Positions 1 to 64,000 of a DNA stretch of 64,000 bases are shown here, in pieces. Origin of the DNA: Theileria orientalis strain Shintoku (Eukaryota; Apicomplexa; Aconoidasida; Piroplasmida; Theileriidae); contig NC_025262.1 in NCBI RefSeq assembly GCF_000740895.1, positions 798,001 through 862,000 on the forward strand, read 5' to 3'. The notes beneath the pieces were generated by a model. It did no database searches. It was not told where the DNA came from and saw nothing but the letters and a program-made list of their open reading frames with translations. A program made the translations under genes and the position numbers. Numbering within the stretch: the first letter of the stretch is position 1; each line of letters starts with the position of its first letter.

Positions 1-1937
1 AAACAAGCACATAGGGCATTGGTGTAGCTCCTCTTGAATATAGACGTTGCAGTACTCGCAGAACCAACTGTCACAACTAGGGCATCTGAAGCCGACGTTG
101 TTCCGTAGGTTGCAGCTGGAGCAAGTAACTTGTGTGTTTTCCTAACAAAGGATTAAAGCACTTAACGCATTTGTGAAACGTATATGTTTCTTTATGTACA
201 CATGGTTGTAATAATAAGACAGTTTAACCAGTTAGTGTGTGTAATACTTAAACAGTCGAACTAGTTAGTGTGTGTAACGTACTTTGATGAATTTTTTGGG
301 AGGTATGAGGTGATGAAAAGCCCTTGAAATATCTGGTGGTGATACCAAGTAGATTCCACAGCACTAAGAATATTTAAAGTACTGGTGATAACACTGGTAA
401 TTCTACCAATACTAGTAACATCAGTATGTAAATGCTAGTAGTCACTGGCGATTGTTATGGTCAATCGCACCAATCAATATAAACGTCCTTACCTTACACT
501 TAGTTGGTATGTAACACGATTTACTGTGGCACTGTGGACATATGTACGCCTTGTTTACTAGCGATGAGTGGCATACACACAGTGACACTGTTGCTGTTTT
601 CTTCAGGGGTGGAAAAGCCACTTTTAGGAGCACTGGCTCCATCCATTTTTTCCTAAGCGAAATAAGTTTATTCCAGACAATGCTTACAGGTAACATATAT
701 ATTTGATCGCTCACTAATAACTGAACACGGCATCTAGTATTTCAATAACCAAATGCTTAAAAGGTACTTGTGCTTACCATGGTGGAGGTGATGTGTAATT
801 GTTGAGTAGGTGTTTCAGGTGATTTGCATCCCTTGCCACCGAATAGTTGCCTCCGGTTTCTAGGCAAATATTCTGCAAGTTAATATTAATTAGTTGGTTT
901 TACAATAAGGGCTGTTGTACGAAACAATTGCTTAGTTTACCTATGTTTGTACCAAGTGTTACTGTATGGTTTTCATACCTTGAGGATGTATAACTCTGGC
1001 GATAGCGATATTGAATTGATTGTCAGATTGTTTTGTTTCAGCTTCTCGAGTGTTACGAGGATGTTTCCTGCGTCGAGCGTCCTGTTTGATCCGAAAATGA
1101 CCAGCACCTCTCTGGTGCTGTAACTCGGCAGTTCATACAGCATGTTCAGGCACATCTACGCTTACTTGTTAGTTCCAACTCGTGAAATACTGGGTATCTA
1201 TCAGCGTTTTACTTACTTCTAGGCCGTTTTGAAGTGACGACGGGCCATCGGCTCCTTCTTTTAGTGAGTTTCCCAATAACTCCAGCTGCTCTTCTGGATT
1301 CGTTCCCAGTTGACATATCAAGTTTGCCACTTTATTCCTCATGACTACCATTCCCAGCTGTGTGATGGGCCCCTTGCTGAACAAATCCTTGACGAACTCC
1401 TACAGTGTTACTTATCACCTGTTCAATTTATTCTTGTTTATTCAACTGTTATTAATCTTTTTACACTAACCTTGAGTGCTCCGAATGAGCAGTAAAGTCT
1501 ATCTGGCTTAAAGTCCTTTTCTAGCATCGTTTCACTCATATCAAACAATATGACCACATTCCTGCGTACCTCATTAATCCACTACTCTCAAGTGCCTGCG
1601 TACCTTATGATGCCGCGCTTTGAGATCACGTCAAGGGACTCAGACGGATGTTCATTCTCTCCTTCGGGCTCACTGTATATTCTACTCTGTGGCTTTATGA
1701 ACTGCAACTCTCCGTCCTTGTCGACCAACTGCTCCCATGATTTATCGAAGTCTACAGGTATTTGTGAGACCCGTTGGTGTGTAACGCAACTATGTAAATA
1801 AAAGGTCCATTACCTTGTTCCCAGGCATATTGCTGATATGCTTCATCGTCGTTCTCATTTTTTATATCTAACGACTGCTCAAACTCATTCAGAAGTTCCT
1901 CTAGTAAATACTTATTTGCCTTATTCTCAAATGACAT
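1..1937 (-). CDS. SSL1: TFIIH core subunit p44/Ssl1 (partial at left edge)
   Basis: p44 is a regulatory subunit of TFIIH in the nucleus; it stimulates the XPD helicase in transcription and nucleotide-excision repair. I read about nine exons on the minus strand starting at ATG 1937. In order they show the N-terminal segment with a conserved DKSWEQL-like stretch (1764-1604), RGIIRNVVILFDMSETM opening a von Willebrand A-type fold (after the 1562-1603 intron), FSKGPITQLGMVVMRNK (about 1400-1222), REVLVIFGSNRTLD (about 1155-982), an ETGGNY exon (about 870-781), a zinc-binding CPQC..C..PTKC exon (about 660-491), CGIYLVSPPD (about 370-289), and a C-terminal Cys-rich finger CSSC..CPSC..FC..C..CPMC (141-1). 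The domain order equals that of human GTF2H2. Only a few terminal residues should lie outside the window. Family identity is very sure; some exon ends are approximate. Confidence 0.9.
1562..1603 (-). other. 42-nt intron of SSL1 with an 11-nt direct repeat at both splice sites
   Basis: The reading frame of the conserved RGIIR-NVVILFD stretch is restored only if 42 nt are removed (minus-strand donor GTACGCAGG, acceptor GTACGCAG|G). The same 11-nt string AGGTACGCAGG covers the donor and the acceptor, 34 nt apart. The splice choice is supported by the match to the human and yeast p44 family at this position. Confidence 0.75.
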
Positions 1938-2498
1938 TTGATCAAATGTGGGATTTTAAAAATACTTTAAAATGGAGGAATCCATAAGAATAAATAATTT
2001 TACACAAGAATTAGAGGTTAGCATTCAATTTTCAAAAAAGATTACAGCAAAATCAACGATTTTGTGTAATCAGAAGAATAATTTTATATTTTAAAAAAAA
2101 TTATTTTACAATGATGGTATTATTTAATTATGATGGTAATTATGTTTTTCCAATAAAGAATAGGTGTATTGGTGTAATAAATTATATAAAATTACATATT
2201 ACGCTAAATAGGTGAGTAGTCATTAAAAAAAATAAACTTTTTATTTATCATAAAACATTAAGAAATTCAAAAATATTGGAACAAAAGGCACAAGTATCAA
2301 TAAAAGGGGAAGGGAATAGATTGAATATCTCATACACACTTGCATCAACCCCCATCACTAACAATTTGTAATCTTTTTCATTGATTTGTAAACGTTTTAC
2401 TATAATGATGTTGAGTGTATGATATTTATTGAATGTTAATCTTATATATTAGGGCTTCTTATTTAATTTGAATCAGTTTTGTTTGTATTATATATACA
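1938..2498. other. Divergent intergenic region, SSL1/clathrin
   Basis: About 560 bases of AT-rich DNA separate the diverging starts of SSL1 and the clathrin heavy chain. It should hold both promoters and 5' leaders. I see no ORF, tRNA or repeat array in it. Confidence 0.6.
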
Positions 2499-5400
2499 AT
2501 GTCTACCAATCCAGTTCTCTTATCAACTGTGCTCGACGTAAGTTTTCAAACATATACAGCTTTTAAATCTAGTCAATTTAAACATGAATTGTAGTTTTAA
2601 TATAATTTGTTTTAGTCATTAATAATTATTGGTGATTAATAATTGCTAAATTGATTCCATTTAATATAAATTATTTGATTTTTGTGAAAAATTAGATTTT
2701 TATAAATTTAAATTCGCAATGTGACGCCATGCTTTTAGTTGAAAAAACTCGGGTTCGCAGAAAGCAGTTTTAAATTCGATGTGTTGTCACTAGAAGGTGA
2801 CCGTTACGTAAGCATAAAGGACCAGGATGGCGAAAATTTGACAGTGGCCATAATAGATATGTACAACGGCAACGCTATCACGCGAAAGCCGATGAAGGCA
2901 GAAGCAGCCATCATGAACCCGTCGGATCCAGTAATAGCACTGAGAGCAAAGCTGGATTCAAACTGCTTTGTGCAAGTAAGTTGGTGAATTAAAATTGTGT
3001 CCAGGTGTTTAACCTTGAGACGAAAGAGAAGATGGGATACCACCAGTTCGACCAGAAGGTGTCGTACTGGAAGTGGTTGACGAACAAGGAGCTCGTGGTG
3101 GTGACGGACAACTACGTGTACCACTGGGAAGTGGGAAGAAGTGACCCGAGGTTGGTGTTCGAAAGGTGCGGCAAACTGCTAGATTCGGGGACGAAGTTGG
3201 TGGGATACTCAGCAGACGCGCTGAACAAGTGGTGCCTGATCTTTGGAATATACTCAAACGACCAGGGAGCGACGATCGACGGAGCAATACAACTGTACTC
3301 GACGGAGAAGAGGCAGCAGCAGCTGTTCGAAGGGTACGCAGGAACGTTCGGGCAGCTGAGAACGTCGAACGAAACGATGGAGAAGACGAACCTGCTGGTA
3401 TTCTGCGAACACAAGAAGAACAGCAACAACATTAAGTTGCACCTGATGGACATATACGGAACGAACTCGAGTGGGTCGGAAGGGCAGGAGGCAGCGGCGA
3501 AGGCACTGAAGGTTAGCTGCGCGCTTGAGAAAAATAACGACTACCCAAACGACTTCCCGATTGCAATTCATGTTCTTGACTCAAATGGGCTAATCCTGGT
3601 GTTGACGAAGAGTGGATTCGCACATTTCTACTACTCGACGACTCTAACATATTTATTCACGTAAGTAACAAATACTAGGGAGTTAGTCTAGGTAATGATA
3701 AGCTTGTGTAATTCACGTCGCTGACACGTTGTTAGGGAGAGAGTTAGTGTGTCGCCGTTGTTTGTGAGCTGCAACAAGAAGGTGGACGGGAAGACGGCAG
3801 GAGTGCTGGCAGTAAACAGGAACGGAGAGGTGCTGAAGGTGATGGTGGATGAAGACAGGCTTCTGGGGGTCCTGGACCACCTGGAGGACGTGTGCGTGGG
3901 CATAGCGACGTGTTACGGCCTGAGAGGGTCTGACAGGCTGCTGCTGCAGTCCTTTGAGACGTTTTTCACCAAGGGACAGTACAAGCAGGCAGCTCAGATA
4001 GTGGCGACGCTGAAATCGAATGAGCTTAGGACGCTCGAGACAATACACAGGTTTAAGAATCAGAGTACGCCAACAGGTAGGTCAATAAGGCTAGTTATTG
4101 GTAGGATATTTGGTATGATGGTTATCCACGTTAAGTAAGTATAATGGCTATGCACGTTGAGTAACCTTGATTGTTAAGAATATGACACTATGTGATTATA
4201 TTAAAGTTAGTGGATTAGTGATTATGGAAATGAGACTAATGGAGTGTTTTAGGAAACGCGCTGAGTTACTACTTCTCTGTGATGCTGGAAGCAGGAAAGC
4301 TGAACGAAGTGGAAAGTTTGGAGCTGGTGAAACCAGTGCTTCAGCAGAACAGAAAGGAACTGGTGAAAAAGTGGATGGACCAGGATAAGCTGACGGAGTC
4401 GGAACAGTTGGGGGATCTCCTGAGTCAAATGGACTACGGGCTGGCATTTAAAGTGTACACGAAAATAAAAGCGCACATGAAGGCGATCATGTGTCTGATA
4501 GACTCGAAACAGACGACGAAGATACTGACGTACATAAGTAAGATGCTGGCAAGTGCCGGAGATCAGAGCGGAGTGGAAAGCGGAGTGACGCACGTGGTGA
4601 ACAGCGTGGGAGACAAGGTGGCGCTGGTGCAGGGGCTGCCGAGCGTGAGCATGTTGGTGGAAAACGTGGCGAATAAGCACCCGGAGGCACTGGTGCCCTT
4701 CGTAAATGACCTGCTTAAGGGCCTGAAGAAGGGAGAGCCGCTGTGCGACGTCGTGGAGGTGACGGAGCTTCTGATAAGACTGAATAAGCTGAAGGAACTA
4801 AACGAGGTGTTGCTGGACTACCTTAAGTCGAACGCGAAGCAGCACAGTAAGCTGCAGACGAGGCTGCTGGAAGTAAACCTGAAAAATGACCCGAGAGTGG
4901 CGGAAACAATACTGCAGCTGGACATACTGACGGAGTTCGACAAGGAGTACATAGCGCGGCTGTGCGAAGAAGTCGGGCTCTACGAGTACGCGCTGCAGTT
5001 CTACAGTAACCTGGGAGACCTGAAGAGGCTGATCGTGAAGAGCGTAGGCACGCTGAGCGAGAAGACGCTGAATAACGCGCTCAACGCAATGACAAACGAC
5101 AACGCACTGGAGGTATTCAAGGAGATGCTGGAGGCGTCAGTGAATATGGAAGTGCTGGTCTCAAGCGCAGTGTCGCTGCACTCGAAGCTGGGAGCACTGA
5201 AGCTGTACAGCCTCTTCGAAAGCAACAACTCGAAGGGCGCAGTGCTCTTCAACTACCTGAAGAGACTGCCCTTCATACAAAACAGCAAGTACCAAATGCC
5301 GCCGTCGAGCGCGACGACGCCGAGTGCGGCGGCGAGTGCGGCAGCACCATCGCAGCAGCAGCAGAACGTTAACACGGCGGCGGACATTAACGAGTTGATC

Positions 5401-8400
5401 CTAAAGTACCTGGGACTGTGCATCCTGAACGACGAGGTGATAGAGCTGGAGAGAGTGGTGAGAGAAAATAGCCACTTCGACCTCTTCAGCGCAAAGGAGA
5501 TGCTGAAGAGCAGCGCCCTGGGAGACCCGAAGCCGCTGATGATCGTGTGCAACAGAATGGGCTGCGTGAGGGAGCTGGTCGAGTACCTGTACAACAGCGA
5601 CATGGCGAGGCACGTGGAGGTGTTCGTGAGCTCAATCAACCCAGCAAGCGTGTCGGAGGTGGTGGCGACGCTGCTGGACCTGGGCTCGAACGACCAGCTG
5701 CTCAACAAAATACTGAGTAACCTGAGAGACACGGCGGGAATGAAGGCGATCATCAAGGTGGCGGAGGAGAGGCACCAGCTGATGATGCTGCAGAGCTTCC
5801 TGGAAACGAGGATCAAGGAGGGATACAAGGAGGAGGAGCTGCACACGTGCCTGATGAAAATCTACATCACGAGCGCGCAGAACGCGGAGGAGCACCTGAA
5901 GACGAACAAGTTCTACAACCGAGTGCAGGTGGCGAAGTACTGCGAGGACATAGACGTGCAGTTGTCGTACCTGATCTACAACGAGAACGGGATGAACAAG
6001 CAGCTGATAGAGCTGTGTCTGAAGCACCAGCTGTACAAACAGCTTAACCAGTACATGCTGAAGGTGTCGAAGCTGGAGCTGTACAAGCTGCTCTACGACG
6101 AGCTTATGGAAAAGGGGCAGCCAGAAAAGAGCAAGGCAGGTACTACAGCTGCCGTATCACCGGCAGGGTCAGTGGCAGGAACAACTGGATTAGTAACAGC
6201 AGCCGGCGTAGTAGATGGTGTGCCTACGCAGGCAGGTGGTTTGGACCCAGGAGCAGTGGCAGCCGGTGACATGGCAGCACCAGCGGCAGTGACAGTGACA
6301 GGATCTGGGCCGATGGCGGCAGGGACACCAGGTTTCGACTCGGACAGGTCTGCGCATGGTCTGCAAAACGATACGGTAAAGCTGGGGCAGGAAAAGGCGG
6401 AGTCGAGTCAGTTTACAACAGTCTTCGACGAGCTGCTGGTGATGTGCATAGATAACTGCAACAGCAACGAGATCAGCGTACTCATCAAGTTCTTCCTCTC
6501 GCAGGAGATGAACAAGTACCTGATCACGCTGCTGGAGGGACTGCTGCTGAACCAGACGGAGTTCAGCAAAAACAGTAACCTGCAAAACCTGCTGCTGGCG
6601 ACGACAATAAAGACGAATCCGGCGAAGCTGCAGGAGTACCTGAACAAGTTGAACAACTACGAGGTCAACTCGCTGGCAAAGCTGGCGAACGAGCTGGGAC
6701 TGTACCACTCGTCGTACCAGCTGTATCGCAAGGTGGACAAGTACCAGGAGGCCTTCAACGAGCTGGTCTTCCTGGAGCAAATGTACAACAAGCCGTCGAC
6801 GCCGCAAAGTAGCCTCGAGGAGAGGAACAGAGACCTGAAGAGACTTAACAACTTCGAAAACAGAGAAGGAGTGCTGAAGGAGATGCTGGCCTACGCGACG
6901 CTCGTGGACAAGAGCGCGATTTGGTTCAAGCTGGGGAAAATATACCTGGACAGGAACATGCTGAACGACGGAGTGGACTGTTACCTGAAGAGCGGAAACT
7001 TCACGCACAACGCGCAAATTAAGCAGGCCTGCAAGGAGCAGCCGGAGCTGCTGCTGAGGTGGCTGAGAGAGGCCACGAAGATCAAGCAGGTCCCGGAGCT
7101 GGTCAACGACCTGCTGATCATGCTGGCGAAGATGAGCGAGACTTCGGAGTTCCTGGCAGTGCTTAACGCGAACGCGGCCTCGACGGACCTGAACACGGTG
7201 GGCAACGAGCTCATGAACCTGGGCCTGTACAAGGAGTCGGTCGACGTCTTCACGAGGACGAACAACTACAACAAGCTCGCGATCTGCTACGTGCAGCTGA
7301 GCAGGTACGACGAGGCCTGCGACTCGGCGCTGCGCTCGAGGAACCCGAAGGTGCTGAAGGACACCTTCGACACGGTGCTCTCGTCGAGTCCGAACTACCA
7401 CAGCATCCAGAAGACAGTGGACCCCGCGCACGCCGCAGCCACTCCGGGTGTAGCGGCTACACCCGGAGTGGCCGGAGTGCTGCAGGCGGCGGGCATGGCT
7501 GACCTGCTGAAGCCAGACGGAAGCGACAAGGTCTCGATAAAGGACGAGCAGCGGAAGAAGCTGCTGGGCGTCCTGGCGGGGGAGCTGCTGAACTACCCGG
7601 AGTTCCTCACCTCAATCGTGCTCAGCTACGAGGCGCTCGGCTACTTCGACGAGCTGATCGACCTGCTGAGGAGGGCGAACAAGACGGTGGCCACCTCGAC
7701 GGAGCTGGCGATCGCGCTCGCCAAGTTCCACCCGGAGCTGCTGATGGAGCACCTGCGCAACGTGGCCTTCGAGTCGAACTCGATCAACATATCGAAGACG
7801 GCGCGCGAGTGCAGCAACCTGTGGCTGTGGAGGGAGGCGGTCTTCCTGTACACGATCGACGACTCGGACAAGGCGGTGCTGAGCATGATCCTCCACCCGG
7901 ACTGCTTCGAGCAGGACCTCTTCTTCCGCACGCTCAAGAACGTCAGCAACAACGAGGTGATCTACAAGGCGCTCTACTTCTGCATACAGCAGCACCCGAT
8001 GCTCGTGCCGAAGCTGCTGCTGAACATGCGCAACAAGTTCGACAACACGCGCCTCATCAAGATCCTGAAGAACAACAACTGCATTCAGCTCGCGCGCGAG
8101 TTCCTGGAGCTCTACGCCGACAGGAACTCCGCGCTCATCAACGACACGCTCTACGAGCTCCTGGTCGAGGAGCACAACTCAGGCCTGCTCGAGGAGCACA
8201 TCGGCAAGTTTCTGAGCTACGACCACGCGAAGCTGTGCGCACTGCTCGAGGACCACCCGCTCGCGAGCATGCGCAACATCGCCGCGAAGATCTACTGCAA
8301 GGACCACAACTACGCGAAGGCGGCGCTGATTTACCTCAAGAACGCGAACTTCATCCGCGCCGTCGACTCTGCGCGCCACTCGAAGTCGCCGCAGCTGGTC

Positions 8401-8622
8401 CACGAGGTGATCTCGACGCTGCTCGCCAGGGACGAGCTGAACCACTTCGTCGTCTGCCTCGTGGTCAACTTCACGCTCGTCGACGTCGCGGAGGTGCTGG
8501 AGCTGGTGTGGCTGAACAACGTGTCGCTGGACCTCGTAATGCCCTTCCTGATTCACCTTCAGCGCTTCCTGGCCTTCAAGAAGCCCGCCGCGGCCGCGCA
8601 GTACCACCTGACCCACCGCTAG
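2499..8622 (+). CDS. CHC: Clathrin heavy chain
   Basis: The triskelion leg of vesicle coats, acting at the Golgi, endosomes and secretory organelles. Five exons: 2499-2537, 2739-2975, 3005-3660, 3736-4076 and 4253-8622, giving 1,880 aa in one frame. The terminal beta-propeller is clear (AIMNPSDPVIALRAK, WKWLTNKELVVVTDNYVYHW), followed by the linker (SYYFSVMLEAGKLNEVESLE) and long alpha-zigzag repeats (for example LQTRLLEVNLKNDPRVAETI). It is about 200 aa longer than animal or yeast clathrin because of Ala/Gln/Ser-rich insertions near 5305-5375, 6135-6400 and 7430-7500. After the trimerisation region the protein stops in FLAFKKPAAAAQYHLTHR, so the Pro/Gly-rich tail with the QLMLT-type Hsc70 motif of animal clathrin is absent. 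GC content rises strongly toward the 3' end. Confidence 0.97.
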
Positions 8623-8857
8623 CCGCCGCGTGCGCGCAGCCAGTGTGTACAATAAATTTATTACTAGTTTGTTGATTAAGCGTGTATGATGCGTGCTTGT
8701 GATTAGTCTGTGAATAATACGTGTATGCAACTAACAGTGTACACTAATTGTATATAATTAACAGGGTGTGTAAGGTACACACAGTAGTAAATGGGCGATA
8801 ACCCACGTGTCTCGGGCCTAAAATATTATCTAAAGTGGATCAACAAAGTAAAAAACA

Positions 8858-11800
8858 TTAGTCGAACCCACGGAGCTCGTCTAACTTCAGGTACTCCACG
8901 CGCTGGATGTGATGGTAGTAGTGCGGAGCAAACGAGTACAAAAACACCTTGTAAAAATAATCTCTGTAGAGGGCGAGCATGACGGTGCCCAGTAGAACCA
9001 CCCAGAACCTATAGCTGCTGAAGAGAGTGAATGCGGAACCAGCTGCGTTGCCTGAAAGAATAAGTTATTAGGTTTGGATAGCGCAAAAATGGATTGTAAT
9101 AAACTGATTAGAACTAAGTGTATTAATCTAAGTAATACGAATGTATTAAACTAAGTAATACGAGTGTATTAAACTGATTAGAACTAAGTGTATTAAACTG
9201 AGTAATACGAGTGTATTAAACTGGGTAATACGAGTGTATTAAACTGGGTAATACGAATGTGGCAAACTAACTAAAAGCCTATAGTTACCTGTGAACGGCG
9301 GACATGAAGAGAAGGCTATTACCGTTAGCATGAAGAAAAAAATGCTGAGCAGGTGCGACAGGGTAGTAATCCTGGTGAAGTACCAGGTCTCCAGGACCAG
9401 CTTGAGCGTGACCACGATGAACACCGCCGAGAGGAGCACGATGCCCATGGTCGGAGCGTCCGCGATCAGGCCGCCGCGGAAGGGCAGGCTGATGCTGTCG
9501 GAGAAGCCGAGCGTCATCATCACGAAGATGATCGCAGACTGCATCACCGAGTTCAAAATCCAGCAGCTGAAGTTGACCACGTTGTAGTAGTAGTTCTTCT
9601 GGCCCAGCTGGTAGACGTGCGGGTACTTCGAGGACAACTCCTTCGTGTAGTCCTGGTCGATCGCGCCCACGATCATCACCGGCAGGCACGTGAAGACCAC
9701 GTTGTAGATGGCCACGAAGAGCGAGAAGTAGATCTTCTGGCCCGAGAAGAAGGAGAGGAAGCCGTAGTAGAAGAGCGGAATGACCAGGATCACGTTCTTG
9801 TAGAACATGTAGTTCACGCACTTGGCTGACCTGCGGTAGCAGCAGCGGCCGTGGTGCAGCATCAGCGGCGCGAGGAAGCGGAACTGGCCGATGCCGAAGT
9901 CCGAGGCGTTGAATGCCTGCGAGCCCTCCTTGCCCTTGATGCCCACGCCCACGTGCGCGATCTGTATCATGTTGCAGTCGTTGCCGCCGTCCCCGATCGC
10001 GAGTGTGATCTTCTTCAGCTTCGTCTTCACCAGCGAGACCACTGCGCCCTTGAGGTACGGCGTCATTCTGCAGCAGAGCACCGAGTGCACTCTGTGGACC
10101 AGCTTCAGGAATAGCGGCGAGAGCTCGTCAGTCAGGATCTTCTCCATGTTCAGCGAGTCGACTACGAGGCAGCGGTGGCGCGAGGCGTCGTTCTCGCGGT
10201 CGATCCTCTCCACGTTGTCCTCCATGAACTTCTTGATGTCCTCGGTTGCCACTGAGGTCGAGTCGAGCATGATGCGGTCCGAGAGCATGTTGATCAGGTT
10301 CGTCGCGATTCCGATGTTGATCGACGTGTCCAGGTTGTCGCCCGTCAGCATCCACACGTTGATGCCTGCTGTCAGCATGCTCTCTATGCACTCTGCCACG
10401 CCCTCCTGCAGCTTGTCCTCGATGCCCGTCACGCCCTGCAGCTCCAGGTCGCACTCCAGCTTCGCCACGCACTGCGCCAGTTTCTCCTCGCGCCCCTCCA
10501 GCGTCACCTTGAGCTTGTTGTACTCCGACAGCCACTTTTTCATCTCCTCAGCCTCCAGCTCCCTCTTTCCGAACATCAGCGTCCTCAGCCCTCCCATTGA
10601 GTAGTTTTTCATGTTTTCTACAGTCAGGTTGTCCAGATCGCTAAGGTTCTTCATCTTTTTGAGCATCACGTTGTCTCCGCCCTTGCAGTAGAGCACCAGC
10701 CTGTACTTAGACAGGTCCTCGTGCTCCATCTCGTCGCTCACGATCTTACTTCTCCTGTCCTTCGTGCGCACCATCTTGTTGAAGTCTCTCGGCGCCAGCA
10801 GCGAGCGTGTTGAGGAGAGGCTTCCGTCCTCCGGCTTCGTGTTAACGAAGTTCTCCTCCAGGTCTCTGTAGTACGCCACGATTGTTGTGCTGCATTTCCT
10901 TTTGTAGTCGAAATCTGCCTGCGCCACGATCTTCACCTTGTACACCTGGTCGAACACCTTCAGGATCACGAAGTTCGAGCTCCTCGTGATAAGCTTAAAT
11001 CCGCAGAAGGCCGCTGCGTTCACAAAGCACAGCTCGTCCGGACTCGAGCAGATGTACGTGTTAACGTCTGCGCTGTCCGGCACTGCCCAGTTGTTTATTG
11101 CCAGGTGCATGAAGAACTCCACCAGGTGGTGGTGTCTCGGGTGTGCTGGGTCCCTCAGCTCTATGAAGAGCCCTTCGTCCACCAGGTTAACGTGCGAGTC
11201 CTTCAAATAATGCGGGTTTTCTTCGTCCTTCTCCAGCTGTATTCCCTTCTTCGCGTACACGAACCTTATTACGTCCGTGTATCCCTGCCCGTAGCTGTGT
11301 CCCAAGAGGCAGAATTTTCTGAACTCCATCTTGTTGCACGTGAGCGTTCCTATGTTAATTTTTGGTAAATGTTACTTATTGTTTGATTGTTATTAGATGT
11401 TACTAATTGACAGTGGGTGTGATTAATTGTCACTAAATGTTACTAATTGTTATATTTTTGGCGATCATTACCAGTAGTAGCTGTTACTAATTGCACTATG
11501 GGTGTTACATTTATTCATAATGGCAAATAATTATAACAATGACTATGTAATCCCAATTCTAATATCTAGTTAATTGCTACACCACCAAACACTCCTGTAT
11601 TTTTCAGGCATACCTGTTTTGTCTGAAAATAAGTACTTCACCTGGCCCAGCTCCTCGTTCAGCATCGTGTTCCTCGCCTTAGCGTTCATGTTTAGCTCTT
11701 CGCAGTGCATCGAGTTATCCAGCTGTATGAAGAAACCCTGGATCAGCTTCACCATGTTCAGTGTCACGATTGCGCTGATTGGCACAAAGTTCGCCGTGAG

Positions 11801-13477
11801 TGCGACCCATGAGAAGAATGTTATGAAGAACACTTGCGTCATCGACTTGCCCGTTCTGAACGACAGGTACGCGTACCTTTCGTAATACTTGATCCCGTGC
11901 ATATACATGTTGTATACTGTTGCGCACAGGCAGAGCGTGAGCTGTATCATGCACACCAGGAACGTCGTCATCATCATCTTCCTCTGTAAATTACTGATTT
12001 TGTTCGGCGCCTTCGAAATGTTCCTGTATATCTTCGTGTCGTGTCCCGTGAAGACTACGAAGCCTACTACCCACTGCGTGTTCATCAGCTTACATCCTCT
12101 CAGAAGCAGATTCGTCAGACTCACTTGCACTGGACTCATCGTGTCCAGGTTGACTTCAAAGTGCCCGATTGAGCTCTTTCTGCTTATCGCCAACGCCTTC
12201 AGGCTCTCTGTTCCGTCCAATGGCGTCGGAAGTTCCGTTTTCGGACTTGCGGTTCTTTTTGAACTCAAACTTATTTGTCGGCTGAATCCTTCCTTCGGCG
12301 TTGGCGTCCCAACGTTAGTGTTCGAGCGTGATGCTGATTTAGCCTGCATGCTCAGCAGCCTTTCGTGGAGCGGGTCGCTTGCTTTCGAGCTTGCATCGAG
12401 GTTTTCTCCATAGGACTGGGACAGCACTCTGCTTTTGTATGACGATATCAGCGTCATCAGCTCATTGCTCAGCCTTACCGGCGTGATTTTTTCGGAGAAG
12501 TAGTACTTCAGGCTCCCGTCGAAACTCATCAGGTTCTTATTCGGCCCCTCGCAGTTGAAGAACCCTAGGAACTTCTGCACCTCTGTTACCACCATGTCAA
12601 AGTCGCTTCCCAGGTGATTGTAAACCTCTAAATATAAATTAGTTTGTCTTACAGATCAAATATCTATCTCGATCCATTTATCTAAATCTCTAACCAAATA
12701 TTGACTCCTTCTTCTTTATGTTTGTTTCACCGTCCAGTGAAGAGGAATCTACAAACGCGTATCCGTTCTCCTCCGATGTTGCCAAAAGCACCATGTCTGC
12801 TGGAGCTATATCTTTGTTTTGCAGAAACACTAGCTCTCCTACTTTCAGGTCCTTCCAGTACTTATTTTTCAGAACGTTGTCCTTGATCGCTCCCTTGACG
12901 AAGTCGTAACGGTCCATTTCGTCCACGTTAAGCCCTTCGATCGGCTTCACCCCCTCCGTCACGCATGGTAGGTTAACTATTTGCAACAGGTTATTATTCA
13001 ATTGATTATCCGATAAGTATCTCTGGTAGTCTTCGTACGCATCTTTGAACGCCGAAAACAACAATACGATAATGAAAGGCAGGAGCACAACGGGGTATCC
13101 ATGTGTTGACGACACCTAGATGTAACTTATATCACTGTATTGTGCTACTTTATGTTTCTATGTTCTATATAATTGCCTATTTGTATGTGTAGGTGTTAAA
13201 ATTTAACCTGCGGTGTAAGCTGAAGAATAGCAATAATTACAAAGTAGAAATTAGATGGGATTGACAACTGTTCGTATAAATTTTTAAATACGAAGTTATA
13301 CGGTGTGTATTTAGTGGTTTTTACTCGGTTTGAACACGGAAAGTGTAACTTCCGATTCAAATAGAAACTACGCTCCAATTCATCCCTAATTGATAGATTT
13401 GATTAGAATTAATAAACTTACGGTTTTTTGAAGTATTTATTATATATATAATCGTATAATTTATCGAGGAATAACAT
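8858..13477 (-). CDS. P4-type ATPase (phospholipid flippase)
   Basis: Moves aminophospholipids to the cytosolic leaflet of plasma-membrane or Golgi bilayers. Six exons on the minus strand: 13477-13422, 13385-13208, 13115-12695, 12627-11614, 11349-9289 and 9051-8858, summing to 1,307 aa. The N-terminal NLYEQLSIPSNFYFVIIAILQLTP and the first membrane pair are typical of P4 pumps. The actuator loop has DGET in place of TGES, the P4 hallmark. The phosphorylation motif DKTGTLTCNK is split by intron 11350-11613. The hinge reads GDGGNDCNMIQ (family: GDGAND), and the C-terminal half carries QFRFLAPLMLHHGR and several membrane helices. A Ser-rich insertion lies near 12150-12420. Whether a CDC50 partner is needed cannot be seen here. 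The last intron carries a minisatellite. Confidence 0.95.
9133..9263. repeat. 23-bp minisatellite in the last intron of the flippase gene
   Basis: About five diverged copies of TAATACGAGTGTATTAAACT plus three more bases, one interrupted by a GATTAGAACTAAG-type insert that also occurs just upstream (9105-9132). The host intron (9052-9288, 237 nt) is far longer than the usual 30-45 nt here, and the array accounts for most of the extra length. Confidence 0.85.
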
Positions 13478-14411
13478 TTTATTTTAATGACAGCTAATAT
13501 TTTACACATTTAAAAATTATCAAGAAAAAACTACTATAATAAAAACTTTTAATAAATATTAAAATTTAATATAATGATTTAAACCGGAATTTGATGGTTT
13601 TGAATAAAACCTATCTACATTACAAGAAAATATATAGTAAATGTTGTAATATTTTATACTACACATTCCAATCACTATTTTATCAAAACTCGAGTATAAT
13701 ACTAATTTCCAATGTGTAAAATGAAATTTCAACATATAATGAAAAAATATGTACTCACGAATCAAGTGGATCATCAGAAGAAACACTGAGGAAAGGTAAG
13801 GGAAGAGAGATGTTAAGCAATATTCATTTAGAATGTTTTCGAAAGTTTAAGAAAAGAAATTAGTTTTTTGAGGATTCTTAATGAATAATAAATGAATAAA
13901 GGCCAAAATGTGGAAAAGAAGAAAAGAGCTAGAGGAAGAAAATAATTAAATCAAATGTAAATAGTTCTCACACTAAAAATGTGTTAATAAAGTAGCGAGG
14001 TTATATGTGTACGTATTTTAAAATGAATGAGAAGAATAAAATTTTTAGCACAACATTACGAAAAAACAGGAATAATTAAACAAAATCGACTTTTTCAAGG
14101 CGGAGATCTTTGTTGATCTAACTATATTAAATGTTCTTATACAAAGAATAAAAGGTGTACAGACCATTTACAAGGTTGCTATGCCCCATCCGTGTATTCG
14201 TTGGGTACAGCAACAATAAATAGAAATTTTACACCTTATTTTTATAAAATAAAATATTGTTTAGATTGATTATTGATTAAATACATCAGGAATAAAACGC
14301 GAATTTTTGTTTACTCCAGTTGTTACTAAAATATTATGTTTTTATCGTCAAAACTCGAATAACCACTATTATCTGCAAATTTCAAATTTTAATTATTTAA
14401 TTTATGATAAA
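13478..14411. other. Divergent intergenic region, flippase/Ded1
   Basis: About 930 AT-rich bases between two diverging starts. Short ORFs on either strand lack conserved character. The part at 14108-14237 holds a possible structured RNA described separately; otherwise I see only A/T-rich promoter-like DNA. Confidence 0.6.
14108..14237 (+). ncRNA. Candidate structured RNA or hairpin-rich 5' leader
   Basis: Three inverted repeats stack in 130 bases: CTTTGT (14108-14113) with ACAAAG (14141-14146); AAGGTGTA (14152-14159) with TACACCTT (14230-14237); and inside the latter GTTGCT (14175-14180) with AGCAAC (14209-14214). An AGAATA follows the first hairpin and an ACA follows the inner stem, which recalls an H/ACA snoRNA but does not prove it. 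It could also be a folded 5' leader of the Ded1 gene. No tRNA T-arm or snRNA motif is visible. Confidence 0.25.
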
Positions 14412-16559
14412 ATGATTACGAATTCAAATAATGATGTTAAATCGGCAGATGAAGAAACGAAACCAGTGAAAAAAATTTATCTGCCCCCGGGTCGTAGGAA
14501 TCCGCCTGCTGACTCCTCCTCAAATTACAAGCCCTTTAAGAATTACACGAAGAATAATGGTACGTTTAATTATACTCACACTTGTTTATTAGCTTTTGTG
14601 CAAAGGAGGCAATTTTTCTCGTCACAAGACGACCAGAGCGCTTCATACGTAAGGAATGATAAAGCTAGCAGTTTTAGAGATAAAGAAAACAAACCATTTG
14701 AATCACGCAATTTTTCGGATAACGCGCGTGATCAAGTAAGTTCTACGAGCCAGAGTTCGACCCATGCTGGCGACACCATGGTTAATAGAACTATTCCTCT
14801 CGAATCAAACGAGAGAACGTCATTCAGCAGCCACGAAAAAAGTGTGCACGCGTCGACAGATAGAAATACATCATTCGGAACCTCAAGCAGCGTAGGATCG
14901 AGCAGATTCACAAAAGCGTTCGCGTCGCCGAAACCACCGACCTCATGGGCAGTGCGAGGAGACAGACGCTACTACGAAGAGAAGGAAGCGGACATATTTG
15001 AGCCTTTGAAGAGCAGAATGAGCACAGGAATAAACTTTAACAGCTACGATAACATCCCAGTGCAGATGACAGGACACCTGAGCAGTAGCATAAAGCCGAT
15101 AGAAGAGTTCGACAGCGCAGTGCACCCAATGCTGCTGTCAAACATAAAAAAGGTTAACTATAATAAGCCGACGCCGATACAGAGGCACTCGATCTCAGTG
15201 ATTTTGGAAAACAGAGACCTGATGGCGTGCGCACAGACAGGATCAGGGAAGACAGCAGCGTTCCTGCTGCCAATAGTGACGTGTATGCTGAAAACAGGGC
15301 CGCCAAAAGCTCCAGCGTTGAACGCAATGTACTCAAATAAAGTGGCACTGCCAGTGTGTCTAGTGCTGTCGCCGACGAGAGAGTTGGCAGTGCAAATATA
15401 CGCAGAAGCAAGGAAGTTTAACTTCGGCACAGGAATAAGAACAGTGGTGCTGTACGGAGGCTCCGAGGTGAGAAGACAGCTGATAGAGCTGGAAAGAGGA
15501 TGCGACATATGCGTGGCGACGCCAGGAAGACTGACAGATCTGGTGGAGAGAAGAAAGGTGCTCTTCTCGTGCATTAAGTACCTGGTGCTCGACGAAGCAG
15601 ACAGAATGCTGGACATGGGATTCGCGCCGCAAATAAGAGCAATAGTGACACATCCGTCAATGCCAGGCGGTGGCAAGTACGGAGACAACTATCACCAAGG
15701 ATACACAAGCGGTCAGCTGGGAAGCGGAAGGTACGAGAGCACGAGCGGAAGACAGCAGCTGTCGCAAGGAGAAAAGGAAGAAAAAGCAGGGGAGGAAAGA
15801 CAAACAGTGATGTTTAGCGCAACCTTCCCGAAGGAAATACAGCAGCTGGCGAAGGAGTTCCTGAACGACTACATATACCTGGCAGTGGGAAGAGTAGGAA
15901 GCACAAACGAGTTCATCAAGCAGAGAATGGTCTACGCAGACCAGGACCAGAAGGTTAAGTACCTGATCAAGCTCCTCAAGGAAAACACGAACCTGGGAGG
16001 CCTCGTGCTCATCTTCGTGGAGACGAAGAAGAGAGCAGATCTGATCGAAGGCTACCTCCTCAAGGAAAACTTCAAGGCTGTGAACATACACGGAGACCGC
16101 AGCCAGGAGGACAGAGAGAAGGCGCTGAGCCTGTTCAAAGCAGGAGTGAGGCCGATCATGGTGGCGACGGACGTGGCAGCCAGAGGACTGGACATCAGCA
16201 ACATCACGCACGTGATCAACTGCGACCTGCCGACGAACATCGACGACTACGTGCACAGGATCGGAAGGACGGGCAGAGCAGGAAACGTAGGAATCGCCAC
16301 GAGCCTCGTCAACGAGTCGAACAGGCCGATCCTCAAGGACCTGCTGCTGCTGCTCCAGGAGAGCAACCAGGAGGTGCCGGTCTGGTTCAAGAAGCTGGTG
16401 ACCACGGTCAGCGCCCCCGGAAACCTGAAGCGCGTCTCCAGCAAGAACAAGTTCAACAACTCGGGCATCAACAAGGACATCAGGGCCGAGAACGAGGTCG
16501 CGACGTACAACTACGGCAAGGGGAAGACGTTCCAGGAGTTCGAGGACGACTGGTGGTAG
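14412..16559 (+). CDS. DED1: DEAD-box RNA helicase, Ded1/DDX3 type
   Basis: ATP-dependent RNA helicase, probably promoting scanning during cytoplasmic translation initiation. I take ATG 14412 as start; the frame stays open upstream to 14307 but that part is AT-rich leader. The N-terminus has IYLPPGRRNP, the eIF4E-side motif region of Ded1 proteins. Motifs in order: Q-motif KPTPIQRHSI, AQTGSGKTAAF, PTRELAVQI, TPGRL, DEAD, SAT, RGLDI and HRIGRTGR. The C-terminus ends in DDWW, like Ded1. About 45 extra Gly/Ser/Lys-rich residues sit between DEAD and SAT (15660-15800). A 33-nt in-frame stretch (14560-14592) has intron ends, so the protein is about 715 aa unspliced or 704 aa spliced. Confidence 0.95.
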   Translation: MITNSNNDVKSADEETKPVKKIYLPPGRRNPPADSSSNYKPFKNYTKNNGTFNYTHTCLLAFVQRRQFFSSQDDQSASYVRNDKASSFRDKENKPFESRNFSDNARDQVSSTSQSSTHAGDTMVNRTIPLESNERTSFSSHEKSVHASTDRNTSFGTSSSVGSSRFTKAFASPKPPTSWAVRGDRRYYEEKEADIFEPLKSRMSTGINFNSYDNIPVQMTGHLSSSIKPIEEFDSAVHPMLLSNIKKVNYNKPTPIQRHSISVILENRDLMACAQTGSGKTAAFLLPIVTCMLKTGPPKAPALNAMYSNKVALPVCLVLSPTRELAVQIYAEARKFNFGTGIRTVVLYGGSEVRRQLIELERGCDICVATPGRLTDLVERRKVLFSCIKYLVLDEADRMLDMGFAPQIRAIVTHPSMPGGGKYGDNYHQGYTSGQLGSGRYESTSGRQQLSQGEKEEKAGEERQTVMFSATFPKEIQQLAKEFLNDYIYLAVGRVGSTNEFIKQRMVYADQDQKVKYLIKLLKENTNLGGLVLIFVETKKRADLIEGYLLKENFKAVNIHGDRSQEDREKALSLFKAGVRPIMVATDVAARGLDISNITHVINCDLPTNIDDYVHRIGRTGRAGNVGIATSLVNESNRPILKDLLLLLQESNQEVPVWFKKLVTTVSAPGNLKRVSSKNKFNNSGINKDIRAENEVATYNYGKGKTFQEFEDDWW
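14560..14592 (+). other. Probable 33-nt in-frame intron in the helicase gene
   Basis: GTACGT at 14560 and a pyrimidine-rich end TTTATTAG at 14592 frame 33 nt, a multiple of three with no stop. Codon use there (many Thr, Tyr, Cys, Leu) is unlike the polar flanks. Length fits the shortest introns elsewhere in the window. Either splicing state gives an open protein. Confidence 0.55.
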
Positions 16560-16816
16560 GGGCGGGGACGGAGCGGGTCCCAGATCGAGGCTGCACCCGC
16601 GGTGGGACGGAGTCGCGAGTCGCGACGCGGGGAGTGGAAGATTCGCCAGACGCCGCACCCTTTGTGTATATTGTCAATCTGTTTAAAAATACCAAGTACT
16701 CGTTACACAGTGTATGGAATCAATCCGTGTTAGTGTAGAGCTAAGAGATGGCTGCGTGTTTAATGAGTATTTATGCAATTAAAGGGTAAAATTGTGTGTT
16801 ATCAGCGGTTGTTTTT

Positions 16817-17332
16817 ATGTATAACGGGTATTGTAGTTATGTGTAGGTGGATGGTGAGGCGTGGCTGTAGTGGTGTAGAGTGGCAGTGGACCAGGACAAA
16901 AAATGCGTCAAAATAATGGAAGAGTTCGAAGAAGAGCGCATAGGAATACATAAATCGGTAAACCTCCACGCGAAGAGGCTGATAACGTCCTACTACTCCA
17001 TTCTTGAGTCGTGCCAGGTGTGTTGTGAGCAATTATGCGTTTTCAGATCGACATTACTCGGGATTCCATACTAAGGACCCAGGTTGACAACTTCCAGGTC
17101 AAGTTGCACAACGACGCTTTCGTAAGTTCCTTGAAAACCAGTGATTCCTTAGCTTCACTCAGCCAGGAGTCTGTACACAATAGCCTCGGATCTGGCTATA
17201 AACTGGCTTCTTCACACGCCAAAGTTGCTAGACTACCGCTACGTGGAGGCTCGGAAGAGCGACACTATGAATCTGTACGATTTGAGGGAGAAGATTAGGC
17301 AGAACGACGAGCTTCTGGACAGAAGTGTGTAG
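16817..17332 (+). CDS. MED22: Mediator subunit Med22-like protein (Surf5)
   Basis: Four exons (16817-16827, 16879-17017, 17047-17121, 17153-17332) join in one frame to 134 aa, the right size for Med22. The helical pattern matches that family: an N-terminal amphipathic helix with KIMEEFEEERIGIHKSVN, an ILESCQIDI turn, then QVDNFQVKLHNDAFLHSARSLYTI resembling the conserved EQDNYEMHVRAANIVRAGESL core, and a C-terminal SDLAINWLLHT. Med22 sits in the head module of Mediator, linking activators to RNA polymerase II. The tiny first exon is inferred from frame; an internal ATG near 16916 is the alternative start. The neighbour on the other strand is Med6-like, only 84 bp away tail to tail. The match is by eye and the family is poorly conserved. 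Confidence 0.55.
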
Positions 17333-17416
17333 AGCCACGGGCCTAACAGCCATTTGCGTATTGAAAAAGGGGTTTGTAATAAATAACCATGTAGTCTGTA
17401 AACTAAAACTAATATA

Positions 17417-18561
17417 TTACTGAGTCGCTGCTTCATCCGACGTGTGTAGTTTTTGTAACTCCTCGTTCACTTGACACAGCTCATCTTGGAGTACCCTGGC
17501 CCCAATCTTATCCTCAGGCTTAAGGTAAAAAATATTCATGTTTCCTAAATAAGATGTGATAATAAAGCAGTCAAAAGATCATAAACAGTAAGACTGTGTA
17601 ACAGGGCTGTAACCGTGGAATCATGTGAACGCCGAAACTAACCGTCGGAAACGTAGTCCTTTTCCTCGCAGGCATTGAAGCCGTACCTTTCAGACAGCTT
17701 TTCAATTTCCCTGTTCACGTTCCTCTCCTTGGGATTCCACACGTATCCGTTTGTGATTGACCAGGAGGATATGCTATTCAGTCTATCATAGAAACGCTCT
17801 AAAAGGAAATAATAAACCAAGATTGGTGTAAAAACTAACCGAAATCAGATATGTACTGATGTAGTTTAGTTCGAACGAGTGAGCCGAAGGGCGGGCACAT
17901 AAAAATGGATCCTTGAATTATGTAGTAAATCTAAAGGAGATTAATTTTAGTTTATTTTATATTGTGAAGTTAATAAATAAATACACCCTGATGTATATCA
18001 GTTAGATAGGTGTATTGGTACTATCTAAGGTTTCTGTTGGATTTAAATGGTACCTTTATAGGAGTTGTTTCAACACCGGTTCGTCCCAAGTCCCTTGAGA
18101 ACAAAGTGATATGAAATATGCTTGACATGACGTAAAACTGCGATCTGCTGGCAGCGTTAGATCCAAACTTCAGAGCTTCTTGGTTTAAGCTGTCCAAATT
18201 ATTGTACGTCACCTTAAATATTAATCCAACTTGGTAACTAAAACGTACTAAAATGATTCGGTAACTTACTCATCTACTGTTTTCCCTGCCCTTATTGCCT
18301 CATTTAGGGCTTTATCGCGATGATTAAGGTAAAATGGGCTTAAATAAAAGTCTAAAGTGTCATATAATCAGTAACGAGTACAAACATTCAAGGGCTGAGT
18401 TGTCGCTGTCCAAGGTGTTGAGAGATAAGTACCGTGGATCAATAAACTCGATTTTACACTCATCCTCAAAGTCAAAAATAAAGTCCTTAATATCATCTGA
18501 GAAATAATTTGAGGGGAAGAAAGAAAATACCTGGAGAAGGTTCTAATGTGTCGACGGTCAT
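17417..18561 (-). CDS. MED6: Mediator subunit Med6-like protein
   Basis: About seven short exons from ATG 18561 to stop 17417. The N-terminal part has ALEYFYLSPFYLNHRDKAL, which corresponds to the conserved DYFSxSPFYDR block of Med6. The later exon YYIIQGSIFMCPPFGSLVRTKL equals the [22 protein letters not shown] block, followed by FYDRLNSISSWSITNGYVWNP, where the family has a ...KGYWWHF end. The C-terminal exon (17417-17535) is a charged coiled-coil-like stretch ending in EELQKLHTSDEAATQ. Med6 is a head-module subunit needed for activated RNA polymerase II transcription. Exon phases were checked at the first three junctions. Both conserved blocks together make the family call quite secure. 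Confidence 0.8.
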
Positions 18562-18809
18562 AGTTGAAATATTTTAAAACCAGAATGTGTGTGCTTAAAT
18601 CATGTGTATTGGTTTAAAATGTTATGCAGATATAATTAAAGGTTATGAATTTTTGATTTGTATCCAAATATATGCAATGATGATGTGAATTCACCCGTTA
18701 TGTGGTACGATACCAATAGTCTGGCTATAGTCAAGTAATGTTTCAATAAAACCCTTAAATTATTTTGTATATTTGTAAAATAGTTGATTTATTTGTATGA
18801 GCGGTTTTG

Positions 18810-20342
18810 ATGCACTATTGTCAGCTGACTCCCAGAACAAACCGGGGTATAGTTCACTTAGAGTCATGTATCGTTTTAAAAGATTGTAAATTATCATATA
18901 ATAGAGATTCTAAGCTAATCGATTGTATTAATACTAAATCAGGAGAATCTTTTGAAATTTTACCTCAGTATAGATACCATTTGATCGAGGATTCCAATTA
19001 TCGTTCCAGGTGTACTTACAAGTTCGAAATTGCCTTGATCGCCCAGAAGGACAATTTTGTTAATAACATACAGAAAGATTCATGTGATGATACTGTTTTG
19101 GTTGAGGAAGGCAACATAAATACAGATGAAATTTACATTAATTCCATAAAATTATCTGAAGATGATCTATGTAAATTAGGTGGATTTTATAAATCACAAA
19201 TAAGTCCCAAAAAAATCAACTTAGTCTCTCCAGATGATTTAAAGTGGGCCGAGTACACTCTTAGCTGTCGAGACTGGATAATCTTGGAAGATAATTTGCT
19301 ATCAATAGATATAGATCTAATTCGATGTGTAAATACTTTGGCATTCAGAATAGGAGTTCGGGTAGATTCTAGATTAAACTACCTGGATCTAAAAATTAGC
19401 TCAATTTCATGTGCAAACGAAGTCGAGTTATTAAAAAAAATAAACAATTTAATAATAAAGTGTAGAAATTGCGGATTGGAACTAGAGTCGATATCAAATT
19501 TTTATCCATTTTCATTACCCTCGGAGTTATATAGAAACAGCATAGGTTCAATATATTGCGAGGAGTGTCAGGATAATTTAGTAAAGGATAAATCTGGCTG
19601 TGACGATTTGCAGGTGTCACGTAAACATAATATGTAAGTCACAATCATTCAATATAAAATTAATTCAAATTTCAGATTGTACATATCAGACGAAGCAATA
19701 ACAGTAAATTCCCCGTCGAAAGAGTTGGTTAAAAATAAAATACTGCACTATAATCGGAAAAATAAAGAGGAATCGCTAGGAATTAACGGTGTAGAAGGTG
19801 GGCACATCAGTTGCTCAAAGTGTAAGATAGCCATAGGATCTAACAATAGCAGTTCAGTGTCGTATATAAAGAGCAGAGTAGCGGCAATAGCAGAAGGTTA
19901 TGACTTGTTCTGGAGGAACTCTGAATCCGTAGAGATCATAGAAAAAATACAATTTGAGGATAGCCTTAAGTTGACACTAAGATTTAATTCCGAAAGCATA
20001 AGTATAATCAAGGTAACCAGAGAGCCGGATACCTTTATATTCGTGCAAAATAACCCAGTTCTGACGAGTAGAATACTGTATAAAATTGAAACAACTGGAG
20101 CTGAAAACTCTGACAATCGCAACAAGAGCGTTGATAAAGACGCCGAAAAAAACGCAAATTCACACAGTAACGGTAACACACAACTAAAAGGTAGTAAATA
20201 CACAAACACAGATTGTACACTATACCCTTCGGGAGAACAATTGGATAAAAGAGTGTATAACCACATTAAAAGCGTAATTCTGATATTTTCACACAGCAGG
20301 GAAGACACAGAGTATATTCCGTCACTAATACCACAAATATAA
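18810..20342 (+). CDS. HECT_2 / UBE3D-like E3 ligase candidate
   Basis: Two exons (18810-19633, 19676-20342) give 496 aa. The pattern fits the HECT_2 family (UBE3D, an E2-binding ubiquitin ligase): a zinc pair CRNCGLEL, then YPFSLPSELYRNSIGSIYCEEC where the family has PLPSExW..CH, a YISDEAITVNS strand, a second pair CSKC...IGSNNSSSVSYIKSRV, and near the C-terminus IKVTREPDTFIFVQ then SRILYKIE. Start chosen at ATG 18810; the open frame begins one non-ATG codon earlier. The gene is clearly AT-richer than its downstream neighbour, whose start codon lies only 24 bp after this stop. The alternative is a generic Cys-pair protein of unknown role. Assigned by motif order only. Confidence 0.6.
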
Positions 20343-20366
20343 GGAGAGGAAAGGAGGGAGTTTAAA

Positions 20367-23300
20367 ATGAAGCCCGTAATACTAGAGATATGTCAAGGTT
20401 TCGAGTCCTCGAACAGAATATATGAAAGCTACAAGAGGGGGCATCAAGATGAATATGAGGACGTAATGAACGGAAAGGTAGAGGGAAGTGTATTAGGCAG
20501 TGACCACGCATCAAAATACGAAAGAGAGTACGGGAGCACGGATGAAATTTTCCGGAAAATCAAAAACGTGTTGACAAACCCGGGAGGATTGGTAGCAATA
20601 CCGACGGAGACAGTGTACGGACTCGCCGGAAACATATACATAGAGGAGTCCCTGAGGAGGATATTTGAAATAAAAAACAGGCCCTTCAACGACCCGCTGA
20701 TAGTCCACGTGGACTCGTTCACAAGCGCACTCGAGGACCTGTACGACGTAAACGTGTTCGAGGCGTTCCTGATGCTGTACCTGGCTAATAGGTTCACGCC
20801 AGGACCACTGACGATTGTGGCAAGATGTAACAGAGGAGTCTCAGGGCTGCTGACGAATAACACGGGGTACCTGGCGACGAGGTGCCCAGACAACGAGATC
20901 TGCAGAGCACTGCTGAGGTACCTCAACATACCGCTGGCAGCGCCGAGCGCAAACAAGTTCGGACACATATCGCCGACGTGCGCAGAGCACGTGTACGAAG
21001 AGTTCGCACACGAAAAACTACACATACTGGACGGAGGTCAGTGTAAAATAGGAATAGAGTCGACGGTGATAAAAATAACAACAATCGACGAGCCGGAGAT
21101 CATATGCATCGATAACCGCTACACATTCTCAGGAATTAAGGAACAAGTGGTAAAAAGAGTATACAGAGAATGCAGGAAGGCAGTAGTGGATATGTACGGA
21201 GAGTTGAATAAAATAATAGTCAAACACAGAGGAAGGATGACAAGTAAGGACCTGTTTGGAACAAAGGAGAAGACGGAGGCACTGAGCGCACCGGGTTTAC
21301 ACAGACAAGGAGTAAGAAAGAACGGGCTCGGCAAAGAGTATGCGTATACTCCAGAGAAAGGATACGGCAGAGAAGACAGGTTCCGCAGGGAATTTCGGTA
21401 CCGCAAGGAGCGCACGCACGAAAAGGAGAAGAGGCACGTCAAGGAGCTCATGTACGCGAATGAACTCATCCACGGGAGGCACGACAGGCACATCAAGGAG
21501 CGAATGCACGAGAATGAGCGGAGGCACCGCCAGGAATTCGGATGCTCGCCAGAAAATCGGTACAGCATGGAGGAGAGGTACATAAGAGAGAGGATGTACG
21601 ATCAGGAAAGGCTCTCCCTGCAAGAACTTATATGCGGCACAGAAAGCCGATACCGCCAAAAGCTCACGTACAACAGAGAGTATGACCCCAATAGGTACTG
21701 CGGAGTGAGTCAGGAGGGGGGATCGAGCTCCTTTTACAAACGCTCAGCAATGGCAGGCAATAGTGGGTGGCCCATTGCCTCGGTAACGGTTGGCTTCACC
21801 CAGGGAGGAGGCTCGACGTGTGTCTACTACGGAGGCTACACCGTTGAATCGATGTTTAACCTGTCGATTAACGGGTCCACTGAAGCCTCCAGAAGAGATT
21901 CGACGGCAGGCTCGGGATACACCACGGACTCTGGATCGAAAAAAGAACACACGTACATGCACAAAAGGGCCTTATCACCAGATGATTTCAGGGCAGATGA
22001 AGCAGAGGAGCAGTTAGCCTCACCAAGAAGAGCAGTGGTCAGCTGTGTGAACGGAAGAATAGACCTCTTTGACCTCTTGAAGAAGTACCAGAACGTCAAG
22101 TTCAAGGTTGAGATACTGAGAAAGGGAGCGGTGACCTACGAGCACCTGCGCTACACACTCTCGGGATTCGAAAACGTAAAAGTGACCGAATATGAACGGA
22201 GGCCTGAAAAGAAGTCGGAATCAGAAAAGGCCAGAGAAGAAAAGGTGGTTTCCGAAGTTATGGCTGAGGATAGGATACTTCCAGAGGATCTGTTGGAAGA
22301 CACGATAGTTTCTGACCATATTTTGGAGGATGTGATAGTCCCTGAAGGTATGGTTGAAGATGTAATAGTGCCGGAACCTGTGTTGGAAGATAGGATAGTT
22401 TCTGACCATATTTTGGAGGATGTGATAGTCCCGGAAGTTATGTTGGAAGATGTTATAGCCCCGGAGCGTATGTTGGAGCATAGGATAGCGCCCGAAGGTG
22501 TGTTGGACGAAAAGGTGCTTTTTGAAGATGCGTTGGCAGATAAGCTGGTGCCAAAAGCGTTGTTGGAGGACAACGTGGATATATTCGAAAACATAGAAAA
22601 GTATAAGCTCCTGGAGAAGGAGCTCGAGGACCTGAGTAACGGAACCCTGACGGTCTCAGGACTGAGGAACATAATATCGACGCTGAAGAGGCTGAGGGCA
22701 CAGAAGGCAATGAGCAGCATGAGCACGGCAGCAGATGAGTTCTTAAGCGCCCGCGACTACAACGAAGAGGACTACCTCACCGTCAACGACATCGACGACA
22801 TCATCAGCGTTGACCAGTTCGACTGCAACGACGACGACTACATGAGCGTGGACGAAGCCGACAACAGCATGGTATGCTTCATTGACGACCTCAGCGATGG
22901 CCTTCAGAAGGACAACAAAGGCGCTGTTGTCCCTGGCGGTATTGCTGACACTATTGCCAACGGATATGTGGACTGTATTTCCGAAGGAACTGTTAACAGT
23001 TGTGCCAACAGCATGTACGGGAGTCCAAATCCCGTTGCTAGTGCTATTTCCGACGGCTCCGTTAATAGTATCTATGGTACCCCTAATGGCATTCCTGATA
23101 GTTTCGCTAACGCTATTGTTAACAGGGCAGTGAATATGGCCAGCGGTGGAGCTCTTGGTGGAGACAACGGCACTGCCGTTGGCAGTAGTGCCGGCACCGT
23201 TGCAAATGGCGCTACTAACGGCAAGGATGCCTACCAGGGCACTGAGGGTGACCGCACAGGGGATCCTGGTGCAACCAGTGCAGAAAACAGCGTCCGCACC

Positions 23301-24023
23301 AACGCTTCGAGAATCAACAACAGCTACGTTCGTAGATTGCTGGACCGCGCGCTCGACAACAATGACACCGGTAAGGACAAAGATATCATTATTGATGAAA
23401 TTAGTGGAAAGAACAGTTTTTGTTTTGATGACCTTGGTAAGGGTGGCGTTGACGGTCATGATAATGAAGACGGTGGCAAACAACAACCTGTTTCAGATGA
23501 AGACGATCTGAGGTTCGAGGCGCCAGGCATGGCTCTGACGCACTACGCACCGAACGTGCCGACGTACCTGGTGGTGGTCACCAAGGACAACACCACGCTG
23601 AGTGGGAGTAGCGGAGATGAGGACGGGGATGACAGGGCCCGCACGGAGGGCCCAGTGGGAGGAGCGGCCAGCGGCGCTAACAATGGCAGCACGTTGAAGA
23701 AGGTAGATTGCAGCAACATAGTCATGATCGACATCGGATACAGGTTCAAGAGGCACTCGGGCGCCTTCAGGGAGTACCTGCCGGTGAATAACGAGCCCAC
23801 CTCGGTGGCGAAGCAGCTGTACTCGGTCCTGAGGAGGGCGGAGTCGGCGGCTCAGCACGGCGCGGGCGGCCCCTCCGACGTGCAGGCCGTCATAGCGATA
23901 CACTTCAACGAGCGCAAGACTCAGCTGTACTCGGCCATACACGACAGGATCACCAGGTCCACGTCGGGAAATCCAATATACGCGCAGATAGGCGACCAGG
24001 AGCTGGAGTTTTTGGTCAACTAA
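20367..24023 (+). CDS. SUA5: Threonylcarbamoyl-AMP synthase Sua5 with two large insertions
   Basis: Makes threonylcarbamoyl-AMP from threonine, bicarbonate and ATP, the first step of t6A at position 37 of ANN-decoding tRNAs. Single exon, 1,218 aa; Sua5 is usually 350-430 aa. The YrdC fold starts at residue ~60 with GGLVAIPTETVYGLAG, KNRPFNDPLIVHV, TRCPDN, PLAAPSANKFGHISPT and IGIESTVIKI (to ~240). About 320 aa are then inserted (basic, Arg/Glu/His-rich, 21330-21720, then Ser/Gly-rich). The YrdC end resumes with ILRKGAVTYEHLR near 22115-22160. A second insertion of about 445 aa follows, with a decapeptide repeat and an Asn/Ser/Gly-rich tract. The Sua5 linker signature APGMALTHYAPNVPTYLVV is at ~23519, then the Sua5 domain to the end. 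Catalytic motifs look intact. Confidence 0.92.
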   Translation: MKPVILEICQGFESSNRIYESYKRGHQDEYEDVMNGKVEGSVLGSDHASKYEREYGSTDEIFRKIKNVLTNPGGLVAIPTETVYGLAGNIYIEESLRRIFEIKNRPFNDPLIVHVDSFTSALEDLYDVNVFEAFLMLYLANRFTPGPLTIVARCNRGVSGLLTNNTGYLATRCPDNEICRALLRYLNIPLAAPSANKFGHISPTCAEHVYEEFAHEKLHILDGGQCKIGIESTVIKITTIDEPEIICIDNRYTFSGIKEQVVKRVYRECRKAVVDMYGELNKIIVKHRGRMTSKDLFGTKEKTEALSAPGLHRQGVRKNGLGKEYAYTPEKGYGREDRFRREFRYRKERTHEKEKRHVKELMYANELIHGRHDRHIKERMHENERRHRQEFGCSPENRYSMEERYIRERMYDQERLSLQELICGTESRYRQKLTYNREYDPNRYCGVSQEGGSSSFYKRSAMAGNSGWPIASVTVGFTQGGGSTCVYYGGYTVESMFNLSINGSTEASRRDSTAGSGYTTDSGSKKEHTYMHKRALSPDDFRADEAEEQLASPRRAVVSCVNGRIDLFDLLKKYQNVKFKVEILRKGAVTYEHLRYTLSGFENVKVTEYERRPEKKSESEKAREEKVVSEVMAEDRILPEDLLEDTIVSDHILEDVIVPEGMVEDVIVPEPVLEDRIVSDHILEDVIVPEVMLEDVIAPERMLEHRIAPEGVLDEKVLFEDALADKLVPKALLEDNVDIFENIEKYKLLEKELEDLSNGTLTVSGLRNIISTLKRLRAQKAMSSMSTAADEFLSARDYNEEDYLTVNDIDDIISVDQFDCNDDDYMSVDEADNSMVCFIDDLSDGLQKDNKGAVVPGGIADTIANGYVDCISEGTVNSCANSMYGSPNPVASAISDGSVNSIYGTPNGIPDSFANAIVNRAVNMASGGALGGDNGTAVGSSAGTVANGATNGKDAYQGTEGDRTGDPGATSAENSVRTNASRINNSYVRRLLDRALDNNDTGKDKDIIIDEISGKNSFCFDDLGKGGVDGHDNEDGGKQQPVSDEDDLRFEAPGMALTHYAPNVPTYLVVVTKDNTTLSGSSGDEDGDDRARTEGPVGGAASGANNGSTLKKVDCSNIVMIDIGYRFKRHSGAFREYLPVNNEPTSVAKQLYSVLRRAESAAQHGAGGPSDVQAVIAIHFNERKTQLYSAIHDRITRSTSGNPIYAQIGDQELEFLVN
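22260..22559 (+). repeat. 30-bp / decapeptide repeat array inside SUA5
   Basis: Ten tandem 10-residue units of the form x-L-E-D-x-I-V-x-E/D-x, for example ILEDVIVPEG and MLEDVIAPER. Two blocks are almost identical in DNA (about 22300-22345 and 22390-22435), pointing to recent unequal exchange. The array lies in the second insertion, outside the catalytic fold. Confidence 0.9.
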
Positions 24024-24061
24024 TATATAGACTACAGTACGCAGTACACATGAAAGTGTTG

Positions 24062-24136
24062 AGTATCAATGGTAGCTATGTGTATAAGTATCAATGGTAG
24101 CTATGTGTATAAGTATCAATGGTAGGTATGTGTACT
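24062..24136. repeat. 25-bp tandem repeat, three copies, between SUA5 and SRP14
   Basis: Unit AGTATCAATGGTAGCTATGT plus GTATA; the third copy differs at a few bases. It sits in the convergent 3' spacer, so it lies in or near two 3' ends. Confidence 0.85.
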
Positions 24137-24224
24137 TGCATTAATATGGTACATTATTGAATACAGTTTTGGTGCTATTGAGTGACCTCTGAGACAGGAC
24201 TGGCGCCTGTGCTGTGCCGTGGTT

Positions 24225-24631
24225 TCAGGTGCCTTCGGCCATCGATTCCGATATGTGATTCAGCGCGTTGGTAAAATTCTCAGAAATTGAGTTTGTGACC
24301 TGAACAAAACTGTGAACAGCTGAAAATAGATAGCAGGATGATAATAGCTGGATTAAGGCTGTAGTATGGGTAGGAACTCACGTATGTGCTTATTTTGCGT
24401 TTACCGATCTTGGCGCGAATTAGGCAGACCGGCTCCTCGTCAGAAACGGGATCGGCGGCCTTCTTCCGCTTCCAGGTCCGCGTATTTGGGATATCTGAAG
24501 TGAACGGGTTAAAGTGGGCTAAACTAACATCTTTTGTACGTAATCCAGAGCGACTTGCTGGAATCTTTGGAATCCTCGGTGACCATTTTAGTCAGTTCCT
24601 GGAGAAACTCTTCACAGTCGAGCAGAACCAT
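24225..24631 (-). CDS. SRP14: Signal recognition particle 14 kDa subunit
   Basis: Binds the Alu part of SRP RNA with SRP9 and delays translation during ER targeting. Three exons (24631-24529, 24494-24382, 24299-24225) give 96 aa. The start MVLLDCEEFLQELTKMV is the SRP14 signature, followed by SLWITYKRY across a 34-nt intron, where the family has VYITLKKYD. The middle exon has the basic loop (TRTWKRKK) and CLIRAKIGKRKIST, which matches CLLRATDGKKKIST. The last exon, VTNSISENFTNALNHI, matches the C-terminal helix. The Lys/Ala-rich tail of mammals is absent. Both introns are short and keep frame exactly. An ORF on the opposite strand at 24386-24688 is a shadow of this gene. Confidence 0.9.
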
Positions 24632-24759
24632 TTGTTTTTTACAAAATTAACGATTCATCGTTGGCTTATTTACACAAAAATACTGTAATAAACACTTTGA
24701 GCCATGGGGGCGTGGCCACGGGTCGTTTGCTTAAAAGGTCGACACACTTTTCATATATT

Positions 24760-25124
24760 ATGTTTAATCCTAGTCCCGAGAGTGATGTGGTTAAGAAGCT
24801 TAAGTCTTCCTTAAAAATCGTTGACGGTGAGGATAAATCTGAGGAGAAACCTCCCACTGAGGATGTGAGCAAGAGAAAGCGGAGGTTCGTTTAAACGCGT
24901 GTTCATTCAGTCCCTTTAGGCACGGCGTTGGCTTTAAGGTGGAGGTGCCTGTTAAGAGATCTGTCGAACAGGTGAAGCTAGTATCCAAATTCAAGGGAGT
25001 GTCCAGGAAGAAGGCCTCGAAGGGGCTCGCTAAGCCCAGGAGCGAGCCCACGCCCGTTGTCGCCCCTGAGCCAGAGCCTGAGTCGAGGTTAGACCTGATT
25101 TTTAAGAGTTTTAAGCGGAAATAG
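24760..25124 (+). CDS. Small basic protein, function unknown
   Basis: Two exons (24760-24884, 24920-25124) joined across a 35-nt intron give 109 aa. The product is Lys-rich with a KRKRRHG stretch that could act as a nuclear signal, a Glu/Pro middle and a C-terminal FKSFKRK. No signal peptide, membrane helix or known domain is visible. The start lies 128 bp from the divergent SRP14 start. The start ATG 24760 was chosen because the upstream open frame opens without a good ATG context and overlaps the likely promoter. I do not recognise the family; a nucleolar or chromatin role would be a guess. Confidence 0.6.
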
Positions 25125-25276
25125 CCCCAATTTCCCCGTTGATGTAAATATTGTATCGCAACTTACGTACGTGTGTATGCGCATAGATCAATGAATTATT
25201 CGCTTTGGCACACTCCTTCCCCTGCCTAATCGGAGATTGGCCTGTTTAGACAGGAGGGTGCCTCTGCTGCGTTGCG

Positions 25277-28106
25277 TTAGGCGGCCGACTCGAGTTTCGA
25301 GTGCCAGTACGGGTCCTTGGCCAGCGCCGTCGTCAGGTGGCCAATGTCGACCTGGAACACTATTCCCACGTCGCCCATGTCCTCGTTGATCTCGTCGAAG
25401 ACCTTCTTCGTCTTCTTCTTTTCGCTGAAGCTGAAGCTCGAGAAGACTGTGGGCTCCAGCGATATTACTCCGTTGTTCAGGATTGAGAGCAGCAGGTGCT
25501 TGAACGAGTCCTTGCACACGCAGTTTTCAAGTTCCGGCTTTAGCACTGTTATCATTCCTCTGAACGTGTTGTACACCTTCACTGCTGGTGCGATTGAGAT
25601 CTGCAGCTCCTTCAGCACCAGTATGATCGCCACGAGCAGGCACTTCATTCCGACTGACACGTACTGCAGTGCGTCCACGATTGACGAGTTAAGCACCATG
25701 TTACTGATTCTACTCATATCGGCGACCTAAATTAATTATACGTTAGCGGTTTATCAAGTGAATTACGTGGTAGTGGTTTATAAAATGTATTACGTGGTAG
25801 TGGTTTATAAAATGTATTACGTGGTAGTGGTTTATCAAATGTATTAAGTGGTAGAGGTTTACAATGTTACCGTTGGTATACTATATAGCAACCTAGTCAA
25901 CTATATAGAATAATAAAACAACTATGTAGCTTTTTAATGTGGTTAAATGGTTCGCTTACAGTTATCTTTTTTCCGTTTGCCTCCTTTATGGCGAGCTTAC
26001 ATATCTGCAGTGCTTTTCTCATATCTCCACTGTAGTTCGTGACTCTTCTAGCACATAGCTGTAGTGCCACTCTAAATTATATTGTATGATAATTTAACTT
26101 TAAATGGTTATGATTAAGGGTATATGTATGATTAGGGGTAATGGGTATGATTAAGGTTCCTAGTATGATTAAGGGTAATGGGTATGGGTATGGTTAACAC
26201 TAATGGTAGCTTTAGTAACAACAATACTGCTAATAGCTGCATACATATATGTAACATTACACATGGTCGCTGGTATATCTACATTTACTTACGGGTCTAT
26301 TGCTGAGTACTTCCCTAGTTTATCCTGAATCACTTGTATTATTTGCTGGTATCTGTATGGTTTGAACACCAAGCTCCCGAACCCTATAAAGTGTGCGTTA
26401 ATTCTGTGTTAATTATCATTTGGCCAATAGCTCTCTCTTATTCAACTCACCAAGACGAGATTGTATTGAGGATTTCATTTTGTAATTCAAGTCCATGGTG
26501 TTGGAAATGATGATTAAGATGAACTTTGACTTTTTTTTACAGGGTAGGTCGAAGAGTGTGAACAACACCTTTTGTGTTTTAGTTACTATATAGTCCGCCT
26601 CGTCCAATATTAAGATACTAAAATCATATTAATATTGTTCATGTGTGTATGTGTGTGTGTATTTATGTATATTTACATGTGCCTATATATATATATATGT
26701 GTGTGAGAGAGAGTGTGTGTGAGTGTGTGAGAGTATGTGAGACTTTAAGTGCATAACTAAGTACTATCTATCAGCAATCTTACCAGGGCGTTGTATTGTT
26801 TGTGAAGTATTCGTCCAGCATTTCGTAGCACTTGTGTGTGTTGGGAGGCTGTTTTCCGAATAACTTGTTATAAAAGACTTGGTACAGCTCGTTCGGCGTC
26901 GACAGGTGCACTGCGTTGATTTCTATGAGGTCGAACCAGGGCAATTTGCCCTTAAGCTTCTTGTTGATCAGCTCCCTCGAGACCATCTTTACTGTCTCCG
27001 TCTTTCCAGTGCCGGGCACTCCGCTGATGTACAGTATTTGGCCCGTTCCTCCCTGCTTTATGTTTACTTCCATGAACGTTTTGATCTGCTCCGCCTCCTC
27101 TTCTCTGCCCAGTATTCTTTCGTTGTTGTTCAACTGCAGGTTTAACTCTGCTGGTATTTCTTCGTCCACTTCATCCCTTTGGAACACCACGGTTGGAAAG
27201 TAGATGCTGTGATATTTACTGCTCTCAACCATGATCTACGGTATGTTTAATTTGTTGTGTGCAATGTTAATGTGTACTGCGTAACTGGCCTCTAGTCTAT
27301 CTGAGCATCTGTTGCATTCCGTAATTACCTGCTCCCAATCTCTCTGAATGTTAAATGGCACTATCGAGTCATTTTCCTGGTAACAGATATAGTTGCAGAA
27401 TACATTTATCTCCTCATCCCCTCCCGAGTCGATCTCCTTCTGGTAGTCCTCTAGACACGCGTGCACTGTCACCTTCTCGTCGAAAGTCTCAATTTCGACG
27501 TCTTCAAACTAAAAATTGGATTATATTGTTGTTTTGATTCAAACTACTAGCTCTATTGTACAACCTTGTTGTATGCTACTACTTCGTTCACGTGTCTAAA
27601 TCCTGGCCATTTGGATCTGTTTCCATCAGATTCGTCTGTGTTTGGTGGTTTATCTCCCGAGTCAAAGTAAAACGCCACTTCGGCCATCAACTTTCCGTTC
27701 GTATCGACGTATATTGCCGATATTTTAGCTGTACCGTTTGTGTTTGTTTCGGTGATAAATACATGATTATTTTAACATAAATTTATCTGTCTTTGTGCTT
27801 ACCGAGATTCGATTCTCGTGTTTTCTTACTTCTGCTACTCGTTCTTAGGACATCCACTGAATCGTGTACTGAAATTAGTTCATCGTGGATTAAAACAGAT
27901 CTGTAGAACTTTTTTCCGTTGATTGTCGCGATGACATCGCCATGCGGGTCCCTAACATAACCAGAAACTTCCGTTTCCTCTCCATTTGTGTGTTTTTTGT
28001 TTGTTCTAGGCGTGCCGTTTGGCACCTCCTTCGATTTCCTGTCTAAAGGTTGCTTTAACCTATTGTTCTTGTTGGTACTATTCCTCAGTGATGACTTGGA
28101 AACCAT
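25277..28106 (-). CDS. ORC1: Origin recognition complex subunit 1
   Basis: Marks replication origins and loads the MCM helicase with Cdc6-type factors in the nucleus. About eight exons on the minus strand from ATG 28106. After a basic N-terminus, exon 2 (about 27745-27565) and exon 3 (27510-27270) form a BAH-like region (AKISAIYVDTNGKLMAEVAFYF ... CNYICYQENDSIVPFN). The AAA+ part follows: ILGREEEAEQIK, Walker A GVPGTGKTETV (about 27030-26995), IEINAVHL, Walker B LILDEADYIV (about 26620-26590), sensor IISNTMDL, FKPYRYQQI (26370-26290), and sensor 2 GDMRKALQICK (about 26040-25990). The last exon (25728-25277) is the winged-helix end, VADMSRISNMVLNSSIVDAL to the stop. Read alone, that exon looks like a separate 146-aa gene, but its phase and family order make it the C-terminus. 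Long introns carry repeats. Confidence 0.93.
25747..25854. repeat. 27-bp minisatellite, four copies, in the last ORC1 intron
   Basis: Unit TGGTTTATAAAATGTATTAC plus GTGGTAG. The two middle copies (25774-25800, 25801-25827) are identical and the outer ones differ at a few positions. It lies between the sensor-2 exon and the winged-helix exon. Confidence 0.92.
26100..26205. repeat. Degenerate TATGATTAAGGGTAATGGG repeat in an ORC1 intron
   Basis: Five or more imperfect units of about 18-20 bp rich in GATTA and GGGTAATGGG, within the intron between the FKPYRYQQI exon and the sensor-2 exon. Confidence 0.75.
26638..26745. repeat. TG/TA/GA microsatellite in an ORC1 intron
   Basis: Runs of TGTGTG, TATATATA and GAGAGAG between the Walker A and Walker B exons. 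Simple low-complexity DNA, likely variable in length between isolates. Confidence 0.85.
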
Positions 28107-28942
28107 TATAATCAGTGTATATTGAGAAAATGTTGAGAGATTCCACTATTTAATAAGTGAGTGTGGACTGTCCTAACACGGCTACCAACAACAACTCGTC
28201 GTCTCTTATGCCACGCAAGGAGATGTACAATAATATATGGGATATATACTAGTTAAACTATAAATAATTTATGTAAATGTGTCAGGAGGGTGTTGCTAAA
28301 CACACTCATTTGGGTATACATAACAAGTGGGAGGGTGTGCAAGGATTTCAAGGTTATAATCGAAAACTAAGTGACTAAAGCTGTGTAAAAGTGTATGTGC
28401 ATGGAAGATTTGAGTGGAGACATATGGAATCTATAAATAACTAAAAATTATTTTACGGGTATGCACCAAGACCAAAGCTCTTTGTAATAATAGAAATTGT
28501 GATATCAACTGTAATAGCTTATAATAATTTGTGTATTTATTTTAAGGTGTTGTTCATGTGCATTATGTATATAGAAGTTTTGACGACAAAAATTGTGTAA
28601 TTGGGTATTGTGTAAAAGGACGGAAAACAGGGTAACTTGCGTTCCGGAAGAAAAACAAACTGGCCAAATAAACCGTTTTCCGCCTTATAGCAGTGTGTAG
28701 ACAAAACGATATTTAATATTTACGTATTCTCCCCATTAGTGTTTGTGCAAATTAACATAACATCCCAATTACCAGCAGCCCTATAACGATACGGATTTGG
28801 TCATCTTTTTCATTATACTAATTATCGTAAACCGAAATTACTCATTTGTTTAGTTTAAAGCGTTTTATCTCCAGAAAGTTGTAGTTAGTTTGTTTTTTTA
28901 CAGCGTCCATTACACCCTCCATTACCATAGCTCAAAAGGAAG
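28107..28942. other. Divergent intergenic region, ORC1/HMG
   Basis: About 835 bases between diverging starts. AT-rich with a few homopolymer runs; no ORF with coding character and no tRNA seen. It should carry the promoters of ORC1 and the HMG-box gene. Confidence 0.6.
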
Positions 28943-29224
28943 ATGGCCGCCCGAGTGTCGAAATCTGCTAAGAAAGGCAAGAGAACCAAGAAGGATCCCA
29001 ATGCCCCTAAAAGGGCCCTCTCGTCCTATATGTTTTTCGCCAAAGAGAAGAGGAACGAGCTGATTAAAGAGAACCCTGATTTGGCCAAGGACGTTGCAAC
29101 TGTTGGCAAACTCGTCGGCGCTGCTTGGAACTCTTTAGACGACAGTGAGAAGGCTCCTTACGAGAAGCTTGCCGAGGCTGACAGGGAGAGGTACGAGAGG
29201 GAGAAGCTCGAATACCAAAAGTAG
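28943..29224 (+). CDS. HMGB: HMG-box chromatin protein (HMGB/NHP6 type)
   Basis: Intronless, 93 aa. A short basic N-terminus (KSAKKGKRTKK) leads into one HMG box: DPNAPKRALSSYMFFAKEKR, then VGKLVGAAWNSL, and EKAPYEKLAEADRERYEREK. It bends DNA in chromatin and assists transcription complexes; the size and single box resemble yeast Nhp6 and the small apicomplexan HMGB proteins. There is no acidic tail. Start ATG has AAG before it and the only good context upstream of the box. It is transcribed away from ORC1. Confidence 0.97.
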   Translation: MAARVSKSAKKGKRTKKDPNAPKRALSSYMFFAKEKRNELIKENPDLAKDVATVGKLVGAAWNSLDDSEKAPYEKLAEADRERYEREKLEYQK

Positions 29225-29346
29225 ATTGTCGCCTTGTTTCGTAACTTTGAACGCACATAATTTTATGTTTTTTCAACTCGACGCATACGTGTTTAGATAT
29301 GTATTCGTTTCTAGGCTACTACATTAGGTGCGGTTAAGTGTGATTA

Positions 29347-29650
29347 CTAGCTTGCAGAGGGTCCTTCGTTCCTTGCCTTCCTCCTGAGCGTGTTTACTTT
29401 ATCGTGGCAACGTACCAAGAAGTTCCTCATTTCCATTTCCGACGTCACTCTGACGTTCCTCTTTATTCTCTCGCACAGCGATATGCCCTTCGAGGAGTCC
29501 TTCAGCGGGGTTACTATCACCAACTGCTTAAATTTTTCCTGGCAACACTTGTGAGTAACTTGCACTTACGTCATTGAAGAGGTCTAGGTAGTATTCGAGA
29601 TCGTACTTTCCCGACCCTATCTCTACTGTGAGGCTTGATTCGGCTCCCAT
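29347..29650 (-). CDS. Small protein of unknown function, two exons
   Basis: Exon 1 is 29650-29570 (27 codons, beginning MGAESSLTVEIGSGKYD); a very short intron of 31 nt (or 22 nt with another AG) leads to exon 2 ending at 29347. Both splice choices keep frame, adding or removing three residues. The product is about 90 aa, hydrophilic, with predicted helices (LCERIKRNVRVTSEMEMRNFLVRCHDKVNTLRR, heptad-like). No signal peptide or membrane segment. It lies 74 bp downstream of the AATF stop on the same strand. I do not recognise the family. The long conserved-looking helix and clean splicing argue that it is real. Confidence 0.6.
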
Positions 29651-29723
29651 TTACGTGTGTGTGGGACCTTAATACTTCTATCAGCGCAACTGCCCTTCGC
29701 CTGGTTGTCTAACGGGGAGATTA

Positions 29724-30841
29724 CTACGACTTGAACAGTGAATTGATTAATAAATTGGTGAAGTCTGGCGACGTGAAGCTCTTATTGGTGGTACGTTCCT
29801 AAATAAATTTGATTAATAAGCACCAATATTTTTAATATCAGCAATGTTAGTAAAAGTAATTATGCTATTAAAAACATCAATAATTATACTAGCTAATTTA
29901 CCACGAAGTTTTCGAGCTTCTCTATCAGTGTGTACTTAACCTTCCTTCCCTTCGACGTTTTATTCAGAGATAGCCTCTGCTTATCTAAATTTGTGTCAAC
30001 TCTGTTCTTACTTATGCTATCCTAATCTAACTCTATGTCTTACCTTGCTGGTTATTCTTTATTAGGGACTCTTCACTCTTCAGGTCCACATCCGATGTGC
30101 TGTCGTTTTGTATCAAGTAGTTCAACAACTTGACGTAAAACACCTATTTATTTATTATTTTACCAACACACCAAGACTGAATTAACCTATCCACTAACCT
30201 GGTCGTTATATATTTCTTCTATGTGCAGTTTTTTAGATTGATCTGCTCCGAAGTGTCTTGTCAAAAAATCGTAGCCAACTATCTACAACCTGGTTAAGAA
30301 AGGGTTAAAATACGTTGTTCGGCAGGTTCAGTATGTGCGATTTCTTTATAAATTTATCAGGGTTCTCGTGAAAGAACTTTATCTGCGTCGAAATGTTATT
30401 GTTTATGACTTTGAACGATCTGTTAACGTTGAAGTTGGTTATATCATTCAAGTAATCCAGCCTATCGAGTAAGGCCGGCCTTCTTTTGGGCAAGTAGTCG
30501 AAATTTTGGAATAAATCCTGGTTGAGAGAAATGGATCCTGAAAGTGAGTTAATTGTTGCAAAACACTGAGAAGGTGTGGCAGTGTAGCTTTTAGTACCTG
30601 TTCTCGATAGTTTTAAAAAAAATAATTTACTGAGCTGTAAAAAATTGTCTCTAATTTGATTTAGAGTGTTACTGTGTTCGCTGGGTAAATTTTGGGTTGC
30701 CAAATTGTGTAAATAAGGATGAGGCCATAGCTGTATGCAGGAATTAAGTTTCTGTAAACAAACACGAATCTTCAACAAATTATTGTAATCACTTAATTGT
30801 TTTTTCACAATTCCATTTTGTTTATTCACCTTATTTTTCAT
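29724..30841 (-). CDS. BFR2: AATF/Bfr2-like ribosome biogenesis factor
   Basis: A small-subunit processome factor in the nucleolus (AATF or Che-1 in animals, Bfr2 in yeast). Several exons from ATG 30841. The first (to about 30305) has IRVCLQKLNSCIQLWPHPYL, matching the family's RIRLQKxLxxANxLP, then RRPALLDRL. A later exon (about 30285-30195) ends in IEEIYND and joins VFYVKLLNYLIQ, matching the DDxDFYxxLLxELI block. A further exon carries TSKGRKVKYTLIEKLENF, equal to ASKGRKLRYHVxxKLxxFM, and the last ends NLLINSLFKS at 29724. The acidic N-terminal half of AATF is missing or reduced. A 60-nt in-frame stretch in the first exon (about 30538-30597) has GT..AG ends and is probably an intron. Confidence 0.78.
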
Positions 30842-31074
30842 TTTATATTTAGTGGTTTGTCTATTGATGTGGCAGTAGATCTTAGAGGGCTGATTACTTT
30901 AAATTTTAATACACATTGCATATTTTTGTATTTATATTGATATACTACGGTTAAATTTGTCTTTTAGTTTAAGTTTTATAATATAATTTAGCTATCAGTC
31001 TCCGAATTTATCAATGTGCTTAATTCGTTTAATTCACCGCAAAAATGATTGAGTAACCCTTTTGTTTGTGAAAC

Positions 31075-34000
31075 ATGGTTAGAGAGAGATTGAACGCCAT
31101 TGATGTTGCAATTTCCGTTGCAAATTTGAAGAAAACACTCGACAACATTACCCTTGTGAACATATACGATATCACGAACAGACTGTTCATACTTAAGTTC
31201 TCCAGAAATGAAAATAAAATATATGTTCTTATCGAAATAGGCTGTAGAATCCACACAACGCAGTTTCTGAGATCGGTGGACCACCTTCCCTCAAATTTTA
31301 ACGCAAAGGTAATGTTTAGTAAAATTCACGAATGTGTAGCTGCGCAAGCACCTGAGAAACCGGAGGCTTAGAGATGTGAAGCAGATGTCACAAGACAGGA
31401 TCATCGACTTCACCTTTAGCTCGGAGGAGCACGCAATGCACCTGATCGTGCAGCTGTTCCTGCCAGGGAACATATACCTCACGGACCACGAGTACAAGGT
31501 ATTGGCAGTGCTGAAGCCGAAGAACACAGGAGATAACTTCTTTAAAGTGGGAACGAACGTAAGTTGTAGAATAACATGAGATTGGTGTAGTATGTGTGCG
31601 ACATGGAGTATAATTCGTGGTTCGAGCCAGTAAAAAGGACACTGGTGGAGGAGTTGGTGATGGGAAATAAGTTGACGGACCTGGTGAAGACAATTTTCCC
31701 ATCGATCCACAACGGGTTCATACTCTCGGTGTTGAAAATGAATGGGAACGCAGAAGAAGATGTGAAGAAGTTGGATAGAGTGTACGCAATGGATGAGCTG
31801 GATGTGGTTTACGAGTACGTTGAGGCAGTGAGGCAGTGTTTGGTGGGCCTGTTGACGAGGAAGGACATAGTTCCAGGATACATATACAGGAACGCAAAGG
31901 GAGTCATGGACGATTTTGGACCGTTTGAACTGCAGAACGCAGAGTACCACGAGGATTATAACTACGCACTGGACGCATTCTTCACGAAGAATGAGCTGGT
32001 GAAGCAGGAGAAGAAAACGGAGAGTAAAAAGCCAACAAAGCTGACGAAAATTAAGGCAGATCAAGATAAACGTGAGTCGAAGTTGATGGAGGAAATCATG
32101 GGATACGATAAGCAAATAAGAGTTCTGGAAGAAAACATAGATATCGTGGACAACTGCCTTAACCTGACGAAGGCGCTGATAGCATCAGGAGCGTCCTGGA
32201 ACGACATATACGAACAGCTGCAAATACAGAGGAAGCAGAACCACCCGTTGGTGTGTTACATTAAGGAGATAAATATACCGAACCAGACGCTGGTGTTTGT
32301 GAGTAACCCAGAGGGGAATGAGAGAGACGATGAACCGGAGAGGAAGGAATTGGTTGAGGAGCAGGTGGTAGTGTTGGATTATAGGCTCACGGGGTACCAG
32401 AACCTTAAGAAGTTCTACATCAACAGGAAGAAGGCGGAAAATAAGCTGGAGAGAACGAAGATAGGAAAGGAGTATGCACTGAAAAAGGTGGCAAAGTCGC
32501 TGAGTAAGCAGCCAGAAGTTAAGAAGGGCGACAGAAGAACGAGAGAAGTTAAAATAAGTAGCCTGAGAAAGAGGTTCTGGTTTGAAAAGTTCTACTGGTT
32601 TATAACGAGTCAAGGATACCTGGTGCTGGCCGGAAGAGACTCGCTGCAGAACGAACTCCTGGTCAAAAAGTACCTGACGAAGGGAGACCTGTACTTCCAC
32701 GCGGACATACACGGAGCGTCGTCAGTTATCCTGAAAACGAACTCGCAGGAGCTGATAAAGTCAAGTGAAAGCGCAGAGGTAAGCGAAGTGGAAAAGGCAG
32801 GAGGAAGAGGGAACGAAGAAGAGTTCATAGCAAAGATAAGAGTGTCAATAGAGGAGGCGGCAAACTTTGCAGTGTGCCACAGTAACGCATGGAACGACAA
32901 GTTCTCAGTGCAGAGTTGGTGGGTGTACTGGCACCAGGTGTCGAAGACGCCACCGACAGGAGAGTACGTGCCGCAAGGATCCTTTGTGATCAGAGGAAAG
33001 AAAAACTACCTGCAGCCGCAGAAGCTGGAGATGGGAATAACGTACCTGTTCCAAGTGCATCCGTTCCAGACACTAGATAACCAAGAGGAGGCGGAGTTGG
33101 CAGCGAAGGAAGAAGCAGGGAATCATGGCGTGAATGATGAAAGGAATGAGCAGGAGGATGAGGAGGATGAGCAAGTTGGACAGGGAGGGGAAGAAGTGGG
33201 TGAATATTCCAGTACCGATGATGTGGAGGAAGATGAGGAAGATTATATGGAACAGGAAAATGAAGATTATGACGATGACGAAATAAATCAGAGAGAATAT
33301 GACGAGGAAGAAAATTATATGGAAGATAATTATGAAGGGGAAGAAGAGGATGAGGAGGATATGGATGGAGCTCTAGATCAAGAAGGGGAGTCTGTAGATA
33401 GCGTAGACGAAGAAGACGAGGAGGATACTTATGAAGTAGATGAAGATATTAGTACGGATAAGGAGGACGATGAAGATGAAGATTTGGCTGAAAATGATGA
33501 CATGGACAATGATTTAGAGGATGACGATGAGGATGAGGATGACGAATCGGACGACCATGATAACCTGGACGACTTAGAAGACAACTTGGACGACTTAGAA
33601 GACAACTTGGACGACTTAGAAGACAACTTGGACGACTTAGAAGATGGTAATCTGGATGACGACAATTTAGACGACAACCTAGACGACAACATAGACCACG
33701 AGGATAAATCGGTTAGAATGGGAAATGTAGTTACAATTGGGGAGTGTGAAGCTAACATTGTAAAGAGGACGAGAGGTAGGTTGGCAACAGCATACCCGCT
33801 GAAAGCACAGCTTAATAAGCTCAAAGATAGGCTGGAAATGCTTAATTTGACGAAGTCGTCAGGAGATGATGAGGAAGAGGAAGAGGAAGAGGAAGAAGAG
33901 TCATCAGACGAGGAAGCTGGTAGAACAGTGAAGATAATGGAGCCAGAAAGAGTCTCACACACAGAAGAAGCAATTAGGAAAATTCGACAGAGAAAAGCAA

Positions 34001-34809
34001 CATGCGTTAGTCCGAACCTGTCAGAACTGAGGAAGCTGATCAACTCAGAGAACAATAAAATGGACTCTGACGAAGAAGAGGAGGTGGGAGAAGAGGACGA
34101 AGAAGATGACGAGTATGAACGAGGGGGTCTGGACTCGCAGCCAAGTTCGCAGAGTTTCGCATCAGAAAGTAAGCACGGGAACGCACTGGGGAGCGGAAGC
34201 AGCGCAAGCATGGGTGGGCCGAAAGGGGCTGCGGTAAAGGTGGCCTTGAAGGCCGAGCACGAGTTGAACGTCAAGAAGAGCAGTAACAGGGCAATGAGGC
34301 TAATGAGTCAGAAGGCAAGCAAGGTGAAAAAGAAGTACGCACAAGACGACGAGGAAACGCAGGAACTGAGGAGAATGTTGACGGGATCGAAGAAGATGAA
34401 GCAGAGGACTGGGGCGGCAACGAAGACGAGCTTCCAGGTGGGCCCAGTGACCACGGACAGGGCGAAGGAGAGCAGGCTCAAGGGCAGGGACAAGGAGATA
34501 CCGACGATCAGCGACAGGGAGCTGGAGACATACATGAAGCAGCTGTCGTGCCTGAGCAGAGAACTGAAGGAGGACGACGACGTGCTCAGCGTCATTCCGA
34601 TGTGCGCGCCCTACTCGGCAATCAAACACTACAGGCACGTGCTGAAACTGGTGCCGGGCAACGCCAAGAAGGGCACAATCGCAACGCAGTCGCTGCAGCA
34701 CTTCGTCAAAAACGACGCGCAGAACGCGCACTACCTGAAGCTGATAACGACGGACCAGCTGACGCTGACACTAATAGGAAACTGCAAGTTCACAAACGCA
34801 AAAATGTAA
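31075..34809 (+). CDS. RQC2: NEMF/Rqc2 ribosome quality-control factor
   Basis: Binds stalled 60S-peptidyl-tRNA complexes with Listerin and can add C-terminal residues to stalled chains. Three exons (31075-31308, 31340-31558, 31591-34809), 1,223 aa. NFACT-N is clear at the start: [41 protein letters not shown] and [12 protein letters not shown]. Coiled coils follow, then NFACT-R with [24 protein letters not shown]-like [40 protein letters not shown] and [10 protein letters not shown]. About 330 residues of Asp/Glu-rich low complexity are inserted (33090-34120). The C-terminal NFACT-C has [26 protein letters not shown]. The D-R pair of Rqc2 needed for tailing could not be aligned with certainty. 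Confidence 0.94.
33562..33645 (+). repeat. 21-bp tandem repeat encoding NLDDLED, four copies
   Basis: Four nearly identical units AACTTGGACGACTTAGAAGA plus C inside the acidic insertion of NEMF. Diverged relatives of the unit continue downstream ([13 protein letters not shown]). Confidence 0.93.
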
Positions 34810-35225
34810 ATTTAAATAATATTAGTATTATAGATGAGTATATGGCATTGCGTGTCTGTGAAAGTGTGTTTTAAAAGAGTAGGTGGTATTTGAGTGGGTG
34901 GATAAATGTGCTGAGGAGTTAGGGAGTAAAAAGGAAAATTGAAGGTATATGTATTAAAATATACGATTAATGGTGAAAATGGAAGTTGCGATGGTGAAAT
35001 TTGAGTAATTTGAAAAGATATTCGGTGAAAATAAATATTTATTGTGTAATGGATGGTGGGACTGGAATCTATGTGTAGTTCCGCAAAATATAAGTTTTAA
35101 TGTAGTCCAACCGAATCATGAAAACACGAACAGCATGATTGAAAAAAACAATAAATATAATGTTTAAAAACACGCGGAGTTGGACTCGGAATACAAATAA
35201 TCCGAAGGTGGAGTGATAAGATAAA
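34810..35225. other. Tandem spacer, NEMF/DMXL
   Basis: About 415 AT-rich bases between two plus-strand genes. It should hold the NEMF 3' end and the DMXL promoter. I see no ORF or repeat array. Confidence 0.6.
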
Positions 35226-38200
35226 ATGAGACATATTTCATACATTCGTAAAATATTGAGGCCTGCATACGGGTCTAAAGAAGATAGCTGTACAATAGAT
35301 GTGTTGGATTTCGCAACTTTATCCGTAGGAAGAAAAAATTCCACTACACCCTGGTCTGCCACGGACAATTTGACAATAGTGGCCTCTATACTCAGAAGTA
35401 AGAGCAAAAGCAGCGACGATGAGGAGCCGATAAATACCACACTGCTGGTTTTCTGGCTGGAGAGGTACGACGCGGTGGTGAAGGACCTGCTTCTGAGCGA
35501 GACGGCGCAGCGGAAGAATCTCGGCTTCGTGAGCACGCAGAGCTCGGACAGGACCTCTAAAACGATACTGAAGGGGGAGTTGTGGTCGCTGTGCCACCAT
35601 AACTCAGTGATAAGCGCGAGCTGGAAGAAAAATCGCAACGCGCCGACGCCAGTGCACAAGCTGTTCCTGGTGACCTTGACGAAGAAGTACATGGCGTACA
35701 TATGGCGCTTCAACGAGATGAAGGACTCGTTCGAGATCTGCATCCAGATAGCGCTGCAAAACGTCAACTACGACCTGAACTTCCAGTGCCTGTGGATGAA
35801 CATAGAGAGCGAGGTGCTGGACTACAACTTCAGCAGCAGAGCATTCATAATCTTCTACAACACGACCACGGCGAGCCACTACAGCATCGTGACGAACGAG
35901 CAGGACAGCATGGCGAGGCCGGACCTGAATCTGAACGTGGAGGAGGACGTGCGACACAGTTACCTGTGCGACTACTTCAATAGCATGGACCTGAAGACGG
36001 ACGTGGAAGAATGCCTCTGGGAGACTGACCACGAGGACAAGGAGGACGAAGAAGAAGAAGAGTCGACAGGAGCCTCGCAGGACGAGAACATCGTGTTTGG
36101 AAGGTACGACGACTACGCACAGTACTTTGAAATCTACGGAATCGACGGCCTGTACAACTACCAGCTGGCAGTGACGAGCGAGTACATCCTGGGAAGCAAC
36201 GAGATAACAATGCCGATCAAAATCAAGTCGATCGAGTCAGTGGTGATGTGCAATCACACATTCGAGACGGGGCTGGTGACGCTGTACACGAGCGAGACGC
36301 TGAGGCCGAACAAGATAACGACGAAGTTCCCGATCAGCGTGAGCAAGTGGATCACGCTCAAGTCGACGAACCTGAGTAACTTCTACAGCGCAATGAGCAA
36401 CAAGGAGAGCAGTCTGACGGGCTCGGACGTGGGAAGCGACAACACGACGGCGAAGGAGGAGGAGAGCGGCTACAACGACGTCCTGGACGAGCTGATAGGG
36501 ATGCAGATATCGAAGGGACTCAACAAGATAATACCGCCGATAAACCTGAACGTGCTTAACGAGAACGACGTGACGATAAACCTGCTGCTCTCGCCGTACG
36601 ACCTGTTTCTGAAGGACGAACACATAAAGGAGTCGGTGGACAACATAGTGGGCCTGGTGATAAGGTACATGTTCCACCCGAGCACGCCGCTGTACCTGAA
36701 GGTCAACGAGCAGTTCGTGTACATCGAAAACTACTTCATCAGCAAAATCAAGAGCAGCAAAAAGGTAAAAAACGTGAAGGTGTTCAGCGACAAGGACGAG
36801 ACGCTGTACATAATTCACTCATTCAGCGGGAAGCTGAGCGCCCTGACGAGCAAGAAGCACGACCCGAACGACATAACCTACCACAAGATACACAACCTGC
36901 GCTTCGTGTCGACGTTCCAGGTGGTCGAGTACCACCACCAGCTGTACTTCATAGTGTTCAGCCCGCACGGGCTGGAGTCGCAGAGAGATTACGGGAACCC
37001 GGAGAGCGCAAGAGCCCAGGAGGACGGTCGTGGCACGGTTGGGGAGGACGGGTTGTACAACTGCGGTTTCTACAAATGGGAAAACTACAAGTTGAACATG
37101 AAGGGGCAGTGGCTGTTTAAATCGCCGAATGTGCAGCCGGGTAAGCATTTTAGTTGTTACGGCGAGTCAGTACAAATGTCAGGCACTTATAAAAATGTTG
37201 GTTCGCGTCACTCTCCTACACTTAAACCGATTGACAGGCTAAATGTTAGTAGCACAACTCGGGTCGAGACTGCAGCAACACAGTATTCAAGTAGTATAAA
37301 GCGCCCACCCTATGATCACAACGCACCAGAAACACCAGGGCAATCGAATTTTGATAAGTGTAGCCCTGATAAGGGGGAAGAAAGAGCAAGTCAGTTTAGT
37401 GACGATGACCCATACATGAAGTATGGCAACAGTGTTGCGTCAGACCGTAGAATTGGAAGGCAAACGTCGCCGCAAAACGGTGTGAGTCGCCAGTACAACA
37501 GGTCGGGAGAGGATCGGCGGTACATGGGCTCAAGTTGGAGTGATCACCAGGATGATCAAGTAGCGGACGCAGTGTTGCAGTTCAAAAAATGGTGCGACTC
37601 GAACTACTTCTGTTTGCTGTCTAAATTTAAGTTGATAACGGAGTTCGAAGAAGAGGAAAGATGCGACGAGAGTGAAGAGAGTGGCGCTGAAGATGTAATA
37701 TACCTGTACCTGATCAGAAGGCACAAAATCGTTAAGTGGATGGAGATAAAGGAGAGCTACTACTACGACTTTCTCACAAAAAATAAGTACTTTTTGGAAA
37801 ACCACGAAGATAGAAAGGAGTACGTGCTGGGAGACCTGAAGATACTGATCAAGGGAAGGAGGGTGAGCGAGGAGTTGTCGGAAAGCGAAAGGATGCTTCT
37901 GGCCGAGGAAAGTGAGGTGCTGGACGAGCTGCCGCTGTTCATGGGATGCCACTTCAAGAACAAGATGTACCCAGTGTACCACCCGGAGACCGTGCTTACG
38001 ATATACAAGCTGGGGCTGAACAACATCGCGTCGAAGCTGATCAACATGCTGGTCTTCGTGTACAGAAAGACGCTGAACCAGTTGAACAACGAAGTGTACT
38101 GCATCAACGCGGACCCGTACGACAGCAGCTCAGCAGATTCGAGAGAAAGAGTGGACGCTGAGGAAATGGGAGAGTACGGAGTGAGCAGCTGCAACTGTAT

Positions 38201-41200
38201 AATATTTAAGACGCTGAGCCTGAAGCTTTTCTGCAAGTTCAACAGGTTCTTCTTCGACTACGTAGTGAAGAGCCTGTACACGACGAGCACGCACACGTCG
38301 CACATAGGCTTCAGCCCAATCACTAACATATACGCGGAGGACAAGGAAGTGGACGAGGCGAAGAAGAAAAATATATTGTACGACTACGTGGTCGACGACG
38401 AGTTCAACGAGTACTTCAACGAGTACTCGAACTTTAAGCAGGACGATGAGCTGCTGGTGAAGGAGCTGATCGTGTACCTGCAGGTGATAAGACTGATAGG
38501 ACTGACGTGGTATGAGCAGTACCAACTGATAAACGTGCTCATCAAGTACACGGCGAAAGGAGAAAACCTGCTTATCTTTAACACGGACAGCGACATGGAC
38601 AGCTTCGTGGGAACGGTGGGCACGAGTGACGAGGAGGACGACGAAAACGAGGAGAGCTGCAACCTGTGCGTAAACTCGAAGGTGGTGCTGAAGATGGGAA
38701 TGGAGCAGACGTCGAATAAGCTGGGGGCGGACAACAACGTCCTGAGCGCACTTATGTTGTATATGGCGTCGACGTCAGGGGGGTCGTCGTACTATAACAC
38801 GAACAGGAGCGCGGCGGAGCTGGAAGCAGTGTTCCTGAACAAGTACAAGGAGTACCTGAGAACGAAGTACGACGAAAAGAGGCAGTTGTTGAGAAATAAC
38901 CCGCTGATGTCGAGTGGAGAAGAAGAGGACGAGGAGGACAACAGTCTTATATGGCTGCTCCTAATCAAAAACGACCACCACCTGTTCGTGGAGCTAAACG
39001 AGTACCACAAGAAGGAGCTGGAGCCGCTGGGAGGAAAGAACGAGGAGCACAAGGTGGACTACATGGAGTACCTGGACGAAGTGAAGGTGGGCTACTGGAT
39101 AAAGAACAAGGAGACGTATAAGCTGCTCTTCGAAGAGGTGGAAAAGTACTTCAGGCTCAAGGTGAAGAGCTACAAGAACATCGAGGACTTTGACCAGTTC
39201 GGCTTATACCTGATGCTGCAGGGCAAGGTGAAGATATACAGCATGCTGCTGAAGACGAAGGGCTTCGAAAAATTCGCAAACTTCCTGACCAACGACTTCA
39301 GCCTCGAGAGGTGGAAGGACGCGTCGGTGAAAAACGCGTTCGCACTGATATCGCAGAGAAGGTACCTGCTCTCCTCAGCAATGCTTATCCTGGCGAACAG
39401 AGTGCAGGACGCAATCGACGTGATTCACCAGTACCTGGGAAACATGTCGCTCTGCATACTCCTGGCAAAGCTGTACGAGTTTGACCTGGGATACGTTTTC
39501 AAAAAGGTGCAGAACATGAAGGCGCAGTACGTGTTGCTGCACACGCACGCGATGGAGCTGCCGAAGTCGGGAAGGTACGAGGAGGCGAGTCCGGGAGGAG
39601 GACCTGCGAGTGTGCTAGGCAGAGGAAGGGCGACCGAAGAGGAGGAGCTGAGCATGGAGGTGGAGCAGCTGTGCAACGAGGAGACGCGAGCGGGCGTGGG
39701 CTCGGAGCCAGACAGAGAGGCAAACCTGCTGGAACTGCTGGACGGCGACGTCGACGAGCTCATCATTAACGTGAGCATCGGGATCGTACTCAAGAGCCTG
39801 GACATGCACCAGGTGGAGCAGATGATAAGAAGAAGCTCGCAGTACTACCTGGACAAGACGCCGATCATCTCAGTGCTGCTGCACTCCCTGCTTAACAGCT
39901 ACACGAGCTGGGACAAGATACTGATCTACGCAGCAAACTTCCTGCACTTCCAGAAGTTCGACAACTTCGACGAACACGACTACCTCGACTACGCGACCCA
40001 GAGCTTCACGGAGAGCTACTGCAACAACTACTACTACGAGGACGACTACAAGTACCTGGACGGGAACGTGCTCGTCGAGTTCAACAACTTCGAGTTCAAG
40101 AGGCCGCACTCGAAGTGCCCGGTCCTGAGAACGCTCTCCTCAATCATACCCGCAAGGTACAGCTCGAAGCAGATCAAGTACTCGTACCACAGCAGCAGCA
40201 TGGTGAGCATGTCGAGCGGGCACACGAGCCAGTACGCCGGGCAGACGCTGGAGGACGCGGAGGCCGAGTACCTGAGCAAGGACACGGGGTACATGGCGAG
40301 CGACAGCGACCTGATCGTCAACGTTAACACGCTGAGCGTCGTCGAGAGCCTGCTCAAGATCAAGTCGAACCTGAACATGGAGCTGACGCTGACGTACTAC
40401 AAGATCAACTCGAACATTTCGGTCAGGAACTACGACCTGGACATCGAGAGCGTGTACACGAGGCTGGTCAACACGTTCATAGGCTTCCTCGACTCGGACC
40501 TGCAGGTGGAAAACCTGAACATCCCGTCGCTGCTGCTCAACCTGATCCACAAGCTCTCGCTGCTGACGATCTACAGCAGTAACCTGAACAACCCGGACGA
40601 AGTCACGCCGACGACCTTCGAGAACCGAGACGACCTGGAGGCGAAGGTGGAGTCCTCGAACAGGCTGGACGTGGGCCTCTACGACAGCGACCTGAAGCTG
40701 GTGAACGACGAAATCGTCTGCGTCTGCTTCGTGGTCGCGCTGAGCTGCATCTTCGTGCTCATGATGTACAAGGTGGACATCCTGCCGCAGGTCTACAACG
40801 GGCTCTACACGCAGCTGACGCTGCTGAACCAGATGAAGGGCAACGGCGAGTGGCTGGCGCAGTTTTTGGAGTCTGCGATAAAAACGGTAGAGCCATCGCT
40901 CTTCACGAACAACGTGTACAACATCGACAAGCTGAACATAGTGATCGAGAGGACGATGGAAGGCCCGAGGCACGGCGAGGGCAGTTACACGGGAAGCGGC
41001 GGCGGCGAGGAGCTCGACGAGTAAGTGATGAACGTTGATTGTCTTGCTATTTACTGAAATCGGTGCTGGTTGTTATTTAATTAGTCTGCTACTTAGATAC
41101 CTATTTAGTTAGGCGGTTAGTTCGTTGGTTATGCCGTTAGATAGATAGGTGGTATATTGTTAACTGTGTTTACTGTAACTTAGAACAAAAATATGCAGGT

Positions 41201-43824
41201 TCATCGGAGTAATAATGACGCTGTCGATCCTGGAGACGATCCTGGGCCTGATGAGGAACTACATATACAAGCAGACGAACTACTACCACTACTTCTGGCT
41301 CGACAGACTGAGCGTGAGCATATCGAAGTACCTCTTCAACTACAGAGATCAGATGATCAAGCTCTCGCTGCGCTCGGCGGACACGCTGTACGACCTTAAC
41401 TACGAGTACCTGAAGGCGGACAGCCCGCGAAGCAAGTTTCTGAAGGACGCGAAGTACAGCGACCACGAGGACATAGTAAACAACTATCTGCTGACCAGGT
41501 ACAACAACGCGTTCTATAAGCTGTGGTCGTACCTGAACTGCAGCCACAAGCTGTACTCAATATACTCGTGCAACCACAACCTAAACCCGTACGGGAGTAA
41601 GGTTAACGGGAACGGAGACCCGAACAGAGAGGAAAAGTACTACGACGACAAGGACGACTACAACGAGCTGTACAACATAGTGGAAAACTACCAGATCATC
41701 AACTGCGAAAACCTGCTCATACCGCTCATAGTGCCCATGAAGCTCTTCTTCTACAAGCTCTACTACTACTCGAACCACCAGCTGTACCTGAACAACGCGA
41801 CGTCGACGTACACGCAGCAGAAGGACGCGAAGAGCAAGGAGAAGAACAAGGAGGAGCTGGAAACGGACGTCCTGATGAAGAAGATAATCGACAACCTGAG
41901 GAAAATCAGGTTCATCTCGCTGCACAACGCGAAGGGGAGGACGATGAGCACGTTCTACACGATGCCGAACATAACGCTGAACGACCACGTGAGTCACCTG
42001 TCGCTGCAGCTGCTGGTGGACCCGATCAAGAGCGACCTGCACCTGCTGACGGAGCTCAACACGAGGCTCTCGCTGCACCAGCTGAACAGCAAGATGACGA
42101 GCAGCGTGGTGAACCTGCTGGTGGACTACAACAGCGGCGGGAGTCAGCAGCCGAGAGAGCCGCGAGGAGAAAACAACTGGCTCATACTGCTCAAGCTCCT
42201 CAAGTACCTCGACAGGTACTCGACGACGTTCATCGAGGAGCTCTTCCACATCAAGAGGAGCAACCTGAGGATATCGTACAGCCTGCAGAGGCTGTTCAGA
42301 AACAGGGAGACGTCGAGCAACTCGGGAGGGATAGCGCCGCACCCGGTCTGGCCAGTCTACGCAATAGTGCACGGGGCGACGGGGGAGAAGGCGACGCCCT
42401 CGTACACAGTGTCGCTCCAGCACTCGCGCGTGCTCTCAAACGAGTTCAAGTACACGAAAAACAACATCCTGCTCGACAACCTGATTAACATAGTTAACGT
42501 GACCTCGCTGCAGCTGACGACATTCCACTCAAACAACCTCTTCGGAGACCTGCTCTACATCGACTGGTCGGGCGACTCGCTGTGCCTGTACGACAAGTAC
42601 GGGTGGCTCCTGGTCTACTACATGAAGAACCTGCTCTACAAGAACGCGAACGCGGCCTCGGGGAAGGCGGGGAAGCAGGCCAGCGACATAATTCCCGCAG
42701 CCTCGATTCCGACGATAAGCTTTAAGACGCACTTCGCGGCGTACTACATGTCGTGGCTGGGAGAGTACTTTATCCTGACGATGGGATACGGAATACAGAA
42801 GGAATCAATAGAGCAGGACATCGTGCACATAAACATGAGTTTGAAGGAGGAGGAGGAAGTGCAGGAGCCGGAAGAGTATGCGGAGGCTGAAGGCCAGCTG
42901 AAGCTGGCGGGCTCGCAGTTCAGTAACGAGTTGAACGGGTACGCAGGCCACCTGGACAGTCAGCTCATCGGTCACCTGGACGGCCATCTGGATAACCAGC
43001 TAGACCTGCACCTGGATACCCACCTAGATACCCAGCTGGACCAAAAGCAGCCCATAATCAGAAACGGAAACAGAAACGGAAGCACCTCGTACGGGGCAGT
43101 GCACAGGTGCGTTGGAAGGGAGGCCCTGAGTCCGCAGGCGCTGGAGGCCTTCTGCGAGAACAGCGTACCCTGCATATGCGTGTGGAACCTGGTCGAGTAT
43201 AACAACAACAACATACCGAAAATAGAGGTCCTATTCTCGTTTGAAGGCGCCCTCGGAGCAAGTGGCGCAAGTGTCGGCCCAGGGGGCAGCGGCAGGGACG
43301 CGCCGAGAGAGGAGCCGCCGCGAGTGACGAGCGTGCTCAAGCTCCAGAATCGCAACATCAGGCACGGAAGCAAGGAGGTGGGCCTGGAGTACGACCTCCT
43401 GCTCTTCGACTCCGCGGGAGTGATGCGCGTCTTCAGCGTGAGCGACATGGACGTGGTCCTCTGCTGCTCTCTGGACGATGCCGCCATCGTGGCGAGCTTC
43501 CTCCTGGCCAACGGCAACTTCGCGGTGGTGACCGAGGACGGAAAGATCAAGGTCTTCAGGCTCGCGCGCCTGCGCGCTGTGCCCGCGCTGATATTCGAGA
43601 CCTCTTCGACGGTCGTGGAGCCCAAGGAGATCGTGAGCCAGAGCTCGCTGGTGACGACGATCGGGGAGTTCATATCGCAGCGGTTCACCCGGGAGAAGCC
43701 GCAGCCTGCCCAGCAGCCGATCAGGATAGTGAGCGTGCGTCTGTACAGCGCCCAGTTCATAACGATGGTCTACTCGGACGAGCAGGTGTCGACGACGCGG
43801 CTGCCCGACTTCGCAGTATACTAG
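35226..43824 (+). CDS. DMXL/Rav1-like giant WD40 protein (RAVE, V-ATPase assembly)
   Basis: Two exons, 35226-41020 and 41199-43824, give 2,806 aa. The first ORF ends at GTAAGT and the second opens after TATGCAG; joining them keeps frame, so these are one gene. DMXL and Rav1 proteins drive reversible assembly of the V-ATPase. The N-terminal part has beta-propeller-like blocks (ELWSLCHHNSVISASW, YMAYIWRF). The Rav1 core is near residues 1345-1430: LERWKDASVKNAFALISQRRYL, then SAMLILANRVQDAIDVI, CILLAKLYE. The C-terminal part carries more WD-like strands (LLYIDWSGDSLCLYDKYGWLLV; ICVWNLVEYN; YDLLLFDSAGVMRVFSV). Low-complexity inserts are at 37170-37540 and 42845-43060. The length resembles animal DMXL (about 3,000 aa) rather than yeast Rav1. 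GC rises toward the 3' end. Confidence 0.82.
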
Positions 43825-44004
43825 TGTCAATTTAGTAAACTTTACATGTATGGGTGTACACGTGTCTGTTTGGGAGATGCGTTGTGGTTAGAGGCGTGTT
43901 ACCACTGGCGACAGTTAGCCATTTATATGTGCGTAAAAATATATGCGTGTGTACATTATTCGTATATAAGTGTGTGCTACTAAAAACAAGGGAAAACAAT
44001 TAAA

Positions 44005-45178
44005 TTACAACTTAGTTGCTGGGACAACTGAGCCCCTCTTGAGGTCGTCGTAGTAGTGGTCGCCGGTAATGGGTCCGCCGTAGTAGTACGCGGGAGTCGC
44101 AGTCTCCCTGGAGATCCTATCGCCCTTCTCGGAGGCTTCCTTATCGATCTCGTGAAGAACCGCCAACAAGTTGCCATTGGTGGCATTTAAATTAGTTGGA
44201 GAACCTGATATGAATTAATGAAATGATAAATACCTTTGCAAAAATTGGTCATGGTTGCGAAGGACATCATCTTATCATCAACGACAAATGACTAAAGTGG
44301 CATTAGTTGCTAGATAGGTGATATATTATATAGAGGAGTACCAGGGTAAAAAAAGTACAAGACTTCATGCTTTTACATCTGAAAGGAAATTAGATGCAGT
44401 ACAACATACAGTTCGCAGGAAGAGTTAACTGAGAGGTTCTTAGCAGAGTCGAGTAGATTACCATCTTCGCATTCCTAAATGTATTTAGAAATAAATAGAG
44501 TTGGCAAGCATAATAATTATGATCACAAAGGTGTATATTAGCTGTGTTCAATAAATTAAATGAATAAATTTGCAGTATATAGAGCACTTACGGCCTTAGT
44601 ATTCATGCTAAATTGGAATAGTGGATTCATTTTGCGAATAGTATCGCCTTTCACACCGGTTATCCAGCCATTCTTGACAAAAAGTCGTCCCCAGTTGTGG
44701 CCAGAACATAGCCAGTTGACAGATGACCTAGGGATTCCGTCGCCGGCCTTAGACAGAACCCGTTCAATCATCCGGCCGATCCTACGGGTACCACTGACAT
44801 TATAATCCTTCTCGTTTGTTTGACAAAAAAAGGAGCATTCTTCAATGTCGTTACATTTCAAAGATGCGTCTTCAACCTTAATCTAAGCAGGGATGATAAG
44901 TGATATAACAACCTGATCGGTGGCATGTAAAATTGATCCTCCCTCACAAAACTAAGGAGAATTTTAATTTGAAAACGACAATTTACCCTTCTTCCATTGT
45001 TTATAATTAGATAGTCACTCGGGTTTCTAAATGTGTAAGGGTGGTTGCGATTTAAAACGACGTTCAAGGAGCACGCTACAAGAAGACGTAAATAGTATTA
45101 AAAGCACAAACCTGAAAGCTTAAAAATCAGAATTAGAGTTAAAATAAAATATTGCTTATTGTTATGAATAGAATACAT
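44005..45178 (-). CDS. Secreted Cys-rich protein with PAN/Apple-like segments
   Basis: About eight small exons from ATG 45178 to stop 44005, roughly 270 aa. Exon 1 encodes a signal peptide (FILTLILIFKLS, then SAC). Frame holds across the joins I tested: 45110 region to CSLNVVLNRNHPYTF, then FCEGGSILHATDQ, then IKVEDASLKCNDIEECSFFC, ECEDGNLLDS, SSCELCKSMKSCTFFTL, SFVVDDKMMSFATMTNFCKG. The patterns SLKCNDIEECSFFC and CxxCKSMKSCTFFTL...C resemble the helix-strand Cys signature of PAN/Apple domains, used by apicomplexan adhesins. A conserved-looking Tyr-rich tail (PAYYYGGPITGDHYYDD) ends the protein. No membrane helix is seen. It is divergent from the family gene at 45728. Function unknown; the PAN call rests on Cys spacing only. 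Confidence 0.65.
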
Positions 45179-45727
45179 TACACATCTTCGTATTTACATT
45201 AAAAAATGATAATTCGTATAGGGATCAATTTATAGCAGCACTATCAATTTATCGTTATCATTTTTATAATTTTTCTAAAATAAGCGTATTAAAATAAGTG
45301 AATTGATTAGTAGATATTTTAAAGATTAATTTAATCTTTGATTAATAACCATTGTTCTATAAACATACGACATCATGACAAAATAATATTTAGTATGAAA
45401 ATTTGATAACATTGTATAATAATAGCCTTAAGTATTACTCAATTGATCTATTTTTTCATACTATATGTAAGAAATAATTTTAAATTCCGTACATGAAGAC
45501 AGTTGTTTATTATGTCCTAATCATGTTTTTTTGATATATATAGATAGCAGCCTTTTATTTGCATCGAAATTTTCATATATGGTTTTAAATATATGGTTTC
45601 ATATAATTTGTGCGTTTATTTATATATATTATATTATTTGCTCTTAAAAACTTATATAAAAATACACACAAATATAGTCAAGTGACTAATATCTAATACT
45701 TATACTTGAATTGAATAAATAGTCAAA
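45179..45727. other. Divergent intergenic region before the secreted family
   Basis: About 550 very AT-rich bases between the PAN-like gene and family gene A. Several TATATA runs near 45530-45670. No other ORF seen. It should carry both promoters. Confidence 0.6.
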
Positions 45728-47353
45728 ATGATGATCTCTACCTTGTTATTATGTATATGCAACTTTATCTTCTTTGCTAACTGCTCAGAAATCGATTTAA
45801 AAACCTACCAAATAACTGGAAATGTTAATGTATTTCATGGATATTATAGTAAATCAGGAAAATACAAAATGCTCGTTGGTTATGAAGATCCTATTGAAAA
45901 AGTCTATTATGGATCGCAACTAGTTTATCCTGACGATCCTGAAGATGATAAAGGAACTAAATGTTTTGTCGAGATATTTGATGTGTATCGAACCATAAAT
46001 TATAGAATATACATTGTTAGTGAGAATCCAGAAATTTCAGATATTTATAAGAGAATTAATTACGTGGATGATAAAGGAGTGTTAATTAAAATACCTAAAT
46101 TAAAATTTACTAGAAGACAAGCAAGAAAAATTTATTTAAACATAGACGTTAGTAATGATAAAATTCACCCATTTATCGACAAGACCTTTGGCACATCAGA
46201 TGGCAATAATACAATAGAATGTAAAACTAAAGATCATTATCATGGATGGAGTTTTTCTGGAACTCATACGGTCTCATATAATTTCGGTAACGCATATGAT
46301 TCAACGACACCTATAGTGGTTGGATACAAAATGTTTGATGAGTTTATGACAGAATTCGGTGGAGTAACATATTATTACAAAAATAACAGGTTTGTGTTTA
46401 TAAGTAATTAATTTTCAACTATGTTATTTATTCACATAGTTGAGTTCTCTACAATACACACTTAATGATTAATTAAACAAAATCGTTAATTTAAATGATG
46501 TAGATTGGAGGGGTTATCCTTTGATAAAGGTGATGTAAAACTCAACTATATTAAGGACTTTGATGGTCCACAAACATTGTGGATTGCTATTCCCAGTAGT
46601 TTAACTGATTTGGTCGATGATAAAAAAAAATTAGCCCATTCGATTATGAACAAACCTGAACTTCAACCCTTGCCGGCTGGACTTTTAATGGTAGATGTTT
46701 CAGAAGAAATCACTCCGAGTCTATTTGGAATTGATAAGACAGTGGGAAAAATGGGCATTTGGCATTATACTTTGTACTCAGTAAACGAGAAATACAAACA
46801 GAATTTTAAGTTAGCAAGAATAGTGGATTCAATGGCAACCAATCCAGTGTTATATGCTTTAGGGGATTATGCTACTGAAAGCGTGGTAGAGAAATATAAA
46901 AGAAATGGTTCTATTTTACTATTTATCACTTCGACCATCCCTGGGTCTGTGGGCAATTTTAAGAGCGTAAGTTCGTTTATTTGGAGAAATCAGGGTGGAA
47001 CAGAGGCCTGGAACCAGTTAACTTTAACTGATATATCCTACTTTGTTAAATCATTGAACCGTAGTGGTCCAGTTCAAATAGACGTGGCAATACATGACGA
47101 ACCAACTTATGTTTATTCAAAGAGCATTTCAGAAGATCAAAATGGCTTTTACATAGATTTATCAATCAAAGAACCTGATGGTCTCGCAATAGAGGAAAAT
47201 AAGTACTTGTTCCGGAGTATTAAGGGTAAGCAAACGTACGAAAGGGGAAACATGCCAACCGATCCCTTCAAAAAAGCTGTATATTTTTTGTCAGAGTACA
47301 GTAATAGTCGTAATGTAGTGATAACAAATTCGACTGTCCCAAGGGCTGTGTAA
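45728..47353 (+). CDS. Tandem secreted family, member A
   Basis: Two exons (45728-46389, 46504-47353), 503 aa. A signal peptide (MMISTLLLCICNFIFFANCS) precedes the mature protein. Exon 1 has the family motifs IDLKTY, HGYYSKSGKYKM, EDPIEKVYYG, then KIHPFI and YNFGNAYDSTTPIVVGY. Exon 2 opens after a phase-2 intron and has DVSEEITPSLFGIDK, VVEKYKRNGSILLF, IKEPDGL and YERGNMP. The two halves look like one module repeated. No membrane helix, GPI tail or Cys framework is visible. This is the most AT-rich member. I do not recognise the family; distant relation to the Theileria FAINT (DUF529) fold is possible but unproven. Extracellular or host-exported location is inferred from the signal peptide. 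Confidence 0.85.
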
Positions 47354-47831
47354 TTCAGATCGATAGTACCATACAATAATCGTAAGATAGAATTAACGGA
47401 GCTCGTGACCACTGAATGTAGTCATTATAAAGTACATGGTAAACTATAATGTATGCTGTTTACACATTTGTGTCGTGATATTTGAGAAGATAATACTGTA
47501 CAACTAAGCATAAGTAGATAGCTAGGTGTATGGCTAACTGGCTAAAATAGCTGTTAATTTAATTTAAGGGGCATACATGGCTAAAACGTTTATCTAAATT
47601 GTATATATAATAAACAGCCGATTAGAAATTTTGGGTTCATTGCCAGCTGCATAAAATGCGAGCGGAATTAAACAATTGTAAATTCTCTAGCATTATGTTG
47701 ATGCGATTGATTGAAACGCTTAGTTTCACAGATATGGGCAGTCCAGATCACAATGTGCGGCTACAAGTACCTTAGGCACGAAAGCGATGGGCACTGAGAC
47801 GAAGCCGGGGCAGCGGACGCAGTTCTAGAGG
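47354..47831. other. Convergent spacer, family A/AMPD
   Basis: About 480 AT-rich bases between two converging 3' ends. No ORF or repeat array seen. Confidence 0.6.
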
Positions 47832-50123
47832 CTATATTGAGTGGTAGCCAGGGCCCATGGAAAATAGGGGCTCCTCGAAAATGGTCGACATGGTCTCGTT
47901 ACGCATCGCCTGCGTGATCAGCGCGAGCTCCTGACACAGAGTCTCGTAGCGGTAGCTGATGCGGATGTCAGGCACGTTTGAGCGGTGAATGTCGTTGCCC
48001 TCGGGGCCCTCCTTCATGTAGTTGGGGCCCAGCCAGTGACTCTTGACCTTGGGCGAGAACCCGCTCATGAGAACGCTGTTGCGCGCCAGCTCGCACATGT
48101 CGCAGGAGCTGAGCTTCCACACCTGGGCGGCGATGCTGTACTCCTCCATCAGCGGCTCCTTGGTGAAGTGGAAGTGCAGCGGGTCGTCGGTGGAGAGCGA
48201 TACCATGAGGCCGCGCGACAGGAACTCGGGCAGCGGACTCCTGTGGTAGCTGAGGAAGAGGCTGTTGTTGCTCAGCGGCGACATTGCGATGCCGACCTGG
48301 GCGAGGTAGTACAGGTACTGCAGAACCGGAGACTTCCTCAGCAGGAGCCCGTGCGATATGTTCTGGGAAATCATGAAGGCGGTCACCATGTGGTGGATCG
48401 GGCCCGCCTCGCCGCTGTGCGGCCTCAGCACGAAGGTGTTGAAGCCGCGCTGCTTACGCAGGTGGTTCAGGATCGTCATGTTCGCGAACATGTAGTACAG
48501 GTAGTACGCGTAGGGCGGGTTGTCGTCCATAACCCAGACGTCAGGAAGCGGCGTCTCCATGTTGAACAGGTAGTTCTCGGGCTTCGACTCGTCGTCGACG
48601 CTGTCGAACCCGTGCACGTGCTCGAGGAACAGGTGCAGCTCGGGGTGGCTCTGCGGGTTAATCGTGACCTCGAAGAGGGGAAGGAAGATGTTCTCGAGCA
48701 TCTCGTTGAAGTTCGCAAGCTGCCTCTTTGTTCTGTACACGTCGAAGAGACGCGGCACCTGCACGAGCCAGAGCACGCTGGGCGAGTGGACTCTGTTCAC
48801 GATGGCCCAGCGTGCGAGCTTGTCCCACTCGTCCCTCGAGCGGCCGTAGATCGAGAGCCGGAGCTCCGCGTTCGAGTACTTGCTATCCTCCAGGTCCGAC
48901 ATCACCTCCTTGATGATGTGCGCGAAGTACTTGCCGGAGACCCTGTTGTCGGTCTTGATGAAGATCTCCCTCAGGGCAGACTCCCCGATTGGGTTATACT
49001 TCGAGTTGAACTTGTCGAAGCGGTGGAAGGTGTTGCGGTCTGCGTGCATGTCGAGCGTGTCCACGCTCAGGTCGTAGGCAGTCAGGTTCATGCTCTCGAA
49101 GACCTCGCGCAGCGTCTGCTCGCGCCCCTGCTCCACGTGCACAATCTCGTCGGGATGCTTCTTCATGGCGCACTTGATGAAGCGCAAAAGGTGCTTCTGG
49201 TTCATGCAAGATGCGGCGTGAATGTGTGTGTCCACCTTGCGAATGTTGTAAAAGTCGCGGTGAGGAGCCCTCTTCTGGGCCGCCAGCTCCTTCATTTCGT
49301 TAAGGAGCACGTGCATCTGGAACTTTGAGCTGAGGTACTGAAGCCTGCGGTAGCAAAAGGACTTCATCGGCCCGTTGATGATCAGTGGCATCAGCGAGTT
49401 GTGGTCGACCACAAATTCCTCTAAACTCGGACAGGGCAAATCTATTTCGGTGCAATTCTCTCCGGGTTCTCTGCTGGAGTACAGGTGAACCACGCCGTGA
49501 ATCATGCGGATTCCGAGACCCATGTCCCCGGGCATTGTGCTCGGGTCGCACGTTTCGTAAGGGTGCTGCTCCATTAAGGGCGGGTGTACGGGCGCGTCGG
49601 CAGCCACGGGGGTGAGGTTGTCGAAGTCGTGGGTGTGTAGCTCCAGGGGCCTGTCGGTCAACTGCTGAATGTACCTGAGCGTGGTAGGGCAGAACGTTTG
49701 CAGAGACATGGAGATGTACTTTTCGCGGATGAAAAGCGCCCTCACGACGTACTTGGCGGCATCAAGCAGGTCGGTGAAAGGGACTCCGCACTTCTCGTCC
49801 CCGGAGATGGTCACCCTCTGAAACTCGCGCTCAAGCGATGAGTCCAGGTCCCAGGTGCCAAAACCGCCCCTGCCTTCCCGCCTTTCCTTGTACATCTGGA
49901 AGTCAATGTCGCTTTCAGACTTGAAATCCTGGCTTGTCCAAGGCGGGATTTCGGGTTCGTGCTTAACGTCCTGACTAATCTGCCTTTCCAGGCGTTTCTG
50001 TCGTTCCTCCAGTTGCTCAATTGGACTTTCGTGCGGGAACTGGTAGGAGGGGCTGCGGAGGTCGTTTTCAGGCACTGTGTAGTTGGCCTGCTCCCCGAGA
50101 ATCGTCTTAGAATTGCCATCCAT
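47832..50123 (-). CDS. AMPD: AMP deaminase
   Basis: Deaminates AMP to IMP in the purine nucleotide cycle; cytosolic. Single exon on the minus strand, 763 aa, close to yeast Amd1 (810 aa). The metal site [18 protein letters not shown], the [12 protein letters not shown] stretch, [50 protein letters not shown] and the hallmark [21 protein letters not shown] are all present and intact. The N-terminus is charged and low complexity, as in other AMPDs. Coding GC is high throughout. It interrupts the secreted family: A lies on one side, the truncated copy and B, C and D on the other, all on the opposite strand. Confidence 0.97.
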
Positions 50124-50312
50124 AGGTATTATAATGTCGAGATGTGAATCATTAATACGGGGATCAAGCGCTGCATATTAAAAACATTGTTAATTTTGTG
50201 GAACGTGGTTCCGAATAAGTAATATTACATGACGCATTCTTTCGACGGAGTGGGGATTGTCCGTTATAGGAATATAATTATTCATGGAGGTTAATTGGCT
50301 CAGATATAGATG

Positions 50313-50496
50313 TAATTTATTAAAATTATTTAGTTTAATTGGAATAAATAAATAGTTCATAAATTGAGTTTATGCAATAGCATTAAGAGGAGTTACGAGA
50401 GAGTAACAGTAACATCGATCAAGAATATAAATTATGTAAAATAATAACAATGTGCATAAACTTTATATTGTTTCTAGTCTTAGTGATTAGAGAATC
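50313..50496 (+). repeat. Direct repeat copy 1 (promoter plus signal-peptide start)
   Basis: 184 bp identical, apart from one base (T/C in AATTA[T/C]GTAA), to copy 2 at 50884-51067, offset 571 bp. It spans upstream DNA and the first 46 coding bases of gene B. Confidence 0.97.
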
Positions 50497-50541
50497 TCCG
50501 TTTTTTGCCCATATGGACCCTAGAAGGTTCAAATATTAAAA
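50451..50541 (+). pseudogene. Truncated fifth member of the secreted family
   Basis: ATG at 50450-50452 begins the same leader as gene B (MCINFILFLVLVIRES), then similarity stops at 50496 and the frame ends after 14 unrelated codons. No family sequence follows for 390 bp. This is a duplicated promoter and signal peptide without the body, either a deletion remnant or a recombination breakpoint. Confidence 0.85.
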
Positions 50542-50883
50542 AATAACAACGGAGCTCCGAAAATACATCTTAATCAACAGATGTGTATCCATCAATATCG
50601 GTTTAATCTGCCGGAATAAATTTGTGTACGATATGTGTCAAATCTAAATAAATGTGTAGATAACTTTTTGAAATATATGTCATAATGTATATAAATTAAT
50701 AAATATATGAATGAAACCTTTAAATCTAATATATAAAATATATATAGTTAAAAATGATCTATCTATAATCGAAACAAATAGAAAAATCTGTACTGAAATA
50801 TTTGAAATAATAGCCAGCCATGAGAAAAAGAATCCAAACTGATTGAAAATTGCCAAATCATTTTATTAACTCTAATTTTGATA

Positions 50884-51067
50884 TAATTTATTAAAATTAT
50901 TTAGTTTAATTGGAATAAATAAATAGTTCATAAATTGAGTTTATGCAATAGCATTAAGAGGAGTTACGAGAGAGTAACAGTAACATCGATCAAGAATATA
51001 AATTACGTAAAATAATAACAATGTGCATAAACTTTATATTGTTTCTAGTCTTAGTGATTAGAGAATC
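50884..51067 (+). repeat. Direct repeat copy 2 (at gene B)
   Basis: Partner of 50313-50496, ending 47 bases into gene B. The near identity implies a recent duplication or gene conversion. Confidence 0.97.
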
Positions 51068-52701
51068 GGTAGGGAATAATGTGTTTGTAGATTTGAAGTC
51101 AAATTACATCTCAAATGGAATAACAGTGCATCATGGCAGATTTTCAGTGAATGGAAAATACAGGATGTATATCGGTAAGGACAAAGGAATAGAGTCGGTG
51201 ATATTTGGAACAGGAGTTTTGTATAGAAGAGCAGAATGTCCAATTGGTGAACAGGTAATAGTGGAGATGTTCGAAGACATAATAGTAAAGTACTTCGTAA
51301 TACACATCTACACAGGAACAGTGCTAAACCATACGAGAGTAAAGAGGAAATATTACTCAAAATCAGATTGGGGATATAAGAAAATAGACCAAAACACATT
51401 TATGACTCAAATGACAAGCGAAGTGGAACTGATGTTTGATGTGGCGACGAAAATAATTCACCCATATATGGTTCAAATGGTGGAGAGTGAAAAATACTAT
51501 ACGGAAACATACTCACTTATCGATCAAGTAGGAGGGATAAAGCTGGACGGATTAGAAGCGCCGAAGTACACATACGGAATAGTGTACGACTCGTCAATGA
51601 TGATCAAAATGGGATATTCAGCACTAGAGTCGTTTGTATCGAAGTGCGAAAGGTTCTCAATAGAGTACAAGTAAGTGGTAAATGGATAGTGCATACTAAG
51701 AGGATGATTTTATTAATAGTTGATAAGTAAGAATTAAAAAGTAGTGAGTAGTTAATGAGTAAACACGTGAGCTTAAATAAATGAAAAAGAAGCTGTATAA
51801 CGACCATTTTAGTTTACTTGGAAATAAAATCAAGTTTGAAATGCCATTGACGATACTGGAATACAAAGTGACGAACCTGATGAATAAATTAGTATGGGAC
51901 GCACAAATAAAGGACTACACAAACGCAGTGCAGAAAGATCACGTGGAAGCACTAAAAATACAGGCGATGTTTGATGAGAAACAGGAAGCATATGAACCAA
52001 TAATATTGGATATCTCAGAACAAGTGGCACCAGAGTTGTTCGGAATAGATAAGGTGACAGGATTTCTGGGAAACGGAGAATACATACTGTACCAGATGAA
52101 GAAAGAGTACGCAGACCACTATAGAATAAAGACGGTAGTTGACACAGGGTGCGACTATAAGGAACTGTTCGAAATGGACGAAACGTTCATATTTTCATCA
52201 GTGGAAGTGTTCACGAACAAGTACAGGAAGATAGTGGTGATAAACTCGATGGTTAAGGACGGAGAAAGCCTGGTGAGAAGACAAGATATGCTGAAGAAAA
52301 TAGAAGAAGAACAAGTGTACTACAGAAGAGTGGTAGGAATGGCAAGATCGGTGGTGTACTCAGGACTGGAAAAAAACTTTCCAATAAAAATAAATCTATT
52401 TCTGCACGAAAAAGAAAACTCAGTGTATGAGTCGACAGAAACAATGAGAGAAAATGAAAAATACGTAAAGTTTCAAATAAGGGAGTCGGACGGAAGAGGA
52501 ATGAAGTACGTGTTCAAGTATATATTCGGAGACATACTGGAAAGAAGAAGGTACAAAATCGGAAATGTGCCGGAGGAGCCATGCATAAAAGACTACAACG
52601 TGCTTAAGAAAAATGTGCATCAAACGCAAGTGATAGTAGCAAGATCAGGATCTGGAGTTAACATGGAAATGACAGAGTACAGAGTGTACAATATCCTGTA
52701 A
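51021..52701 (+). CDS. Tandem secreted family, member B
   Basis: Two exons (51021-51670, 51813-52701), 512 aa. The leader MCINFILFLVLVIRESVG is a signal peptide. Exon 1 has VDLKSNYISNGI, VHHGRFSVNGKYRMY, IIHPYM and YTYGIVYDSSMMIKMGY. The intron is phase 2; of several AGs, only TTTTAG|T at 51812 restores frame and lines up with members A, C and D. Exon 2 has DISEQVAPELFGIDKVTG, VEVFTNKYRKIVVINSMVKDG, IRESDGRG and YKIGNVPEEP. No membrane helix or GPI tail. Upstream DNA and the start of the leader are duplicated at 50313. Role unknown; secreted or exported by inference. Confidence 0.87.
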
Positions 52702-53012
52702 ACGTGACAGATAAAAGAAAAAAGTAAATGTGTAGGCGTGGGAGAGTAGATCAGAAAGAAGATTAGGGATCCAGTAACAGAAACAAATTAAGAAAATATT
52801 AGATGTTTAATTTTATAAACTCTATTTCATTGATCTATACAATAAAATAGTAAATCAAATGAGAATATATGAATTATAAGCAAAGAAGATAGTTAAAATA
52901 AAAAAACTGAGCCATTAATAAAAATAGAACTAAAGGTCTTAAGTTAGTAAAAAAAAGAATCGCTGAGAAAGAAGAGTTAAATCGAAAACAAACTAAAGAT
53001 CTGAAGGCCAAA
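52702..53012. other. Spacer, family B/C
   Basis: About 310 A-rich bases between tandem genes; should hold the 3' end of B and the promoter of C. Nothing else seen. Confidence 0.6.
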
Positions 53013-54795
53013 ATGATTTATTTTAACATATTTCAATTATTCTTTATTCTGAAACTCTGCTCAGGAATGAGGTACATAGACCTGAAAAACAACGTTATCT
53101 CAGATGGAGTGGAAGTGGAACACGGATATTTCATGACCTCGGGAAAGTACAAGATGTTTCACGCGAGAGATCCGCCGCTTGAAGTCATCCAGTACGGGCA
53201 GACGAGAGTGTTCCCGGACATGGACTACGTGGAAGGAACGCACTCGCTCTTCGTCGAACAGTTCAAAGTGGGCGACGAAGAGGCGCTGAGCATATACGTC
53301 TTTAGGATCTCGGTGACCACCAGCAGCGTAGTGTACAAGGTCTATTTCCAAAAGGCGGAGTTCTGCTACAAGTTGATAGACTGCAGCAAGTTCACGGAGC
53401 TGATCAAGGGCAAGATACACCTGTCGATAGACCTGTCGAGAAGCAAGAACCACCCGTTCTTCAACGTACACACGAAGGAGGAGCACGGCGTGTCGACGAC
53501 GCTGATAGAGATAAGGAAGTCGATATCAGGTTTCAGACTAAGAAACGTAGAGACTAAGAGGTACGAGTTCGGAAGAGTTATGGACTCGGGATTCCCGATA
53601 TACATGGGATACTCAAAGCTAAACATGTTTTTAACCAAGGCCACATCAATATTTATACACAAAGAGTAAGTTTATAGGAACTTAGACAGTTAATAACAGT
53701 GAGTAGTTATGTTAAGCACAAATATATGTATACGTAAGATTAGTGATGCAAGTATATGTGTATGGGTATAGTTATGTGTATATAGGTGTAGCTTTTTACA
53801 TATAGCTATAGCTGGGTAGATGTATATACATATGTGTTTACATAAGGTGATACAGTTGTGTATAACTGTATACGATTAAGTGCAAATATATAAACGTGTT
53901 TAGGGATAATAGAAACTACATTGTTCTGAGACATTGGACTAAAAATATAAGGTTTGATTTAACTACGATCAATGGAATACTATCTTGGAATGCAGTAACT
54001 GACCCGGAGCCGAGCCTGTCGGAAGATATGCACCTGAAGGTGTTCAAAGTGAGAGATAGAATAGACGCATACAAAGCACTGAACGTGTTATCGACGCTGG
54101 ACTTGGCGGAAAACATATCACCGGAACTTCTGGGAATAGAAAAGATAACAGGAAGACACGGAGGAGCCTCGTACATACTATATCACTTTGAATTGGGAAA
54201 GGAAAAACGTAATAAAATAAAGTACATAGTCAACAGTGAGATGGTAGACATGCTAATAGCAAAGATAGATGACAGGACGTTGCACACCAAGGTGGAAATA
54301 ATAACAAATTCACACAGAACATTTGTGATGATAACGTGCCTGATGAAGATAGACCTGGCTTATGAAACAGTGATAAACTACTACGACAAGCCGAACATGG
54401 AGAACACGAGCTACTACAACATACCAGAGCCTTACCAGACTAAGATCGTATCAGACATGTACGAAAAGTTCCCGATTCAGATAAACCTGGACATCGATGA
54501 CCCGCCCTCAATAGTGGACCACGGAGAGATTCAGTACGACGAGTTCGTCCTCAAGTACTACAGAATCAAGAACGAGGACGGAAGAGGATCAGTACTGACA
54601 GGAAAGTACGTGTTCGGAGACGTATGGAAAAAGGATCTGTACGAAGTAGGAAACATTCCATACGAGGAAAACAAGAAAAGGTACAAGGTGTTAGCGCACT
54701 CAGTGAACTCGAGTAGGATCATAGTGAAGCCAAAAAATATGGAGTACCCGGTACTTCCGGAGGAATTGCAAGAGTATGTAATAATAGATGGTTAA
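53013..54795 (+). CDS. Tandem secreted family, member C
   Basis: Two exons (53013-53665, 53904-54795), 514 aa. Signal peptide MIYFNIFQLFFILKLCSG. Exon 1 motifs: IDLKNNVISDGV, HGYFMTSGKYKM, DPPLEVIQYGQTRVFP, NHPFF and YEFGRVMDSGFPIYMGY. Phase-2 intron of 238 nt with TG/TA-rich low complexity (53690-53860). Exon 2 motifs: DLAENISPELLGIEKITG, VEIITNSHRTFVMITCLMK, IKNEDGRG, KYVFGDV and YEVGNIP. Within this member the end of exon 1 (KRYEFGRVMDSG) and the end of exon 2 (GKYVFGDVWKKD) align with each other, supporting an internal repeat. Coding GC is higher than in A and B. Confidence 0.88.
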
Positions 54796-55155
54796 GTGAT
54801 GGTCTGTGAACTAATTTTATTAGTAGCCATACTTGTGAATACATGTTAGTAGTACATATAGTGTTTACATCTGTAAATGAGAAAAGTGAAAAGGGTACAC
54901 ACAAAGGGGAGTTGTCGAGCAATAGATTCATGAACAAGGACGAGTTTTAAACGTGGTAGAAACCTAGAGAAACCATATCAATGAAAGCAGTAATTAGTGG
55001 AAAAAGTTAGAATAAAGGTAAGGAGCCTAAGGGCAAAAATTGAAAAAAATTGTAGATCAGTAAATATATAGATCAGATGTAATTTTTTAAACTAGAGCGT
55101 TAAGTAAAATACAAACCAATGTTTTAATGTTTAAGTGTCTAAAATTGATATAGCA
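54796..55155. other. Spacer, family C/D
   Basis: About 360 AT-rich bases between tandem genes. No ORF or repeat seen. Confidence 0.6.
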
Positions 55156-56771
55156 ATGGCTGTCATAGTGTGTGTGTTAGCAATGATGCTACTCAAGTGC
55201 AATTGCACTAAAATGTACGTGGACGTCAAAATAAACTATATGTCGGAAGGTGTAATAGTACACCACGGCACATACTTGAAAAACGGCTCATACAAGATGT
55301 TTCTCGGGGAAAAGGACCCGCTGGAAGTGGTTTTCTACGGAAACTCACGCCTTTACCCGCCGAGGCTGGAGACGAAGGACCCGAACAGCCACCAGCTCAT
55401 CGTGGAGGTGTTCCACACAGGAACCAGAATGTTCGTCGTGGTACACAACTACTCCTTCCTAGGGGACGACCCGGTGGGTTACGGTAGAATATTCTTTGAA
55501 TTGGGAATGGACACTTACATAGAGGTGGATTTGCCCGCGATGGTGACAGTTATAACTTCGACAGTACATTTGTCTGTGGACATAGGGCCTAAGCACAGAC
55601 ATCCGTTCATAATGAGAACTGTGGAGGACTTAACGACTGAAAAAAAAGTGACGTACAAGGTGGTGGAAACGTTCAACAGAATACCACTGGATGGTATAAA
55701 CGCACCCAAGTACGCAATAGGATACGTTTACGATAGCACTGCGCCAGCAGTGATAGGATACACTAAAATGAACTATCTGCACGACAAGTGTTTGTCGTTC
55801 ACTGTGGACTACAAGTAAGTTTATAGGATTAAAGACATCTGGTGTTTTGGAGTTTGATTTACTGAGACATCTCTTTCAGGTTTAACGCTGAGAAGGTGAC
55901 GATAAAGGCGGTAAATTACATTCTTATATATGAGAGGAGGACGATTCTCAACATGCCAGTGTGGTACCTTGTTCTGAGGCCTGAATCGATTTTTTTGGAA
56001 GACGAGGTTAAAAACGCACTAGCTGTGTATGAAAAGCTTGAGAACCACTGGGAGAGGTACTTGCTGGTGACAGTCGACATTTCTGACAATGTGACGTCCG
56101 ACCTGTACGGAGTGGAGAAAATCATGGGAATAGCTGGCGAGTGGAAGTACGCGCTATATCAGGTGAAGCGCGAGTTCGTCAACACGTACCAAATAAGAGC
56201 AGTGGTAGACGTGACCACCCAGGTCGTGAAGATACACCGGGTGGACAAAATGGCTGCCAATACCACAGTAGAGGTGTACACCAGCGCCGACGACACTGTG
56301 GTTATAGTGACCTCTTACATGAAAAATGGAATGATCCAGGACAAGGAGGTCGAGGTCTACGAAAAGAGAAACACCAACTTCATAGGCTTCTCGAAAATGG
56401 TGGATCCCGCTAAGACGAACGTGCTTGAGTCGTTCGTGGCTATGTACCCTATCTGTCTCGGCGTGGTCATTGGCGATAAGCCTAACGCGACCTACGGTCG
56501 CAAGGAGATAACTGGGGGCCAGTTTAAGTTCCTGTACTTCTACCTCAGGGACTCCGATTTCAGGGGCAACGACCTCAGGGACAAGTACAGGTTCGCCTAC
56601 GTCTGGGAGCGCAACCCTTACGACTGTGGAAACGTAACTGTCGACGGCTGGAGCAAACGCACCAGGGTCGTGAACAGGGAGCTAAACACGCGCAAGTTCA
56701 TGATAAGGAACACTTATTCGGCGCAGCCCGTCGACGTCAAGTCCTATGAAATTTACCAGCTCATGGAATGA
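55156..56771 (+). CDS. Tandem secreted family, member D
   Basis: Two exons (55156-55814, 55880-56771), 516 aa. I start at ATG 55156 because the open frame upstream begins with GTG. Signal peptide MAVIVCVLAMMLLKCNC. Exon 1 motifs: VDVKINYMSEGVI, HHGTYLKNGSYKM, DPLEVVFYG, RHPFI and YAIGYVYDSTAPAVIGY. Phase-2 intron of 65 nt ending in CTCTTTCAG. Exon 2 motifs: DISDNVTSDLYGVEKIMG, VEVYTSADDTVVIVTSYMKNG, LRDSDFRG and YDCGNVTVDG. The 3' part of exon 2 is GC-rich, unlike A. No membrane helix. It is the last member before the methionine aminopeptidase gene. Confidence 0.88.
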
Positions 56772-57073
56772 TACATGTTCATTAGTGAAACAATTTGTCA
56801 CAATACACTAAATACGTTATTAATCTCTGCATTGTATGTGTATCTGTTTACTGGTATTTGTCGGAAATCCTTAGGATGCCATACTGTTTTTATTTGTAGT
56901 TTATATACTAGTGGTTATACACAATCAAGTATATATACACTGATATATATTTTACACTATACATACACTTATGTGTATAAACCTATGTATATACTTAAAT
57001 GTATATAGGTATATGTGCATAGGTATATTCTCACGGGTATATATAAATAACAGGTATATATATTATTTGTGTG
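56772..57073. other. Convergent spacer, family D/MetAP
   Basis: About 300 bases of TATATA/TACACT-rich DNA between converging 3' ends. No gene seen. Confidence 0.6.
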
Positions 57074-59339
57074 TTAGTATGCGATTTCCAGAGTGTTTTC
57101 CCAGAAATACGGAGGAGAGGATGGGATCTTTCTTGTCAGCACCTCGTGGCCATCCTTGGTAATCAATACCGTGTGCTCGAACTGTGCAGTCCTAAATAAG
57201 AGTCAATTGGCTTTTAAAGTATTTTTTAGGCATATTATACATATATATATTGCTCAAGCTGATACTTTGATCCGTCTACTGTTGTCAATGTCCAGCCATC
57301 TGGCCACATCATAAACGAGTTCAAGAGCGACCTTGTTACTATGGGTTCAATCGTGAAGACCATTCCCGGCTCCATCACCACATCACTTTCATTATACTCG
57401 TGCAGTACCTAGAATTGATATTAAAGCCCATGGGCGTCCTTACGTATGGGTTTTCGTGGAAGTTCCTCCCAATTCCGTGGCCAGATAAATTCGATATTGT
57501 TTTACACTTTTTAGAGTCCAGAAACTTCTCTATAGTTTTCCCGATTAATTTAATCCTGTGTGTTATTCATTAATTCATATGAATCACTAATTTAATCTTG
57601 TTTAATTTATCTATATCTACTCTAATCTTTACATAAATATAAATATATATATGTATATATCAATCCTTGACGTGAAACTAAAATATTTCAGGCACTTACT
57701 TCGCTCCTGGCTTACACACGCTGATTCCCTTTTCCAGCGCTTCGTGTGTAATCTTCATGAGTTCCACGTCCTCGTCAAAAGTATGCGAAAACGTGTACGG
57801 CCTGTTGTACCTATCCTCTGCGTGGAAATCCAGCATGTTGAGCACGATCAATGGGTCCTCAAAGGTCGAGAATATTTTTCCGAACTTATCGCTGCTTAAA
57901 TAGGTCGGTATGTCCGAGGCGACCGTGCCCACCACCCTTCCTAAGTAAGGTTCTTCGGGCTTCTCGTACACATCTCTGCACTCGTCGCACAGCTTCCTTG
58001 AGATCCTCAGCATTTCCTCGTCGAGCTTGAAGTTAAACTTCTTCGTCCAGTCGTGCCTGAACAGCAGCGAAAGGGCTTCAAACACTCCAGAATCCTGATT
58101 TAAGATCTTCAGCGCCTCGTTCAACAACCTTATCACTCCTGTCTGTGCCATGATTTGGCGCTCGCACCCCTCGAGGTTACTGTGCTTCTGGCTTCTGTAG
58201 ATGAGCTTATTCCTTTCTGATCTTCCCATGTAGTTTGTGTTGAGAAACTTCTTGTTCAGCTCCTTCCTCATCGGCATCACCATGTACGTCTCGCACACGT
58301 CTCCGAAGTAGCCGTCGCAGTATATACTCAGATCTATCTTCAGGAGGTCTCCTGCGCTCAGCACTGTGCTATCCGGTATTCCGTGGCACGCCACTTCGTT
58401 TACTGAGGTGCACACTGACTTCGGGAACCCGTGGTAGTTCAGCGTCGCTGGATACACGCTCTTTATTGCGCACAGCCTGTGTATATACCGGTCTATGTCG
58501 TCCGTAAAAACTCCTTCCACCACTTTCGCCGATGCAAAGTCCAGTATTTCCCTAGCCATTCTACATGCTTTCCTGATCCCTTCTATCTCTGCGTCTGTCT
58601 TTAGCGTCCCCCTCTTATCATCTTCACTATATCAATGGGTTAAACGTTATTGCTCGTGGAATTTTATATTTATATGGCTCTTATAATTAGAATGCAAGAA
58701 TAATCCCATCCTCCCTAGCTAACGACTACACTGTACCTTCTGTTACTGCTCGGATATTCCACATACAGTGGTTTTCCTGTCTTGTAATAGTTTGGTCTTT
58801 TTACATTTTTAGCGGGGAGCTGTCTGCCACTTAGTGTACCCTTGCGTATACGTCCTAATAATTTATTTCAAGACTTTCAACTAACCTGAGTAGTTAAAGT
58901 GATTCCAAATGTCAATTATGCTTGCATTAGGAAGCTTTTCCTTCAACTTTTTAGCGATTTCCAAGGTTCTGTTTGACACATTTGGGTCCTCCTTTACTTC
59001 AATTGTTTGAAATCCTACTGGCCCCTTCCTCCTACACATCAATTTAAAACTATATTTTTACCTAATATATCTTTCCTTCTCGAGGATATCCTTCTGGCTT
59101 GCAATGCTACTCTTAATTCTTGCTTTTGATGTTAAATCTACCCATTTATAACTAATATACGATAAAGAATCCCTAGGGGTGCAACTTAGTAGATTTTTAT
59201 TGTTATCACTCAGTTGTTTAACATTTAAACAACCTCTACAATCTTTTAAAATTATACTTTCTACATTTTGAGTAAATTTGCACAATTGTATGAGATATAA
59301 ATTGGAAAAAATGCTAAGACATAATGGTATCAAGACCAT
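57074..59339 (-). CDS. MAP1: Methionine aminopeptidase type 1, with N-terminal leader and large insertion
   Basis: Removes initiator methionine from new proteins. About eight exons from ATG 59339. The first (59339-59058) starts MVLIPLCLSIFSNLYLIQLCKF, a signal-peptide-like stretch, followed by about 70 residues that could be a transit peptide, so an apicoplast location is possible. Later exons have GPVGFQTIEV, NHFNYSG, RPNYYKTGKPLYVEYP and DAEIEGIRKACRMAREILDFA. The catalytic domain has NYHGFPKSVCTSVNEVACHG and all five metal ligands: Asp in KIDLSIY, Asp in GYFGDVCE, His in SGHGIG, Glu in FTIEP and Glu in QFEHTVLI. Between GDVCET and the next helix about 150 residues are inserted, much longer than in usual type 1 enzymes. 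The last join (to TAQFEHTVLIT) restores frame at a TTTAG acceptor. Confidence 0.9.
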
Positions 59340-60295
59340 TCATATGCATAATCCGATATAAAATACAAAGGCATACATTCCCACAAACACAGTACGAATT
59401 ACATATATTATTGAAAATCAAGGCAGCTAACTGATAAATACTATATAGTGTGAATCGCTGGATTCGGATTCTATAGGCTTTCGTGTGCACACATCACAAA
59501 ACGGTTAAGACGGTTAAGGTGTAAAAGACATATAAATACAAATAGATGCACAAATTATAATTTTTTGTAATATCGGATATCGTTTCAGGTGCGCTCTATC
59601 TCACGTGTACGCACAAAAAACAACGACATCTATGAAGCACATGATACATTATAAAATATCTTAAACTGTCACCGTGTATTGATTAAAAAGTCTATAGGAG
59701 TTTAAATATTTATAGTATTCACTTTAATTTATAAAAATAATAAATATAAGTCTAATCTATAAATTAGTTTGAAACTCCATATGTGGCATAAAATAGACTC
59801 AAATTTTATTGAATCTAAAGCACACAGATGAAAAATGTGTCAAAAATAAAATAAGGTGAACAGAAAATACGATATACCTGTGTTAAATCAGAGTTTGCTG
59901 TCTACAACTTATTATATTTATTTGACGGTAAATGGGCGTTGTTTGTTTAAGTTGGAAGTATAAATAAAAGGGTGATAAATCAGGGTGCAATTAACGACTT
60001 ATAACTAAAATAAAAATAAGTTATAAATATATAAATATTTAAAAATTTCAAGCCTGTTTTAAGCGATTTTATGAGTTGCACATAATTGTTTTGTTGGGAA
60101 AGTGTACTTTGCTTAAGTGCATAATTTATAATTTCCACGTGTAAATTAGCTTTATTTAACTTTATACACATTTCAACCAATTTGTGTATTTCCTATAAAG
60201 CGATCATCTGTAATATCGGATGAATAATCTTGTGTATAATAATATGGCTGTTGGTTTATTTTTCTTTAGTGTTATAGTGGTATATACAGCGTCAA
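59340..60295. other. Divergent intergenic region, MetAP/RING-FHA
   Basis: About 955 bases, strongly AT-rich. A short open frame at 59980-60180 (-) is AT-rich and shows no family features, so I do not call it. No tRNA or repeat array seen. Confidence 0.6.
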
Positions 60296-63200
60296 ATGGA
60301 GCAGAAATCCTCACATATTGATGCCAAAGAAACTGAGACGTCCAATACAACACAAAACAATTCTAATGAATCAAACACTTCACCTTTCAACAATCATTAC
60401 TGTACACGCCTACGATCTTATTCAAATCCGAACTTGGAACGACCAAAAACCGATAAACATACAAAAAAACCGAGGAGAAAAAATAAAAAAAGAACAATGA
60501 ACAACAGAAACAGCAAAATAGTGAAACGCAGATCACTATCACCTGATGTTTCAGCAACGGAACCTGCTGCCCAATCGAACACGGGATCGACAAGCCTATC
60601 GGGGAGGAAGATGGACTCTTACGAGCGCGTGACACAAAAGGAAGGGATGATTGGCGTTATCGACGGTTTATCGCCCATGCCCCCGGTCAGAGCAGAAGAC
60701 TTGAACGAGTCCACGCTGTGCCAAAACGAACTGACAAACGACTCAAACATGTGTTCAGATACCGGCATAAATGGATCCATGTACTCGGACAACGATTTGC
60801 AATCCCAGAATTTATACACAGAGACTGCGACGACAGGGTCGCAGCTCATGAGCGATTCACAAATGTTTAACAACACATGTAAGTGTAGCCCAGGAGTATT
60901 AAGTGTATTGCCGGACAATTATGTTATTGATGTAGCTATTTAGTGATATATACGACGTAGGTACGTGTATCTTAGTTATCTATAAGAATGTTCACACAGT
61001 ATGTGTGCTCACATCTTATGTAAGGACAGCCTAGCCAAAAACCCTGACCCGAATGACGTTTATGTTGTAGCCCTGGGCGTTAACAATATGGATTTAAACA
61101 TGCCAGCCAGAGCCAGCATGGTCGGCATCACCACAAACTCATCGCAGGGCTTCGATCTTTTGCAAAATATGCATTACGACCAGAACACCGCAGGCCAACA
61201 CGTGTCAAATCCCACAGGCTTCATGAACGTCGTTAACGCACTGAGCGAAGGAGCAAACGCGATCAATCTGAATCAGATGAATCAACTGAGCCAGTACACA
61301 GAAGGCCAGACGAACCAGTACGGAGACCCGTACCTGCTTCAATACGGCTCAGACACACGCGCACAGGACGGAGATGAGTATATGCAGTACGAAGCAATGG
61401 ACTACGTGGACAACGTCGAGTACATGCTGGACGACGGACTCGACTACGCAATGGACTCAAACTACACGCAGGACAACACGAACCTGGCGAGTAACAACTA
61501 CGACCCGAACAACGTGTTCATCAACATGGACAACGCGACGCAGTCGCAGGACCAGCTGTCAGTGCCGACAGTGAGCTTTAACAACGCACTGAACACGGGA
61601 GAGGACCTGGTGATGGCGGACATGGGCACGGACGAAGACAAGGAGATGATACGCAACAACAGCATCAACGTGCTCATAGAAAACTCGGAGAAGAAGCTGG
61701 ACGAGGGAGTGATGAGCAGCATCCTGCGGGACCTCATCTGCCCAATATGCCTGGAGTACTTCTACTTCCCAGTCACAGTAGCATGCGGACACACCTTCTG
61801 CCGCTACTGCATAGGACACTCGAAACTCTCAGGAAAAGTGTGCCCGCTCTGCAGACAGCCGATCGGAAGAAGCCTTAACATTAACACGATACTGTCGAAC
61901 CTGGTGAAGAGCCTGAAGCTGCGCAAAAGAGGATACGTGGCAATACAGAAAGCACCGGAGGTGTCACAAACAGCAGAAAAAATGTGGTGGGACGAACACT
62001 GCCTGAAACCCTTCGTCTCAGTGCCTCTGTTCATACGCATCATGTTCGGAGGACTGGGACAGACGCCGGTCTTCTTCGACGACCTGTGCACGTGCCTGGT
62101 CAACTACTTCGACACCGGAAGAAGATGGTCCAAGACGAAGTGGGTCTTCACATTAGAGGACTTCAGGCTCCTGAGGAGCCTTATAGGGCTCCAGCTAAGC
62201 GGATCGGACCAGAGCCAAGGGAACGAAGGAGAAGGGAACGCGCTGAGCGAGGCGAACGAGGCGAACATCATGAGAGTGCACCACTGGGTGGAGGACTACA
62301 TGGTCGCGAACCCGCAGCTGTGCTTCAGAGGAGAAGTCTCGTACCCGCTCACGCTCAAGGTCTACCACGACCTGAACCACAAGATCGAAGGAACAATCTT
62401 CAGCGCAATGGAAATACCATACAGACTGCCCTGGGACGCAGGAAGGCACGTGAAGTCGCTGCTGCACCTGCCTCACAGCTCAGTCTCGCTCTCGCACCTG
62501 ATCTTCACGCAGTGCGCGAACGGACAGTTCGGCATCCTGGACGTGGGCAGCACGATAGGAACGATGATCAAGATCCAGAACTCGCACGTGCTGAAAACAG
62601 GAGACAGGATACACATCGGAGACAAGCACGAAGTGGACGTGCACATCTACAAGGACTCGATCGGCACGCCCTTCAGAGACTACAAGTGGGACGCGAACAC
62701 GAACCAGGTGATCAACTACACAGAGTACATCAACAGCCACCAAAGCACGTCGCCATCGGAAGGAGACATGTCGGACCACGGAGGGCCCGATAACGCGGGC
62801 TCGGGCGACGAGACGATAGGCGCGGAGAAGGGCGCAAACCTGCACGACCTGGACAGCTTCCTGAAGCTGCGCATCTTCGCAGACCTGCAGGTGGAGCGCG
62901 ACGTGTGGATATGCCCCAAGGGAGTGATACTGGGCAGAGGGCCGGTCACACAGTCCTCGTACAAGAAGCTGTCGATCACCACGCAGAACGGCTACATCTC
63001 CAGGGAACACTGCCTGATCTACTACGACGGAAGCAGGCCGACTGGCAGCAGGTGGATCCTGCGAGACATGAGCACGCTTGGCACCTTCCTTAAGCTGAAG
63101 CCCTTCCAGGAGCCGATGCCGCTGGCGCCGGGCTTCGTGTTCAAGGTGGGCCAGTGCAAGGTGGAGGTGGGATCGCCGCAGGACATGACGCGCCGAGTGC

Positions 63201-63514
63201 CCACCTCGGCCACGCTGATACTCTCGCAGCTGCTCCAGTCGCACATGGAGCCCTTTAGACTCATGGAGATACAAAACCACCTGGCCAACTCGGCGAACGG
63301 CCACCCGAGCCTGACCATAGTCCCGAGCAGCTTCACCGGGGTCGGAACCGGGACCACCCAGAGCAGCAATATGCTGGACTCCGCGGGATTCGAGACCCAG
63401 GGCAGGCTCCAGGGCGAATCCGCGGGCAGGTACGAGGGGTCGCGGGGGGTCGGCGACGACGTCGACCCCGACGGACAAATCGTGCCCGAGTCGCTACGCG
63501 ACGTGGTTTTATAA
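60296..63514 (+). CDS. RING-finger protein with two FHA domains
   Basis: Probable E3 ubiquitin ligase that reads phosphothreonine. Two exons join to 1,029 aa; the best phase-0 join is 60895|61025, but the exact splice is uncertain. The N-terminal 430 residues are low complexity (Ser/Thr/Asn/Gln, then Asp/Tyr-rich). A C3HC4 RING follows at about 61736-61860: CPICLEYFYFP, CGHTFCRYC, CPLCRQPI, all ligands present. Next is an unrecognised region with helices (61980-62420). FHA-like segment 1 is near 62470-62650 (DVGSTIGTMIKIQ, GDRIHIGDKHEVDVHI). FHA-like segment 2 is near 62900-63180 (GVILGRGPV, ISREHCLIYYDGSR, DMSTLGTFLKL), with the canonical GR, SxxH-like and N/T-G turn. CHFR and RNF8 have FHA before RING; here RING comes first. 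GC climbs toward the 3' end. Confidence 0.88.
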
Positions 63515-63982
63515 TGTATAATATGATTTAATTTTGCGTACATGTTTGCTTCTGAGATGTGTAGCGGAACTCGCCCGTTAGGCGTCACACGGCCAGCACG
63601 ACGGACGTTGCAGTAATATGCATGGTTGTGCATACTTCTCAAATATTTTCCACTGAAAACAACACCTATCGCAACAAAAATTTACACTAAGTTTTTTCCG
63701 GAACCTAGGTAAAGGAATCCAGAGAAATATAGGTGAAAAATTACACATTTGTGGACGGAGAATCAAAATTACCACAGTTTTCGAGTTTATCGGCTATTTC
63801 GAGCTTCTACTCGAAATAAGAGAGAATCGCAACCTATTATAAAATACTGTCACGGTTTTAAACTAAATAATTAGTTTTGCACCTCTAATTACAGCAACAC
63901 ACTTCCGGGGACTTTTCTCGTCGATTCAACTTACATTTAAGGCTTAAAGTTCAAGTTTGGAGAGCGAGTATATTCAATTACC
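63515..63982. other. 3' spacer at the right end
   Basis: About 470 bases with no convincing ORF. An open frame at 63578-63775 (-) has no coding character beyond length. Confidence 0.55.
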
Positions 63983-64000
63983 ATGACTCTCTTCAAGGAT
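63983..64000 (+). CDS. Possible start of a further gene (partial)
   Basis: ATG at 63983 opens MTLFKD and runs off the window. Only six codons are visible, so no identity can be given; the sequence before it looks like promoter DNA. Confidence 0.2.

What the first reader, a model, noticed from the sequence alone, without database searches (positions are those of the whole stretch)
45728..56771. Tandem family of secreted proteins with an A-B-A'-B' duplicated architecture
Four genes (A 45728, B 51021, C 53013, D 55156) encode 503-516 aa secreted proteins. All have one intron at the same place in phase 2. Each exon ends in a similar module: exon 1 has HP(F/Y) then Y.(F/Y)G.VYDS.....GY, and exon 2 has DGRG-like turns then Y..GN.P. 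Each exon begins with a similar strand set: exon 1 DLK.NYIS.G..V.HG.Y...GKYKM, exon 2 DISE...PELFGI.K.TG. So the ancestral unit seems to have been one exon of about 220-290 aa that duplicated, and then the two-exon gene expanded in tandem. I know of no named family with this layout; a distant FAINT/DUF529 link is possible. A secreted expanded family in a piroplasm suggests host interaction.
Basis: partly seen in the sequence, partly recalled or inferred. Interest (0 to 1): 0.8.

Follow-up and report, generated by a model that had tools for sequence, protein, structure and literature searches.

The report
Secreted four-module parasite gene family
Four neighbouring genes in the cattle blood parasite Theileria orientalis code for related, probably secreted proteins that seem to be built from four repeated beta-sheet modules, some of which look like very distant cousins of the FAINT domain of secreted Theileria proteins.

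Summary
The window lies in Theileria orientalis Shintoku. Genes A-D (503, 512, 511, 516 aa) each have one phase-2 intron at the same place and a signal-like N-terminus, share 24-28% identity, and are the only places found in the assembly. Pfam and NCBIfam give no accepted match; database relatives found are all T. orientalis.

The reading is partly right. A model of protein D (pLDDT 68.5) shows a series of twelve elements twice, offset by 263-274 residues. But the repeat does not follow the exons: the intron falls inside the first repeat, and the second starts about 60 residues into exon 2. Profile comparison alone does not detect the duplication.

Each repeat seems to be two modules, giving four. 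Modules 1 and 3 resemble the FAINT repeat unit (hhalign 23.6 and 15.8; reversed control maximum 13.2, unrelated maximum 15.2; genuine FAINT units 33.5-78.8). Module 2 is weak, module 4 at chance. Pfam FAINT finds none of the four proteins, so I call the family FAINT-like, possibly diverged FAINT, not a FAINT member. Function is inferred: secreted binding modules.

The parts
45728..46389 (+). Gene A exon 1 (signal-like N-terminus, module 1 and most of module 2)
   Evidence: Splice model; protein identical to P0004
46504..47353 (+). Gene A exon 2 (rest of module 2, modules 3 and 4), stop included
51021..51670 (+). Gene B exon 1
   Evidence: own-genome match to D exon 1, E 2.0e-31
51813..52701 (+). 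Gene B exon 2, stop included
   Evidence: relatives P0005 and P0006, 71% and 63% identity
53013..53665 (+). Gene C exon 1
   Evidence: own-genome match to D exon 1, E 9.1e-25
53913..54795 (+). Gene C exon 2, stop included (acceptor at 53904 is a legal alternative)
55156..55814 (+). Gene D exon 1
   Evidence: protein identical to P0001
55880..56771 (+). Gene D exon 2, stop included
   Evidence: P0001
55210..55539 (+). D module 1 (residues 19-128), FAINT-like
   Evidence: Strand order; hhalign 23.6 to the extended FAINT profile with residues 17-140, reversed max 13.2
55543..56006 (+). D module 2 (residues 130-262), interrupted by the intron 55815-55879
   Evidence: Strand order; weak FAINT-register match 12.4
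56055..56414 (+). D module 3 (residues 279-398), FAINT-like
   Evidence: hhalign 20.5, 15.9, 15.8, 15.5 with four FAINT profile versions
56430..56768 (+). D module 4 (residues 404-516); no FAINT signal
   Evidence: Strand order; hhalign 8.0-9.7
50291..50496 (+). Partial copy of the 5' flank and signal-peptide codons of gene B, 96% identical to 50862-51067
   Evidence: the repeat finder

Best explanation
A small secreted family of T. orientalis. Each protein is a signal peptide followed by two copies of a two-module unit, so four beta-rich modules of about 110-145 residues in the order A-B-A'-B'. The modules, at least A and A', are FAINT-like: similar order of strands and similar repeat spacing to tandem FAINT domains, but diverged past the Pfam FAINT model. 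Most likely mechanism: the protein enters the secretory route and acts as a soluble multi-module binding scaffold at the parasite surface or in the host cell, with the paralogues diverged to bind different partners. Shown: genes, introns, homology, hydrophobic N-terminus. Supported by models and profiles only: the four-module order and the FAINT likeness. Inferred: secretion, site and binding.
For: Gene models and homology. Hydrophobic N-terminus in 4 of 4; best later 19-residue hydropathy 1.13, 1.40, 1.37 and 1.63 in A-D. Repeated element order with near-constant offset in D and its permutation tests. Module 1 against the extended FAINT profile 23.6 over 80 columns; 30 reversed windows of the same alignment mean 10.1, max 13.2; 141 unrelated single-sequence windows mean 8.6, max 15.2. 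Module 3: 20.5 against 60 column shuffles max 15.0, 15.9, 15.8 over 98 columns. With predicted secondary structure added, module 1 has hhalign probability 71%. Module starts 20, 137, 282, 411 give spacings 117, 145, 129; the median spacing of successive FAINT domains in the sampled loci of this genome is 114.5. The nine predicted strands of the middle FAINT domain of P0008 follow the order of module 1, though that model is poor.
Against: Pfam FAINT reports none of the four proteins, and none of the 150 FAINT places scored (of 426 candidates) lies in these genes. 38 genuine FAINT units, one per locus, score 33.5-78.8 as single sequences, all above module 1. Of 16 single family modules, 15 stay below the unrelated maximum of 15.2. 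My 249-row FAINT HMM gives a best full-sequence E of 14. hhalign's own probability is 0.1-12% in all but two comparisons, module 1 (45%; 71%). In one search module 1 is reached by 1 of 60 shuffles. Module 4 is at chance throughout. The FAINT tryptophan is not kept. Five FAINT alignments were tried, so the best score is a pick among several. Joining modules 1 and 3 in one profile lowers the score to 16.4, and modules 2 and 4 together give 9.2. The unrelated windows were single sequences, so only the reversed windows are a like-for-like control. The D model is moderate (pTM 0.56), the FAINT model poor (pLDDT 42.8). In D, hydropathy 1.63 near residue 401 touches the usual 1.6 threshold for a membrane segment (threshold recalled), so a second hydrophobic stretch is not excluded there.
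Confidence: 0.5

Rival explanations
1. A new all-beta secreted family unrelated to FAINT; the likeness reflects shared beta-strand composition and spacing, not descent.
For: No accepted Pfam or NCBIfam match; no confident fold match for the D model; module 4 and nearly all single sequences at null level; FAINT tryptophan not kept.
Against: Modules 1 and 3 exceed the reversed windows in three profile versions and the unrelated windows in the two where these were run, in a colinear register.
Confidence: 0.32
2. One reading: one exon of 220-290 aa duplicated to give a two-exon gene, which then expanded in tandem.
For: One intron per gene at a fixed place; two similar halves by predicted strand order in D.
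Against: The intron lies inside module 2 and the second repeat starts about 60 residues into exon 2; exon 1 against exon 2 profiles score as shuffles do.
Confidence: 0.1
3. Decayed or wrongly modelled genes, not a real protein family.
For: Four of six deposited family proteins are short or lack the signal segment (P0002, P0005, P0006, P0007), and a truncated copy of the B 5' end lies upstream of B.
Against: Intact spliced frames in 4 of 4, shared intron phase, and relatives of A, B and D in other T. orientalis records at 63-88% identity. No such relative of C was found.
Confidence: 0.04

Closest known systems
FAINT (DUF529, PF04385) domain proteins of Theileria
   Same: Signal-bearing Theileria proteins with tandem beta-rich modules at about 115-residue spacing; profile likeness for modules 1 and 3
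   Different: Not recognised by Pfam FAINT; module 4 without signal; the FAINT tryptophan not kept; 38 of 38 genuine units score higher
p104 of T. annulata (four FAINT domains)
   Same: Signal peptide, then four modules (PMC3649978, passages seen)
   Different: p104 has a long disordered C-terminal region with an EB1-binding motif and a predicted GPI anchor; the four proteins here end with module 4 and have no hydrophobic C-terminus
SVSP family (subtelomeric variable secreted proteins)
   Same: Expanded secreted Theileria family, the vast majority with FAINT (PMC2826314, passages; PMC2657828, start of abstract in a listing only)
   Different: These four lie at about 844-855 kb of a 2.0 Mb contig among housekeeping genes, not near an end
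P0008, TOT_020000679, a T. orientalis protein with three FAINT domains
   Same: Secreted-type N-terminus and tandem FAINT units starting at 31, 150 and 262 of its frame
   Different: Clear Pfam FAINT match, E 1.8e-20

Membership tests
FAINT / DUF529 (PF04385) | Match to the Pfam model over its cut-off of 20.7 bits | tested here: not met
   0 of 4 full proteins and 0 of 8 exon pieces; 150 FAINT places scored of 426 candidates in the genome, none in the four genes. P0008 as positive control matches at 73.1 bits
FAINT / DUF529 (PF04385) | Profile-profile likeness to the FAINT unit | tested here: inconclusive
   Modules 1 and 3 above reversed and unrelated windows, module 2 weak, module 4 none; all below the 38 genuine units tested
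FAINT / DUF529 (PF04385) | Highly conserved tryptophan (18 of 18 rows in A7; 118 of 129 extended units) | tested here: not met
   The aligned residue in D is Y in module 1 and H in module 3. Some genuine units also lack it (11 of 129), so it is not a strict requirement
FAINT / DUF529 (PF04385) | Same fold | tested here: inconclusive
   Predicted strand order agrees for module 1, but the FAINT model has pLDDT 42.8 (middle domain 50-76) and no superposition was possible
FAINT / DUF529 (PF04385) | Usually in proteins with a signal peptide | tested here: met
   Hydrophobic N-terminal segment in 4 of 4, by hydropathy only; no dedicated predictor was at hand
SVSP family | Subtelomeric location | tested here: not met
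   About 843.7-854.8 kb of a 2,000,793-base contig
Merozoite antigen family of Tams1 (PF02488; accession seen in PMC5460460) | Match to the Pfam model | tested here: not met
   Not among the families listed for the four proteins at E up to 5; HMMER's filters drop most matches above about 0.1

The most novel reading that the evidence does not exclude
The recognised FAINT proteins are only part of a larger superfamily: Theileria genomes hold secreted families, such as this one, that descend from FAINT but have diverged until no sequence model sees them, and this family fixed a two-module unit that duplicated as a block.
Probability: 0.38. Interest if true: 0.6.

Novelty: new variant of a known kind. 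Interest (0 to 1): 0.42.

Why it matters
FAINT proteins are numerous in Theileria (142 proteins in T. orientalis Shintoku according to PMC9323827, passages). Pfam calls the domain one of unknown function, and I found no solved structure by sequence. If families like this one are diverged FAINT, counts of secreted proteins based on Pfam are too low, and a compact four-module protein without disordered tails would be a good target for solving the fold. Four of the six deposited family proteins found are short or lack the signal segment, which would hide them from lists of secreted proteins.

Tried and rejected
Exon 1 against exon 2, and unit 1 against unit 2, by hhalign: 14.3 against 60 shuffles (mean 13.7, max 23.0) and against 40 shuffles (mean 13.4, max 19.3). 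With secondary structure 15.8, above two reversed controls (11.5 each) but below the mean of 60 block-shuffled controls (18.3, max 27.7). Rejected as proof of duplication. At low stringency the same comparison gives a colinear 206-column alignment, which I count as a hint only.

Pairing: I chose the twelve pairs by hand from the order of predicted elements. Left out were the first pair E20-23/E282-286, the unpaired E121-123 and H293-296, the two-residue strands, and everything after E186-192/E456-464, where the units agree less well (unit 1: H203-211, E212-220, E223-230, E234-242, E245-253, H261-274; unit 2: E481-485, E492-498, E511-515).

FAINT by HMMER: no accepted match; my HMM from a 249-row FAINT alignment gave a best full-sequence E of 14 with the database size set to 4000. 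Protein comparison of the exon 2 and exon 1 alignments with 18 FAINT domains: probability 0.4% and 0.8%. A scan of the window's open frames with my FAINT HMM gave nothing below E 1.4. Units 1 and 2 undivided against the 27-locus profile: 14.1 (60 shuffles max 14.6) and 20.8 (max 16.6).

One search is void for FAINT: I read 15 of its 26 loci, those on the minus strand, in the wrong direction. One search repeats it with 27 of the 30 FAINT loci (L022, L023, L035 left out as partial).

Relatives outside T. orientalis: two searches of the 5.8-billion-protein set gave 2 proteins (E 0.001) and 5 (E 1), all labelled T. orientalis except P0003, which is the window's own. That search needs shared 5-residue words, so distant T. 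parva or T. annulata relatives are not excluded. No DNA of other Theileria was at hand.

Papers: among the titles and abstract starts listed I saw no description of this family. The T. orientalis genome paper, looked up by a recalled DOI, is not held. Expression was not tested: of the piroplasm proteome paper PMC9610513 I saw the outline with abstract and section 3.5, which do not allow mapping to these genes.
Full report
WHERE IT IS. The window is part of a 9.01 Mb assembly in 6 contigs, contig 3 at 798001-862000. Protein D equals the deposited protein P0001, labelled Theileria orientalis strain Shintoku, on a contig of 2,000,793 bases, the length of contig 3. Open frames around it match housekeeping families: clathrin, a phospholipid-translocating ATPase, a DEAD-box helicase, Sua5, NFACT, a Rav1-like protein, AMP deaminase, an M24 peptidase and an FHA/RING protein; two of the frames scanned have no match. 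The family is internal, not subtelomeric.

THE GENES. A, B, C and D encode 503, 512, 511 and 516 aa after removal of one intron each (114, 142, 247 and 65 bases). All introns are GT..AG, phase 2 and at the same place in the alignment. C has a second legal acceptor nine bases upstream. The six pairs align over most of their length at 23.9-27.5% identity, E 5e-36 to 1e-70. Searching the assembly with D exon 1 and with D exon 2 returned 4 places each, which are the four genes; the one stop noted in the A exon 2 match is A's own stop codon. AMP deaminase on the minus strand separates A from B-C-D. The N-terminus is hydrophobic in 4 of 4; later stretches reach 1.13-1.63 on a 19-residue hydropathy scale, the highest in D near residue 401, which borders on membrane-like.

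RELATIVES. Pfam and NCBIfam give nothing over a cut-off (for all four; for D, A, exon 1 of B and C, exon 2 of C and a relative of B exon 2). The protein database gave P0001 (D), P0002 (88% to D), P0004 (A), P0005 and P0006 (71% and 63% to B), P0007 (63% to A) and P0003, which is B exon 2 read from the window itself. All named ones are T. orientalis; no record of C was among them.

INTERNAL REPEAT. AlphaFold2 of D with a 10-row alignment gave pLDDT 68.5, pTM 0.56. Twelve elements occur twice in the same order: E33-39/E298-305, E45-51/E308-315, E56-61/E324-329, E64-67/E337-340, E78-88/E345-354, E91-102/E358-369, E105-116/E372-383, H126-133/H397-406, E137-142/E411-417, E152-158/E425-432, E162-169/E435-442, E186-192/E456-464. 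Beyond these the two units agree less well. Lengths correlate at 0.93 (3 of 200,000 permutations as good), and sequence similarity of the paired elements exceeds 100,000 re-pairings with p = 6e-5, the last pair contributing most. The pairs were chosen by hand from the element order. Against this, plain profile-profile comparison does not rise above shuffled controls. I take the duplication as probable. The intron, after residue 219, lies within unit 1, so exon and unit do not coincide.

FOUR MODULES AND FAINT. Each unit divides into two halves, with first strands at 20, 137, 282 and 411. Successive FAINT domains in the sampled loci follow each other at a median of 114.5 residues. I collected FAINT domains from 27 of 30 loci, then from 50 loci, 236,227 bases, and compared them with the four modules (residues 19-128, 130-262, 279-398, 404-516; 17-140, 132-275, 277-412, 404-516). 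The positive control, one half of the FAINT set against the other, gives probability 98.6%. Against the 27-locus profile, with 60 column shuffles each, module 3 scored 20.5 (max 15.0), module 2 14.4 (max 13.2), module 1 13.9 (max 17.9) and module 4 9.7 (max 13.7). With 191 FAINT rows modules 1, 3, 2 and 4 scored 16.1, 15.9, 11.8 and 8.2; 26 reversed windows had max 12.6 and 157 unrelated windows max 14.2. With the FAINT unit extended to 119 columns (129 rows) they scored 23.6, 15.8, 12.4 and 9.2; 30 reversed windows max 13.2, 141 unrelated windows max 15.2. With secondary structure added: 21.9, 15.5, 13.5 and 8.0; reversed max 14.5. One genuine unit from each of 38 loci, scored as a single sequence against a profile without its locus, gave 33.5-78.8, median 56.0. 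Single family modules gave 8.3-15.6 (16 tested). So modules 1 and 3 lie between chance and genuine FAINT, module 2 is at the edge and module 4 is at chance. Among the modules themselves the best pairs are 1-3 and 2-4 (z 2.4 and 1.9), the others 0.3-1.5, as A-B-A'-B' predicts, but weakly.

The FAINT model, P0008 with three rows, is poor (pLDDT 42.8); its middle domain shows nine strands in the order of module 1. I use this as a hint only. The FAINT tryptophan (118 of 129 extended units) is not kept. Because the Pfam test was not met, I do not file the family under FAINT.

HOW IT MAY WORK. The proteins look secreted and beta-rich, with no hydrophobic C-terminus and no long disordered tail. Known FAINT proteins go to several places: p104 carries four FAINT domains at the schizont surface, where its EB1 binding does not need them (PMC3649978, passages); a FAINT protein, TA11945, was detected only within the parasite (PMC11237503, passages); SVSPs are predicted to be secreted into the leukocyte (PMC2826314, passages). 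A soluble binding scaffold at the parasite-host boundary is the most likely role, but this is inference.

VERDICT. A real, unnamed, probably secreted family with a probable internal duplication and a suggestive, unproven descent from FAINT. New variant of a known kind; moderate interest.

Noticed in passing
window 50291-50496 and 50862-51067: A 206-base direct repeat, 96% identical, 571 bases apart: the upstream copy holds the 5' flank and the first signal-peptide codons of gene B and then diverges, a truncated duplicate.
   Followed up: partly
family proteins P0002, P0005, P0006, P0007: These deposited T. orientalis proteins start inside the gene as modelled here, so the secretory signal is missing from the records.
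   Followed up: partly
window 53904 / 53913: Gene C has two legal acceptors nine bases apart; both keep the frame.
   Followed up: no
window 47982-49328: A 448-aa open frame runs antisense to AMP deaminase in a G+C-rich stretch; not taken as a gene.
   Followed up: no
window 41179-43824: An 881-aa open frame without a Pfam match, just after the Rav1-like frame at 35220-41024; perhaps further exons of the same gene.
   Followed up: no
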